64,000 nucleotides of DNA from Symbiodinium sp. CCMP2592 (lineage: Eukaryota; Sar; Dinophyceae; Suessiales; Symbiodiniaceae). The notes below the pieces were generated by a model. It did not search any database, was not told the origin of the DNA, and was given only the letters and a program-made list of their open reading frames with translations. The stretch covers positions 354,910 through 418,909 of the forward strand of contig CAJNDT010001280.1 in the NCBI GenBank assembly GCA_905221615.1. Reading direction: 5' to 3'. Made by a program: the position numbers and the translations under genes. This document shows positions 1 through 64,000 of the stretch, one piece after another (the stretch's first letter is position 1; the number at the start of each line of letters is the position of its first letter).

Positions 1-68
1 TAACCGCCAGCCATGTGCCTGGCTCGCCAAACGCTCTGCCCGGACTTGTGCCTGACACACAGGAAATG

Positions 69-169
69 CGGTTGATGATATACATCCTGCATGACCCATA
101 ATAAGGAATATACCATAATTCACATAGCTTAGTGCCCTGAAGGTAATGCAGGATCTATATCATCAACCG
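69..169. repeat. MITE-like palindrome, family A copy 1
   Basis: Terminal inverted repeats CGGTTGATGATATA and its complement bound a 101-bp unit. The internal text (ATCCTGCAT, GGTAATGCAGGAT, ACCATAATT) matches copies at 25881, 54091 and 18330. Confidence 0.85.
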
Positions 170-509
170 TATCACACTACATCGAAGTCGGGCATATAAA
201 AGTGCGTTGAGCATGTGCAGACATACCCACATGCGCTGCAGCAGGGTCACTGTGCTTTCGCAAGCTCTACTGTGCTATGAACTGTTGTATTCACCAGACA
301 TGAACCCAATAAGCCGACAAAGGGCGAGGATATAGTCAACAGTTGTCAGGCTCCATGCCGCGTGTGTCCAGTAACAGCATATCTCCAGTCTATCCGCAGG
401 AACCCCCAACACGAAGCCGTTAGCAACATCTTGCAGGGTTACGTGAGGACATCATCACGGTGGATAAGCTTGGATCCACGACTTACAACATACCGCTGAA
501 CCCCAGGGC

Positions 510-617
510 CATGTGGGAATTTCCGCAATAGGGTCCCTAATATAGTACCCTAAATAGTAGGATCCATACTATAAAGACCCCAAAGATAAGGGGCCCCTTG
601 TTTTCGGAAACTCCCAT
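510..617. repeat. MITE-like palindrome, family B-related
   Basis: Starts CATGTGGGAATTTCCG and ends CGGAAACTCCCAT. The core GGGTCCCTAATATAGTACCC is shared with 18064-18163. Confidence 0.75.
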
Positions 618-2188
618 ATAACCCTCAACATCCTCGGCCTCGTCATCATTCCATGCCAGCTCACGATCGCCATCGAGGTCTGGTTGGGAATTCCGCGGCG
701 GTTTCTGCAGGGCCAGGCAAGTGCTCAGCGAGCTCATGCCAAGAGGTCCCAAAGCCTACACCTGACCCCCGAAACCCTAAGCACGAAACCAAAACCTCTT
801 ACATTACCCTTCAAGCCCCGATATACACTGATACCGTGCCCAAGCCGGAATTAGGTTTTTTGGGTTTAGGGCTACATGCATGTGAACCAGTTGGAACTTC
901 GGAAAGATGCATCTGTAAACTGTGAAGGGCGGAAAAAAGCCATGATAATTAGAACAAGATCTTGGGCGTTTCTATGATTGCAATACGAAGCCTCAAAGAC
1001 TTTTATCATTTCCTTCAGGCCTCTATGTCTCTTGTGCTTATTCGGGATGGGCAAGCCCAAATAGCTGAATCAAGACCCTGTGCGGCGGTCAGCGCTTGAG
1101 GACCAGGGTTGCAGCTTTATGCTATCATTCAAGCTCTTTAGGGTTTGGGGTCGAACTAAAGTGATTTGCCTAGGGCATCAGGGGTGTGTATGTGCGCGTG
1201 TGTGTGTGTGTTCATGATTTGTGGTTTCTTTGTGGCAGTGCAACTCGCTTGCATCCGGCAGGCCCTACACTGCCACTAAACCGGTGGTGACCCGGTAGTG
1301 TATAACGTAGAAATAGTGTGCTTGCACAAAGCCCATGAAAGACAGTCTTGGCAGCAACTCCGCGCCTACCCGCCAACTTATGTAAACCTTCTCTTCATCC
1401 AAACATGCGGGAGCTTTGAACAACAGGGTTCTGGGATGAATTTTTGCAATCCTTTAATATAACTAGTGGAGGATTCAGCTCCTAAGTAGATCATAAGGCA
1501 AGAACCCTACCCCTGAACCCTGAACCCTTTACACATCCGTAAACCCCACATAAAGAATCCTGAACTCCAAACCCTCAAGTTGAAGACAAGGGAAACCACT
1601 GGGAGACTCAATCACAGCAGCCACTCCAAACCCAAAGCTGTAACTCCTTGACATCGGGACCTGAAACACTAGAAGCAGAACATACATGCAGCTATGCAGG
1701 TACCCTATCATTGATGCCGACACCCCATAATGAGCGTCTCCCCCATGCCATAAGCCCTAAACTCAAAAAAGGATAGCCTTAGTTGGTAGTGTTTCAGGAT
1801 CCGGGGGGTGCATAAACTGTACGCGACCCCATTATATAAAATCCTGGCGAACACGACCCTTACTCCAATACGGACCCCCAGATAAGGTGAGCCTATCACT
1901 GAAAAAAACACTTCATGACACAAAAAGCTTCTAAACCCTAAAACATCTCATGACACCGCGAACTGCCTATACCTAGACAGCCCCAGACCCTATAGCAGAA
2001 GCCCAAACAGTTGCAAACCCAGCTGCCTGAATCCTCGAGAGTAATGAAAAGGGAATCCCAGCACTGTCCTTCATCCGGTTTCCAACTTTTTGGGGCTTAC
2101 TATACCCCTAGGGTCCAAGCACCTAATTAATTATCATATACTCTCCAAAATAGTAACCTACATAACTACTATCCTAAAACCGAGTACC

Positions 2189-2306
2189 TTACCCAAAGGC
2201 TCCATCTACCCCTTTAGTAGGTACTTAGGGCTTAAAGTGCCCATATAGGGATCCCTTTAAGGCCTAAATACCTACTATATGGGTACATGGAGCCTTTGGG
2301 TTAGGG
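2189..2306. repeat. MITE-like palindrome, family J copy 1
   Basis: Left arm TTACCCAAAGGCTCCATCTA, right arm GGGTACATGGAGCCTTTGGG. The interior carries a second palindrome, GTAGGTACTTAGG...CCTAAATACCTAC. Confidence 0.85.
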
Positions 2307-2443
2307 ATAAGAGACCTCCGTTTCGGGCCGACCTGGAGATCAGCTGGATGAAGGGAGTCCATACATCTCTGGACCTTGGAGCCAGGTTCCTACTCAGTAC
2401 CGTTTCTGTTGACCCTACGGATCCAGGCTCCAGTGTAGTATAC

Positions 2444-2446
<3 letters not shown>

Positions 2447-2502
<56 letters not shown>
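2447..2502. repeat. (CT)n followed by (AT)n microsatellite
   Basis: About 18 CT units directly followed by about 10 TA units. Confidence 0.95.
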
Positions 2503-2503
<1 letters not shown>

Positions 2504-2646
2504 CATTTATTTATTCATAGAGGGAGTCCTTCATACGGATGTTGCAGCTTAAGGCCTTTAGGGTTTGCAAACTTGTCGGTCGCTTGGGGCTCAGGGCTCT
2601 AAGGGTGCTTCTGCTTGCCTTGGTGGCGTGTAGCCTTCCTAAATGC

Positions 2647-2782
2647 GTGGTTGTCAAAATTAGGGTCCCTTTTTGGGTCCCTAGTATTATTATTATTATT
2701 AGTATTAACGGACATCAGTCCCTTTTTGGGTCTCTAGTATCATACGGCACGAAATAAAAGGGACCATAATTTTGACAACCAC
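2647..2782. repeat. MITE-like palindrome, family B copy 1
   Basis: Ends GTGGTTGTCAAAATTA and its complement. The interior holds two GTCCCTTTTTGGGTC blocks separated by a TTATTATTA run, so the core is partly duplicated. Confidence 0.85.
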
Positions 2783-4203
2783 TCAAATGGGTCTTAGCTT
2801 GTCTGTGGCGGAGGGTTTCGGGTCTAGGTACCGATCATGACACTCCCGGCTTTGCCAAGGAAGAGGGTTCTTAGGGATCTCTTGTTGAGTTGAAGAAGGC
2901 TGCATAATTTTGACGCCTGAATGATTTGAACAGGGTTTGGCGGTTTCATACATATGTGTTTACATAGTGACTATGAAGTCGTAGCTATTGTTGCTAATAA
3001 CGACTTGTTCAGACATCTGTATTGATGCCGATGTGTATGCCTCTACATCCATTGCGATGCGGTGCGGAGGTTCAAAGCATTGAGGTGCCACTCATCCGTC
3101 AAAGTGTAGGTGCTTCTCAGGGTTCAAGTAATCTTGCATGCTGCCTCATGAAGCCCAGTTACCTCTTTTAACGGAAGCTATGGTAATTATAACAGGGGTA
3201 GTAACCCACAAGGTGCTATAGCGGCCTTAGGAATTAGAATATGTTTCGCTGTACCTTTATCGGAAAATTAAAGCCAGAAGATGCCAGGAGCCCTACAAGG
3301 AAAAATGTTGGTAATTACGAAAGGGACCCCAAAACAGAACCAACACAACAACCATGAGATTGCGATAGCAGGGAATTCCCTTTCTACGCCAGCGAAGAAA
3401 ATGGGAATATCCCACCCAAAAGGTTCTGTTTGGTCTACGTAGCTACTCAGCTCCTATATTAGGCTAAGCGACTAGAGGTGCGAAGTTTAAAGCTTTGGAG
3501 AGTGGCTAGGCGTGGGTCTGCAAGCATCATAGTATCTACGAGCTGTGCTTCTAATTTAGAGTTTAGATGTTAAGATCTTGCGGTTTTGGGGTTGTCGGGG
3601 TCGGTTTAGGGTTCAGGGATGCTGGAAAAGCCGGGCACTGCACAGCCTGGATCACATCGCGCCGGGTCACCTTATCCTCCACAGCGGCCTGGACAACTGC
3701 AGGCAAGAAGCCCTGAACCCTAAACCTGGTGCAACCTTTATGTATCCATTTTGGAATCTGGATGGAATCTTAATTCGATTCCTCGCTATCTATATGTATA
3801 TATGTATATATGAGTATATATCTATTTTTGCAAGTATAGAGAATCCGCGGAACCATGATGGATCCTTTAGGCCAATCCTTCTGCATCCTTTGTAGAACCC
3901 TTGCAGAAATCCTTCTAGAATCATGATAGACCCCTTCAGGGAACCTATGAAGGCGCCTCATCCTCCATAGAATTCTCGAAGATCCCCTCTAGAAGCCATG
4001 ACAAAAACCTTTACAAAAACTAAACCCTATAAACCCCTAAGGGTCCATGTGCCCAAATAGTACAGACTGTTTGGCCCCCAAGTACCTGTATAGGGACTAC
4101 TTTAAGGCCGGACCCTTTAGTGTGATCCCTCAACGCCCATGAACCTTGCCTCATCCTCCAGGGAGATGGGCTCTGTCCCTGGCTCCTGCACGCAGTGTCT
4201 AAC

Positions 4204-4305
4204 ATAGGGACCTTAATTCTTTAGAATACGGTTTTGGGGCCCGTTATACTATAATCATAATAAGGAACCCCCAAAATAGTATTGGTAATTATTTAGGCCC
4301 CTATA
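4204..4305. repeat. MITE-like element, family F copy 1
   Basis: AGGGACCTTAATTCTTTAGAA at the left; AGTATTGGTAATTATTTAGG and CCCCTATA at the right. The middle has GGTTTTGGGGCCC and AAGGAACCCCC. Confidence 0.8.
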
Positions 4306-5227
4306 AATAGTGTGACCATCGGCCAGGCAGCAACTGAAGCACCAAAATGCTGAAGAGCAAGGTTTCAGGTTTCAGGGTCTAGACTCGGGTTTTAAGGCAC
4401 GGGGATTAGGTTTCAGGTTTTGGGGTTTAGGTTTTCCGCTTTAGAGTTTAGAGAAACCTGAGCCCCCCAAACCCCCCCTAAAATCCTATACATCCCAGAC
4501 CCTAAACCCCCACAGTGAAACAGAAAACCCACCCGCTTGGGAAACTGCAGGGGTCAAGGCCGAAGAACCTCGAACGCCACGCTCTTGTTGCTGCGGGTCT
4601 TCAGTACCTGGAAAATGTGAGCGGTGGATTTGAAAGGCTTGGGGTTGAATGATCAAGGGCCAACTTCTTGGGTGTGATATGCCCTAACGGGGTCCATGCA
4701 CCCACTACTTATCGGCCCAGGTATACACTGTTTGGCTACCATGGACCCTTATGAAGGCCCTGGAAAGGGCCCTAAAGGTCGCAAACAGCGGATGTTTAAG
4801 GCAAGGCAAAGAGTAGAGGAGGGGCTGGGCGAGACCCCGGGTTTCACTGTATCGACTTTCATGTTCTGCTTGCTGCCTAGACTTCTATCTGCATGCTGGT
4901 GGTACAGGATTTTCGGGTTGCAAGCCTACGGCAGAAGCTCGAAAGCGATCTAAAGCGCAAGCCCTAAACGTTGACGCGAAAGCCTAGGGTCCATCCCTCA
5001 ACGGAGCTAAACGAACCTAGACTCCCTGGATGCTCCACCCTATCACAGAGCCAAACCCGGTTTAGGGTTCAGCGTTTATGGTTCAGGGTTTTTTCATCAG
5101 GTTCAGGCTGCAGGGTTTAGGTTTAGGCTTTAGGGTTTACTGGGGATCCAAAAGACTACTGTTTTAGGTGCTCTACCCTTTAATTAAGGGGTCAGGAGTT
5201 ACTGCTTTGTAGGCTTTGGGGTTTCAG

Positions 5228-5345
5228 GTTGAGGGTTTAGGGTTTAGTTTAGGAAACCCTGAACCCCAAACCCTAAACTCTAAGCCTAAACCCTAAACCC
5301 TAACCCTAAACACCAAACCCTAAACCCTAAGGTTCAGGGTTTAGG
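5228..5345. repeat. Telomere-like repeats, both orientations head to head
   Basis: TTTAGGG-type repeats run into CCCTAAA-type repeats near 5250, then flip back near 5330, forming an inverted arrangement of degenerate telomere units. Confidence 0.85.
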
Positions 5346-5446
5346 GAACCGACTTCCCATGGAACCGCCCGGGTCGCCTTGAGGTCGCCTTGCAGGGACT
5401 CCTCTGGCGTGCTGTAGGGGCCAAAACCACTTTATAGGACAAGTCC

Positions 5447-5483
<37 letters not shown>

Positions 5484-6355
5484 GTATGTATGTGTGTGTA
5501 TAGGGGCCGTGTTAACTTCCTAGTACAAGTATATGGGGACCAAAGGACATCGGGGCCAGGATGACTAGAATAGAACATGGTTTTGGTGGCATTTGAATAG
5601 TATCGGCAGTTATTCCGACCCTTACATGGCTCTCAGCTGCCCCTGTTAATGAGCCAAGGGGAGGCATAGGGTTCAGGGTTTAGGATGTAGTGTTCAGCTG
5701 TGTGAGTTTAGGGTTTAGGGTCCTTGGATTTAGAGACTTGCAGATCTTAAGCCCAGGCTTGGGAAATGGAATTTAGGATCACGTAGAAACTTAAGGTTCG
5801 AATTCGGGGTCATCGCATTGGAGGTTAAGAATCACAGGTGTGGCGTTTAGAGTCTTAGAGTTTAGTGTAACACCAGATAACCATACACTCTCCGAAATAT
5901 AAAGCTGCCAAACTACCAGCCTGAACCCAAGTACCGAATTATGCGGTCCTTTGGACTCTTAGGGTATGCATGATACTTGCTATTCCCAGAATGTGCCAGA
6001 GTAAATGAGGTATAACCTTAGTTTGTAACAAATGACATGCCCCAGGATGAGTATCTCACCGACAGTCACCAATGTTATGTTCAATCTGCAGTTTGCAAAC
6101 AAGGTCACTGGAACATTGCCAAGCAATCGATGGAATTTCTGCGCGGGATCGTCGGACCCCGTTGACAACTTGGAACACAGCCTCACACCACAAGGACCCC
6201 CCAATGTACCCTCTCTGCGGCCGCAGATCTGTTGCGAGAGGGTAGGCCGGTCATTTGCATAGTAGACTAGCTGCGGGGGCTCGTGGTACATATTCCCCAG
6301 CTCTCTCAAACACCACGCCGCTGGTGAAGTCCCCCCAAACCCAAACTCGAAAAAA

Positions 6356-6482
6356 CTTAACCCCAAAGCCCTAACCCCTAAATCCCAAAACCCTGACCCT
6401 CAACCTTCAAAACCCTAAACCCCGAAAGCCGAAACCCTAAACCCCCAAACCCATAAATCCCCAAACCCTAATCCCTTAAAAC
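6356..6482. repeat. Degenerate CCCTAAA telomere-like array
   Basis: A run of CCCTAAA/CCCGAAA/CCCCAAA variants, all in one orientation, with A- and C-run length variation. Confidence 0.85.
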
Positions 6483-7738
6483 CCCCAGTAACCGCCTTGC
6501 TCCGTGCAGGCTCTCGATGCTCGGGGGCTCGTTCCGGCTCTGCCTCTTCGGCTCACTTTCGGGCTTTGACGGCTTTATGGTCCGAAAACATGTATGGCAA
6601 ACGATAAGTAAGCCGTAGTTATCATTAGCTCCCGTTGCTTATGCGTCTCCATCGGCCGAACATCCAAACAGGCTCAAGAACTATCTTCGAGGTTGATGAT
6701 GGGTCTGGCTGCAGTGTCATAGGGTTTCAGTCTCATAGGGTTCCAGGGCACACACTTTGAGACTGTATGAGCACACTAATACTGCAAGATGGTTCCCAAT
6801 CGAAGCCGCAGTCACTCCAGGAACTGTTGCGGGCATCGCCTCGCTGTTATCTGTGAGCTCCTCCTGACACGCAAGATGTGAGGCACGGGCTTGGGAGGCT
6901 TAATCCTTCCGTGTGTGGTATCCTAAAGCCATCCTTCTGTCCGTGGTACCTGTTACTCTCTGCTATTTGGGCGAAAAGACGATTTAGAGGCACCTTCTTG
7001 CAAAACCCGCCGGGTTTCTCTTTGCCCGCATCAATCTGCAGATGCGGCATCTTCGAAATAAATCTCTCAAAGTAGGATTCTGGCTGCGCAGATCTGAGAT
7101 CTAGGCAAATACTCCGTGCCCTGAGACCCAAGGCTGAAGGTGCCCTAAGCCGTGCAGACCTTAACGGTCCGAAAACTGCACACCCCTAAAGACTGAAGTA
7201 CACCCTACACCCCAAAATAAACCCACACCCTCAAGCCTCAAACCCTATACTTGTTCTCCCTAACAGCATCAGCATAATCTAAACCCGAAAGGCCCGCGCT
7301 GTAGCAGTCCTCATAGGTACTTTCGGACTAATTGTATATACTAGTTGGAAACATGAACCCTTAGGGAATCGAACCCCTACCCTACACCCTTAACCCTACA
7401 AGGATCTCCTCGGACCGCTCGTGGTTCGGATCCCACACCTGCGGCAGAAGCCCAAGATCTTAGACTTTGGGAGCTTTTCGGGGGCTTGTGGAGGTGAGGG
7501 TTTCAGGACTTATGGTTTTAGGGCTTAGGGTTTAGTGGTTTAAGGATTAATGGTTTTGGGGCCGCGGGCTTGGGAATGTAGGATTTAGAGATTTCGGGTC
7601 AAGGAATCTATAGGGCTTATGGTTTGAGGCCTTGATAGGGGTTTAGGGGTTGTTGCTGTTGACATTCAACGCACAGGGTTCAGGATCTCTGGATGTCGGG
7701 CGTTCTAACAACTTGGACTTTGGGGTTCGCAAGACCCT

Positions 7739-7856
7739 ACCTATAGTCTCCATTGTAGTTCCGTTTTTTGGTTTAACCATATATATATATATATATATAT
7801 GTATTTAGGATCCTATAATGTAACCCCCAAAAGGAACTACAATGGAGACTATAGGT
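7739..7856. repeat. MITE-like palindrome, family D copy 1 with (AT)n core
   Basis: Left arm begins ACCTATAGTCTCCATTGTAG and the right arm is its perfect complement over about 24 bp. The centre is an (AT)n tract. Confidence 0.9.
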
Positions 7857-8308
7857 AAACCCTAAACTAAACCCCTGGATCGGACCGGGGCTTCCGGGGC
7901 CAAAGTCGCCAACGAAGGGTGTCCAGGCATGCTGCAAGGTTGAAACATTCCCTGCCCGGTATGAAGCATTTCATTGGCATGTGAAGTGACTTGGAAGGGT
8001 TGTAGACAGCGAGCTTGAAGCGGTACGGCAGCGCGTGCTTCACGAACCTGTGTTGAGATTGAAGAGAAGACCATTCAGGCATCCTACACCCTGAACCGGA
8101 GCTACTGCAAGACAGATTCATGTCATGCTGCTGTTCTGTCGAGTACGAATGGAAGCCGAGTTCAAAGCCCCAAAGCCTCACAAGTCGAAGGCCCGGCCTA
8201 AGCCCTAAACCATGCCAAAACTCCCCAAGTACCCATGAACTAATGGAGCACATAGGGTCCGTAATAGTGGGATTCGAAAGTCTTGGAGGGTAGTTGGGGG
8301 TCTAGGTA

Positions 8309-8346
8309 TACCTTAAAACCCTAAACCCTAAACCCCTAAACCCTAA
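8309..8346. repeat. Short CCCTAAA array
   Basis: About five CCCTAAA units with one C insertion. Confidence 0.85.
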
Positions 8347-8715
8347 TGTCAAGTTTTGGGTCGCGAGCCCCGAATCGGAATCGCTACTCCCAAAGACTTC
8401 GCGGCACACCATGGGGGGGGTGTACTTTATCTTACTTGTACGGGAGCTAGAAAGGGGATGATCCTAGGGTTATCTTGAAGTTGATGGTTTAGGGATTTAG
8501 GGTTTAAGAGTTTAGGGTTTAGGGTACTAATTATGGCGACCCTGAACAATTACAAACGACAGCTACAGCTCACCTAGCTTTCAACACAGAACGGTGATCT
8601 TCAAGAACTGCAACACTACATTGAAACGCCCAGACTGGCGAAAGTGGAAGAACATATCACAGGAAATTCCATGAGTCAGCGCTGGCTGGCAAACACTTCG
8701 CACCAGCACACCTAG

Positions 8716-8901
8716 CTCCAATACGCCCTAAACCCTATAATCCCTAAACCGTAAGCCCTATAATCCCTAAACCCTAAACCCTGAAAACCTTATAATCCCT
8801 AAACCCTAAACCCTATAATCACCAAACCCTATACCCTATAATCCCTAAACCCTAAACCCTATAATCCCTAAATCCTGAACTCTATAATCCCTAACCCTAA
8901 C
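8716..8901. repeat. Composite array of CCCTAAA and CCCTATAATC units
   Basis: Telomere-like CCCTAAA units alternate with CCCTATAATC, giving a higher-order repeat of roughly 17-24 bp over ~180 bp. Confidence 0.85.
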
Positions 8902-9069
8902 CCGAATGTCCTCGGAGACTGCTGACGGCCGGCGGTCTGAAAGGCCCATCGAGCTTCTTGCGATTTCTATTCTCCAACCAGCTTCAAGATGCATTTGTGC
9001 TGCAGCTGCTATCATACTTTCCACCCTTTCAAAGGGCTGATGATGCTGCTGCTGGCTTGTTGGGATAGT

Positions 9070-9180
9070 TCCCAAAGGCTCCATGTACCTTTATAGTAGC
9101 TACTTAGGCCTTAAAGGGGTCCCTATATAGGTACTTTCAGGCCTAAGTATATACTATACAGGCACATGAAGCCTTAGGGA
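9070..9180. repeat. MITE-like palindrome, family J copy 2
   Basis: CCCAAAGGCTCCATGTACC at the left and GGCACATGAAGCCTTAGGG at the right, with CTTAGGCCTTAAAGGGGTCC inside. Confidence 0.8.
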
Positions 9181-9930
9181 TTCGTAGGCTGTCTTGATAT
9201 GCCATGCTTCTGACCTTTGACCTGCGCATCATTCCAGCCAAAGGAGCCGCTGGCAAACAGTCATGCCGAGGAGCTTTCCTACTCTGATGGAGATTGCCAC
9301 AGCGGCTACTTGGTCAGATACCATACCCTACACCCTCAACTGCAGTGTGCAAGGCTCATGCTGTGAATGCACGAAAAGTATAGAACCACAAGTAGCGCTT
9401 CTAGGGTTTAGGGTTTAAGGGTCGTAGTGCCTTCAAGTACCTGCAAGTTACGTCTTCCAACCCTCTTCGCGAGACCTTTGTCCGGCTATTGAAGCAAGAG
9501 ACTCAGGGTCTAAAAGCTGTCTCGGGGCATTCTCGTTCCCTCTCAGGCATCCTGTTCTAGAGTCCTTTGAATTCGTGCGGACGACAAGGAGCAACAATTC
9601 AGAGCACGGCAAGAGCCAGCACCGTAAGCTATAAACACTCGTCTGTTACATGCAACCCATCGAGCGGAGCGAACTGAACTATGTGAGATTTCGTTTGCGG
9701 AAATGGTCCAAGATGATAGCGCTCTTCGGGATGCAAGGTAGCATGTTTTCCACACCGCAGCCGTTCGAGCCCCGTGAGCACATGTCAAGTACTACTTACC
9801 TATGCCTTCCACCGATGCTCGCAGGATTTCAGGGGAAAGCAAATGGGCCAACTCATTCGATGTGGGCTTTGGAGCAGATTGTCTCCCGGCTTACCTACAT
9901 AACGACAACCCTCACAGAGCTAACCTTCAG

Positions 9931-10003
9931 TGTCCATGTATCCAAACAGTATATACTTTGGCTCTAAAGTACGTACATGGGTACATGGACCGTTTGGGTA
10001 ATC
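9931..10003. repeat. MITE-like element, family J, shortened copy
   Basis: GTGTCCATGTATCCAAACAG and GGGTACATGGACCGTTTGGG arms enclose a ~30-bp core. Confidence 0.7.
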
Positions 10004-10342
10004 ACCAAAGCCACCCCAAGACCATAATCGACTCAGTCGTGGGAGCCGATGGGCCTGCGTGCAGCTCGTTTGCTTTTTGTTTCGACGTTCGGGGTATATA
10101 AACAAATGCGAACGGCTTTCCCGTATATGTAACAACATATGTAATAGTATACTGCACCAACCGCTTTTTGGCTTGAGGGTCTGAGTGAAGACATCTATAT
10201 CTGTTTGTGTATCTGTCTGCCTGAATGAAATCGAAATCCACTCAAACCAAATCAATTCCAATCTGTTCTATGAGAACATTAGTCTATCTATATATCTACC
10301 TACCTATCTATCCGCAATGAACGAAATCTGTACATGCATACA

Positions 10343-10392
10343 AGCATGCTTGCTTGCTTGCTTCCAAGCAAGCAAGCAAGCAAGCAAGCACA
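10343..10392. repeat. Perfect (GCTT)n/(AAGC)n inverted repeat
   Basis: GCTTGCTTGCTTGCTTCC is followed directly by CAAGCAAGCAAGCAAGCAAG, which would fold into a long hairpin. Confidence 0.9.
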
Positions 10393-10559
10393 CATAGTAC
10401 ATGCAGACAGACATACGTGCCTACGTACGTATTTGTTATTTGTTCATGCATGCCTGCACATGCATACATACTTGCATGACTGCACCGATGCATACCCCTA
10501 CTGACCTGCCTACTTACCTACCTACTTAGATACATACCTGCATACTCACTTACATAGAG

Positions 10560-10765
10560 ACATGCATACAGGTCCATCCATCCATCCAGCCAGCCAGCCA
10601 GTCAGCCAGCCATGCACGTGCGCACGCACGCACGCACGCATGCATGCATATGTAATATGAATATGCATACATACATGCATAAATGCAGGCATGCATACAT
10701 ACACACATCATACACAAATACATGACCCGTACATACATACATACAGACAGACAGACAGAAACAAA
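10560..10765. repeat. Tetranucleotide-rich block (CATC, CAGC, CGCA, CATA, CAGA)
   Basis: Successive short runs of different tetranucleotides that grade into each other, an unusual serial microsatellite. Confidence 0.85.
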
Positions 10766-11175
10766 CAGACAGGCTACAGGCTTACGCATCAACACTTTCA
10801 AGCAGCAGCAGCGATTTTGACTGTATTCAACTACCTTACATACTGAAGGTTTCAAAAAGCAGCGGGTTTCTGAATGTCTTCAAGCTACATGAAGCTACAC
10901 ACCACCACACACGCTGCATTTGCCAACACTCCCCTTCAAGACTTCTGTACAGGACTTCGGGTTGTAATGGCACATACCTTGGATGACCCAGCCCGAAGAA
11001 ACATGGTATAAACAGGCTGTATGGCTAAAGAGTTGACTTGCAGTTGGTCCGGACTCAGACTCACTTACAAAGACTGAAAACCCAAGACGACAAACATGTA
11101 AGACTGGCTGAACTGATCCGAGACCCAAACTCCATGGCCCAAGAAAGATAACCCAGAACCCTTCAGAATACTACA

Positions 11176-11275
11176 AAGGCCTCAATATTTCTCGACTAGG
11201 GTTTTGGGCATATCATACTATAACTATAATACGGACCCCCCAGAAATAGTATGGGAACTTATTTAGGCCCCTATA
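11176..11275. repeat. MITE-like element, family F copy 2
   Basis: AAGGCCTCAATATTTC at the left, ACGGACCCCCCAGAAATAGT in the middle and TTATTTAGGCCCCTATAT at the right. Confidence 0.8.
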
Positions 11276-12539
11276 TTTTCGAGCCCTACTATAGATCCCT
11301 TATAGTAACCCTTGTAGACCCCTTGCAAGGGAACCTTACTCTAATTGTTTAGGCCCCTCTAATTCAAAGTCCCATCCGGGGCACACACCGCCGTCTCTTC
11401 CTGCGCCCCACCTTCCTGCACCACCCAGGCATGTCGCTGTTCCACGTTCTCGAAGGCACAAGACACATGCGAATACGCGGATATCCAAGACAATCAGCAC
11501 TGGACCGTGAATCCAACCTACGGTGATGCCTTGACGCAGACTCAACGCCAGGTCTTGTCAAAATGTGGGATGGAGGCAAGCCATCTAATTTCATCGGTCA
11601 CAATCCGAGGCTTCGCCTTGGGAGTTTAAGATCATCAGGCCAGAACCATCAACGGAAATTGGGCATTCGGAATGCTGCCAGGGCTTGAGGCTTTGCGCTT
11701 TCCGGATTGCGCTGTCGGATACAGGGATTCCAACTAAAACCCAAATGCGATATCTCGCGACACTGAAAAAGATATTCGACACCCACCCGGTGATTTGAAG
11801 CTTCCGGAGTCCCCGTGGTGAAGTCCGGATCGGCTGGGAATGTATGGCCAGCCCTGGCGCAACCCAGACTGGGAACCCCCGATACTGCTTGAATTCAAGC
11901 ATTTATCTGGAATTTCTGTCCGTCTTGCAGTCTTTTCGAATCGATGATCCACGATGCTGCTTGCATCAAGTTCAGTATGTTTAGACATCACAACGAAATA
12001 CTTTTGCAGAGGATCATATGTGTTCAGCGATTCTGTTTTCTGCACTTGCACGTGCTACAAATTCTTGCGGTCTTTTTCGCTCACTTATTGATGCCACCGA
12101 CTAGACGTCAAATGCTTTAGGACAATAGTGAATTTCGTGCCTTCCTACCCGTCCTAACATGTTCTGCCAGCTACCACGATTAGCATGCATGATGACAAAC
12201 CTTGTCTTATCCGATCACAAGCATAAACACGTGATGTCACATGCTTCTTCGGCAACAGCATGCGAGCGGATCAACGAGCAGAAGATGAACTCATTAACTA
12301 CATAAGTACATAACTAAGAGGCATCTAAGATATGCATATAGATACGTGCCAGCATAGATACATACATACATACATACGGGAACGTATGTATGTGCCTGCT
12401 TTTCGGCTGCTTCTTCATATTGGTACCCATGATGCTGATACTCACAGTTTATTGCTTGGTGCTCTCGTGTTTCTGCGAGGATTTGTCGCACTATGTTCCG
12501 GCACAAACATCATTGTGGCAAGGCGGCTTACCATTATGA

Positions 12540-12850
12540 ATGCTCGTGCTGGTGCTGCCGCTGCTGCTGCCGTTGCTCTGGCTGCTGCTGATGCGACTTC
12601 AATAATGATAGTGGCCGTAGCAGTAGCAGTAGCAGTAGTGGCAGCAGTACTGGTAGCAGTAGTAGCAGCAGCAGCGATAGGAGGAGTAGTTGTGGTAGCA
12701 GTAGTCGTCGTCGTAATGGTAATGACAGTGGTACGTAGAAGTAGCAGTACTGACAGAATAGTTATCAGTAGTCGTAGTAATTGTTGTTGTAATAGTAGTG
12801 ATATTAGTAGTGATATTAGTAGTAGCAATAGTAGTAGCAGTAGTAGTAGC

Positions 12851-12881
<31 letters not shown>

Positions 12882-12990
12882 CAGTAGTAGTTGTTGTAGT
12901 AGCAGCAGCAGCAGTACTAGTAGCAGCAGCAGTAGCAACGCTAGTTGTTGTTGTTGTTGTTGTTGCTGCTGCTGTTTTTGTTGTTGTGCT
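12540..12990. repeat. Trinucleotide-rich low-complexity block (GCN, AGT, GTT)
   Basis: About 450 bp of interrupted triplet repeats, changing from GCT through AGCAGT and AGTAGT to GTTGTT. Open frames on both strands (polySer, polyVal/Ala, polyGln/Leu) are a by-product of the repeat. Confidence 0.9.
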
Positions 12991-14768
12991 GCTTCTTCAA
13001 GTTGTACATCTTGCCTGTAAAGTGTAACTGTTGCATTGTGAATTTGGCCGTAAACCAACACAGCATTCCCTAGAGCCTAAATTTCGGGTTGATCTTCTTA
13101 CAGTAACGGTTTTCCTACGTACGGGAAACCTGCGGAAACCTGGTGTCCACACTTTCGGTTTTGGATGCCAGGGCTACAGGTTAACGTGGTGCAACATTGG
13201 GTTAAAGGAAAACAGCATGACTCGGCTTTCATAATGCACTGCTGGAATTGCATGTGCACTCGCTTGCACAGGCTACAGATGAAGATCTCAATCTTAGGCA
13301 GGTAGTAACCAAAAACCACAACGAAAGGCTGCGGAACCATCACGCACCCCGCCCCTTTCTCAAACTAGTAGGCAGGGAAGGAATCCATATGGAAAGTGTT
13401 GCAGAACACTGAAGCTTTCCCACACAGGTCTTCAACAAATCGGCCGACCATGATGCAACTGAAACGGAATGCCGCTGTTCCTCCTAACAAAGTGCATCGC
13501 TAACGGAACGTGTTCGCAAACACAACAAACACTGCAATATGCTTCAGTGACTTCAGTGTTGTGGCCCTCGTATGATGATGCCCACCTTTCACACCAGCAT
13601 TGTCGCACATCAAACCATGGGTAAGTGTTGTCCCAACACGGTCGAGATGAGACGTATGAGCTCTGGACTGTAAGAGCGAAGCGGGAACTGGGAAACACAC
13701 CGCCAATCTTGTCGGCACTTCTGCTACTGGACCACAAATGCGGAGGCTGGAACATGCTTGCAGTTTCATTTTCACACACAATAGGGGCCATCACGTGCAA
13801 ATTCACTTTCGCGAACAAACGGGCCATCACGAACACTTACCCTTAACGCATGCTCTTTGGTCACGTATTCTACAACTGTACAAAGCTGACCGTTCACGAC
13901 CGCATCTTACCCACAAAGGCAAAAGCTGATTGTTCGAATGTTTGTGCCAAACTGGGTGGATGGAGTTTTGAACAGCTCTTGCAAGCTTTTGTGTGCCTTG
14001 CAGTCCGAAGAGATTCAAAAAAAGGATTCACGAAGACGCGAAGGGTCTGAGTGTGTCCACAAGTCAGTGCAAAAACTCCATCGAGTGCCGCTGAAGGACA
14101 GCGCGAGCGTTGCAAGAACACAATTTTTCAAACAATGGCTAATGCGAGAAGCTGCAACCTAACATGCGCTGTGTGACGTTGAGATCCCGTGAGCCGCCAA
14201 GTCTGATTGTAGAACGTGCCAAGCTGCGGTGAGGTTGTCACCCACCATTCCTCATGCTGTGTCGAAACTGTACATGTGGGGCACTGGGTGAATGGAATAT
14301 AGAATATTGTATTCCGACATCGTGCTAGATGCCTTAAAGCCGTCACGAAGTAACTCCATAAGCACATGGCCCTGAACTCAGCCATGTATGGCCCATGAAC
14401 CCGTACTTGCCGGCCCACTTCGCGAAGCACTGTATCTATCAGCTCAACACATCAGGCTGAACGGTTCTATCGCCCTGCGCATTCTTCCAATCGTTCCGAT
14501 CGTGTCTGCATCAGTTCGGTATTAGTACAATTGTAAGCCTGAACACTGGCACCTTCAACCGTACAACCCACGTCCGGCTGTCAGTGTTCAAGCGAGTGTC
14601 GGATAAGTCTGTGCCATGCAATCAGTTACAAGTAGCTACGATGGCTACAGCGACGACGGCTGCTGCGATCGCTCTGGACTCCACAGCACCATCATGATTG
14701 CGAAGGTGAGGGACCGTGTAGTAACCCCCGGAGTATTCGTGGGCGGCTTACCCTTGACATGAGGAAGG

Positions 14769-14843
14769 AAAACCCTAAACCCTAAACCCTAAACCTTAAA
14801 CCCTAAACCCTAAACCCTAAGCCCTAAACCCTAAACCGAAACC
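14769..14843. repeat. CCCTAAA telomere-like array
   Basis: Around ten CCCTAAA units with few substitutions (CCTTAAA, GCCCTAA). Confidence 0.9.
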
Positions 14844-14958
14844 TGCTAGAGCAATGAAGGCAGGATTGCTCCAGGCGCTCCAAGAACAGGATGTTGCCGC
14901 CCGTGTTCCAAGCGGACACCTAGTCTTCTACAAGGGCAAAGATCGCGTCTAACTACTC

Positions 14959-15051
14959 TACCCATAGGCCCCAAAGTAGTTCCTTTTTGGGATTACCTAA
15001 TAGGATTCTAAATATGAACCCCAAAAGGAACTACTTTAGGGCCTTAGGGTA
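14959..15051. repeat. MITE-like palindrome, family D-like copy 2
   Basis: Arms CCCCAAAGTAGTTCCTTTT and AAAAGGAACTACTTTAGGG, with outer TACCC/GGGTA. Confidence 0.85.
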
Positions 15052-15628
15052 AGGACTCTAGGGTGCTGCTCATTAGTCGGGGTCGGATGAAGAAAATTGT
15101 AAACACTGAGCACTGAAGCTTCCTAAACACCAAACACCAAAGCATCCTATAGACACTGGACACTACAGCACTGACTCTGAACGTATGGGCATTGCGTGTT
15201 CGGATGCAAAATCCTGGCACTCTCTGCCAACATCTGTTGGCTGCACAGAGAGACCCTGAAGACACAGACCCCCAAGAAACACGATCTGCATAGTAGGGAG
15301 CACACCCAGCATTCCGCGATGTCACCGTAGTGCATGTCCTTGAAGTTTTTCAGGGCCTCGGTCAGGCATCTCAAGCGATCAATAATCAACTTCCCATGGG
15401 CCACAATATCAAGAGAACCGTTTCGAGCCGTAGTCCTAATTGGTATTTTTGTCCAAGTAACCATAGATCAACAGGAAGTTCACTCGTGCTGGCAGAATGG
15501 TTTGTGGCAGGCTACGTCCCGCCAGCACTACCGGAGCAGCGTCAAGTAGTGACTCACTGACGGGATGGTTCTTGCTGGATACATGTATGCACTACATGAT
15601 CGACACTAGACCATCCAAACCAAAGGCT

Positions 15629-15735
15629 ACTATAGAGGCATTGCAATTAGAATCGGGTTTGGAGTGTATAATATACTATAATTACAATAAGGAGCCCTCA
15701 AAACAGTATTGGCAACTATCTAGGCCCCCTATTAT
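15629..15735. repeat. MITE-like element, family F copy 3
   Basis: AGGCATTGCAATTAGAATCG at the left and CAGTATTGGCAACTATCTAG plus GCCCCC at the right. Confidence 0.75.
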
Positions 15736-15894
15736 AAGCCCGAGCCATGACCTGCGAACTTCAAGAGCTGGCCATGGTCTTTCCTTGAGAGTTCTGGTTG
15801 CAAAGCTATGACTTGTTGATACTCCTGAGAACTTGATGATGTTAAGGGGAAGGGCAGAAGTGGTTCGACCGAAGGCTTTCGAGCTGCAGAGTCA

Positions 15895-15945
15895 GCCTCT
15901 GTCTATCTATCTATATATGTATATATACAGATAGAGAGAGAGACA

Positions 15946-15992
<47 letters not shown>

Positions 15993-16010
15993 AGAGAGAG
16001 AGAGAGAGGC
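15895..16010. repeat. (CTAT)n and (GA)n microsatellite
   Basis: Short CTAT/ATAC runs followed by a long GAGA tract. Confidence 0.95.
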
Positions 16011-17536
16011 TTTGACAAAAAGAATAGAGCTCTGGCGTGTATTGCAGTGAAAATCAGCAAGGGGCCCTAGAGAACAATGTTGGTATCTACTCAGACCTGC
16101 ATATTTCTCGCGAAAGGTATGCCGATGTTGAGTTGTGTTACGCGCCGGAGACGCTTGAGTTCCCTTCATGATCTGCTCTGACACCGTGCTTTGGAAAGAT
16201 CTTCCGTTCCCCCTAGACCCTATGTTCCGAACCCTAAAACCCCGAACCCTAAATGCTGAACCCCTGCTAAGCTATACCCTATACCCTAGTAACCCTAAGC
16301 CCCACGCACTGCTCTGCAACTCGACACTCAAACCATGCACATAGAGCCCAAAAAACCCTGAAGTCTGAATCCTAAACCTTAGGGCTTAAGGTTTCGGGAT
16401 AGTCTGGACCCCAAATCTTAGCTTAAGCCCTAAAGTCGTAAGTGGAGTCTGTCTCCCCTAAAAACCTCACCGGAAAAAGATCACAGAACCGTAGGAATAT
16501 GTCTGCCAACAGTAGCGAAACGAAGCAAGAACAACAACTGGCTGATTAAGGTTCAATTTCCGATAAACCCCAAAGCCTAAGCTCTAAACCCCTCTCCCTT
16601 CACTTCTTACCTCCTGAAGAACCCTTACATGCATTAACCATTTACTATCCAGGCCCCCCGGAAAAAGCGGGCCGTACAGCCGTACGGCACGATCCTTTGA
16701 TGACACCCGGCCCTGCTGCCTCTTCTCGGCTGACGACGCCTTGACGGTGCGCTCCAAGGTTCAGCTTGAAATACAGAGCCGCCTGAAGCGTTTAGGATTT
16801 GGGTTCTGGGCCCTGGGTTTACGAAGGGCCTAGTACAAACCTTCAACTCTCAATGTCGATGTGCATTCTTCGCAATCAGTCTTACCGCTGTCGCAATCGT
16901 AGTCGTCGTGGACGTCTTCGTAGTTGTGCTAGGCGCCTATGTAGTGCTAGCAGGAGCAGCATGAGCTGCAGCAGGATGATCAGAATGAATGCAAAGAGAA
17001 GCTGCACCACTTGCTTGTATTAACGCGCACATATACACAGCTTGTGCCATACTTTACAACTTTAGCAAAAGTTGCACAACTCTTTCTGTTACACAAGTTC
17101 TTTCCATGCAGAGGTGTGCAGGTTTTTGCGGTTTCAAGGCATTTGGGTACAGCCAAGCCAGCAACGTCTCAGAACTTTAGCCAGGCCTACAGCACGGAGC
17201 TCACTGAGTGCAGGGTTCACGGTTGAGCGATGAAGGGTTCAACGTTCAGAGCTTGCGGGCGTCTCACTTACGCAAAGGATCCATGCACCGAAATAGTTTT
17301 CACTTTTTCTCCAATGTATCTAACTAGGAACTACTTTATAGGCCAATGTATGTATTAGTTGGGTACATTAACCTAGGGTTACATAAGGGAAATGGGACAC
17401 AACTAAGGAAGCTCTGAACCTCCCCCGTCCAGGTTGTCGTGGTGCCGAGATTCGGGGCGTTCTGTTGCTAGCTCTCAGGGTCTCAAAATCCGAAACACCG
17501 TATTGCAAGCCGTAAGTTGCACCACCCGAACTCCCA

Positions 17537-17625
17537 ACCCGAAGGGTCCAAGTAATCGGATTGTATATACGTTTGGGGCCCAATACCGACTAAGTACCTA
17601 CGATAATGGTACTTGGATCCCTTGG
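17537..17625. repeat. MITE-like palindrome, family K copy 3
   Basis: CGAAGGGTCCAAGTAATCGG at the left, TTTGGGGCCCAATACCGACT in the core and TGGTACTTGGATCCCTTGGG at the right. Confidence 0.75.
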
Positions 17626-17905
17626 GAGAGCAAGGACGAAGCAAAAGGTAACCCTGCCTCTGTATGTGTGGCGAGCATCGCCTGGCCGGCAGTGCGAGGA
17701 TTCCCGTCCGCGATGCCCAGTGTATCGGGAGTAGACAACATGTTTGGTGAGGCTGCGAAGCGTCGAACGAAGTTCGTGTTTGGGAGGCTAAAGTGGGGAC
17801 CCGTCACCTCAAGAGGGGCTGGACGAACAACCCTGCAACCCGAAAAAGATTGCCCACCATCCGTCCGGACCGCCACAGCCCTCACCGAACCGTAAACCAT
17901 GACTC

Positions 17906-18004
17906 AGAAGCTGCCCCCACCCTGTAATAGTGACTATAAGGATTATAGGAGGGCCCTATTATATTCCTATTATACCACTATTACAGGGTGGGGGGGCAGC
18001 TTCT
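17906..18004. repeat. MITE-like palindrome, family C
   Basis: A strong inverted repeat: AGAAGCTGCCCCCACCCTG at the left and its near-complement at the right, each arm followed inward by TAATAGTG. Confidence 0.9.
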
Positions 18005-18063
18005 ACACACACCATGACAATGAAACACTGAAGCTGCCAACCTTGAACTCTAAACTACATGGC

Positions 18064-18163
18064 AGCTTCCGAAAATAGGGGACCCTAATATGGTATCCTA
18101 TATAGTAGGATCCCTATTATAAGGACCCTCAAATAAAGTACCCCTAATTTTGACTCCCACATG
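18064..18163. repeat. MITE-like palindrome, family B-related
   Basis: Shares the GGACCCTAATATGGTATCC core and the ACTCCCACATG end with other family B copies; its left end is AGCTTCCGAAAATAGGGG. Confidence 0.75.
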
Positions 18164-18329
18164 CCAAATCGTCGCAAGCATTGGAACGGGCGGTATCGGG
18201 GGATTCGGCGCTTATGGGGCTGTTGGGACTTACGAATTTACTGCTTCGGGTGTAAACCGAGAAATCCGAGGCCAGGAGTTTCGGCACAAGGCAGGCTTCC
18301 GGGCCGTCATTATGTTGGTTTAAGGTTTA

Positions 18330-18423
18330 GGATACAAATCCTGCATTACCTTAGGGACCCTAAACTATGGGAGTAATGGCATATTCCTTATTTTGGAAAA
18401 TGCCGGATTTATCTCATCAACCG
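18330..18423. repeat. MITE-like palindrome, family A copy 4 (left end decayed)
   Basis: Retains AAATCCTGCATTACC internally and CATCAACCG at the right end; the left terminal repeat has diverged. Confidence 0.75.
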
Positions 18424-21400
18424 TATTATGTCGAAGAGCCTGATGATGCAGTTCTCGAGCCTATACTGAACTTAGAACAAAAAGTATAATTTTAGCTGTT
18501 TCTTACGGATTATAAATATAATAACCAACGATTAAAGATTATTTCTAAGTGCCCCTAAGGAGCCCCCTTTAAGAAGAATAAGGCCTCCAACTCATCTCAG
18601 CTACAAAACAACTACTTCAACCATGATTCGTCATCATAACTGTCATCAAAATCATCATCAACAACATAGCCCATGAATCCTGAACCGTATATGAACCCCA
18701 CACGTCCCGCCTGGAGTCGCAGACCCCGCCTCTCAGCTGCCTGAAGTAACGGGGGAATCCCCCACGGCCATGAACTACTCTGAACTACAAACGGACTAGT
18801 AAAAGGACCTGGCTCAGAGCTGAAAGTATTATGGACTTTGGAATTCAGGATTTTAAGGGCTTTCGACAGGCGGGCACTCGGCACAGGTTGCTGTGCATTA
18901 CAGGTTTGCTATATATGCCAAGACATTCGGCAGCCTCACGGCGGTGGTAATAGTGAGAATCAAGGCCACAGCAGCACCGACAAAGCACCGATCCCGTTGC
19001 ACTAGTGCGGTGCAGGACTGCTCGTGTGCGGGTTGCCGGCCTTTGGAGAGGACAGGTGCAGATTCATCTTGGAATAGTTTACGTACCTGGCCGCAGCGAC
19101 AACTCAGCCGTTGCCAGCACAACTTCTGCAACCGCATGTGGTGCGTACACATAAGACTGTTATCCAAAGGCGTAGAATCAGATATGGTTATGACCTCGTC
19201 GGCAACTGAATGGAGACGTAACCCTGTTTGCAAAGAGGCATATGACGTTGCTCTACACTGTAGGCCCGACACCATGAACCTAGTCCGCGTACTCCTGTGA
19301 AAATCTCTGTCGAAGCATGTCCAAACAAAGCCTGTCACCAAAAGGGCGCACTGTCGGCTGCGTGACAGCACGTTGTTACCGGTGGTGTCGCCTGCAGGTG
19401 GCTCTAATGCTGTGAAGGTACGAATGTGAGGACATGAGCATGGTGAACACGCAGAGACATGAGCAATGACCTTTAACAGCATCACATATCAAGCTGCATG
19501 GGCCAATGCCTACTGGATATTCCAGAAGACTGACTGGCTTCTACCATGAGCATTTGACTATGTGCTAGGTCACGAATGTAAAAACGTATGTAGAATTCCA
19601 TGCAAGCATCGCTCGCAAGAGCTGTGCCCCATTGATGCGTGGGCTGAAAAAGCTCCAGACAACGTTCCTTCCGATGCAAGGACAGTCAGGTGAAATTATC
19701 TGGGCTTTGAAGTAAGCAGGGAGATAACGTATAGACTGTTATTTCATAATGGTTCCCTTTAAGTAACAGGTCACCAAAAAAGTATTAAAGTGTAGTACTC
19801 CAAAGCCCAGTTATATACTACATAGCCACATGGACCGATAGTAGGGTTAGCAGACTGAGCAGGCATTTTCGGCAAGGACGGAGGGAAGTGTAAAGGTAGC
19901 TTCAAAAATCTGCAGCCTACACTGCAGCTTTGGTGAACCCCACGCTCACAGCCGCAGGCAGGCGTAAAATGGCCTAGCTGATCGCAAAGCCGCCGATGGA
20001 GCAGCGGCAGGTACATCACATCCTTCCAGGAAGCCCAAAACCTAAATCCTGAGGCTAGGACTTGCATTGTTCAGCTGCTCGTTGAATTTTGCTGGCGTTT
20101 TTTGGGCTCAGGCGTAAGGTGCTGGAACAACATTACGGCCGAACAGTGCGTGTTGCGGAGTCTGCAACGACTGACAATGAATAGCGATGAGTGCCTTGTG
20201 TCTGTAAAATGGGCTGTTATTATGTTATATGGCGAGACCCTAGCTGTAGCACGATTTTTTGCTGAGCCTGTTCCGCATGTAGCATCCTTTCCGAAGAAGG
20301 CGGTGCAGTAATCAACCAACAAAACGTGCTACACGCCAGGGTGTGGGTCGGCTAAGATGGGGCAGAGGGTTGGTGTGTAAGTTTATCCGATGAGGGCTTC
20401 GGGACACCAACAGGGAATTGATAGGGTGATAAATCAGCTGGATTTCGTGATGTTGGCTCCGGGTAGAGAATCAGCATCATGACAAATATACGTGGATATC
20501 ATCCCTTGGCTTCTGCGCCTGAGTGGCATAGGCTAAGAGGTCTTCTTGCATTGGACGATAGAACCTGCGAGGGCATTTTGGGCCCTTTGGGGTTGACAGG
20601 CTGGCTTTGAAGCTGCATGGAGCTTGAGTGGTGCGCTCCTTCAGAGAGCGCCACTTGCAATGCCGTGCTAATTGTACAACCCCAACACCCGAAATTCAAG
20701 AACACTCAGAACAATATCCTACTAAACACGAATGCCTCCTAAATCGAAAACCTTAGACAAGACCCCATACACCCGACGTAGTACATCCTGGCCCTGAAAC
20801 AATACGCTTAAACTGAGGTTCTTCGCACGTGCTTGTGAGTTTGTAAGTTTACTTCTGGATGTCCGGAAGAGTTTTGAATCGGCAGCCCAAGATCGAGAGC
20901 GCGAACCGTAGATCTCCGACAACCCGATGATGTAATTCGATGAAAGTGCTGGGGTCATTATATCAAACCAAATTTGGAATGTTCAGGCTTCCATATTAGC
21001 CCGCACACCCGAACACCTGCAAGTTCTAGACAGTGGCAGAACCCCAAACCTAAAAATCTGAGGTTTGTAACCAACAACTATGCAAGCCCAGAAAGCCTCA
21101 AGCAAGAACCTTCCAGCCTGTGTTGGGTTTCTCGAGAGGTTGCTTTAAGTGGTCACACACTATGTATGCATATATGTATATATATGCATATATATATATA
21201 TGTGTATATATATATCATATGTATATATATATATGCACATGTAGTACTAGCCTTGGGATGTGTGTGGTGTTGTGTGCTTCTGCAGCAGTGAGCATACGGC
21301 GTTTTCGTAGAAGCTATCTCCTTCGCATGAGTATAACGTAAGGCAAACATGGCATGTATTGACAAACCCTAAACCCCTGGCTTCATGCCTTGGCTTTCTG

Positions 21401-21708
21401 CACCCTTCTAAGTAGACATGGGCCTGACTTTTCGGATTCCGGAATCAGAATACGGGGTTGAAATTTCAGAACTGAAACTGCAGCACTGCCGGACTCAGAT
21501 GCTGAGGGCACCCCTTGGGTTCTAGAGAATCTGTGTTCGGGCTCGGGGATTGGATTCGGGAGAGAGTTTACAGCTTCATGCTTTGGGAGAGCATGGCTAC
21601 AAAGATGACAGTGGGGGAATAGTGCATGAGCAGGATCACAGCACGTCAGAGCTCTAGCTGCACGCGCCTGAAGTTTATTCGCTGTGGAACAATTAGCCAA
21701 CACATACG
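18424..21708. other. Gene-free block with one long unassigned frame
   Basis: A 195-residue minus-strand frame at 18898-19485 is the longest here but shows no domain, and the opposite strand is open over much of it. (AT)n tracts lie near 21,175-21,240. No gene is supported. Confidence 0.5.
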
Positions 21709-21823
21709 ATACTTAAAGGATCATGGGACTTAGTAACTGAGTTATTTTTAGGGTAACTATACTTATAACCCCATTTATGGTACTTATAACCTTACTTACT
21801 AAGTCCCATGATCCTCCAAGTAG
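21709..21823. repeat. MITE-like palindrome, family E copy 1
   Basis: Arms GGATCATGGGACTTAGTAA and TTACTAAGTCCCATGATCC. The core holds two GGTACTTATAACC-type blocks. Confidence 0.9.
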
Positions 21824-21964
21824 TCAAGACCCAAATCCCGGAACTGATCGATGCTTGTTTGCGATCGAGGTCTGTACGCGGGCGAAGTGCGTCAAAAATG
21901 AAATAATCGTTCTCACACCTCGCCCTCATGGAGCCCAGATACCTATATTTCGTGACCCAGGAAC

Positions 21965-21968
21965 CATA

Positions 21969-22025
<57 letters not shown>

Positions 22026-22130
22026 AGCGTCACCCTCAGGGCCCGCTTTTGTCGTATTCGCTATCTATCTATCTATCTATCTATATGTATATATATATAT
22101 ATACATACATACATACATACATACATATGT
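21965..22130. repeat. (AT)n, (AG)n, (CTAT)n and (CATA)n microsatellite cluster
   Basis: Four repeat types follow one another, separated by a ~35-bp unique segment. Confidence 0.95.
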
Positions 22131-22795
22131 ATTTATAACCATATATATCTATATGTATATGTGTGTGTAAGTAATAACAGTGTACTGCAATATTCCACAC
22201 TGCACCACACTATGCTATAATCTACTATACACTACCATACTCTATCATACTCGGTTATTATAGTCTACGATCCTCTACTACTACATGCTACCATAATCTA
22301 CTATACTCTACTCTACGGTACACTGTTGCGAAGTATAGTGCAACCTAATACAGTGTTGTGATTTAAGAACATGCAAAAGGCTACAAGTTTAAAAGACATC
22401 AAACTTTATTGTCTTGTCCTGTACTATATAACATAACATAGCACAATATGTTCTGTTACAATAACTGTAAGACGAGATAACATAGCATGATCAACTATAG
22501 CAATACATGAGACATGATGTAACAAAGTTGTCTAAAGCAGCAGAGGCTGGAACATAAAACAACACAACACACCGTCTTTCCGTACCACAAATTCCAACCT
22601 GATAAAGGCCGTTAGCATGCATTGCGTATAGCATAATGTAAGAAAACAGAGTGGTTATATATCTATATACACATGTGCATTTACAGATATATATATATAT
22701 ATATGTACATATGCATGTGTCTTCCTTGATCTATACGTTTATTTCTCTCTGCACATGCGTCTATCTGCTTATCTATCTATGTCTGTACTCTAAAC

Positions 22796-22872
22796 CTGAA
22801 CCCTTAAACCCTTAAACCCTAAACCCTTAAACCCTAAACCTTAAACCCTAAACCCTGAAACCCTAAACCATT
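22796..22872. repeat. CCCTTAAA/CCCTAAA telomere-like array
   Basis: Alternating 7- and 8-bp units, CCCTAAA and CCCTTAAA. Confidence 0.85.
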
Positions 22873-23939
22873 TATAGGTAGCTGGGCCCGCCGGGCTCCT
22901 GAATGTCTGCAGGAGATGCTCCTCACAGAACCCCCATGCCGCCTACGGCGCCTTCTCGCGGCTTCTTCAAGCGACGTGGCTGCTTTCCCTTCTCTGTCGA
23001 TCGGAGAGTTTAGGGTTTCGGGTTTCTAAGGGTAAAAGGAGGGACCCTTAATAAGGGACCCCTAGGTATATACCCTTAATATAGCTATTATATACCCATT
23101 TATATAGCCCATTATAGGGTAGGGGTCCCCAGTGAGTACGACAAGCCTCGGCCTTAGTTGTGAACTACTTGCTTCGGAAGGCGTCTGCATGAAAAGTCGG
23201 ACTAAATCTGCACAACAAAAGTGTCCACATGAGGTGGAGTCGTGAGCGGTGCGGAAATGGTCAATGCCTGACCCACCAAACGACCAGCGACTCTCGCTCA
23301 TTCCCTCCTGCCTGACTCGAGCCAGCCTATGCCAAACTTGCAACCACTCCGAACTGGATTGAGAACAGTGGTTGTTCTCGCTACAGCAAGTGCCGAGCTG
23401 TGAAGGAGACAGCGTAGGATCATTCAGCTGATAACACTTAGGTTCAGGGATTTACCATAACTACTACCGATACAACATGGTTGGAGCAGAAGAATGCTCC
23501 CGATACCGCTGCTGACCCGCAGATGTACTCACTCTTCAAAACCACCTTGGGCCCCATACTGGCCCCACAAAAACCTGACCTGGGACACAGAAGTACATGG
23601 CCATAACAATTCGAACAGGGTTTAAGGGTTTAGGGTCGTAATCACTCGAACAGGGTTTCAAGGGGATATATTGCAGTACCATATAGATGAAATCTGAGGA
23701 ACACTGTTGTTAATTGCTTAGGCCCGTGCATTATGGCATCTGGCGACAGAAGCCCTGAAGTACGAGTATCTCTGTAGAGCTGATATCCCGAGCTAAAACA
23801 TTCGCAAGTCTTCACCTAACACAGAAGTCATGAACACGGGAATAGTGTTGCTTAGGATTCCTGCACATACATATATATATATATAATGCGTTGTACCCAA
23901 GAACCCTCATCCGAGTTAATTTGAGGGCTGCCTTACTAA

Positions 23940-24050
23940 CCCATAAGGGTCCATGTACCCATATAGAGATACATGGGACCCAATGTACCTATATAGGGAC
24001 TACATCAAGGCCAATGTATATACTATATGAGTACATGGACCCTTAGGGTA
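23940..24050. repeat. MITE-like palindrome, family J copy 3
   Basis: Arms AAGGGTCCATGTACCCATAT and GAGTACATGGACCCTTAGGG, with a second ACATGGGACCCAATGTACC block in the core. Confidence 0.85.
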
Positions 24051-24669
24051 ACCCAAACCCGAAACTTCTGATTCCATTGCATCAACCTTCTTTGAACAGC
24101 AACTTGAGGCCTAGATACATCAACAGATGGGATGTGAGATATTACGGATAATGCGGAGACTCTTATCCTACATCTTTGTTCGACATCGACGCGTCGCACG
24201 GCAACGCATATGCACACCTCGGCACTGCATCGCAGCAAACAGGGAGTGCCAGGGGCACTGTCGCATACTGAAACGTCGAAACATCCTTCGGGAAGGCCTT
24301 GCAGTCGCTAAATTGCAAAGGCAAACTTCCTGACTCCCACCTGCTGCAGGCCTGTTGGGCACACGATGCGGCTGCATGAACAAATCGTGCTTTTTCCCTC
24401 GCGCCGGTGGCAGCATTAACAAGCTACGGCCACTACCACAACCCAAACCTGGCCCTAAACCCTAAACAGTGCCTGCCTAAATCGCCAGCTACCGACTTGA
24501 TCAGCTCGTGTCAAGGCTAGTTCGACTGGTTTAGGACCCTAGCACAAGCCCTCTTGATCGCCGTTACAAGCCTAGCCTAATGATTTGGGGTCCCTTTACT
24601 ACACCCTCGAAGATCTGTGAACTATCATGTCACAACCTCTTCAAAATCATCCTAAACCGCTCCAATAGC

Positions 24670-24736
24670 TAATATAGGGGCCGTAACAATTCGAACGGGG
24701 AAGGAACCGTCGAAATCGTAATTGTTGAGGCCCCTA
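24670..24736. repeat. MITE-like element, family F, short copy
   Basis: AGGGGCCGTAACAATTCGAA at the left and AATTGTTGAGGCCCCTACAT at the right make a compact inverted repeat. Confidence 0.75.
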
Positions 24737-24947
24737 CATAGGGCGGCCGGTTGATGAGCCAGGGCAGATGGAAGCAGGGCTCACTGCAGGAGCTTCTCTG
24801 AGAGCTCCGGCGCCTGCCTTTTGTGAAGGACGTAGGCTCCTAAAGCGGCAGCGTCTCTGAAGTAATGTAGGGGCCTTAATAGATAGAATAGGGTTCCTGT
24901 AAAGGGGTCTATAAGCGGTGCTGATCTAATTATAAGGGTACTCTCAT

Positions 24948-25041
24948 GTAGGGGCCTTCATATTTAGAACAGGGTTTGGGGGCTATATTTACAGTAAGGA
25001 ACCCTACGAAAATATTGGTGACTTGTTTAGGCCGCTGTATT
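24948..25041. repeat. MITE-like element, family F copy 4
   Basis: GTAGGGGCCTTCATATTTAG at the left and ATATTGGTGACTTGTTTAGG at the right. A partial related copy lies just upstream at 24855-24900. Confidence 0.75.
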
Positions 25042-25230
25042 ACCCTTGTCAATGACACACGTCTCAAAGGCGCCAACCGTGAACATCTAGGCCCTGAGCC
25101 CTAAACCCAAGGCCGTAGACTTAAACCCTGATAGCACAGCCTTAAAGCCTAAACCCTGATGGCTGAAAGGCCCGAGCCAGGAAACCACTAAACCCTAAAC
25201 CCAAAGCTTCAAATCCTTCACCCGGAAGCA

Positions 25231-25339
25231 CATGGGTAGTTGTCAAAATTAGGATCCCTGTTTGGGTACCATAAATATTAGGTGCCGTATTATAATAGGT
25301 ACCCAAAAAGGGACCATAATTTTGACAACCACCCACATG
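25231..25339. repeat. MITE-like palindrome, family B copy 2
   Basis: Ends CATGGGTAGTTGTCAAAATT and its near-complement TTTTGACAACCACCCACATG, flanking a TACC...GGTACC core. Confidence 0.85.
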
Positions 25340-25614
25340 AACCTCTCCAGCCCTGGCAGCAAGGATCCTGCACCTACCAAAGCGGCCACGCCAGCGAAGG
25401 CCACACAGGCTTCTGTGGACGTCCAGGCCTTCTCAAAGGGATTTGAGAGCTCGGGGTCAGAAGACTAGTGTCGATTTCAACAGTCTCTAAAAATTATTTC
25501 TAGTTAGTGCTCCCTACTAGGCAAGAATAGCAAATTCATGAGTTATCTCAAATCGATGCCAAGGACATCTGAGGGCTCGTAGGGCTTATACGACGGTTTT
25601 AGGGTCTAGGGCAC

Positions 25615-25637
25615 AAGCCTCGTACACACACACATAG

Positions 25638-25673
<36 letters not shown>

Positions 25674-25694
25674 GTATATATATATATATATAGT

Positions 25695-25733
<39 letters not shown>
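25615..25733. repeat. (CA)n-(TA)n-(CA)n microsatellite
   Basis: CA runs on each side of AT-rich tracts. Confidence 0.95.
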
Positions 25734-25734
<1 letters not shown>

Positions 25735-25880
25735 CAGAACTGTAAAGGGACCAGGCGCAAATATCATCCAACTGCTGAAGCTTATGAGCTGGACTGCCGC
25801 ACATAGCGGAGCAGATTGGCAACTGCATAAGGTGGAGCGTGCGACTTAAGTTAAAAGGTTTAGGGTCGGATGTTCATACT

Positions 25881-25979
25881 GTTGATGATATAAACCCTGC
25901 ATTACCTTAATGACCCAAGCCTGTGGGAATTATGGTATATTCCATATTATGGGTCATGCAGGATTTATACCATCAACCG
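25881..25979. repeat. MITE-like palindrome, family A copy 2
   Basis: GTTGATGATATAAACCCTGC at the left end and CATCAACCG at the right. Opposite orientation to copy 1. Confidence 0.85.
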
Positions 25980-26920
25980 TAGGACTCCCTGAACCCTAAG
26001 CCCTAATCTGGCAATCTAGACGAGACTGTCTATAGAGTCACGGCCAGGTGGCCGACAACAGGCCCTGGCAAACTGTGGGTCGGGCGACATTCTGCATACT
26101 CATAACCTCTGACTCTGGTAGTCGTATGCAACACTCTATACCCCAAACCCTAAACCCTAAAGACACAAAAAGAAAAAAACGAAAGCCCCACAGGTCTCCC
26201 CCAACCAGCCTTCGTGAGCTGTGCAGGGCAGGCACAGGATGCCTCGGCAAATTTTCTCAGACTTCTCTGAAAGTCAGTGTAGGGAAGGGTACAGGAGTTG
26301 GCAATATGAGCAGGTCCCGCAAAACAAATGCAGTTCGGCCCCTGACCCTGATCCCTAAATAGTTCTAGAAAGTTGAATCAAGGGCTCTACGAGCCATTGT
26401 AGGTCCATTCTTGAAACCCTGACCCGCGAAAGCTTTTGTCCAACCCTGAAACTACCCCAATACAAACCCTGAACCCTAAAACCTACACCGTAAAACCTGA
26501 AATTTAGGCCCCCTGAAGCAACAGACCCCGAGCTGGAAGGGAGCCTCCTCTGAAGCTCCCACTTAATCCGGAAACCCTGAACCCTCATCCCCAACCCCTA
26601 CGCCCTGATCCCGAAACCCGAATCCCTATACCCTAACCCTACACCCTGAACCACACGACATGTCCCTGGGTGGCCAAAGCTTTCTCGGACGATACTTGGG
26701 ATTGTCACCCTGGGCATCCGAAAGACCCGGTAATCGAGCACTCAGGTTTACTGGGTTGTAGTTTTGGGGCTCTGAAAAGTATTTATGAATAGGTACCTCT
26801 ATAGGAACCATAAGGGAAATGAAAAAGTTTCCCAAATTGCCTCCTAGTTTAGGATGGCAGTACCCTGAGAACATGAGGTACCCTTAAGCCTGAGAAGAAA
26901 CCGTGGGGTTTAGGGTTTAG

Positions 26921-26925
26921 GGTTT
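26921..26925. repeat. Target-site duplication, left copy (GGTTT)
   Basis: This five-base partner of 40293-40297 directly abuts the 3' LTR. Together they place the insertion inside a GGGTTTAGGGTTTT stretch. Confidence 0.75.
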
Positions 26926-27076
26926 TATAGAATACACCAAAACCGTTAAGCCATGAGCGAGCTAAGACTCTTTTACTCAGAGGGCTTGGGCACAATAGTC
27001 AGCGGTATATAGTACACAACATGATGACTGTACACGACCATACAAACTCCTACGCAAGCTGCGATGCAAAACTACA
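26926..27076 (-). repeat. 3' LTR of the copia element
   Basis: Identical 151-bp partner of the 5' LTR. In the sense direction it is preceded directly by a G-rich polypurine tract and followed by AAACC (plus-strand GGTTT), the target duplication, then by degenerate CCCTAAA repeats. Confidence 0.92.
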
Positions 27077-27087
27077 CCCCCCTCACC
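27077..27087 (-). other. Polypurine tract (GGTGAGGGGGG)
   Basis: The sense sequence GGTGAGGGGGG directly abuts the TGTAG start of the 3' LTR. This is the position and composition expected of the plus-strand primer in LTR elements. Confidence 0.85.
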
Positions 27088-27396
27088 TAAAGGCACGGTC
27101 ACTGCATCCAAAAACACAGCATACCTTCGCCTGCAGGTGGAAGAGCGCTTCGGCTCGGAGTTTGACGATCGGCGTGGAGTTGCCTCCCGCGTCATCAGTT
27201 CAGCAAAAGTACATGTGACTATCGTGTGCCTCGAGGAAGGGTGCGAAAAACTGCATGCAAGCTTTTCTTCAAATGCAAGACGCTGGTTTCAGCGTGGAGC
27301 AAGGATGATAGGAGTTCGCCGCACAGCCACTTGAAAAATATCACAGGCCGTGAACGTCCCTCTTGCTCGAAAGAATCAGACTACTGGGTCGGCTTA

Positions 27397-28813
27397 TCAG
27401 TTCCAACGCCATCCGCGATTGCGCCACTCACGCCAGTCCTGGTTGTCCCAGTTCTGGCCGCTCCATGTTCCCCAGGATGACGAAGACCAATTCTGCCACC
27501 AGGATTGATTATCCCAGTCCCAGTCGCGGTTGGTGCGATCGGCGGCCTCGGCGTTAGCCGGGCTTTTGCCTTTTCCCTTCTCTGCTGCTCGGGCATATGT
27601 AGAGCCCTTACCACCACCTGGCGGATGCTGCTGGGCATACTTCGGCTGGGCAGCACGACTTTGATTGGCCTTCTTGATGGTTTCCTCAACCGTCTCCACC
27701 ATGAAGGGAAGGTCCTTTGCCAAAACGGTCTGTAGGTCCGTACCCACTGCAGCGGGATCGTAGTTGAGGAAATCCACCTTGCCGTGGCCAAAGGTCTGTA
27801 GACGGATGCCCCCCTTTTGCTTGGCGATGTTGTGAGCGAAATCTTGGAACGAAAGGATGGCTCCGTACCATGTAAATGCTACTGGCGTATCCTCCGGCGT
27901 GGACGTTAGTCCCGCTGCGCACAACTTACCGCCAATGCCATCGTCTCCGGTAAAGAAAACGATACGACACTCTGGAACCTCGTCCGTGCGGGTCTGGTGC
28001 GTGGAACTCGCCGCTCTGGAGGATCCAATAGCCAGCATGCGTTGCGATCGAGTGCGGCCAGGGTTCGGAAGGTAGGCGAAGCAGAGGCAGTCGAGGGCAC
28101 GGATCGTTCTGCGTGTGTATCCCTCTTTGGCCATTGAAATTGCGTATTCATTGTCATGATTGAACCTCGCTACGCAATCAGTGTAGCCCTTTTTCACGGC
28201 TCTCTGCTTTGCCACTTTGGCTTTCCGAATAACCTCGCCTTCTAAGGAGTTCATGCCACGGCCGGCGACATCTTTCGATGCGCTTTGAAGGCTTGGCCTC
28301 ACTCCCACTCGTTCAGCGGCATCACCCATCTCCTGAAGCAGAGCTTCACGCCCACGTGCCAACAGCGTCCGTCTGCCCTGTGCCTTCAGTTGACCTGGTC
28401 GAACTGGCCCTCCGCATTGAGAGCAAATCCTTTGGCCTTGAAGACACTCAGCTTTGCAGTGGTAGCGTTTGATTTTCTCCAAAAACGCGGCGGATGGCTT
28501 GGTCTCACTACCAGCATAAAGTACTGGTTCTGGCCTTCCCACCGGCTCCTGGATTGCTTCAACTGGTGTACCCTCAGCATCCAGCGTCACCGTTGTCGCC
28601 ATTCCGTCACCGATGTACACAGTCCTGATTGGAGGACCCGGCTGTGCAATGATGGTGCCTGGTTCAACAAGCGGCCTCTCCTCTACGGAGGGCATTTGTT
28701 CATCACCAGGAGCTTCATCGTCGTCAGCCTTTGCAGGGGCATCGGTGATAGCCAACGATCCCTCAAGTACGTCAGCAACATCTGGAATGGGCGGTATAGG
28801 GATGTTTCCTCAG
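27397..28813 (-). CDS. Pol segment 3: C-terminal extension with Cys-rich stretch and Trp-rich tail
   Basis: This frame is open from about 28813, in the -1 register to segment 2, and overlaps it by ~130 bases. The Pro/Asp/Glu-rich linker of segment 2 appears to continue here (IPIPPIPDVADVLEG), so a single-base change near 28,810 most likely separated them; no slippery heptamer is evident. It contains a C-x3-C-x6-C-x2-C stretch (AECLQGQRICSQCGG) that may bind zinc, then a mixed region not recognised. The tail is Asn/Trp/Ser-rich with W repeated every few residues, resembling RNA-binding or low-complexity tails. It lies between the Tpt1-like domain and the 3' LTR. Two hairpin repeats (28674 and 27545) lie within it. 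Confidence 0.7.
27545..27563 (-). repeat. Bulged-A hairpin repeat 19 (before Trp-rich tail)
   Basis: Sense: GCC, CGGC, loop TAAC, GCCG, bulged A, GGC, then CG. It directly precedes the Trp-rich tail. Confidence 0.85.
28674..28693 (-). repeat. Bulged-A hairpin repeat 18 (overlaps stop of pol segment 2)
   Basis: Sense: GCC, CTCC, loop GTAGA, GGAG, bulged A, GGC, then CG. The segment 2 stop codon is read from the loop. Confidence 0.8.
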
Positions 28814-31800
28814 CTGGAAGGGTACCATGTTCTTCATCAATAGGCGGTGCGAAATTGTCCTGAGTCGTCTCCTCAGCCTCTGGTTCATCAAGAACGATAT
28901 CGATGCCGGCCTCAGCGTTAGCTGGGCTTTCACCTTGTTCCGCCTCATCAGGAGGGACAGTGCCTCCCGCACGGGACCAAAGTGTGACATCGCATTGCGT
29001 ATCATTGATCAACAAGATGGTCGAGCCGGGTACTGCCTCGGAGCACAGTATGCCATCAGACTCCGTAAGGAATAGGTCGCAGCCAGCTTCGAGGACCTCC
29101 CGGGTGTCAAAGACGATCTCAATCGGTGCGTTTGCACGAAGTCCTGAACGTACCTTTTGCTCTTCGAGCGGCAGCGGCGCAAAGTAACAATGCGCCTTTT
29201 CAGAACCTCCAAAACCAGGCAACAAACGATCTTCCAGAATCGCATACGCCGCATCATGTGTCGTGCGATGATAGAGTCTGGGCGGCGCCTTGTCAATCGG
29301 GATCAACGGCCTGCCCTCTCGGGCGGCGTTAGCCAGCTCTTCAGAACGCTGCAGTGTAAGATATGCCTTTGCAATAGAGGCATTGTCGAGCTGCAGATTG
29401 CTGGAGTGGCCCTGCGTACTACCGACGTAGACCGGAAAAGCCGGTTGGCCAATTGCATCGGCAGCACTGTCCATTGGTCCGCGAAAAATAAGGCGCTGTT
29501 TGTTGTCGGTGGCGATCATGTCGAGGAGAATTCCTAAACCAATGTTGCTTCCAGGTCTGCATCTGTTGGCAACCTCAAGCACTTCCATGGCTAGGACCCA
29601 CGGCCCGTCCCACGACTGCATTTTAAATTGATTACCCTTGTTCTCGAAGTTGCCCCTGATCAGCCCCGTGACAAACGTGACCGTCTTGTGGTCACACTGG
29701 GGGTAATGCAGACCAGGAGTCATGTCCTTCTGGAATACTTCGATGTACTGGACGGCCTCCTCTTGCGAGGGGCATTCATTCCAGTAATCGTACAGGGTAA
29801 TGCCAGTCATCTCGGCGAAGTCGTAGGTGTCATTCATGAACCTCATTCCGCGCGATCCCTGCACTGCGAGCTTGGTCAATCGCTGCTTGTCGGCCTCAGC
29901 CTTTGCGAGGCGAGCTCTTTTTGCAGCGTGCTCGGTGCCAGAATCGCCAGACAGAATGCCCCCACCATAAATGGATGCGTCGATCGGCATTGGTCGAATA
30001 TCGCCAGAAGACGAAGCTGCAGTACTCGCCGGGGTAACGGCCTCCACCTTAGGTGGGGCTTTGTTCCATTCCGGCGAATTGATCTCCTTTTCTGTTGCGA
30101 AAACACCAGGTGCGACGCTGATGACATTCTGAATCTTCATCTCCTTGAGGAAGTCGGGGACCTCAGGCGCAGGCAGCTCGGCGTGACTTTCGTCACGCTT
30201 CTCCTCCCAGTATGCATCGTCCCACGGATCCTCCTCCGTTGGCTCCGCCTTCACTTGCTTGCTCCTGGACATCTTCGCCAGAGTAATCTGAAGAACCTGA
30301 TTATCAATGGCGTAGCGTCCTCGAGAATCAAAATAATTCTCAGCGAGCAGCGACTTGAAGGCATCCTCTCCCATCTTGGCGATGGCCCTGGCAGCATACC
30401 TCTCAGCAATCTGACTTTGCATAATATGCGCCAGCCCGGATACCATGCGACGACGAGACTCGGAGTCCTCGCGGAAGTGGACGTTGTCGTTGTAGAGCGC
30501 CAAATCTCCAAGGAAGGGGTGGATGTCACAGGCGGCGAGTCCTCTACGGACCGCTTCATCCTTGAATCGCGCAATGCATTCATCAAACTGCTTTGGCAAC
30601 CCGTAGACGAAGCTGCGAATTCCTGTGCAGATCACAATGGACCCCACATATGGAGAACGGCGCTGCACGTCTGCAAGCGCTTCAAGGTTTTGGCAAACTC
30701 TCCGACAGATCTTTTGCCAATCTCCGCAGGCTTCTATGGGCGATTGATGGTCCCACCACGTCGGGACGCCGGGGCTGCAAAATATCCCGTATCTGCCGAC
30801 GATCTCATTCGCCATCCAGACAATCTGCACGTCCACCAGCAACTCTGGGTCGCCAGAGTAGCGCAGAGCCGTCTGGTCACAGAGGATCTGAGCCCTCTCC
30901 CGAAGCTCGGACAATGTTTTGCCCCACAGGGGTTCGTAAATTATCTCCCTGTATTGCAGATAGACCCCCGAGCTCGCTGCCTTCAAATCCGAGGAAAGGT
31001 CTGTCCTCGTTCTCTTGCCGGCGACGAAAACAGTCGTAGAGTCGGAGAGGAGGATGAGCACCCGCTTTCGGCCTCGATTTTCATCGGGCTTTAGCTGCGG
31101 CATGCCAGACTGCGTCAGTGCTGCCACTCGGTTGAGCCCTGGATATCGATCCGTTTCAAAGCAGTTGTGAGCAGCCACTTGCACCGGCATGTACTGAAAA
31201 AGTGCTCGCAACTCTCCTTCGTCAATCGACTCTTGGAAGCCTATCGACTCGTGACTGATGACGGCCGCCCAGAGCTGGCGGCCCCAAAACTCGGCCAACT
31301 GCTCTTCGTAGGTCGCCATCGCTCTTCTACTCTCAGCTGCTACCACGGGACTAGGACCCGGCCTCAGCGTTAGCTGGGCTTTAGTTGTACAGTAAAGCGA
31401 TGACAAAGCTGCGCATGCCAGTCCTTCATGTACCTTAGGTCCATCATTATCCTTAGTGGTATGCACTTGCCAATCAGCATGCAATGCCGAAACCTTGGTT
31501 TTCGATGTCCTTAGTCGTCCACAGTCCTGGGTAGCTTCGAGCAGCAGCCGCTTCAATCGAAAAGACGATGCAAAGATCAGCGACCCATTCTTGTGTTTCT
31601 CAAGACCGAAATCGTGTGCCACTTTCACAACAGCAGGCATACACCACATCTCGTTGTTATCTGAAGCTTCCAACAGCAGGTGGGGCCTAAGACGTTTGGT
31701 TAATCGGCATAACGACATTAACGATTTCAGACATTTGTTCCATTCGTGGTCCGGCAGCGATGCAAAGTAGAGAATCGGTTTTGTGCTTCCCCCCTCGTCG

Positions 31801-34800
31801 CAGAGGGAACGAAGATTGTTAGCGATTTTTGCCATTGCTTTCGGATTCATAGTTTCAAGGTTGTTCGGGACAGGGATAACACGACAGGAATCATTTCCTG
31901 ACAAGGTGGTTTCACTAGCGTTCCCAAAGTCAAGCAAAACCCTGCAAAAGTCCATCGGCCTCGGCGCGAGCCGGGCGTCTGCAGGAGCGGCCGCCGCAGA
32001 CCCGAGCCTAAAGCCGTGTTTGTTGAGGGTTTCAAGATCAGTTGTGGAAAGCTTGGGAAAACCACGAGAGGTATAAGCGGTGATAGAAAATCGTTTTCCG
32101 GTATAAGGCAACACGCAGTGTTTCTTAGCTGGGTCAAAGACAAAGGGTTTGCTATGGGTGTCATGCACATCCCCTTTGATGGATCGTCCTTGAGCGTCTT
32201 TCTGGAACTGCGCCTTAGTGTCCGAAACAGTCTGGTCTTCAACCCACAATCGACCTCCTTTGTGGTCACCAAAGCTAACCATCAGGTTCTTAGAACCCTT
32301 TAAGTTATGGGAATCAGCATGAACTTTTGCCATGTTGTCCTTGCTAATCACCACTGAGGTCCATGTGAAACCTGAGTCGGGAGAATGAGCTTTCACGAAC
32401 TCATTCAAGTACCTGGCAACTGCGGGATACCTAGTAGTGCTTCTGGTAACACCTTGCATTCCACCGTGTGTCCAAGTTCCGTACACTTGATAATAGCCTT
32501 GTTTCTTTGATGCAATGCGAGGTCGCTTGGATTTCCTAGCTGTATGATTTGATGCAATCTCTTCACACAACCTTTCCAAAGCATCACAGCCGTACTCCTT
32601 CAGGCGGGAAAGTTCTGAAGCAACCATTTCAACCTCCTGAATGGCAGCAGCTGCTTTAGCACGTTTGCCTTGAACCTCGTGTGGTGTAGGAGAGCGGCCT
32701 GGCTTTTCAGCCGGCTTCGCATTCTGCGCATCAGGTACATGATTGATGAGCCTAAGCGCGTGTTCCCACTTACCACGTTCAGCAAACGGTTTTGTGAAGA
32801 TGTCTGCGACCTGCTCTTTGGTATCAACATTGATCATGTTGAAATGGCCCTTTTCGAACTGTTGCTTCATCCATGCAAACGAAAGTCGTTGCGTCCTATC
32901 GGTATGACGAAGCTTTTCACTGTCACCTTTCGCAATGATGGTGATTGTAGCTTGGTTATCTTCTAAGAACTGAACCTGAAACTTTTCAGAAAGATGAACA
33001 TCCAAGCCATTTATATCCGCAACAGAGCGTCCTTCATGACTGAGTTCACCATACCTGATTGCATCAAGCTCCGGGTCAATCCTTGCAACGATTGTTTCCG
33101 TGACTTTAGGTGATTCCGCCGGCGGCCTGGTCTTTCGACCGGCTGCATTAGCGGTAACCTCTCCCCAAAGGTAACACCACAAGCTTAAGCTAGGCAGGCC
33201 TTGTGCTCTGATGCCGTGATTCGCTGAAACCACTTCACTTTCGGTGCTAGACGTCGTGATGCTGGTCTGTTTCTTTGAAAAAGCGTTCAACGGGTAGTAA
33301 GTGTTGGGCCCAACCAAGAACAGTGCGCATCCTGATGTGGATTTGGAATCAAATTCTCCTGCCCAATCAGCGTCACAGAAGAGCCACAACTTACAGTCCG
33401 AAATCTTATCGCCAATAAAACCCTGCATCGTGATGTCCAAGCTCGAATTGATGTAGCAGATCAGCCGATGTAAACCGACATCGCAGTCTCTTGACCACTT
33501 CGTGACCCTGGAAGCGAGCGACTGGGTACACCGAAGTAAGTCCCACCTTGCCATCCTTGCTGCAAACAATACCTTCATGAGGACCCGACTGGCAATCGGT
33601 TGCAACCTCCCCTGGGGTTCGTTGCCTTCCGCAGGTTTGGCTACTCTGTTCTCATGAAACGGCGTAGCTGCAAACTTCAGGGAATCACGTGAAACTTTAG
33701 CTAATTCACAGTACTTGTCGACACAGGAGACCAGGAAGTCCTTCATGTCATACGTCACAACGTTGACAGGCTTAGTCATAGCGGGGACGGGTTCCTTGAT
33801 GATCGTATCAGTGCTCTTAAATCTAGACTGCTTAGCTTCGCGCTTAGCGTCTGATTTGCTTCTCATCGGCCTGCCCTTTCGGGCGGCAGCAGCGAGCTTA
33901 AAGTCGTCTGCCGTCGTTGGCATGATAGAGAAGATTGTTTTGCCCGTCCACCACTCGTTTCGCCTAGCAGGGCCCCCCTGATTGGAATCATCCTGTATCT
34001 GATCTCCATTCTCAAACTCTGTTATGCGTTCAGTTCCCAGAGTGGGAAACTGTCTCATGTCGTCTTCACTTGGTACGTACAAACGCTTTCTGGGGTACCT
34101 GTGATGTCTGATTGCAAGCGCAGCATCCGGATCAACCTCCCAATAATCTTCTGTTCTACTCGGCCTGGAGTTTCCTCCGGCTGCTGGTGCTGCAATTTTC
34201 TTGTCGAAGACATAGGCAAAAGGATGTGCGCTACGGTCAAGCATAACACCGTTCTGCTCTCGATGATTGCAACCAAAGTATCTCCCAAATGGTTCCGAAG
34301 GATCCATATCCAAAACCTTCCCAATCCCCTCCCATCCCTTAGCAAGATTGTCCTTTGGTCCTGCCATTTTGAAATCGTCGACGTAGACGACGAGGAGGAG
34401 ATCTAATTCCGGATGGTAAAAGATACTTTGCCATATATCTGGAAGAACCGGGATCCACCCTATGCTCTTCAACTGAGCAGTGCAGTGTCGTTCCCAGATG
34501 CCGCCGCTATCAGGATGTCCATACAAAGCGAGTCTGAGAGGACAAACTGGGTCGCGAAAGTTGCGCCACTCGGGCGGTCGACGATTCTTGGGAAGTCGAA
34601 CCCAAGTCGCAATCCCTTTGAACAAAGCTTGAGTATACGCTTGTCGAGCATCAGCTTGCTGTTTTGCATAGCCTGGTTGGCTTCCGAATACATCGATGAA
34701 TTTACCCGCTTCCATACTTGCAGGGCTAGAACCCAGTTCGGCGAAGATCGCGTGATCCGCATTTTCATCTCGAACCTGGTTCCCCTGGAACACAGAGCGT

Positions 34801-36542
34801 CCCTTGTAGTACTTAAGCGGATTGCCATCCTGCAACTCGGAACCCTTAAGGCTGCAAATCTCGAACACGTTCCCGAAGTGAGCCTTTTCGCCTTTTGCCT
34901 TGGTTTCAGACAAGACGTCGTCGTACTCACGAACCTGTTTCTCAAGCCAACACCCTTTATCAAGAAGTTTCTTCCATTCTTTGTCCATAGCAGCCTGAGC
35001 CTCAGGGTTTCTGGCAACATCATTCTGATTGATAAGCTTGGCAACCACAGCGAAAAGATCCTCGCAAGTTTCCTCTAGCTTATCCAGAAATAAACCGTGC
35101 AACCTCTTCCCATCCTCAGGCGTCCTCGGTCGATGAGGTTCTCGATGTCCAAGGAGAACAGGCATAGCGGGAGCTTCTTTCTCTCGTTCTTCTTTTAATC
35201 TAGCTTCCTCCCGCGCAACCTTCTTCTCCCATCGTTCGATTTCCTCTTTTCGTTGTTGTGCGGAATACATGTGCCAGAATTCAGACGGGACATCAGGAGG
35301 TCTTTTGGAGCCTTTCTTGTTCCTCACAAGTCTAACCCCATCCCAATTGTAACCAGCAGGAACCGGTCTACCATCAGGATATTTCGTGGGATCAAACAGA
35401 TCACCTTTGGAACTAGACGATGGCTCACTGGGCCTAGGCGCGGCCTCACCTTTCGGTGGGCTTTGATCGTCATCGGGTTCGGGTTCGGATAAGCCGATTT
35501 CATCAAGAAGTTCGCCTGCCTCACGAAGTCCCCGTTCCTTTTCTTCATCTGAAGCATGAATGTTCTGATCATCCAACAGTGGAACCTCGTGTGCCTCGCG
35601 ATCCTTGATCCTTCCCGATTGAAGTGGGAACTCAAAACTCCCCTCAATCAACTCAACGCGCTTAGCCCTGATGACCTTGAGGTTTCCGTCCTCAATGGCA
35701 AACTGTGCGTCTTTCACGGGTGCAATCAAATACTCCTTCTTCCAAACAAACCCTGGTTGGATATGGTATCCCAGGAAGATCCCTTCAACCCCAGTTGACG
35801 AAAACTTGGAAGTCTCCGGAACATTCTGTTTAGGGTTATGCCAATACAAGACCTTAGCTCCGAAAGGAACAATCAATCCCGCAAAGGATTCCCCAAAGCG
35901 TGCCTCCCATGGGATTTCACCAGTATCCACTCGTTTTGTGAGATTGAGCGCAACGGAGTGGTGCTGAGCTGCTAAAGGCCAAAACCGTTCTGGAAGACCG
36001 GCTTGCTCCAAGTTCGAGCGCGTACCCTCTAGTACGGTGCGGATTTCCCGTTCGATGACGGCCTTAGTTTCATCCACGTACTCTCTAGAGGTGTTGTGCC
36101 TACATCGGAGTTCCTTCACAGCTGCTCCCAACTCCGGCGCATTGTCAGAGTAAATAACCCCAACTTCGTCTTGCGTACCGAAAAAGTGCAGAAGGTCCTC
36201 ATGCACTTGTTCCGTTGATTTTGTTGCGCTAGGATACACATACCTAAATTGCGAAAATACATCTTTGATAACAAGCGCCACCTTCTCATCCTGAAATCCA
36301 AAGTCCCTCAGATCTCTTGTCACGAGATGATCAATGGTAACATGATCCCCATACTTTTCACTGTGTATGGTCGAAGACCCCCCCCTTTCTTCGAGCTTGG
36401 GGAGATAGCATCTTCGCCTTTTGGCACACTTTGCAGAATGGGTTCTTAGGACGATGGCAGAATTGATGATGGATGCTTTCGGCCTCGGCGCGAAGCCGGG
36501 CTTCTTGCGAGATTTCCCTTCCCTCATCTTCTTCCTTGTCAC
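28683..36542 (-). CDS. Pol segment 2: integrase core, RT, RNase H, TET/JBP-like dioxygenase, SGNH-like and Tpt1-like domains
   Basis: Residues are numbered from a nominal GTG at 36542; true entry is by readthrough from segment 1 near 36,380. The integrase core has D71 (VTIDH), D133 (SDNAPE) and E164 (IERE). RT spans ~500-760, with DARQAY at 631, an ALYGHPDSGG motif and YVDD at 720-723. RNase H has CDADWAG at ~1055, TESE and EDNQ, ending FTKPF at ~1247. A 2OG-Fe(II) dioxygenase-like domain (~1340-1500) has H1408-x-D1410, GFGD/GGxLW-like sequence (SFGDHKGGRLWVE), H1475 and R1484-F-S. An unassigned region covers ~1530-1720. An SGNH-like domain has SDS at S1835, N ~1910 and D2019-x-x-H2022. A Tpt1/KptA-like domain has DNKQR ~2344, QGHS ~2375, YHRT ~2427 and ends near 2515. 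The frame is open for 2,619 residues. Cargo functions are inferred from motifs only. Confidence 0.88.
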   Translation of the reverse strand: MTRKKMREGKSRKKPGFAPRPKASIINSAIVLRTHSAKCAKRRRCYLPKLEERGGSSTIHSEKYGDHVTIDHLVTRDLRDFGFQDEKVALVIKDVFSQFRYVYPSATKSTEQVHEDLLHFFGTQDEVGVIYSDNAPELGAAVKELRCRHNTSREYVDETKAVIEREIRTVLEGTRSNLEQAGLPERFWPLAAQHHSVALNLTKRVDTGEIPWEARFGESFAGLIVPFGAKVLYWHNPKQNVPETSKFSSTGVEGIFLGYHIQPGFVWKKEYLIAPVKDAQFAIEDGNLKVIRAKRVELIEGSFEFPLQSGRIKDREAHEVPLLDDQNIHASDEEKERGLREAGELLDEIGLSEPEPDDDQSPPKGEAAPRPSEPSSSSKGDLFDPTKYPDGRPVPAGYNWDGVRLVRNKKGSKRPPDVPSEFWHMYSAQQRKEEIERWEKKVAREEARLKEEREKEAPAMPVLLGHREPHRPRTPEDGKRLHGLFLDKLEETCEDLFAVVAKLINQNDVARNPEAQAAMDKEWKKLLDKGCWLEKQVREYDDVLSETKAKGEKAHFGNVFEICSLKGSELQDGNPLKYYKGRSVFQGNQVRDENADHAIFAELGSSPASMEAGKFIDVFGSQPGYAKQQADARQAYTQALFKGIATWVRLPKNRRPPEWRNFRDPVCPLRLALYGHPDSGGIWERHCTAQLKSIGWIPVLPDIWQSIFYHPELDLLLVVYVDDFKMAGPKDNLAKGWEGIGKVLDMDPSEPFGRYFGCNHREQNGVMLDRSAHPFAYVFDKKIAAPAAGGNSRPSRTEDYWEVDPDAALAIRHHRYPRKRLYVPSEDDMRQFPTLGTERITEFENGDQIQDDSNQGGPARRNEWWTGKTIFSIMPTTADDFKLAAAARKGRPMRSKSDAKREAKQSRFKSTDTIIKEPVPAMTKPVNVVTYDMKDFLVSCVDKYCELAKVSRDSLKFAATPFHENRVAKPAEGNEPQGRLQPIASRVLMKVLFAARMARWDLLRCTQSLASRVTKWSRDCDVGLHRLICYINSSLDITMQGFIGDKISDCKLWLFCDADWAGEFDSKSTSGCALFLVGPNTYYPLNAFSKKQTSITTSSTESEVVSANHGIRAQGLPSLSLWCYLWGEVTANAAGRKTRPPAESPKVTETIVARIDPELDAIRYGELSHEGRSVADINGLDVHLSEKFQVQFLEDNQATITIIAKGDSEKLRHTDRTQRLSFAWMKQQFEKGHFNMINVDTKEQVADIFTKPFAERGKWEHALRLINHVPDAQNAKPAEKPGRSPTPHEVQGKRAKAAAAIQEVEMVASELSRLKEYGCDALERLCEEIASNHTARKSKRPRIASKKQGYYQVYGTWTHGGMQGVTRSTTRYPAVARYLNEFVKAHSPDSGFTWTSVVISKDNMAKVHADSHNLKGSKNLMVSFGDHKGGRLWVEDQTVSDTKAQFQKDAQGRSIKGDVHDTHSKPFVFDPAKKHCVLPYTGKRFSITAYTSRGFPKLSTTDLETLNKHGFRLGSAAAAPADARLAPRPMDFCRVLLDFGNASETTLSGNDSCRVIPVPNNLETMNPKAMAKIANNLRSLCDEGGSTKPILYFASLPDHEWNKCLKSLMSLCRLTKRLRPHLLLEASDNNEMWCMPAVVKVAHDFGLEKHKNGSLIFASSFRLKRLLLEATQDCGRLRTSKTKVSALHADWQVHTTKDNDGPKVHEGLACAALSSLYCTTKAQLTLRPGPSPVVAAESRRAMATYEEQLAEFWGRQLWAAVISHESIGFQESIDEGELRALFQYMPVQVAAHNCFETDRYPGLNRVAALTQSGMPQLKPDENRGRKRVLILLSDSTTVFVAGKRTRTDLSSDLKAASSGVYLQYREIIYEPLWGKTLSELRERAQILCDQTALRYSGDPELLVDVQIVWMANEIVGRYGIFCSPGVPTWWDHQSPIEACGDWQKICRRVCQNLEALADVQRRSPYVGSIVICTGIRSFVYGLPKQFDECIARFKDEAVRRGLAACDIHPFLGDLALYNDNVHFREDSESRRRMVSGLAHIMQSQIAERYAARAIAKMGEDAFKSLLAENYFDSRGRYAIDNQVLQITLAKMSRSKQVKAEPTEEDPWDDAYWEEKRDESHAELPAPEVPDFLKEMKIQNVISVAPGVFATEKEINSPEWNKAPPKVEAVTPASTAASSSGDIRPMPIDASIYGGGILSGDSGTEHAAKRARLAKAEADKQRLTKLAVQGSRGMRFMNDTYDFAEMTGITLYDYWNECPSQEEAVQYIEVFQKDMTPGLHYPQCDHKTVTFVTGLIRGNFENKGNQFKMQSWDGPWVLAMEVLEVANRCRPGSNIGLGILLDMIATDNKQRLIFRGPMDSAADAIGQPAFPVYVGSTQGHSSNLQLDNASIAKAYLTLQRSEELANAAREGRPLIPIDKAPPRLYHRTTHDAAYAILEDRLLPGFGGSEKAHCYFAPLPLEEQKVRSGLRANAPIEIVFDTREVLEAGCDLFLTESDGILCSEAVPGSTILLINDTQCDVTLWSRAGGTVPPDEAEQGESPANAEAGIDIVLDEPEAEETTQDNFAPPIDEEHGTLPAEETSLYRPFQMLLTYLRDRWLSPMPLQRLTTMKLLVMNKCPP
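28909..28927 (-). repeat. Bulged-A hairpin repeat 17 (after Tpt1-like domain)
   Basis: Sense: GCC, CAGC, loop TAAC, GCTG, bulged A, GGC, then CG. It closes the Tpt1-like domain. Confidence 0.85.
29309..29327 (-). repeat. Bulged-A hairpin repeat 16 (inside Tpt1-like region)
   Basis: Sense: GCC, GCCC, loop GAGA (GNRA), GGGC, bulged A, GGC, then CG. It lies between the QGHS and YHRT motifs, at the junction of the two lobes of the Tpt1-like fold. Confidence 0.85.
29755..29773 (-). repeat. Bulged-A hairpin repeat 15
   Basis: Sense: GCC, CCTC, loop GCAA (GNRA), GAGG, bulged A, GGC, then CG. It lies upstream of the Tpt1-like domain. Confidence 0.8.
29893..29911 (-). repeat. Bulged-A hairpin repeat 14 (degenerate)
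   Basis: Sense: GCC, TCGC, loop AAAG, GCTG, bulged A, GGC, then CG. The inner stem has one G-U pair and one mismatch, so this may be a decayed copy or chance. Confidence 0.4.
30040..30059 (-). repeat. Bulged-A hairpin repeat 13 (SGNH-Tpt1 linker)
   Basis: Sense: GCC, CCAC, loop CTAAG, GTGG, bulged A, GGC, then CG. It lies in the disordered linker after the SGNH-like domain. Confidence 0.8.
31361..31379 (-). repeat. Bulged-A hairpin repeat 12 (before SGNH-like domain)
   Basis: Sense: GCC, CAGC, loop TAAC, GCTG, bulged A, GGC, then CG. Same arms and loop as copy 17 but translated in a different frame (AQLTLRPG versus SPANAEAG), so the nucleotide rather than the peptide is conserved. Confidence 0.85.
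31959..31977 (-). repeat. Bulged-A hairpin repeat 11 (after dioxygenase domain)
   Basis: Sense: GCC, CGGC, loop TCGC, GCCG, bulged A, GGC, then CG. It lies at the C-terminal edge of the dioxygenase-like domain. Confidence 0.85.
32697..32715 (-). repeat. Bulged-A hairpin repeat 10 (RNase H-dioxygenase linker)
   Basis: Sense: GCC, GGCT, loop GAAA, AGCC, bulged A, GGC, then CG. It lies between the end of RNase H and the dioxygenase-like domain. Confidence 0.85.
33125..33143 (-). repeat. Bulged-A hairpin repeat 9 (inside RNase H region)
   Basis: Sense: GCC, GGTC, loop GAAA, GACC, bulged A, GGC, then CG. It lies in a long insertion between the TESE and EDNQ motifs of RNase H, so it interrupts a domain rather than flanking one. 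Confidence 0.85.
33869..33887 (-). repeat. Bulged-A hairpin repeat 8 (RT-RNase H linker)
   Basis: Sense: GCC, GCCC, loop GAAA, GGGC, bulged A, GGC, then CG. Translated AARKGRP in the RT-RNase H linker. Confidence 0.85.
34163..34181 (-). repeat. Bulged-A hairpin repeat 7 (after RT palm)
   Basis: Sense: GCC, GGAG, loop GAAA, CTCC, bulged A, GGC, then CG. It is translated as an Ala/Gly/Pro-rich insert about 65 residues after YVDD. Confidence 0.85.
35443..35461 (-). repeat. Bulged-A hairpin repeat 6 (integrase-RT linker)
   Basis: Sense: GCC, CACC, loop GAAA, GGTG, bulged A, GGC, then CG. It lies in a Pro/Ser-rich linker between integrase and RT. A second AGGCC-containing stretch directly adjoins it. 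Confidence 0.85.
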
Positions 36543-36966
36543 TATCGGGCTCGATTAAGGGGTCGTCCTCGGGTCTTTTGAAAGCAGTAATCGACAGAAT
36601 TGGCGATCCATCAATCTTTTGATTTTTAACCCTTAGACTTCTGATGTCAACAGAATCCTCAATCTTGCTCCAAGCAGAGTCCTTGTAGATCCAAGTGGTC
36701 CTTCGCGCGAACCTTGGATGACGAGGTGCAGGTACTCGCAAAGCCTTTGGCCGATGACCAATAATGATCTTTGATGCGGCAATTTCACTGCCAGTGATCC
36801 AACCTGGCTTGGCTAAATCTTTAGGCTTGATTGCAATTGGCGGTGCAGCATTGATGGCTTCTTCTATCTCGGAGTCGCTGTGGACGACTCTTTCATCCCC
36901 GGCCGGTCCTCTCGGACGGCTTTCTACTGGAAACCCGAAGACTCGTCCTCCGCAGGTGCCGCCAGT
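36358..36966 (-). CDS. Pol segment 1: N-terminal region with HHCC zinc-binding domain of integrase
   Basis: This frame is open from 36966, overlaps the end of gag in the -1 register, and stops at 36358. It would be translated by frameshift rather than from its own start. The product runs through an acidic linker and a region with W-I-T-G-S-E. It then reaches H-H-Q-F-C-H-R-P followed by C-K-V-C-Q-K-A-K (about 36400-36470), matching the GAG-pre-integrase HHCC zinc-binding domain of copia elements. The frame then runs out after an eight-G run (plus 36378-36385). The integrase core continues in another register immediately afterwards, so one G appears to have been gained here. Confidence 0.8.
   Translation of the reverse strand, partial: TGGTCGGRVFGFPVESRPRGPAGDERVVHSDSEIEEAINAAPPIAIKPKDLAKPGWITGSEIAASKIIIGHRPKALRVPAPRHPRFARRTTWIYKDSAWSKIEDSVDIRSLRVKNQKIDGSPILSITAFKRPEDDPLIEPDSDKEEDEGREISQEARLRAEAESIHHQFCHRPKNPFCKVCQKAKMLSPQARRKGGVFDHTQ
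36482..36501 (-). repeat. Bulged-A hairpin repeat 5 (before HHCC domain)
   Basis: Sense: GCC, CGGC, loop TTCGC, GCCG, bulged A, GGC, then CG. It sits just before the HHCC integrase domain. Confidence 0.85.
36902..36920 (-). repeat. Hairpin repeat 4, candidate frameshift stimulator
   Basis: Sense: GCC, GTCC, loop GAGA (GNRA), GGAC, bulged C instead of A, GGC, then CG. It begins nine bases after the GGGTTTC heptamer and directly follows the gag stop. Confidence 0.85.
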
Positions 36967-39900
36967 TCAACCTTGACTGTACCGGCGTTAAACACCTGAG
37001 TTCCAGCAGATTTCTGGGAATCATCAGCGCTTGCTGGGCTCGCTACCGAGTCATCATTTGAGATCACTGGGACTCTACCCTTCATCTTACACTTGATGAC
37101 TTTACCATCGGGAGCTATAAAGTATGGAACCTTGCCCGCAGGCCAATGGAAATCATATCCATCGTCCATGCATCTTCTCCCAACAGAACAAACCGGTGGC
37201 GTGCTTTCCAGTAGATAGCACTCAATGTTTTGCTTCAGTTCAGGCATCGGGATGTTGGTTGACTTGATTCCCTGAACTGGACCATTAGCTGTAATCAAGT
37301 TGACCGGCCTACTAGCGTTTTCGATGGGAGCCTCTGGGTAGTAGATAGAGTGATCGTGCCTACTGATCAGATCTTCTTCACTGCCAGTATCGGCGAGGAA
37401 TTCTAATCCCGCATTAAAGCTAGAGCATGCTGTTCTTTCCACGCTAGAACACAGCTCGCACTTCAACACTGCAACTGGGATCTCACCCTCTTCGCAGTCA
37501 TCTGTGCACTCGTACTCACAGTGGCTTTCAATCCCATTGAGCATACAGGACATGATCCTGGCAAGCTCGTTCGCTGTTCTTATGGCCGTGCTTAGGTCCT
37601 GAACTGGAGGCTTTGGGCAGCTTTCAGCATCCAAGTAACAAACTTCGAAAGTTCGCGGTTTGGTCCTATGCTTCTTACCCTTACCATCCAATGGAATCTC
37701 CCGAATGCTTGGCTTCTCCTTGAACCTTAATTTCTTGAACGTTCCTGAAGCATCACCCTTAACGCCTTGCCCATTGGGCACAGCTGCCAGCGCATACGAA
37801 ATGCAACAAGCTGCCGTGCGTCCGCCAGACTTTTCCTTGCTCTTGGACCTGCCCCTTTGTTTCTTTTCCTTCTTTGCTTTAGGATCCGGGGTCGGACTCC
37901 TAGGCTTTTCATCGTTCTTCGCAGGGGCGGCCTGCTCGGTAGGAGCGGCGTCAGTTGGATTGGGCTTATCTTGATGCAGGAACCTACAGTCTTTGCCTTT
38001 GTTGCACTTGCCTTTCTTCCAAAAGGTGCAAATCGCGTTAATCTTCTTCTGAGGTGTTCGATGAGGACTTGGGGATCTTGACTTTGGTTTGTGGAGAAAC
38101 TTACACTTGTCGCCTCTTGTGCATTTTCCTTTCTGGAAGTCGTAACAAATCTGTTGCGTTTTGGGACTCTGAGATCTAGGCGGTGTTCGTTGGCTCGATC
38201 CTTTGCTGCTCGTTCTGGATTTTGAGCTACTTCGGGACATGCTTCTTCCACGGCCTCCTCGTGAAGAGGGGCGACGTTCAGATCCGTACGCTGGGGCTCC
38301 GTATCTATCGCCATGCGACTTAGCGATGCGGTCACGATTCTTGCGCATACGCTCTCTAGTCAGATGCTCCCTAATGGCATTGACGAGGAATTCATACGTG
38401 TGTATGGGGTTTCCTTCCTTTGCCCTGTCGTACAACTGAAGATCGTACTTGATGTGGTGGGATTTCCGAATTTCCCTCAGCAAAATGTCCCTCAAGGTAA
38501 CTTCATCCGGAACATGACTCATTCCAGCAATCACCGACTCGAAGTTGTAAAGGAAGGTAGCCAAATCGTCCCCAACCAACTTCACTTTTAGAAGGTCTTC
38601 TACGCTATAGAGGCTTCCGACTTCCTCATTAGTCTTAAAGTGTTGATGAAACATCCACAACACTTGTCTTCCCCTGACGGCGCGTCCTCCTGTGGCCTCT
38701 GTTTCTTTGAAGTTTAGGACTTGCCTTGAAATCTGTCCTCTAGCGACTCTGGTAAGTGCAGCCAACAACTTCGTGTCCAATGTTAAGAATTTCCCAGTGT
38801 CGTGTAAGGACTTGAGGGTAGCCTCTTTATCGTATACTTCCTGTACCCAGCGAAATGCCTCATCCGGGCGATCGCTCGCAGCCCGCACAATCTCGCGGAC
38901 CGAGATCCGCCATGATCGGTAGGTCTCTGGATTAGGGTAATCGGGAAGCTTGATGCTTTCGGCTTCTTTCACCTTTGGTTTGCCCTCTTCATCTTCGGTC
39001 TTAGGGGTAAGCAAGCGAGCTGCCCTAATCAATGCCTCAGCTCCGAAATCAACAGTTGGAACCCCTTCTGGATCAACAGTCGCCGGCTTACCCGCTTGGG
39101 CAGCTTTAGGAGACTTTTCCTTTTGTGGCTCTCTGTTCTCAAACCCAGGTGGTACAGAAGTTCCTTGCGGAGGTTCCTGAGCTTGCGGCGTTCTTCCGAA
39201 GATGTCCTTCATATTCTCGGGAATCTCAAATGGATTTGAGAACGGGACAGCGGGATTAGGTCCTGGCTTCGGCGTGGCATATTGTTTGCCCGCTTCGTCC
39301 GCATTGGCTTCCATTCTTAGGGCTCGTTCTGCAGCAGCCAGTTCATCCTGCAGTCTGTCGTTTTGTGCACTCATTTCAGCGATTTCAGTAATGAAACGCC
39401 GTTCCATACTCGCTTCGGTTTCTTCAAGAACTTGTTTGAATCGCATTCCAAGAAAATCAAGATGTTGTGCTTTGTTGCGTTCGCTCTCAGCAATCAGAGT
39501 AGTTCTGAGCTTAGCGATTTCCGTCTGATGTCGTTGTTGGAAAATTGATTCCAGAATGTTCATTTCATTTCTGCATGTTGCAACTTCGTTCAACAAAAAC
39601 TTTTCCCTTTGGGATGCGTTGAACTCAAATTCCGCAAACTGTGCTTCGCATTCTGCCATCTTCACCTCATGAAGGCGCCCGGCCTGTTCAGCCATGCCAG
39701 CCATTCTCACAAGGTTATCATGCGATTGTTGGTTCAGAATGCTTGCGTGTCTTCTTTCAGCATCTGCCTCCGTTCGCTCTATTGCCGTTCTTTGTTGTTC
39801 AGCTGTCTCACCCTGGTTCACAACATTGTACAAGGTATACTGTACGTTTGAGATGTCGACCGTTGGATTTGAGACAAATGGAGATAGGGTAGGACCCACT

Positions 39901-40076
39901 GGACCGAAGATCCTATCAAGTGCTTGGGATCCTGAGCTCGGTGCCATAGGGCCCGCGCCAGCTGCTGTAAGTTGTTCATCAAGCAGTCGATCTCTTGTTT
40001 CGTCGTCCATCTCGTCTGATGATACTTCGGTTGTTTCTCCCTTCTCAGTAGTGAGCAGAGAGGGCGAAGTGCTCAT
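36924..40076 (-). CDS. Gag-protease polyprotein (coiled coil, two CCCH fingers, aspartic protease)
   Basis: This is a 1,050-residue frame from the first ATG after the primer-binding site (40076; begins MSTSPSLL). The frame is open upstream into the LTR from a TTG at 40211, but an ATG is the better start. Residues ~85-250 are heptad-like and charged, a likely coiled coil for Gag assembly. After an Arg/Ser-rich stretch come two zinc fingers of spacing C-x7-C-x5-C-x3-H at ~644 and ~682 (plus 37975-38150), replacing the CCHC knuckle usual in Gag; they probably bind RNA. DTGSEEDLI at ~896 (37380-37392) is the D-T-G of a retropepsin-like protease. The frame stops at 36924 at a likely -1 frameshift site leading into pol. 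Hairpin repeats at 38253 and 37930 flank the fingers. It should form the virus-like particle and process the polyprotein. Confidence 0.9.
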   Translation of the reverse strand: MSTSPSLLTTEKGETTEVSSDEMDDETRDRLLDEQLTAAGAGPMAPSSGSQALDRIFGPVGPTLSPFVSNPTVDISNVQYTLYNVVNQGETAEQQRTAIERTEADAERRHASILNQQSHDNLVRMAGMAEQAGRLHEVKMAECEAQFAEFEFNASQREKFLLNEVATCRNEMNILESIFQQRHQTEIAKLRTTLIAESERNKAQHLDFLGMRFKQVLEETEASMERRFITEIAEMSAQNDRLQDELAAAERALRMEANADEAGKQYATPKPGPNPAVPFSNPFEIPENMKDIFGRTPQAQEPPQGTSVPPGFENREPQKEKSPKAAQAGKPATVDPEGVPTVDFGAEALIRAARLLTPKTEDEEGKPKVKEAESIKLPDYPNPETYRSWRISVREIVRAASDRPDEAFRWVQEVYDKEATLKSLHDTGKFLTLDTKLLAALTRVARGQISRQVLNFKETEATGGRAVRGRQVLWMFHQHFKTNEEVGSLYSVEDLLKVKLVGDDLATFLYNFESVIAGMSHVPDEVTLRDILLREIRKSHHIKYDLQLYDRAKEGNPIHTYEFLVNAIREHLTRERMRKNRDRIAKSHGDRYGAPAYGSERRPSSRGGRGRSMSRSSSKSRTSSKGSSQRTPPRSQSPKTQQICYDFQKGKCTRGDKCKFLHKPKSRSPSPHRTPQKKINAICTFWKKGKCNKGKDCRFLHQDKPNPTDAAPTEQAAPAKNDEKPRSPTPDPKAKKEKKQRGRSKSKEKSGGRTAACCISYALAAVPNGQGVKGDASGTFKKLRFKEKPSIREIPLDGKGKKHRTKPRTFEVCYLDAESCPKPPVQDLSTAIRTANELARIMSCMLNGIESHCEYECTDDCEEGEIPVAVLKCELCSSVERTACSSFNAGLEFLADTGSEEDLISRHDHSIYYPEAPIENASRPVNLITANGPVQGIKSTNIPMPELKQNIECYLLESTPPVCSVGRRCMDDGYDFHWPAGKVPYFIAPDGKVIKCKMKGRVPVISNDDSVASPASADDSQKSAGTQVFNAGTVKVELAAPAEDESSGFQ
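36930..36936 (-). promoter_or_regulatory. Putative -1 ribosomal frameshift slippery site GGGTTTC (gag to pol)
   Basis: In the gag frame the codons read TCG GGT TTC CAG TAG, so G-GGT-TTC is an X-XXY-YYZ heptamer in the correct phase just before the stop. After nine bases (CAGTAGAAA) comes the 7-bp hairpin at 36902-36920. The pol frame is -1 to gag, opens at 36966 and overlaps gag by about 43 bases. Heptamer, spacer, structure and frame all match the canonical -1 design. Function is inferred. Confidence 0.75.
37930..37949 (-). repeat. Bulged-A hairpin repeat 3 (after CCCH fingers)
   Basis: Sense: GCC, GCTC, loop CTACC, GAGC, bulged A, GGC, then CG. It lies in the Ala/Pro-rich linker just after the second CCCH finger, so copies 2 and 3 bracket the finger module. 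Confidence 0.8.
38253..38272 (-). repeat. Bulged-A hairpin repeat 2 (before CCCH fingers)
   Basis: Sense: GCC, CCTC, loop TTCAC, GAGG, bulged A, GGC, then CG. It lies in the Arg/Ser-rich stretch upstream of the two CCCH fingers. Confidence 0.8.
39086..39104 (-). repeat. Bulged-A hairpin repeat 1 (gag linker)
   Basis: Sense: outer stem GCT/AGC, inner GCCC/GGGT (one G-U pair), loop AAGC, bulged A, then CG. This is the only copy whose outer stem differs, and the change is compensated on both arms. Confidence 0.7.
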
Positions 40077-40130
40077 GTACCAATGCGAATACCAGTGTAA
40101 GAATACCACGGAGACAAAGTCAGCGAATAC

Positions 40131-40141
40131 GGCTGATAACC
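40131..40141 (-). other. Primer-binding-like site (GGTTATCAGCC)
   Basis: The sense sequence GGTTATCAGCC directly abuts the 5' LTR, where minus-strand priming should occur. It resembles the TGGTATCAGAGC site that many plant copia elements use to bind initiator tRNA-Met, with differences. The primer tRNA is therefore an inference. Confidence 0.6.
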
Positions 40142-40292
40142 TATAGAATACACCAAAACCGTTAAGCCATGAGCGAGCTAAGACTCTTTTACTCAGAGGG
40201 CTTGGGCACAATAGTCAGCGGTATATAGTACACAACATGATGACTGTACACGACCATACAAACTCCTACGCAAGCTGCGATGCAAAACTACA
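40142..40292 (-). repeat. 5' LTR of the copia element
   Basis: In the element's sense (minus) direction it begins TGTAG and ends TCTATA, so the 5' end is canonical TG but the 3' end is not the usual CA. It is identical to the 26926-27076 copy. A TATA-like ACTATATACC lies mid-LTR; dinoflagellate promoters often lack TATA boxes, so its role is uncertain. The gag frame is open back into this LTR from a TTG at 40211, but the first ATG is inside the element at 40076. Confidence 0.92.
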
Positions 40293-40297
40293 GGTTT
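40293..40297. repeat. Target-site duplication, right copy (GGTTT)
   Basis: The plus-strand GGTTT directly after the LTR matches the GGTTT at 26921-26925 before the other LTR. Five bp is the usual duplication for copia integrases. The target is a TTTAGGG-type repeat, so part of the match could be chance. Confidence 0.75.
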
Positions 40298-40364
40298 TAG
40301 GGTTTAGGGTTTTAGGGTTTGGGGTTTAGGGTTTTAGGGTTTAGGGTTTAGGGTTTAGGGTTGT
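40298..40364. repeat. TTTAGGG array flanking the copia element (right side)
   Basis: TTTAGGG/TTTTAGGG units continue outward from the right target duplication. With the short array at 26908-26925 they form the split target site. Confidence 0.9.
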
Positions 40365-43356
40365 CCTGGGTTTAGAAGATAGCCCGGTGTACCGGCTTCG
40401 TCTGATCCTTCTTGGGACGCATGTTCAGTCTCTTCGCAGTGCATGAGCTTGGTCGTGTTTAGAACAGGAGACCCCCAAAGCCTACCGTGTTGGGAGTCTT
40501 CCTCTTTTCTGTGGTGGGTCCAGTTCAGGTACGACTTGCCTGAGGCTGAGCGTCGAGCTTTGGGCACTCAAGCTTTGGGTTGGCAATACAGCGGCAATAC
40601 TACTAAACACAGAGTCTTGGTGTCCATTATGCTATGCTTGTAATATTTGCAAAAAAGTATCGGAAATTATATGTAGGCCCTATACTTAGTAGTTGTGGAT
40701 CGAGCCGTGCAATATCAGCTGACGACGATGTTTAGTGTGTTGGGGCGTCAGCTGACGCAGAAAACCGTTCGACCTCGAATCCTGCTGCCTTGCAACTTGA
40801 ATCTGAAGGCCGGGCAACCAAAGCTAAACCCTTAAAAGCCCTAAACCCCTAAAAACCACCAAAAAAACTAGGTAAGAGCGCCTGGTACGTGACCGGCGTT
40901 TTGTGGCGTAGCTGAAACAGGCAATGTGCTAAAACCTAGGGAAAACATGTATTATGACTAAAAGGTTGTGCTAGGAGAGGCGGAGAATCCCTGTGACAGG
41001 TCGATCGTTTTAGCGAAAAAGGTGTTGCCGCTGCAGTAAAAGCCACTTTTACGAGCACCGCGCTGCGCAAACTTGGTCTGAGTGGACGTTAATATGGTTG
41101 ACCCATGCATGGATGCTCTGCGTCAATGAGATCTGGTCTGAGTGGACGTTAACACGGTTGACCCATGGATGCTCTGCGTCAATAGCATGGACCACCCATG
41201 GATGGTTTCGACGTGGGTTGTAGCAAGTGCCGAACACACCGTAATTACCGGTATGTTCGGCATATGACCCTAAGGAAACATGGCTTCGATCAGATCTAGA
41301 GCTTGGGCCTGCCTGCGACAGAAGTCCGCAGCTCTGGGAGTTAACGGTCGGGACTGGCCGGCATTAGCCCCCCCCCCCACCCCCCACCAACACCCCCCCC
41401 ACCCAAGAAAAGTGAGGGGACGTACAGGACGCACACCAGGCGCTCTCACCAAAAACTAATCCCTTAACCCTTAAGCCCTGAAGCTTTACGTAATGCACCA
41501 AAGCTTCAACCTTCATCCCACAACACCAAACTGCCGGAGCACATGCACGCCATCGCCGGATTGGGACACAGAGATGCTGCAGTCGACGGCACAATCTGCG
41601 CAAAACGTGTGGCTGCATGAGGCTTAGGTTCAGGGTTGAGACATCTTTTCGAGAACCCGGCGCTTGAGTCCGAACACAATAAATCCCGCCCATGGTGTTT
41701 AAGTCACGACCATGCTAATTGAACAAGCGCCACAGTGCAACATAACAAAGCAAACTAGTTCGAGACTGATGACACAAGCTTCCCACTAAAATGTGGTAAC
41801 CTTGAGGCGATGATGACATCTCTTTAGCAACTGTTACTACACCTGACGAAGCTGACCCTGGCCTCCAGGGCAGCAGAATCGTTTGCCATCAACCATGGAG
41901 CCGCCTCTCGCGCTGGCATAATATGTGACGGTAGGAGCTGCTGACACGCTGTGTGCACATCTGTTGTGCTTTCAGCTCGGAAGCTTCTGAACTCCCGGGC
42001 TCAAATTCCTTCAAGCCTCAGCTGGAGGCTCTCGGATCTTGCATCCACAACCCTAAAACTGAAACCCTACGCCCTATAAGCCCTAAACCTGGAATCAATG
42101 TAGTAGACCCCACACCGAAAAGCATCCCAGCCTCGCGACTCGCAGGCGCTGTCAGCATCGCAGCCTTCATTGTGGACTGCGGTGGACGTTGGCGCCTGGC
42201 GCTCATGCAGCTCATTGGGGATGCGGGTGAAGACTGTCCTGACAATCATTGCAATGTCTTGCTTAGCTCGTCATGACAATCTTCGTTCACCATGCCGAGA
42301 AAATCCTCTTTCTCATCATAACAGCCAGATTAATCTCATTATCGTTTACCCTCTTCGTCCTGGCCATCACCGTGACAAATACCTTGAGGCCCTTCTACCG
42401 AACATGCCATGCATACATCATCGCCACCGGCATGACAGTCGTAGTCCACCTACTGGCCTCCGAATTCCAATCATTCCGAGCACTGCGTCCTCAAGCTAGC
42501 TCAGGACTGGCGCGCCTTGCTGACGAACAAAGCATCCGCACCCGAGCAAACACAGGTCGCAGTCATCACATCGTTCACTTGAGACCTTGATTTCAGGTTT
42601 AGGGTGTTGAGTAGGCTAAGCGTTGCAAGGGTGCCTACTTCGGCTGTTGACCAAAGGTTCGCACTAAGGATTCCTCGTGGCCTGTGGCTCCTCGCGCAGG
42701 AGGAAGCCAAACTTCTCGGAGTGGTATGTATGACAACGCATGCTGTCACGGCGGTATCAGCTGTGAGACCTCGTATGTAAACAATATTCAAATCTGAATT
42801 CCTGAACCCCGTCATTGCTGTAGCAGCTCGGTCTTGCAAGCTTCTCGGCTGGCCCGCTGTTCGCGCGGAAAGCTTGAACGGTTGAGTGTTTGTGAGCTTG
42901 ACGCTAAAGAATAGCAAATGGCAACAGCAATGATAACAACAGACTAGCCAACAAGAGAGTATCTAGTAGCGACATGACCCCCATATTGTCCTTACACGGC
43001 AAATGCAAGCACCGTGACCTCGAATCCAACGGGTCATGGGGCGGCCGCATTTGCGGAATGAGGAGTGCACAGAAACTGGACCGGGCTTCCGGAGAAATCG
43101 GTATCTAGCCAAACGAAGTGTGTCCGAAAGGCGAAGCCACTTGTGACTCACTGTATGAACTCCTGGAGTCCATTCTGTTGCATTTAGCAGGCGGTTTTCA
43201 GGTGACGTGTGCGAGTCTGCATGGGGGGCCGAGGGGGGGGATGTCAATTTCTATCCTATAAACCGTAAACCCTAAAACCCTATAGATCTCTTAGAGGAAC
43301 CCAAGTTCTTATATCATCAACCGTTCACCCTCAAGTTCCAAGTTCTCTTGACCTTG
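40365..43356. other. Gene-free block between the two retroelements
   Basis: Includes a direct duplication of TTGGTCTGAGTGGACGTTAA at ~41071 and ~41130, and a C-rich tract at 41369-41401. A hydrophobic frame (42273-42590) is noted among the rejected items. A lone family A end (ATATCATCAACCG) lies near 43311-43323. Confidence 0.55.
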
Positions 43357-43447
43357 AACCCTAAACCCTAAAACCCTAAAACCCTAAAACCCTAAACCCT
43401 AAAACCCTAAAACCCTAAACCCTAAATCCTAAACCCTAAAACCTAAA
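43357..43447. repeat. CCCTAAA/CCCTAAAA array at the 3' end of the LINE
   Basis: About 12 units of CCCTAAA and CCCTAAAA end in (ACTC)n and then the LINE. In the LINE sense direction this is its 3' tail. Confidence 0.9.
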
Positions 43448-43596
43448 ACTCACTCACTCACTCGCGCGCCAGAGGAAAGTCCTGTGCTAGTCAGACATGC
43501 AGTGGCCGAAAAGCATCCCTGCTGTAGGGATGCGGCCAGAAGGAACTACGAAATAAAAGGGAAGCGAAGCAGCTGTACAGACGGGGAGCGAACGGC

Positions 43597-45110
43597 TCAC
43601 GCAGCAGGGTACGCCCAGAAAGCTCGCACGGAAAGCGAGGGCGGGGCGGAAGAGCCCACGAGGGCCGAACGCACAGAAGAGGCCAAGGAGGCCGAACTGG
43701 CCGCGAGAAAGATGCGACCAGCAGAAGACCAGAAGTCCAAGAAGACAGCCGCGGGAAGCAGGCGGCGGAGCAGGGCAAGCCCCAGGTGCCCGGGGTGCCC
43801 AGAAATCCACATGGCGCCCCGCTGGTGGACGGTCTTGCAGACCATGCGGAAAGAGACAAGGGCGGCGGCCAGCTCCAGCAGGGACCGGCGACCAGCAGTG
43901 GCGTCAGCCAGCGACACAGGGGCACCCAAGCCACAAGACGAGGCCGAACGAAGGACCCCAAAGCGGCGAACAGCACGGTGCTCCCAAGGCGAGAAGAGCT
44001 CCAATGCCGACCACATGGACCACAGCCGGTGCCAGGAAGAAGGCAGGCGGAAGACCCCGCCGAGGGCGAGAAGCCCAGGCCACCAAGGCGAAGGCAGAGC
44101 CCAGTCGACACAGGCAGCCGCACCTTCGACAAACGAGTACCACTGGAGCTGCGTGGTACCGAGTGAGCCAACCAGAGATGGCGCGGGGCTCTGTAACAAG
44201 GGAGAAGAGGCGGCGTCCTCGCCCAGAGATCCGAGGACAGCCACCGGCGCCGAAGCAGACGCAGACCCCGCAGCAACACGGTGCAGATTGCCAGGAACCA
44301 GGTCCGAGAGGGCTGGCGAGCGTTGAACGGCATCCCACTCCTCCTGTAACTCAGCCTCGGTAACTGGCACCCCGAGACGAGCTGCGCGCCGTTGAACCGG
44401 GGTGGCATTACACGGTCCGCAGAGTCGCTGCGGTGGAACTCCTCGGTGAGCCGCGCGGCCTTTGCGCTTAGTGCCGGACCCGTACTGATACACCGGGCCG
44501 ACAGTAACCCGAAGCCCGTGCAAACAGGGCCGCTGCGTTTGCAGGTGGTACTTCAGGCGGTCTGAGGAGTGGAAATCCCGCATACACCAGAGGCACACAG
44601 AACCCGCCATGTATGCAGTGACGTCGGAAAGGACACCATGCTTTCGGTGAAGGTGAGCCCGGACGGCATGGAGGCTCGGGAAGATGTCCTGGCAGACAGG
44701 GCAGCGATAGGACTGAGCAGCTCCGAGCACGTGTGTGGTTCTCCGAGCTGAGAGATCGTCCCACAGCTGGGCGCAGGCAGCATAGCGGTGACCGAACTTG
44801 CTCAGGGACTTGCAGGCTCGGAGCAGGGCACGCCCGTGACTCTGCACAAAGAGAACCGTAATAGCAGGAGGCTGCTCCGGGTCCCATATATCAAGGGACA
44901 CACCCACACGCATGCATGCCGAAACCAAGGCCTGGCACCACGGGAGCGCCCGGTTCCAGGCGGCATCAACGATGTCGCGGACCGCCGCTGGCGCCTTGCA
45001 GAACAATTGCACACACAGCCGGCACTGGCTGATCACGGTCGCAAGGTCAGGTGGAGGGACATCAGCAAAAAGCCGGAGGAGCGGAGTAGTGAGCTTGTGC
45101 CCCGGACAGA
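43597..45110 (-). pseudogene. LINE C-terminal region with two C2H2-like zinc fingers
   Basis: This register is open from 45426, but before ~45110 the real signal is in the RT frame. It carries a C2H2 finger, C-P-V-C ... H-L-H-R-K-H, at 44640-44715. A second finger follows at 44524-44605 (C-L-W-C ... H ending in C). The arrangement after the RT resembles the nucleic-acid-binding C-terminus of many LINEs. The last 300 residues are Ala/Leu/Ser-rich and not recognised; competing open frames from high GC make the exact end unsure. Confidence 0.65.
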
Positions 45111-46123
45111 AGAATGCGGGCTGTTCGCTCAAAAAGGCCGGCCAGGGGAGCGGTTGCTCTACCCGACTCGGCAAGGGACATGGCAAGAGAGGAGTACGCC
45201 GACGGAAGGACCCTGCCCGCAGCCCAGGCACGCTGGAGCTCCCACGGGAGACAATTGCTGCAGAGGAGTGTGCGGGCCATCGAAGCTGAGGCAGATCCCC
45301 GCTGCGCCGAGAGCTCGCAGTCTCTGCGCCCCGTATCGCGCGGCATTTGCGCAACTCCCAAGTATTTATACTCCGGGCACAGGCGTATGCGATCCGAATC
45401 AGACACCTGCAGAAGCGCCTCCCCACTCAGGAGGGCGCCCCGGACGGCTCGGGCTCCTTCGCCACGTATATCGAGCAGGGCTTCAGTTTTCCCCGCGCCA
45501 AGGTTGACACGGAAACGGAGGAGCCGAAGGGTTTCAAGGATGACGCAGACAAGCCTGGGGAGCTGAGCCTGCAAATCAGCAGGGCAATCAAAATCCGCCA
45601 TAACAGCAAGGTCGTCAGCCCATCCGATGGGCTTGACGCCGGGCGACAAGCCAACCTCATCGCCGGCACTAGTATGTGTGATGCCGAGCTGCCCGGCGGC
45701 TCGCTGTATGTGCTGTAGTCCGACGGCAAAGAGTGCCCCGAACAGAATGTCAGCGAGACCGTCGCCGGGGCGAGAGCCACGGGAGGCTAGGAAGATGTTG
45801 GAGGAGCCTGATAAGGACCAGTGGGACAGCGCAACACAGTCTCGGAGCAGTGCTGCAACATCATCAGCGACCCCTAAGGCTGCCAGGGCCCCTTGTTGCT
45901 GAAGCCGTAAAACAAGGCCAGCGAGGTGATGGTGCCCTGGCACCGTGTCATCAGCTGCAAAGCCATCAAAGAGCAGGTCCCTGCTGGCCTCGTAGTAGGC
46001 AGCTTGAATGTCCACGAAGACAACAGCGACACAACGCCCGGCAGAGATAGAGAGGTCCCAAGCACACCGGAAAGCAGCCAGAGCAAACCCAGTGTGCACC
46101 CCCTTGCGGCCACCTAATTGCAT
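45062..46123 (-). pseudogene. LINE reverse transcriptase, catalytic part
   Basis: The 353-residue frame starts inside the RT at MQLGGRKGVHTG; the same register continues upstream to about 46270 with KKGHASLPANYRSIALL. Motif A is VFVDIQAAY (about 45993-46025). Motif B is GSRPGDGLADILF. Motif C is GWADDLAVMAD (ADD near 45611-45621). The template-grip region is VNLGAGKTEAL, then YKYLGV. These are the ordered motifs of LINE RTs, with W-A-D-D in place of the commoner Y-A-D-D. The frame stops at 45062 after an Ala-rich stretch and the signal continues in another register. It would copy LINE RNA at a nicked target. The upstream RT motifs are in other frames, hence pseudogene. Confidence 0.85.
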
Positions 46124-46743
46124 GGGCTCGTAACGAGACAGGATGTGCCCACCAATGGTCGACCGAAGGTGCGAGTGCCAAAGTTTCGCAATGCCATTGA
46201 GGAGGGCAATGGATCGGTAATTCGCAGGCAGGGAGGCATGCCCTTTCTTGTAAAGGGCGCAGACAATGGCTTCTTTAAAATCGAAAGGCTCCCGGCCCTG
46301 GAGAGCAATCCTTGCGCGTAAAGGCCACAGCCAGCGACCGGCAGAGCTCCCTGTGACCTCCAGACCTCGTTCCGGAGGCCGTCCGGTCCTGGGGCCTTGG
46401 CCGGAGCTTGCCGGATGCAGAGCTGCTCCATCTGGAGCAAGGAGGGACAGGGTGAGGACATCCAGTGAGCGGCCGCATGGGACAACTGCGCAGGCTCAAC
46501 CCGACTGGCTCCTTCTTGGGCCCGAAATTGGTCCTCCAGCTCCGGTTCGATGTCGTAGCCCCCAGCTGCGTGGACGGCACGGCGCTCGTGGGACTTGCGG
46601 GAGGCCCAGCGGAGATGCCGAATAGACTCAAGAGGGACGCCGGTGGACTCCCAGTGCCGGGCGGCAGCAAGAGTGAGGGAGCGGAAATGTGCCTGTTTGT
46701 CGGCGCGGGCGAGATAATGGGCCTTTTGCTGCAAGCCTCGCAC
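46114..46743 (-). pseudogene. LINE RT N-terminal motifs (GPDG) in a separate frame
   Basis: The 209-residue frame contains QAPAKAPGPDGLRNEVW near 46376-46430, the K-x-P-G-x-D-G motif that begins LINE RT domains. After ~46290 the signal passes to the register of the catalytic part, so the last ~60 residues of this frame are out of register. The loss of frame between GPDG and the NYRSIAL motif shows at least one indel. Confidence 0.65.
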
Positions 46744-47048
46744 GTGTAAGTTGCAGGCTTGGAGGAGAAGCCTGGCATGCTGGAGACCGGTGGGGGGCGG
46801 GGGGCCGTGGCATCAGGGCATCGACGTGCACAGCTGCGGCGCCATACTTGCAGGAGGAATCGCCGCTGTTGCCATTCAACATTGGCCCGCAGAGAAGGGA
46901 GCTGTTCCCGTGCCTGTCTGACAGTCTCAAGGGCGGCGACGGAAGAGGCGGAGATGTATGGCTGGCGAATGGGCCGCCGCGGCGGGCTGGGGAGAGCTCG
47001 CAGGAGACGAAGATGTCGCCGCTTTAGGGCTTGTACTTCGTGGCCCAC
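46275..47048 (-). pseudogene. LINE ORF, region upstream of RT motifs (mixed frames)
   Basis: The first ~90 residues of this frame (from ~47048) are Arg/Leu-rich and resemble the linker between endonuclease and RT in LINEs. Around 46750 the plausible coding signal changes to the register of 46114-46743. No endonuclease motifs are seen, consistent with truncation near 47110. Confidence 0.5.
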
Positions 47049-47116
47049 ACTGACGATGCCACCAATGGGGGAAGAAAGACCTTGCCAGAGATCCGCGGCC
47101 AGGGCTTGAGCCTGCC

Positions 47117-47305
47117 TAAACCAAAACCTAAAACCCTAAATCCTAAAACTCGAAAAACCCTAAAACCCTAAAACCCTAAACCTAAACCCTAAAACTCTAA
47201 AACCTAAAACCCTAAATCCTAAAACCCTAAAACCCCAAACCCTAAAACCCTAAAACCCTAAACCCTAAAACCCTAAAGCCCTAAACCCTAAAAATCCTAA
47301 AGCCC
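47117..47305. repeat. CCCTAAA/CCCTAAAA array at the truncated 5' end of the LINE
   Basis: About 25 units, same orientation and same 7/8-bp mixture as the array at the other end of the LINE. Confidence 0.9.
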
Positions 47306-47399
47306 TACAATGCCAAGTTCTCGTGACCCTGAACCCAAGGGCCCGACTTGGATCTCCACCATACCCTGACAGTCCAAAGTGAGCCCGGAACCAAGGAAT

Positions 47400-47466
47400 A
47401 GGGGTTTAGGGGTTTAGGGTTTAGGGGTTTAGGGTTTAGGGGTTTAGGGTTTATAATAGGATTTAG
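47400..47466. repeat. GGGTTTAG array with alternating 7- and 8-bp units
   Basis: TTTAGGG and TTTAGGGG units, opposite in orientation to the 47117-47305 array. Confidence 0.85.
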
Positions 47467-48484
47467 GGTGGCATTTTTTAGAAGTCTCATCCACCCTCAA
47501 GACTCGAACTCAACCCTAAATCAACCCTATTACGTTACCCTAAGCCCTAAACCCCTAAACCCCATGAAGAGTTTGCGGCGGAGCGTCGAGCTCATCGAGC
47601 AGCTGTTGGGGCAGTCTGCAGGATGCAGAAGAAGCTTCTTCTGCTCTATTTGGAGGCTTAGGGTTTAGGGTTTAGGAGGTTCGTGGGTGGTTGTAAGTAA
47701 GGTTATAGGGCCCCTAATATGGCTTATAACTGGGGTTATCCCACTTGTAACCCAGTTATAACCAAGGGTATCTATGCTTTCGAAGGGCTTGGGGTACTAC
47801 AAGGGTTACTACAAAGGCTTTGAAAAGTGTTGACGATTAAGGGTTTAGGATAATTTAGGGTTTTAGAGCATCGGGGTTCTTGGGTGAGGAATCAGGGTTA
47901 CAGGTCTAGGTTTGATGGTTTGCGGGCTTAGTGAGTGGAGGAGTTAGGGGGTTCAGGGGCTCGGGAATGCCTGAGCATAGCTGTTGTGGAGTTCGAGTTT
48001 CTGGTGAACCAAAGTATAGCTGTTACTGTTACAGTTGATGTCGCGACTCTGAGTGTGGGTCGTGTCACGTGTCCTTCTTGCTGCCACTACTGTTGGTACA
48101 TCGTGATCTGGTGGCGTTTCTGCTCGCATTAGCAATGCTTGTATTGCCATTGCGATGCACTGCAGGGCACCAGCCACGAAAATGGAAAGTCCACCGCGCC
48201 TGCTGGGCAGCAAACGTCCACACCGTTCATGTTGGAAGCTGCGCGTCCCTGGCCTTGCGAGACAGATACCCAAGACCTCTCAATGAAGTCAAAACCAATA
48301 TGCATTGGGCATTGGGCTCTTTGGGTCGCTGCTTGTGCATTGGGGTGAGTCAGGGTTTAGGAAGTTTAGGGCGAAACGATCTTGGATATGAGGATGTTTG
48401 GGAATGTAGGGCAGAATACTGCTTGGATGAATTGGTAGCCTTGCCCCCGTCTAGTCCTGAAAACATGTACTGAAACATGTCCCC

Positions 48485-48575
48485 GAACTCAAAACCCTAT
48501 TCTAAGCCCTTAGCCCTAAACCTATGTTCGTTGCAGGTTTTTCTAAACCCTAAACCCTCAAACCCTAAACCCTAA
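48485..48575. repeat. Interrupted CCCTAAA repeats
   Basis: Degenerate CCCTAAA units interrupted by ~25 bp of unrelated sequence. Confidence 0.7.
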
Positions 48576-49859
48576 AAACGAAGGTGAAAGTTGGCGTCTT
48601 TAGCAGCTCGCTGCTTGAGGCCTCCAGACAGTAACGTAACGGGTCTTTGAGGGCTTCTTCGGCTCGTTTCTTCAGCGTTCCTCTACAAGGGTTCCACAAA
48701 GGACCCATAAGGGTTCAGGATAGCTAGAGCTCTTCGGCTATGTAGCTGTCGCGGCCATGACGATTAGAAGCCTTCGACAAAAGGAATTTCATGGAATTTC
48801 AGAAATAACAGAAGTTGAGGCTGTACATAACAGGTTTCTTGAATTGGCGCTCCCTTGTTTGGGACTGCTAGTCTAAATCAGAAACTCGCGGTGGTGTACT
48901 TTGGTTTGGGAGAGTTATGAAATGAAGGATATTGTCTTGAGGACTCGGGTATGCTTTTGCTTCCAGTGGGGCGAGGTGGTCGAGACTAAATGCCATGAGA
49001 AATACAGAGAGTCAATGCATATGGTTGGGTATTGGGGCACAAAGAGCTTCAGATTTCAAAACCGAGGCACTGTGCGGGTGTGGGGAAAAACAAATCCTTG
49101 TATGAAGAGGGGTTGTTCCAAGGAGAGTAGGTGTGCCCCCCTATGTTTATATTAACATGTCAGGGCCTATAGGGTTTAGGGTATATAGGGTGTTTGGGGG
49201 GCAAATGTGATGTGAACGATCCTTAGCTTCGTCGTTTCATGAAGCTCGCTTCAAGTGATTCGCTGAGTAAACATACTGCATCCCCATGTTGGAAACAAAA
49301 GCTGTTAATACCCGTGGTCTGCAAAGCAAGAGCCTAAACAGAACCCCAACAGATCCTAGGAACGAAATGCTAATTCCTAAACCAGACTCATTCCGGGTCC
49401 ATGAGGCATTCTGCGCCAATGTTGCAGCCGTTGTTGGCGACCTCGGTGCTGCTGGCAGGACTTTCGAAAAGGTCTTGAAGAAGTATAAGGAGACTGTAGC
49501 TTTTTGTACCACGCGTGCATCAATATTACCTCAGGAACTGTATGCCGAATTGCTCAAGCCACTGTATTATCCCGCAATCTGCAGCACCAGCCACTTTAAA
49601 CTCGAAGCCGTGTCCGAGGGCTGGTTTGTCGGTTTCGGGTTTTTGAACCCTACGAAAGTCCATGTACCCATGTATCCTGGTAGTATGTACTTAGGCCTAA
49701 AAGGGATTCCTAAACCCGTATTTGCTTGTGCTTGGGCGCTCTATATGAGGTATAAGTACTATACATGCTGTATGGGCACATCCACCCCAAGGGCAAACTA
49801 TCTGATCGCAAGCAAAGCTCCTTGGCGGGAGGCTGGACTGGCTTGAACCTGAGAAGTTG

Positions 49860-49893
49860 GCTTAGGGTTTAGGGATTTAGGGTTTAGGGTTAG
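49860..49893. repeat. Short TTTAGGG array
   Basis: Four to five TTTAGGG units. Confidence 0.8.
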
Positions 49894-50582
49894 TTGAAGC
49901 GGTTTCAACAAATCTGACCACAGAGTTGACATGCACCATAGTGTCCATAAACTATCTGGACTCAACGCAAACTCGATCATCGAAATGTTCGGCACGAAAT
50001 GTAAAGAATTTTGCTACGTCTACGGAGGGTGGACAGCACACAAGTCTTCTGCAAGGCGCAAAGCCAATCATGCGAACGGATGTTAGGTTTGTCGAGAAAA
50101 TGCTCACATGCCCAAGTTGGATGTGTGCACTATTGCTCCTGAAAAGCCATCGACGTTCTACTTCGCATTGTGTGCATCAGCTGTCTGCCTGCAAGGAGAA
50201 CATAGGGACCTGCCTGAAGCAGTTATATACAATCGGGCTGGTATTTTACAGTACCTTTACACAAATCGAAGCAGGAACACATAGAAGAAAGGCATGGATC
50301 AAAGACAGTCGGGTGTGTGGCATTTTCACCAAACCGAGAGGAAACCAAAGGAGAGTAACATATGACATACAGGCCAACAGTTGTTTTTCGGAGGTGCATT
50401 GTAGTATAAATATTTTCAGGAGCCTTAAACTAAAGAATAATGTGGGCAATTATTACCTTGCACTATGATCTTGGCCTAGGCGCGAGCACGCCACCTCGCA
50501 TGCACATGGATACCTAGACAGCTGCTGGACCTCTTCGGGGCTCTTGACTTGAATGCATGCCGAGCAGCGGAGCAAAATGCAT

Positions 50583-50790
50583 GGGCTTCATAGGTTCCAT
50601 GGGCTTCATCGGTTGCATAGGCTGCATCGGTTGCATAGGCTCCATCGGTTTCATCGGCTGCATCGGCTCCATCGGTTTCATTGGCTGCATCGGCTCCATT
50701 GGTTTCATAGGCTGCATCGGCTGCATCGGCTCCATCGGTTTCATAGGCTGCATGGGCTCCATCGGCTGCATGGGCTGCATCGGCGGGACC
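50583..50790. repeat. 9-bp tandem repeat encoding Met-x-Pro units on the minus strand
   Basis: About 23 units of GG(C/T)T(C/G)CAT(C/A/G/T)-type text. On the minus strand the frame 50514-50891 (125 residues) reads M-Q-P, M-E-P and M-K-P units after a Cys/Val-rich leader. The plus strand is also open as C-I-G/S-I-G/F-I-G units. The regular Q/E/K alternation at one position might be selected coding sequence, but no splice context or conserved domain is visible. Confidence 0.7.
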
Positions 50791-51845
50791 ACCGTGACAG
50801 TGGCAACCGGCGCCGCTACCGTGGCTCCGCATTGTGCTCCCAATCCAGTGCACTGGCTTCCCGGACCACAGGCCTTGTTTCTCAAAATCACTTGGCATGC
50901 ATGGGAATTGCATCTCTACCGGAACACCTCGGCTCAGAATAATCATTGCATCTACTCTGACCTCCCATACAAGAATGCCGAGGCATGGCTGTTAGCAGTG
51001 CAAAAACGACGATCGACCCAGCATTAGCGAAGCTAGACACCGGCCCGGTACAGTCAGCAGAGGCAGACATGGTGAAGGCTTGCATCTGTCACAGCAGAGC
51101 AAGAGTGTGCGCCAAGTCCAACTCTGCCTTTCGAATTGCCCACAGACCGCTGTCTTCACGAGTCTAAAACCTTAAACCACCCTGAACCGCCCAAACTCAG
51201 TAAACCCTACTCGCCAAGATGACACAACGATTGTCTCTTCTCGTACAAGTCGCTGTGTCCATGCCGGTGCAAAGGGATCGATCGCCGCATTTCGAACCCT
51301 GAGGGTTGGGAGTTGAGAGCTGATACCATGTAGTCCTGAATAGCACAAATAGGGGTTTGGTGGTATACCAATGACAAGACACATTCAAGAAACATTGGGT
51401 TTAGGGTTGAATACAGCAGAAAACCCTTGTTCTGCCCGGAGAGTCAGAACCCTACCCCCTTTTTAGGATGCCTAATCGGCTTTTTGGTTAGGATCTGAAA
51501 TATAGACAAGTAGTAGGTCCTCCCAAACCCTATATAGACAAGAAGTAGTGTAAGTCCCCCCCCCAAATTCGAATCCCTCATAAAAGGGGTTTGGTACGAC
51601 CCTCTCCCAAGCCCTAATACCTGCGCCGTGGGCCAGGAACCCTAGACACCCGGTAGGGTTTTTGGCAACGGCTTTTGGGGTTTGGGATTGTACGGCTCAG
51701 GTGTGGGGGGTTCAGAGTTGTGAGGGCTAAGCTTTCAGCGTCTTAGGGTCTGGAACTGAGGGTTGTGTGGTTCCTGGTTGATGGTTCAGGGGCATAGGGT
51801 GTATGGTTGTGGGATGTCTTGAGGCATAGTTGCGGTTCATGGCCT

Positions 51846-51912
51846 CAATATAGAGGCCTTAACTAGGATAGAACCCCCCAGATAGTATTGGTGATTTCGG
51901 CCCCTATAGTAT
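51846..51912. repeat. MITE-like element, family F, short copy
   Basis: AATATAGAGGCCTTAACTAG at the left and GTATTGGTGATTTCGGCCCC at the right. Confidence 0.7.
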
Positions 51913-52901
51913 TGTGGTTCAGGGGCATGCGGCTTTTGAAGATGAGGGTCTGCTTGGAGGGGCCGAGGTAGCTGAGGCTTCCTCAGAAGCGAGGTTTATG
52001 GCATAGGCCTTCAGGGCTTGAAAGGGTTCAGGGTGAGCCTAGCTTTTAGGGACTTGGGGTTATGTCGGGGAGGGAAAAGGGGGCCCAGGGTTTGGGGGCC
52101 CGAGGTTTGGGGTTAAGGCGGAGATCAGAAGTGCTTTGCCCCGCCTCGCCATCACAGATGGAGTTAGCCCCACAGATGGTCTGCATGCCGGAGCAGCAGG
52201 AGTTGTCGCCACCTTGCCAGTTTCCATTCTACACGCTGACACTGTGGAGCCTTGCAACCTCTAAGTCCTCAATTCGAAGAACATCTGAGGCTTTATAAAC
52301 AGTCAGTATGAGCATGCGAATGAGTACCAATATTCATACCAATCTTGAAACTGTATGTCAGATTATTACAGTGGCTGCTACAAGTACTGTGAGCCATGCC
52401 CACTTGGCGGCTTGGGGTTTAGGGTTTGAAGGCTTCGTGCTTCTGGATGGCAGCCTCTGTGGATGCTGTTCCTCCTGCTTTTTATGGTACTACTGTGCGA
52501 GGTTGAGAAAAAAGCAGAGGACAGGAACCACGACTGATAACACTACAGATCTTGTCGTCGAAGGCGGAGACGTGGCATCAATCAAACAGTACATATGGTG
52601 AAGATAATTGCTTGTTGCATTGTCCGGCGTAGGTCTTCGTACCTGGAAGCCACTGATCTCCGAACCTGGTTGCAGGTTTGCACTGGGCAAATCTGCGAGC
52701 TCAAATCTGCGAGCTATGGATCTTCCGGACAACGATTCGCCTTTACTTAGGACACTGACTGGACACATGCCGAATGTAAGTGGAGCCAGAACCCTGTCCG
52801 GTGGAGCCAAATCCCAAATCCCAACCTCCGCTGCCCTCTCCTAAGGCGCCCGCATGTCTGACCGATCCATTCCTGGAAAGCGTTTGGCAGGTGGTTCCCG
52901 C

Positions 52902-52996
52902 ATACCACTATGGGCTATTAGACCCAATGGGTACCTTAATCTACCCTTAATAGGGTCCTAATAGGGATCTTTAGGGCCTATTAGCCCATAGTGGTA
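52902..52996. repeat. MITE-like palindrome, family G
   Basis: Arms ATACCACTATGGGCTATTAG and its complement, each followed inward by related ACCC/GGGT-rich text. Confidence 0.85.
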
Positions 52997-54074
52997 ACTA
53001 CAGTATTGAAACTGTCGCATACAGTCCACCTGCGATGAGTAGGCTGCCGCGACAAGAGTGCTGCATTCTGGTCTCTATATAGGTTCCTTATGAAAAAAGA
53101 AGAAGTGTCAATTGAACCGTGGAACCTGATTTACAACACCCGGGGTTCGGCTTTAGGGTGGATGGTATGGATTAAGGTTTCGCGGCTGCCGGGCCGATCC
53201 TAGGCTGATCGGCTAGCCGGGTTCATGGAAGCTCGAGCGAGGAGCAATGCTCTCATCTATGGCCATGCTGGCTGAGGAAGCTTCCCAAACGGTGTCGATC
53301 CTTCAGAGGAAACCTGAAGAGACTCCAGTAATCCATAAGGTGAGGAATCTCCTGGGAAGCACACTCAAAATCGATAATTGAGGTAGATTGAGGGATCACC
53401 CGTTAATCAGACCTGTCATCCTGCATCATGCATGGCTGCAGCAATAGCCAACACAAAGCTTGTTCTGGCTCCTAGAGAAGAAAGTAAACAAAGGTAACTG
53501 CTGCTGACGATCTAGAATCTAGATGTAGTACCGTACGAACTGCAAGAATACTTTTGCCTTTCAATACCTCAGAACGTATAAAGCTAGTCTCCACCAGAAC
53601 GGTACACACAGTGATAAACCCCAAGAATTTTGTAGGCTCTGAACTCTGAGTTCCTCTCAACCTACCTATCCCGAAACCTCAACGATAACCTAGGTGTCTC
53701 TCTCCAATATCCGAGTCCAAACGAACCTCCTCTCTACGCCCTGAACCCAATTCATACCCAACATCCCAAAGGCCTCAGTGCTGGGAACCTAAAACCTAAA
53801 CCCTTAAACTGGGTTGTGAATAAGTACCTCTATAGGAGCTTATACAGAAAATGAACAGTTTCCCGAAGCGCCATCTGGGAAACCCGTGAGGCCTGACACC
53901 GCAAAGCCCTGAATGGTTTCTGATGCCATTCGATAAAGTTCTCCATGCTATAAGTTCTTGCATGAGGATATACCCCAAACCCCTGTTGCAACCCTTGTAT
54001 TTGACAAGAAGCGCACTTCGCAAATCCCGGTGGGCAGTCTGTGGCGGCCTGGGGATGGGCTCAAGACAGCTAAA

Positions 54075-54270
54075 CCCCAAAGGGTCCAATGGTTGATGAT
54101 ATAAATCCTGCATTACCTTAAGGGCCCGAAACTATGGGAATTACGGTATATTCCTTATTATGGGTCATGCAGGATTTAAATCATCAACCGAAGTACCATT
54201 ATCGTAGGTACTTACTAGGTATTTGGGCCCCAAAAGCATATACTCTACTATTACTTGTACCCTTTGGAAA
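54075..54270. repeat. MITE-like palindrome, family K copy 2 (carries a nested family A element)
   Basis: CCCCAAAGGGTCCAA, then the 54091-54190 insertion, then GTACCATTATCGTAGGTACT and ACTTGTACCCTTTGG. Confidence 0.8.
54091..54190. repeat. MITE-like palindrome, family A copy 3, nested in another MITE
   Basis: A 100-bp unit with GGTTGATGAT and ATCATCAACC ends. Its flanks (AAAGGGTCCAA on the left, GTACCATT on the right) join to match the uninterrupted repeat starting at 58486, so this copy inserted into a family K element. Confidence 0.85.
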
Positions 54271-57200
54271 AGAACCTGGGCCTCATCGTGACTTTGCTCA
54301 GCTATGGGCCTTCGGGGATTAGAGGTGAAGAGCAGAGTTTGGGGTTTAGCGTTCAGGGCTTCATGGGACCTTTATGGGGATTCATTTAACATATGGGTTT
54401 TAGAATTGCTTGACAGGGTTGCGCGGGGCTGCTGCGTTGCTCTAAGTTCCGGGTCTCTTCTTCGCGTATTTTTTCTAGTAGGGGTGCAACCACCCTGCGT
54501 ATACTACGGCCTCGAATCTACTGCTTCGCTCTGGATTGCCGGGTCCAGGGGTTAAGTTTAGGGTTGCAGCGTTCGGGAAGGTTTGGTGTGGGTGAGGGAT
54601 ACATTGGCTCTTAAGTAGCTTGGGGACTCCTTAACCGCCAAAGTGTATACTACGTAAGATACGTAAGTATATACCCGTATAAAGGCAGTGGCACCAACAA
54701 GACCGAAAGCCCTGAAGCCTAAAGCTAGCCTCCGCTACATCCCAAAAGTGCCAGCACCCTAAAGCACGCACACACACACAGAGAAGCGTGTAGGAAGGTG
54801 ACTACTCATCAACCCTAAAACCTTAACTGAGGCTTTATAGCGTTATGGAGTGTTTGAGCCTTGCTTAATCCAAAAACGGCCTGAGTCTTAATTAAACAAC
54901 ACCGAAATCCCTAAGACCACCAGGGTCTGGACGGCGGCCGTGAAAATGATCAGCTCAAGCATGCAGCGCATGGTGCCTGTGCCAGACCCCGTGAGTGCGG
55001 ACTGATCCATGAAGTATCGTGCCGATACTGACCACGGCCCCCCACTAAGTGAACTTGGTGTTTCTGGGTTTTCTTCCCAGATCTTTGCGATTCAGTTTTC
55101 AGAAATTGTAGCCCCCAGTGTGGATTGCCTCTGACCCTAAATGACCGTCGAGACTTCATAGAGCCCTATTGCAACCCGTGTAAGACAGAAGTAGGAGCAC
55201 CTAAAGGAACCTTAGACCTTGCAAAGCAGAATTCTCTCTGTGTGGCTTCGGGGTTTCGCAAGGTTGCCGGGGTTGCAAGAGTACCAAGAGTGTCGGGTTT
55301 GGTCTTTGAATTTACAGTTTAGGGTTCGGACAGGATTTTAGGGTTTGGAGTTTAGCCAAGACTATCGGTGGCAAAGGCTACCACAAAACGGATTCCCCAA
55401 GAAGCAGGGCGACAGAGCAAAACTCCTGTTGCAAGAACCCCTAAACTCTAAACCCAATACTAATAGCGTACTGCAATCGCCTTCACCCGGCCTTCACCAG
55501 AAGTCAGAAAGATTCGCCTTACAGCTTCTGCTCTGTAACACGCTTCTTTTCAAGCGAGCCTCAAACCCCACATCCCCCAACCTGAACTTCAAAACCTAAA
55601 CTCGACGGTACATCCCTCAACTCCCAGCACCCGACACCGTAGATCCTACATTAGTCTCAGCCCCAATAGCTCCATACCACCCAAAACGCCTATCAGGACT
55701 CGCCCTCAACCCTAAACCCTGAAGGAACTCGCTGTGCCTCGAAATCCCAAACGCTCGGTGGAGACTGACCCCGGTTCTCCCTCTGCCTTGAGCCAAAGCG
55801 CCCTGTAGTGTTGGGGGTTTCAGGGCTTTGGGCTGTAGGGCTTGATTAGGGTTTCGGGTGTCGTCGCCCCTGGCGGCAGTAGAAGTACAACAGCGCACAA
55901 GACTCCAAGGGTCCGTCTCGACCTTGAAACCCTAAATCCTACCCTAAAGCCCCGAACCCTAAAACTCTAAACAAAAAACGAAACCCCTCACCCTAAAGCC
56001 TCAAACCCTGAAGCCCTAAAACCTCAACTCGACAAATATCGAGGACTACCCCTTTTGGGTACGAAGGCCGGGTCAAGGGCTTGAGCGGTAATGAAGGGTT
56101 TATGGGTTTAGGGTTTATAGGGCTTATAACTTAGGGCTTGGGGTTTTAACCATCTGAGTAGGGTTCCTTCAGCCCGAAAAGGGGTCTACGCGGGATCTAT
56201 AAATAGAAAAGGTTCTACAATCTAGGGGCATTAGGGGAGGGTTCCTTGAAAGGGTTCCTGAAAAGGATAATACGGTTCTGAGGTATGTTATAGAATAGAC
56301 ATACTAAGCAACACTAGGCAACAGTATTGGTAACTATTCACGCCCTCATAGTACGTTGGCCCGGCCTAGGCCTGTGGGTTAACTACCCACCGAGCCACCC
56401 AGCTTCCTAGCTACCTGTCTACTTGCCTGCATGCATAGATTTTGTAATCTACAGACGCCCTGTACACCGCAGCTCGGACCCATGCGAGCGGGAATGGTGC
56501 GCACCAGATGTTCGGATCGCTCTTCATCCGCTTGTGAAGCGGTGTCTGCTTCTCATTCTCCAACTGCAATACCTGTCACATTCCCTCAGGGTCCATGTGC
56601 CATATTGTACACACGATAGCCTGTAGTCCGTATACTGGTACTTTAATCCCACAGCATGTGCTACTACTATTACCTTTACCGACTCACAATCCTGTTCACT
56701 GTGGTCGTAGGCAGTCGCCGAGACCTCTTCCCATGCTGCAAGCCCGAAGCGAGACACCCACAAACCCATCCAAGCTCTGAAGGCACTACTAGGCAACCCG
56801 ACAACTGAGTAGGGCCGAGACGGACTTCAAAAGCTCGTTCAAGGAAATCTGAAAAGGCTTGCTGGCCTTTCCACAGGGGGTGGACTTGTTAATTTCAGGT
56901 CGGGCTCATCGTGTTACGGCTCAGAGTGCCGCTCGTACTGGCATTGTGGTCTGGATGTACAGTTAAAACCGGACTGGGATCCAAAGCGATGGAGGACTAG
57001 AAAGGAAGTATGTGACACAGTTGCTTTGGGGCTCTTTGAGTCTACATCCTGCAAGCGTTGACATGTGACTTTTTCGCTTCACTGAGATTGAGCAGGGCCG
57101 ATACTACTGTGGTGAAGCGGGGTCCTGTACTAATGCTGTTCTTCATTATTGCTAGTGCGATCATCTCTCTTTTCATTGCTACTACTGTCATTATTCGTAT

Positions 57201-58007
57201 CAGTATTCAAAAACCGATTCTAATTGTTGTTGTTATCATTTTCGTTGTTATTGGTGTTATCATATCGTTACTGTTAGTGTTGCTTGCAGAACTTTTCGCT
57301 ATAATAAGCTATTATTTTTGTGTTTGTTACTACGCTTACTGTGATCGTCATGAGTGTTGCTGCTTTTATACTTACTACTTACCTGTCTCCTTTTGTGCCC
57401 GACCGCCATCTTCGCGTCTTTCTATTGCGGCTGATGGAAACTGTACCGCTATCCTAGTCCTAAGGGCCACTGTGCCCAGATAGCATAGACCTAGGCCAAA
57501 AATATACACCTATAGGGTCTACTTAAAGACCAAAACAGATAGGACTCTTGGGGTAGTCCACCTCTCGGTCAGTGTCAATCTCCGTCTCTGTTTTTCGGTT
57601 GGTCTCTAGTTGCGAACAGAGAAGGAAAACTAAAATATGGGCAAGCTCATAGGTACGACTGTAGAAGTCTTGGGTTCAGAGTGGGTGGAGGCAACAGAAC
57701 ACGACAACTACTGTCGCACGTGCTTCCTGCAACAGACCTGCATCAACCACTTCTCACCCTGCCCTGAACGCTAAACCCTAAACTCTAAACTCTACACCCT
57801 AAACCCTGCCTGCCGTTCAAGCACCATGGTGTGTGCCACCTGCAGGAAAGGGTAAACTTCAATTGCACACGAAGGGCTCGCTACGCCTGAATGAAGGAAT
57901 ATACATCAACATATGCGAAGCTGTAGTTTATGATTTCTGGTAACCATGTTAATTCTTGAAAGGCTTATACAGGGCGTAGTTTCATATGTTAAAGGTACAA
58001 AGACTCC

Positions 58008-58109
58008 GTAGTTCGGAAATTAGGGTCCCATTTCAAGTCCCTAAAATAGTGTGGCATCCTTTTGAAAGGGACCTTACAAGGAACCCTAATTTAGAGAACC
58101 ACCCACATG
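58008..58109. repeat. MITE-like palindrome, family B-related
   Basis: Shows AAATTAGGGTCCC near the left end and ACCCTAATTTAGAGAACCAC toward the right. Confidence 0.7.
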
Positions 58110-58485
58110 TAGAGGGCAATTCGGGATTCCTGTGGGCATCCCCTATCGACCTGGGTTTTAAGGCCTTCCAAGCGTTCGGGGATTCTAGGGTTTAGGGTTT
58201 CTACGATTCTAGGGTTTTTCAAAGAGGGTGAAAATAGGCATCGCTCCGAGCTTTTCGACGTGGCTTTGAAAGCTGGAAAGCTCCGGTGCCGCTAGCTTGC
58301 ACAACGAAGTATGCACGGCATAGGAAGCTTTCAAAGAAGGAGCAACCGTGTTGGGCCCCAGCTAAGAGAGTGAGATTCTCATCTCCTACGCATGTTGCTC
58401 CAAAGTCTCCTGTAAGAGGGACCCGGAGTAGCAAGATCGCGCCGTGGCACTCAGAACGACGATTCAACGAAGAGCCCAAAGGGTC

Positions 58486-58621
58486 CAAGTACCATTGTAG
58501 TAGGTATTTGGGCCCCGAAAGTATTATGCTATGCCGTACCATTACTTGCACCCCCCAAACCCTCAACCCCCAAACTTCCTAATCAAACCTTAAGCTATAC
58601 CATTACTTGGACCCTTTGGGG
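58486..58621. repeat. MITE-like palindrome, family K copy 1 (uninterrupted)
   Basis: Ends CCCAAAGGGTCCAAGTACCA and TACTTGGACCCTTTGGGG. It carries the intact sequence interrupted by a family A element near 54,090. Confidence 0.8.
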
Positions 58622-58745
58622 AGGTGGTCGTCGACTGCTCAACTCCGAACCTCCCTCGGAGAGTCTCCTTACGCTTGGCACGCACAGGGCTGGCTCAGCC
58701 CGGCCACGTAGGAACAGCCCTCTGTTGAGAGAGTGGAAGTGAATG

Positions 58746-58852
58746 TAGGAGCCTTAATAATTAGGATAGTGTTTGGGGCCCCATGATACTGTAACTCTAA
58801 AAAGGAACCCCCCACAGCAGTATTGGTAATTATTCAGGCCCCTAAAGTATGA
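58746..58852. repeat. MITE-like element, family F copy 5
   Basis: TAGGAGCCTTAATAATTAGG at the left and AGTATTGGTAATTATTCAGG plus CCCCTAA at the right. Confidence 0.8.
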
Positions 58853-59557
58853 CACACTGCCTCAGGGCAAAGTGAACCTGTACAGCACGGTGAAGCATCT
58901 TCACCTCTATAAGCGTGGCTTATATCGCGCTCTTTCTGAAATCTAGCTGTGGGCCGGCGAGGCCAGGAGTACTGTTATTTAAGGTAGGGTTTAGGGGTAC
59001 AGGGTCTACATGGCTAGAAGGGGCTTTGGGTATGGGATGGTATGGGACACTCGAAAGAATGCTAGTACACATTCTTCTGGGCCTTTCTTGTGCATCTTCT
59101 GAGCCCTTCAGGACACAAGGATCCTTAACCAAATGCTTAAGCTTTGCAAGACGTCCGAGGTTTGCCTGCAAACCCTTCTTTTCTAAAGGCCCTATGCGCG
59201 GGTTCTACACATCTCATAGTGCAGCCCTAAAATACCGATTTGGAAGAGATTCGATGCGTAAGCACAGAGTAGCTCGGCCAAGTCCCCGGCACAGGGGAGC
59301 TCATGAAATGTGGCACGCACAGGGCCCACAGCAAAGGGGCCTGGGCCACACACCTGAATTGAGTTACCAAGATGACAAGATTCCTGTCTATATACTGCAC
59401 CATGATATACGCGCTAAACTGCCTATTCCAACTACTAAGGCCGTATTATTCAACCCGATGATAGATCCCATGTTCCGGGATCACCAGGAGTAGTGCTCGT
59501 GGTATGGCACGGATGGCTCCAAAGAACTCCAGGTCTCCTGGCTCAGGGGTATATACC

Positions 59558-59673
59558 CTACTTAAAGGATCATGGTACTTAGTAACTAGGGTTATTATTA
59601 GGGTAACTATACTTATAACCCCAATTATGGTACTTATAGCCTTACTTACTAAGTCCCATGATCCTCCAAGTAG
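59558..59673. repeat. MITE-like palindrome, family E copy 2
   Basis: Nearly identical to the copy at 21709, in the same orientation, with the left arm GGATCATGGTACTTAGTAA carrying a substitution. The similarity implies recent spread. Confidence 0.9.
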
Positions 59674-59832
59674 ACACCTAAACCCACCTCTAAACCCTTT
59701 CAGCCCCAAATTACCCTAAACCCTTAATTAACCCCGAATCCCTAAACCCTGCTAAACCCTGCTACACCCTTAAACTCTATAATCCTCAAACCCTGCGAAA
59801 CCCGTACACCCACAAACCCCTAAACCCTGTTG

Positions 59833-59865
<33 letters not shown>

Positions 59866-59949
59866 TTTTGTGAGGATAGGGAGGCTTCTCAGAAGGGTAC
59901 TTGTCAGTGCGTTTAACCCTATTCAACAATATTCAGAAATGTTTGAATT

Positions 59950-60130
59950 TCTGCTTAAATATTCGGAAATATTCCGTTTTCTTCGGTAAACTTCCATAAT
60001 ATTCTTCATTCTTCCAGGTTCTTCACCATTATTCTTAGATCTTCGTAAATCTTCGAAATTATTCGAAATTATTCGAAATTATTCCAAATTATTCCAAATT
60101 CTTCGTTGTATCTGCGGAGAACTTCAAACA
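59950..60130. repeat. AT-rich ATTCGAAATT-type degenerate repeat leader of the satellite
   Basis: Variants of TATTCGAAAT/CTTCGTAAAT repeat at ~10-12 bp spacing, leading into the satellite. Confidence 0.75.
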
Positions 60131-60186
60131 CTTTTCTAGACTTCTGCTTGTTACAATTCGCACCCGCTCGCACCCTGATTAGCGTC

Positions 60187-61530
60187 TGCTTGTGTTTCTT
60201 GGATTCCAAGCACAAATCCTATGGGAAATTACAATTCGCACCCTTGTTTTTCTTGGATTCCAAGCACAAATCCTATGGGAAATGACAATTCGCACCCTGT
60301 TCGGAAATACATATCCTATGGGAAATTACAATTCGCACCCTGTTCGGAAATACATATCCTATGGGAAATTACAATTCGCACCCTTGTTTTTCTTGGATTC
60401 CAAGCACAAATCCTATGGGAAATTACAATTCGCACCCTGTTCGGAAATACATATCCTATGGGAAATTACAATTCGCACCCTGTTTTTCTTGGATTCCAAG
60501 CACAAATCCTATGGGAAATTACAATTCACACCCTGTTCGGAAATACATATCCTATGGGAAATTACAATTCGCACCCTTGTTTTTCTTGGATTCCAAGCAC
60601 AAATCCTATGGGAAATGACAATTCGCACCCTGTTCGGAAATACATATCCTATGGGAAATTACAATTCGCACCCGCTCGCACCCTGATTAGCGCCTGTGTT
60701 TCTTGGATTCCAAGCACAAATCCTATCGGAAATTACAATTCGGAAATACATATCCTATGGGAAATTACAATTCGCACCCTTGTTTTTCTTGGATTCCAAG
60801 CACAAATCCTATGGGAAATTACAATTCGCACCCTGTTCGGAAATACATATCCTATGGGAAATTACAATTCGCACCCTTGTTTTTCTTGGATTCCAAGCAC
60901 AAATCCTATGGGAAATTACAATTCGCACCCTGTTCGGAAATACATATCCTATGGGAAATTACAATTCGCACCCTTGTTTTTCTTGGATTCCAAGCACAAA
61001 TCCTATGGGAAATTACAATTCGCACCCTGTTCGGAAATACATATCCTATGGGAAATTACAAATTCGCACCCTTGTTTTTCTTGGATTCCAAGCACAAATC
61101 CTATGGGAAATTACAATTCGCACCCTGTTCGGAAATACATTAAGTAGACTCTGTTTCTTGGCATCCAGGTACAGCATCCTATGGGAAATTACAATTCGCA
61201 CCCTTGTTTTTCTTGGATTCCAAGCACAAATCCTATGGGAAATTACAATTCGCACCCTGTTCGGAAATACATATCCTATGGGAAATTACAATTCGCAGCC
61301 TTGTTTTTCTTGGATTCCAAGCACAAATCCTATGGGAAATTACAATTCGCACCCTGTTCGGAAATACATATCCTATGGGAAATTACAAATTCGCACCCTT
61401 GTTTTTCTTGGATTCCAAGCACAAATTCTATGGGAATTTACAATTCGCACCCTGTTCGGAAATACATTAAGTAGACTCTGTTTCTTGGCATCCAGGTACA
61501 GCATCCTATGGGAAATTACAAGTTATAGTC
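60187..61530. repeat. Two-module satellite array (~54-bp and ~43-bp modules)
   Basis: The modules share ATGGGAAATTACAATTCGCA and CCCT. Module A adds a TTCTTGGATTCCAAGCACAA segment, module B adds GTTCGGAAATACATATCC. They mostly alternate, giving a ~97-98 bp higher-order unit, about 13 times. Two variant units with TTAAGTAGACTCTG occur near 61141 and 61447. All three plus-strand frames stay open over hundreds of codons because the unit lacks stops and is not a multiple of three. This is a repeat effect, not evidence of protein. Confidence 0.95.
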
Positions 61531-62185
61531 TAGAGTAAGAAGGCTGCAAGTACAAGCACTCAATGTTTCTCAGACCGTACAAACATTATGATTCAATACA
61601 AACGATCATATTAAACCCTAGCCTTGACTACAACGAATCTTCTTGCCTACGCTTCCCCGGGCCCCCTTTGGAATGCGGTCCTGCTTCAGAGGCACATGAA
61701 ACACACAAGGCATTCCTTACATCAGACGTGAACTCACAGACCCGAGGTTCAGGACTTAAGCCCTGGTTCTTAGGTGTTAGGGCTCAGCAGTCAGAGATGC
61801 ACATATTCTTCCTCATATGCCAAAACTTTACACAGGTGCACATGGTCTTCGTGGTAGCTATGGGCATAGGTGAGATAGAAGCCAAGAAGCTGGAATAATT
61901 ACCAGTACTTTTGCTCAGGGCTCAAGGCTCCTTGTTTTTACTGTTACACATCCCGGCGTTCACGGCTTTGAAACATGCGACAATAATCAACAACATGTTG
62001 TTACGACGCTGTGCCAATCCTAAACCCCACGTACTCTTGGACACCCCGCCTCCGTTGCACGAGGCTCATAGTGTGGCCCTATTTCGGACTTCAGGCGCTT
62101 CCATCATTTCTTTTCTGCCTTCCTTCCTTCCTTTCCTGCTTCCTGCATCTTTTGGCGTCGTCCCGCGCACCATCTTCTCCAGCAT

Positions 62186-62352
62186 CGCCGGCGTCCCTGG
62201 CAGGCGTCCCTTGCGTCCCCAGCGTCCCGTCCCCAGCGTCCCCGGCGTCCCTGGCGTCCCGCGCCCGGCGTCCCTGGCGTCCCCAGCGTCCCGGCATCCC
62301 CGGCGTCCCTGGCGTCCCCAGCGTCCCTGGCGTCCCCAGCGTCCCGGGCCCC
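62186..62352. repeat. GC-rich 9-bp repeat (CCCNGCGTC)
   Basis: CCTGGCGTC, CCCAGCGTC and CCCGGCGTC units, about 18 in tandem. Confidence 0.9.
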
Positions 62353-62392
62353 AGCAGCACATATAATCAAAAAAAGAAAAAAATCAAACCTG

Positions 62393-62562
62393 AAAGGTAG
62401 AAAAAGGTAGAAAAAGGTAGAAAAAAGTAGAAAAAGGTAGAAAAAGGTAGAAAAAGGTAGAAAAAGGTAGAAAAAGGTAGAAAAAGGTAGAAAAAGGTAG
62501 AAAAAGGTAGAAAAAGGTAGAAAAAGGTAGAAAAAGGTAGAAAAGGTAGAAAAACGAAGAAA
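62393..62562. repeat. 10-bp tandem repeat (AAAAAGGTAG)
   Basis: About 16 nearly perfect copies; one has AAAAAAGTAG and one is shortened by an A. Confidence 0.97.
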
Positions 62563-62736
62563 TGGGGGATACCGTGTGTGTGTACAAATGAAAAAAAATG
62601 GTGTTGGGAACCAGGCATGTCTTGACAGACAGGCAGAAACCGGAATATTTTGGAAGAAAACTGCAGAATTCCGACGAATCTAGAAGAATTTAGAAGAATT
62701 TAAAAGCATGCAGCAGTCTTACGTAGAACAGGGAAG

Positions 62737-63600
62737 ACTACAAGGCTTGCTCCAGACACTCGCACCAAAAGCATTTGCATGAATTTTGCATAAAAAAAAC
62801 AAAAAAAAATCCTCGCTTCGCGAACATCCATATTTGTTTCAACTCTAGTACTCCACACACACTACAAGGCTTGCTCCAGACACTCGCACCAAAAGCATTT
62901 GCATGAATTTTGCATAAAAAAAACAAAAAATTTCCTCGCTTCGCGAACATCCATATTTGTTTTCAACTCTAGTACTCCACACACACTACAAGGCTTGCTC
63001 CAGACACTCGCACCAAAAGCATTTGCATGAATTTTGCATAAAAAACAAAAAAATTTCCTCGCTTCGCGAACATCCATATTTGTTTTCAACTCTAGTACTC
63101 CACACACACTACAAGGCTTGCTCCAGACACTCGCACCAAAAGCATTTGCATGAATTTTGCATAAAAAAAACAAAAAAAATTCCTCGCTTCGCGAACATCC
63201 ATATTTGTTTTCAACTCTAGTACTCCACACACACTACAAGGCTTGCTCCAGACACTCGCACCAAAAGCATTTGCATGAATTTTGCATAAAAAAACCCAAA
63301 AAATTTCCTCGCTTCGCGAACATCCATATTTGTTTTCAACTCTAGTACTCCACACACACTACAAGGCTTGCTCCAGACACTCGCACCAAAAGCATTTGCA
63401 TGAATTTTGCACAAAAAAAAACAAAAAAAATCCTCGCTTCGCGAACATCCATATTTGTTTTCAACTCTAGTACTCCACACACACTACAAGGCTTGCTCCA
63501 GACACTCGCACCAAAAGCATTTGCATGAATTTTGCACAAAAAAAACAAAAAAAAGTCCTCGCTTCGCGAACATAGCAAAGGGTTTCAATTTTCCACACAC
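62737..63600. repeat. ~124-bp satellite, seven copies
   Basis: Units begin ACTACAAGGCTTGCTCCAGA at 62737, 62861, 62985, 63108, 63233, 63358 and ~63483. Length varies from 123 to 125 through the A-run lengths. CTCGCTTCGCGAACAT near the middle contains a TTCGCGAA palindrome. The last unit is altered after CGCGAACAT. Confidence 0.97.
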
Positions 63601-63745
63601 ATAGTCTAATACTCTGTTACTCTATTACTCTATTATTCTATTACTCTATTACTCTATTACTCAAATACTCTAGTACTCTATTAGTCTATTACTCTGTTAC
63701 TCTATTACCCTATTATTCTATTACTCTATTACTTTACTACTCGAT
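63601..63745. repeat. 8-bp tandem repeat (TATTACTC)
   Basis: About 17 degenerate units with TATTATTC, AGTACTC and TATTAGTC variants. Confidence 0.9.
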
Positions 63746-63840
63746 TACTCATATTTGTTTTCAACTCTAGTACTCCCACAAAGTGGGTGTTTTCACCCAA
63801 ACCCTAAACCTCTCTATCATATGATAATTTAAACCCTAAT

Positions 63841-63945
63841 GGCTTCGTCGTTTAAGGTCAAACCTTCGTCGTTTAAGGTCAAACTTTCGTCGTTTAAGGT
63901 CAAAGCTTCGTCGTTTAAGGTCAAACCTTCGTCGTTTAAGGTCAC
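63841..63945. repeat. 21-bp tandem repeat, five copies
   Basis: CTTCGTCGTTTAAGGTCAAA-type units. The first base after the AAA run varies and the final copy ends in CACC. Confidence 0.95.
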
Positions 63946-63949
63946 CCTT

Positions 63950-64000
63950 GCCTGTAGGGTTTAGGGTTTAGGGCTTGGGGCCTGCCTTTAGGGTTTAGGG
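63950..64000. repeat. TTTAGGG repeats at window end
   Basis: Several TTTAGGG units in two groups separated by GCTTGGGGCCTGCC. The array may continue past the window. Confidence 0.8.

Follow-up and report, generated by a model that had tools for sequence, protein, structure and literature searches.

Does the retrotransposon in this stretch of dinoflagellate DNA carry a family of hairpins kept for their structure, and if so, what reads them? The window, i.e. the whole stretch analysed, is 64,000 nt of Symbiodinium sp. CCMP2592 (GCA_905221615.1, contig CAJNDT010001280.1, positions 354,910-418,909, forward strand), an alga with coral symbionts as relatives. It contains a copia-type retrotransposon (family A), the sense strand of which is the minus strand. 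LTRs, gag, copia-type pol and a predicted copia capsid fold place the element with Ty1/copia. Its parts are as follows (window positions).

40142..40292, minus strand: 5' LTR of 151 nt or more, with the same sequence as the 3' LTR
36924..40211, minus strand: gag-like ORF, 1095 aa
38313..38942, minus strand: predicted helical capsid-like domain (model residues 35-244 converted to coordinates)
37974..38147, minus strand: tandem CCCH zinc fingers in Gag
28683..36542, minus strand: pol-like ORF, 2619 aa, Ty1/copia type by its homologues
27397..28755, minus strand: third ORF, 452 aa
26926..27076, minus strand: 3' LTR, likewise at least 151 nt

Gag is predicted to contain a capsid-like domain followed by the tandem CCCH fingers. 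Of the 14 columns that do not vary across 29 Gag sequences, 8 are ligands of these fingers. When the Gag model was used as query in Foldseek, no match at E <= 0.001 was obtained; CCCH fingers and retroviral capsids ranked first among 100 weak matches. In many other copies the RT piece lies in a longer open frame, often of about 3187 aa. A Tpt1/KptA-like domain was found close to the end of the pol-like ORF and suggested that tRNA-type splicing might remove the hairpins, a possibility set aside because open frames cross nearly all of them.

The preliminary description had reported at least 19 co-oriented hairpins with covarying stems in this element, built from GCC, a bulged A, GGC and CG. When the strict form (GCC-N4-loop(3-7)-N4'-A-GGC) was searched, 17 perfect copies were observed on the minus strand of positions 27301-40300, each followed by CG, and none on the opposite strand of that interval. 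The remaining 51 kb of the window held three on both strands, none followed by CG. Against these 17 copies, 500 dinucleotide shuffles of the element yielded a mean of 0.09 and a maximum of 1, so the claim withstands comparison with shuffled sequence. A wider form (GCn...nGCC), in which the third outer pair and the single bulged base were left free, raised the count to 23 sense and 0 antisense hairpins, all 23 with CG next; the 50.6 kb of the window outside the element contained none on either strand, and shuffles of the element gave 0.08. The family A geometry is 3 bp, a one-base 3' bulge, 4 bp and a loop of 3-5 nt. In a tally of stem variety the stems are diverse, but pairing there is by construction. 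GCC...AGGCCG frames were also chosen without selecting on pairing. The 4-bp inner stem was fully paired in 17 of 18 frames whose spacing fits a loop of 4 or 5 bases (12 of 13 and 5 of 5, respectively) and in none of six frames with other spacings (0-29). The hairpins, two further candidates and partners in a related family (B) are listed below, with loop and bulge in lower case.

39086..39104, minus strand: GCT GCCC aagc GGGT a AGC, then CG; B partner by position, weak flanks
38253..38272, minus strand: GCC CCTC ttcac GAGG a GGC, then CG; identical site and stem in B
37930..37949, minus strand: GCC GCTC ctacc GAGC a GGC, then CG
36902..36920, minus strand: GCC GTCC gaga GGAC c GGC, then CG; C bulge, directly after the gag stop
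36482..36501, minus strand: GCC CGGC ttcgc GCCG a GGC, then CG
35443..35461, minus strand: GCC CACC gaaa GGTG a GGC, then CG; B partner by position CCCC ggaa GGGG, with a bulge of two bases
34163..34181, minus strand: GCC GGAG gaaa CTCC a GGC, then CG; B partner CGGG gtga CCCG
33869..33887, minus strand: GCC GCCC gaaa GGGC a GGC, then CG; B partner GCT GCCT ccaa AGGC a AGC, in which the outer pair differs as well
33125..33143, minus strand: GCC GGTC gaaa GACC a GGC, then CG; B partner AACC atca GGTT
32697..32715, minus strand: GCC GGCT gaaa AGCC a GGC, then CG
31958..31976, minus strand: GCC CGGC tcgc GCCG a GGC, then CG; B partner by position, identical stem
31361..31379, minus strand: GCC CAGC taac GCTG a GGC, then CG; B partner by position
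31071..31089, minus strand: GCC CGAT gaaa ATCG a GGC, then CG; B partner CGGC gata GCCG
30888..30910 (with 2-base flanks), minus strand: extra candidate GAG CTTC ggga GAGG g CTC, from the model trained on families C and D
30535..30554, minus strand: GCG GTCC gtaga GGAC t CGC, then CG
30040..30059, minus strand: GCC CCAC ctaag GTGG a GGC, then CG
29893..29911, minus strand: imperfect, GCC TCGC aaag GCTG a GGC, one position unpaired
29755..29773, minus strand: GCC CCTC gcaa GAGG a GGC, then CG; loop GAGA or GGAA in other copies
29309..29327, minus strand: GCC GCCC gaga GGGC a GGC, then CG; B partner GCCT atca AGGC
28909..28927, minus strand: GCC CAGC taac GCTG a GGC, then CG; B partner by position
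28674..28693, minus strand: GCC CTCC gtaga GGAG a GGC, then CG
28265..28283, minus strand: GCG CATC gaaa GATG t CGC, then CG; T bulge
27897..27915, minus strand: GCG GGAC taac GTCC a CGC, then CG; B partner by position
27545..27563, minus strand: GCC CGGC taac GCCG a GGC, then CG
27172..27190, minus strand: GCG GGAG gcaa CTCC a CGC, then CG; 3' of the last ORF

Stems and loops were as first described, except that GAAA occurs in six strict copies and not in five. The reported change of the outer pair in one copy is real (at 39104), and codon views confirmed that the units fall in all three reading frames. The bulge is A in 20 of the 23 hairpins, T in two and C in one. Two units (36902-36920 and 27172-27190) fall in none of this copy's three long ORFs. 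Matches with a two-base bulge at 37542, 37412 and 34760 are probably due to chance.

The same architecture was observed in four related families, A, B, C and D, with 23, 23, 20 and 21 hairpins, respectively. Families A, C and D share a 7-bp stem, usually with one bulge on the 3' side, four and sometimes three pairs away from the tetraloop. The loop is of GNRA or UNRC type in most units of the three families, each of which retains this loop class; several A and C units are capped by UAAC. In C and D all seven stem pairs vary, the loops are GNRA or UNRC, and the stems of the units are not copies of one another. Family B retains the geometry with mixed loops, mostly not GNRA-like. Loop, bulge and flank preferences differ between the four families, and the bulged A, GCC/GGC and CG of the preliminary description, real as they are in A, are only the family A dialect of a wider form. 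A covariance model (R1) trained exclusively on C and D (49 units found, four dropped as outside ORFs) recovered 20 of the 23 family A hairpins (E up to 10), missing those at 36482..36501, 30535..30554 and 30040..30059. In A, C and D it is hairpins with a 3' bulge that are in excess on the sense strand; a looser hairpin set gave two antisense matches in A and two in D. When query P0048 was searched, three of 63 scored candidates lay at A copies and the rest at places resembling family B, with no closer family among the 63. The genome also holds another family at a greater distance, with 60% identity to P0108 (36 scored matches).

Synonymous-codon shuffles of A, C and D retained 0.2-0.5 hairpins. 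Together with the dinucleotide shuffles and the antisense control, this rules out an origin by chance or coding bias. Among family A copies, stem changes were tenfold fewer than flank changes (5/882 vs 460/7556), and at homologous A-B sites the hairpin is kept although both arms differ. From these comparisons of sequence it is nearly certain that the structure is under selection while the stem sequence is free. The selected, strand-specific nucleotide structure with covarying stems that was originally suggested is thus supported.

What the structure is for can be stated with less confidence. A protein-binding or packaging signal, one of the roles first suggested, is likely, and the element has two features of dispersed packaging signals, namely many sense-strand copies per RNA and a shared motif with variable stems under selection. 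Specifically, we propose, as an evenly balanced judgement, that the hairpins are dispersed cis-acting recognition (packaging) sites in the genomic RNA of a dinoflagellate copia-type clade, read by Gag. They would act in RNA, with the element's own Gag as the proposed reader. Gag would bind many hairpins along one RNA, and such multi-site binding would single out the element's 13-14 kb RNA among host mRNAs and drive assembly of a ribonucleoprotein or virus-like particle, in the manner of dispersed packaging signals of some RNA viruses. Given Gag as reader, the loop, bulge and flank differences between families would reflect co-evolution of Gag with its sites.

It is possible, though on the unlikely side, that a host protein, or an element protein other than Gag, reads the hairpins to govern how an unusually long RNA is exported from the nucleus, stabilised, translated or trafficked. 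All evidence for selection on structure fits this equally, export or stability complexes would suit sites spread along the whole transcript, and Gag was proposed as reader by reasoning from sequence. However, a host reader shared by all families might be expected to favour a single dialect, but loop, bulge and flank preferences are not alike in A, B, C and D, and such hairpins are rare in the background sampled (two on both strands of the 50.6 kb of window outside the element, and one in 27.7 kb made up of flanks plus one locus). An RNA-RNA function, in which GNRA-type loops dock into receptors or helices in other parts of their RNA, causing it to compact or dimerise, is improbable. GNRA loops are classical docking motifs and A, C and D each retain their class of loop, but the loops of B are mostly of another kind while its geometry persists, and docking leaves the fixed bulge distance unexplained. 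We consider it very improbable that the hairpins work at the level of the cDNA, as single-stranded DNA of the plus strand, e.g. in integration (integrase) or priming; such a role would give identical strand asymmetry, and the argument against it is a weak one, that we know of no copia-cycle step that needs 20-45 dispersed plus-strand DNA hairpins.

The preliminary description had also suggested a self-spreading micro-hairpin that inserts its own copies. REP palindromes, byp elements and double-hairpin elements are short repeated genomic hairpins of this kind, inserted as units. We compared presence and absence of units by codon alignments of A with B and of C with D. Most sites with a hairpin in one family only aligned without indel, several of them within strongly conserved peptides, and no insertion against an empty site in the relative was found in these alignments. 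Because most unshared sites align without indel, the hairpins appear to be gained and lost mostly by substitution inside coding sequence and not by mobile insertion, unlike REP, byp and double-hairpin elements, and the insertion model was largely rejected. Alike units do cluster locally (TAAC toward the 3' part of A, TTA/T-bulge toward the 3' part of B), which self-spreading would predict, and for a few unshared units the alignment is gapped and poor, so that insertion could have occurred there. Nevertheless, self-spreading is scarcely credible, as C and D stems are not mutual copies and, among the listed genome matches to the GAAA and TAAC forms (about 100 of 261 and 573, read in part), each perfectly paired one carries a sequence of an A unit. 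Least credible is a mutational artefact in which template switching perfects imperfect palindromes with no selection, for it would yield perfect arms but leave unexplained the fixed 3' bulge, the 4-bp distance, the loop class, the sense-strand bias, the recurrence across families and the tenfold lower stem divergence in A.

No named element of this form was known to the preliminary description, and no Rfam family scored above its gathering score: there were none in the window, and the only match was a weak one to sR39, with E 0.22 and under its gathering score. A search of viral contigs for relatives gave 30 pattern matches, none confirmed, and such hairpins are not described in the listed titles and abstracts of open-licence PMC papers on dinoflagellate, mobile or retrotransposon hairpins. 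The MS2-type operator is a hairpin of about 7 bp with one bulged base on its 5' side and a four-base loop; the likeness lies in stem length, single bulged base and loop size. The loop differs, however, and the bulge is 3' here, with no 5' bulge as the rule in A, C or D. The present hairpins resemble the boxB RNA of lambdoid phages in the GNRA-like loop fold; UMAC loops are described as GNRA-like and as found in boxB (PMC12550061). A 3' bulge at four pairs from the loop is not known in boxB, however, nor is boxB known to recur tens of times.

With Gag as the proposed reader, the hairpins would resemble the packaging and dimerisation signals of Ty1 and Ty3 as cis-acting RNA structures of an LTR retrotransposon. 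The Ty1 packaging sequence is placed close to the 5' end, whereas the sites here are dispersed along the coding region; the same review describes the Ty1/Ty3 packaging sequences as not clearly defined and allows that scattered sites may contribute (PMC4974528). In RNA viruses, for which MS2 pseudo-packaging sites and human parechovirus 1 are described, many short RNA sites along the genome contact coat protein and have a common recognition motif (PMC8472981, PMC5431903). The likeness is one of many short sites with a common motif on one genomic RNA. The present case differs in being an LTR retrotransposon, in the strict order of 3 bp, 3' bulge, 4 bp and short loop, in its family dialects, and in that contact with Gag is here suggested, whereas the viral sites contact coat protein.

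More speculative, and rather unlikely, is that each dialect is read by the Gag of its own family only and so forms a code for packaging self and not non-self RNA. Such a code would be spread through coding sequence and evolve as transcription-factor sites do, and by it co-resident families would avoid packaging one another and host mRNA.

This hairpin system, with about 20-45 sites of exact geometry per RNA and at least four families in one genome, makes the way in which an LTR retrotransposon selects its own RNA a directly testable question. It is a case of dozens of structure-only sites superimposed on polyprotein coding sequence, and would be among retrotransposons what dispersed packaging signals are among RNA viruses.

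The preliminary description had proposed that one retrotransposon contains 19 or more hairpins, all in one orientation and with stems that covary, each of the form GCC-N4-loop-N4'-A-GGC-CG. The features concerned are:

26926-40292 (approximate), sense on the minus strand: copia-type LTR retrotransposon of family A
36924..40211, minus strand: gag-like ORF
28683..36542, minus strand: pol-like ORF
27397..28755, minus strand: third ORF

When the strict form was searched, 17 mismatch-free copies were found in the element, all followed by CG (17/17), and none on its antisense strand; dinucleotide shuffles of the element averaged 0.09. A test blind to pairing was equally clear: among 18 GCC...AGGCCG frames spaced for a loop of 4 or 5 bases, 17 have a fully paired inner stem. 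With any third outer pair and any bulge base allowed, the pattern count gave 23 units on the sense strand, zero on the antisense strand of the element and zero in the remainder of the window. All 23 units give a bulged 7- or 8-bp hairpin when folded in isolation; with 60 bases of context per side, 17 stay intact, whereas the remaining six refold in part or entirely. In genome-wide pattern searches, among about the first 100 places listed of 261 and of 573, the perfectly paired places that were read each have one of the A unit sequences.

Three related families (B, C and D) from the same genome were also counted, with one copy per family; two further copies each of C and D were counted with the A/B descriptor only and used for copy-to-copy comparison. 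Families C and D, retrieved with query P0021, are more distant from A than B is and show the A-type architecture with free stems. Their loops are GNRA or UNRC (GAAA, GGAA, GAGA, TAAC, TGAC, TAGC and others in C; GGAA, TGAC, TGGC, GGGA and others in D). With a 4-bp inner stem, a single 3' bulge and this loop class required, sense and antisense counts were 17/0 in A, 20/0 in C and 21/0 in D. The loop class is not common to family B (1 sense, 1 antisense). Adjoining, smaller excesses were observed for a 3-bp inner stem (D 15/1, C 7/0) and a two-base bulge (D 5/0), and some of these units are 4+3 instead of 3+4 hairpins. A looser set (3+4 or 4+3 bp, one- or two-base bulges allowed) gave 20 sense versus 2 antisense in A, 2 versus 0 in B, 28 versus 0 in C and 42 versus 2 in D; in this set, the base C precedes the unit in 29/30 cases in family C and 41/45 in family D.

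Synonymous-codon shuffles, which preserve protein and codon usage, were applied to the frames of all four families. In 300 shuffles the means were 0.28 (A), 0.50 (C) and 0.24 (D) with maxima of 2-3, against 15, 20 and 21 observed. For family B with any four-base loop, 16 were observed against a mean of 2.5 and a maximum of 8. A covariance model was trained on 45 C/D units (49 found, of which four outside ORFs were dropped), the window element not being in the training set. Its top 13 matches in the window all lie on the element's sense strand and 12 are known A units; individual matches are weak (best E 0.002). Up to E = 10 there were 29 matches (23 element sense, 3 element antisense, 3 elsewhere), and 20 of the 23 A units were recovered; the three missed have five-base loops. 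On family B the model gave six sense matches, all B units, and two antisense (best E 0.27).

Seventeen A units with four-base loops were compared with four further copies of family A, represented by eight pieces, taking 60 bases each side as flank. Changes were found at 5/882 positions in stems, 460/7556 in flanks, 0/63 in bulges and 10/252 in loops; for copies of C and D the values were 9/1218, 228/10427, 5/87 and 3/348, respectively. Loop changes stay GNRA to GNRA or TNRC to TNRC, except AAGC to AAAC at 39104. Thus, stems and loop class are conserved among copies, and the bulge base is conserved in A but not in C and D. In a wider unit set some pairs are broken, e.g. 5/77 in A versus L021.

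Over the RT piece, family B shares 67-68 % protein identity with A; the 104 scored matches to this piece divide into 31 of family B and 73 of family A. The B copy C368 (L009) carries 23 units of A geometry, on the sense strand only, in a dialect of its own: CA stands 5' of the stem in 19/23 and 3' of it in 14/23, loops are mixed, and the bulge is A in 14, T in 7 and C in 2. Four of its units with a TTA triloop and T bulge are grouped in its 3' portion (sense offsets 6125, 7289, 7670 and 8693), a parallel to the TAAC units in the 3' part of A (local sub-types). Of the 19 A units in gag and pol, a total that includes three two-base-bulge matches taken as chance, 11 coincide in the alignment with a B unit; circular shifts averaged 1.1 and 0/5000 reached 11. 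One additional pair in the third ORF makes 12 in all, and stems differ in 10 of the 12, with both arms changing together. Flanks are well aligned (at least 16/40 residues identical) at six pairs, five of which have a changed stem, and the other six were matched by position only. At one of the five, A unit 33887, the outer pair differs as well (GCC...GGC in A, GCT...AGC in the B partner).

Between C and D, 8/27 sites are shared (shift mean 2.7; 14/5000 shifts reach 8). Sharing was no more than chance for A-C (0/9), A-D (1/11) and A against the second halves of C and D (2/6; 440/5000 shifts reach this). Thus, hairpin sites turn over while the architecture persists. Where only one family has the hairpin, the coding sequence mostly keeps the same aligned length and the peptide is often conserved, e.g. 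D ...RPVETEAEAKGKL versus C ...RPVEAEAEAKGKL; a few unshared units fall in gapped, poorly aligned parts. The equal lengths indicate that hairpins are gained and lost mainly by substitution.

Other features were also recorded. A Tpt1/KptA-like RNA 2'-phosphotransferase domain (PF01885, E 2.6e-8) lies in the 3' part of pol (29040-29600, minus strand), seemingly an unusual cargo for a copia element, and contains one hairpin. The third ORF differs in frame from pol in the window copy (28683-28755, minus strand), and in many other copies the frame open at the RT piece is longer, about 3187 aa. A further copia family in the genome is about 60 % identical to P0108 (C5234, C5314 and C1158, plus 33 more matches). 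Interstitial AAACCCT telomere-like arrays are frequent in the window (e.g. 14770-14837, 43357-43449 and 47123-47307), and one (40292-40362) directly adjoins the 5' LTR on its outer side.

For MS2 (PMC8472981) and parechovirus (PMC5431903), packaging sites dispersed along the genomic RNA have been described. The Ty1 packaging sequence was mapped close to the 5' end, with additional scattered sites considered likely, if undefined, in the account of PMC4974528. UMAC loops, present in phage boxB RNAs, adopt a GNRA-like fold as described in PMC12550061; because of this fold, a protein may see a single shape in the GNRA and UNRC loops of A, C and D, although the extension from UMAC to UNRC is our own step beyond that source. 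At the level of sequence, the comparisons demonstrate a sense-strand structure under selection, in about 20-45 copies per element and in at least four families. We infer that this structure acts in RNA, and its putative reader would be Gag, the element protein with a predicted capsid-like domain and tandem CCCH zinc fingers.
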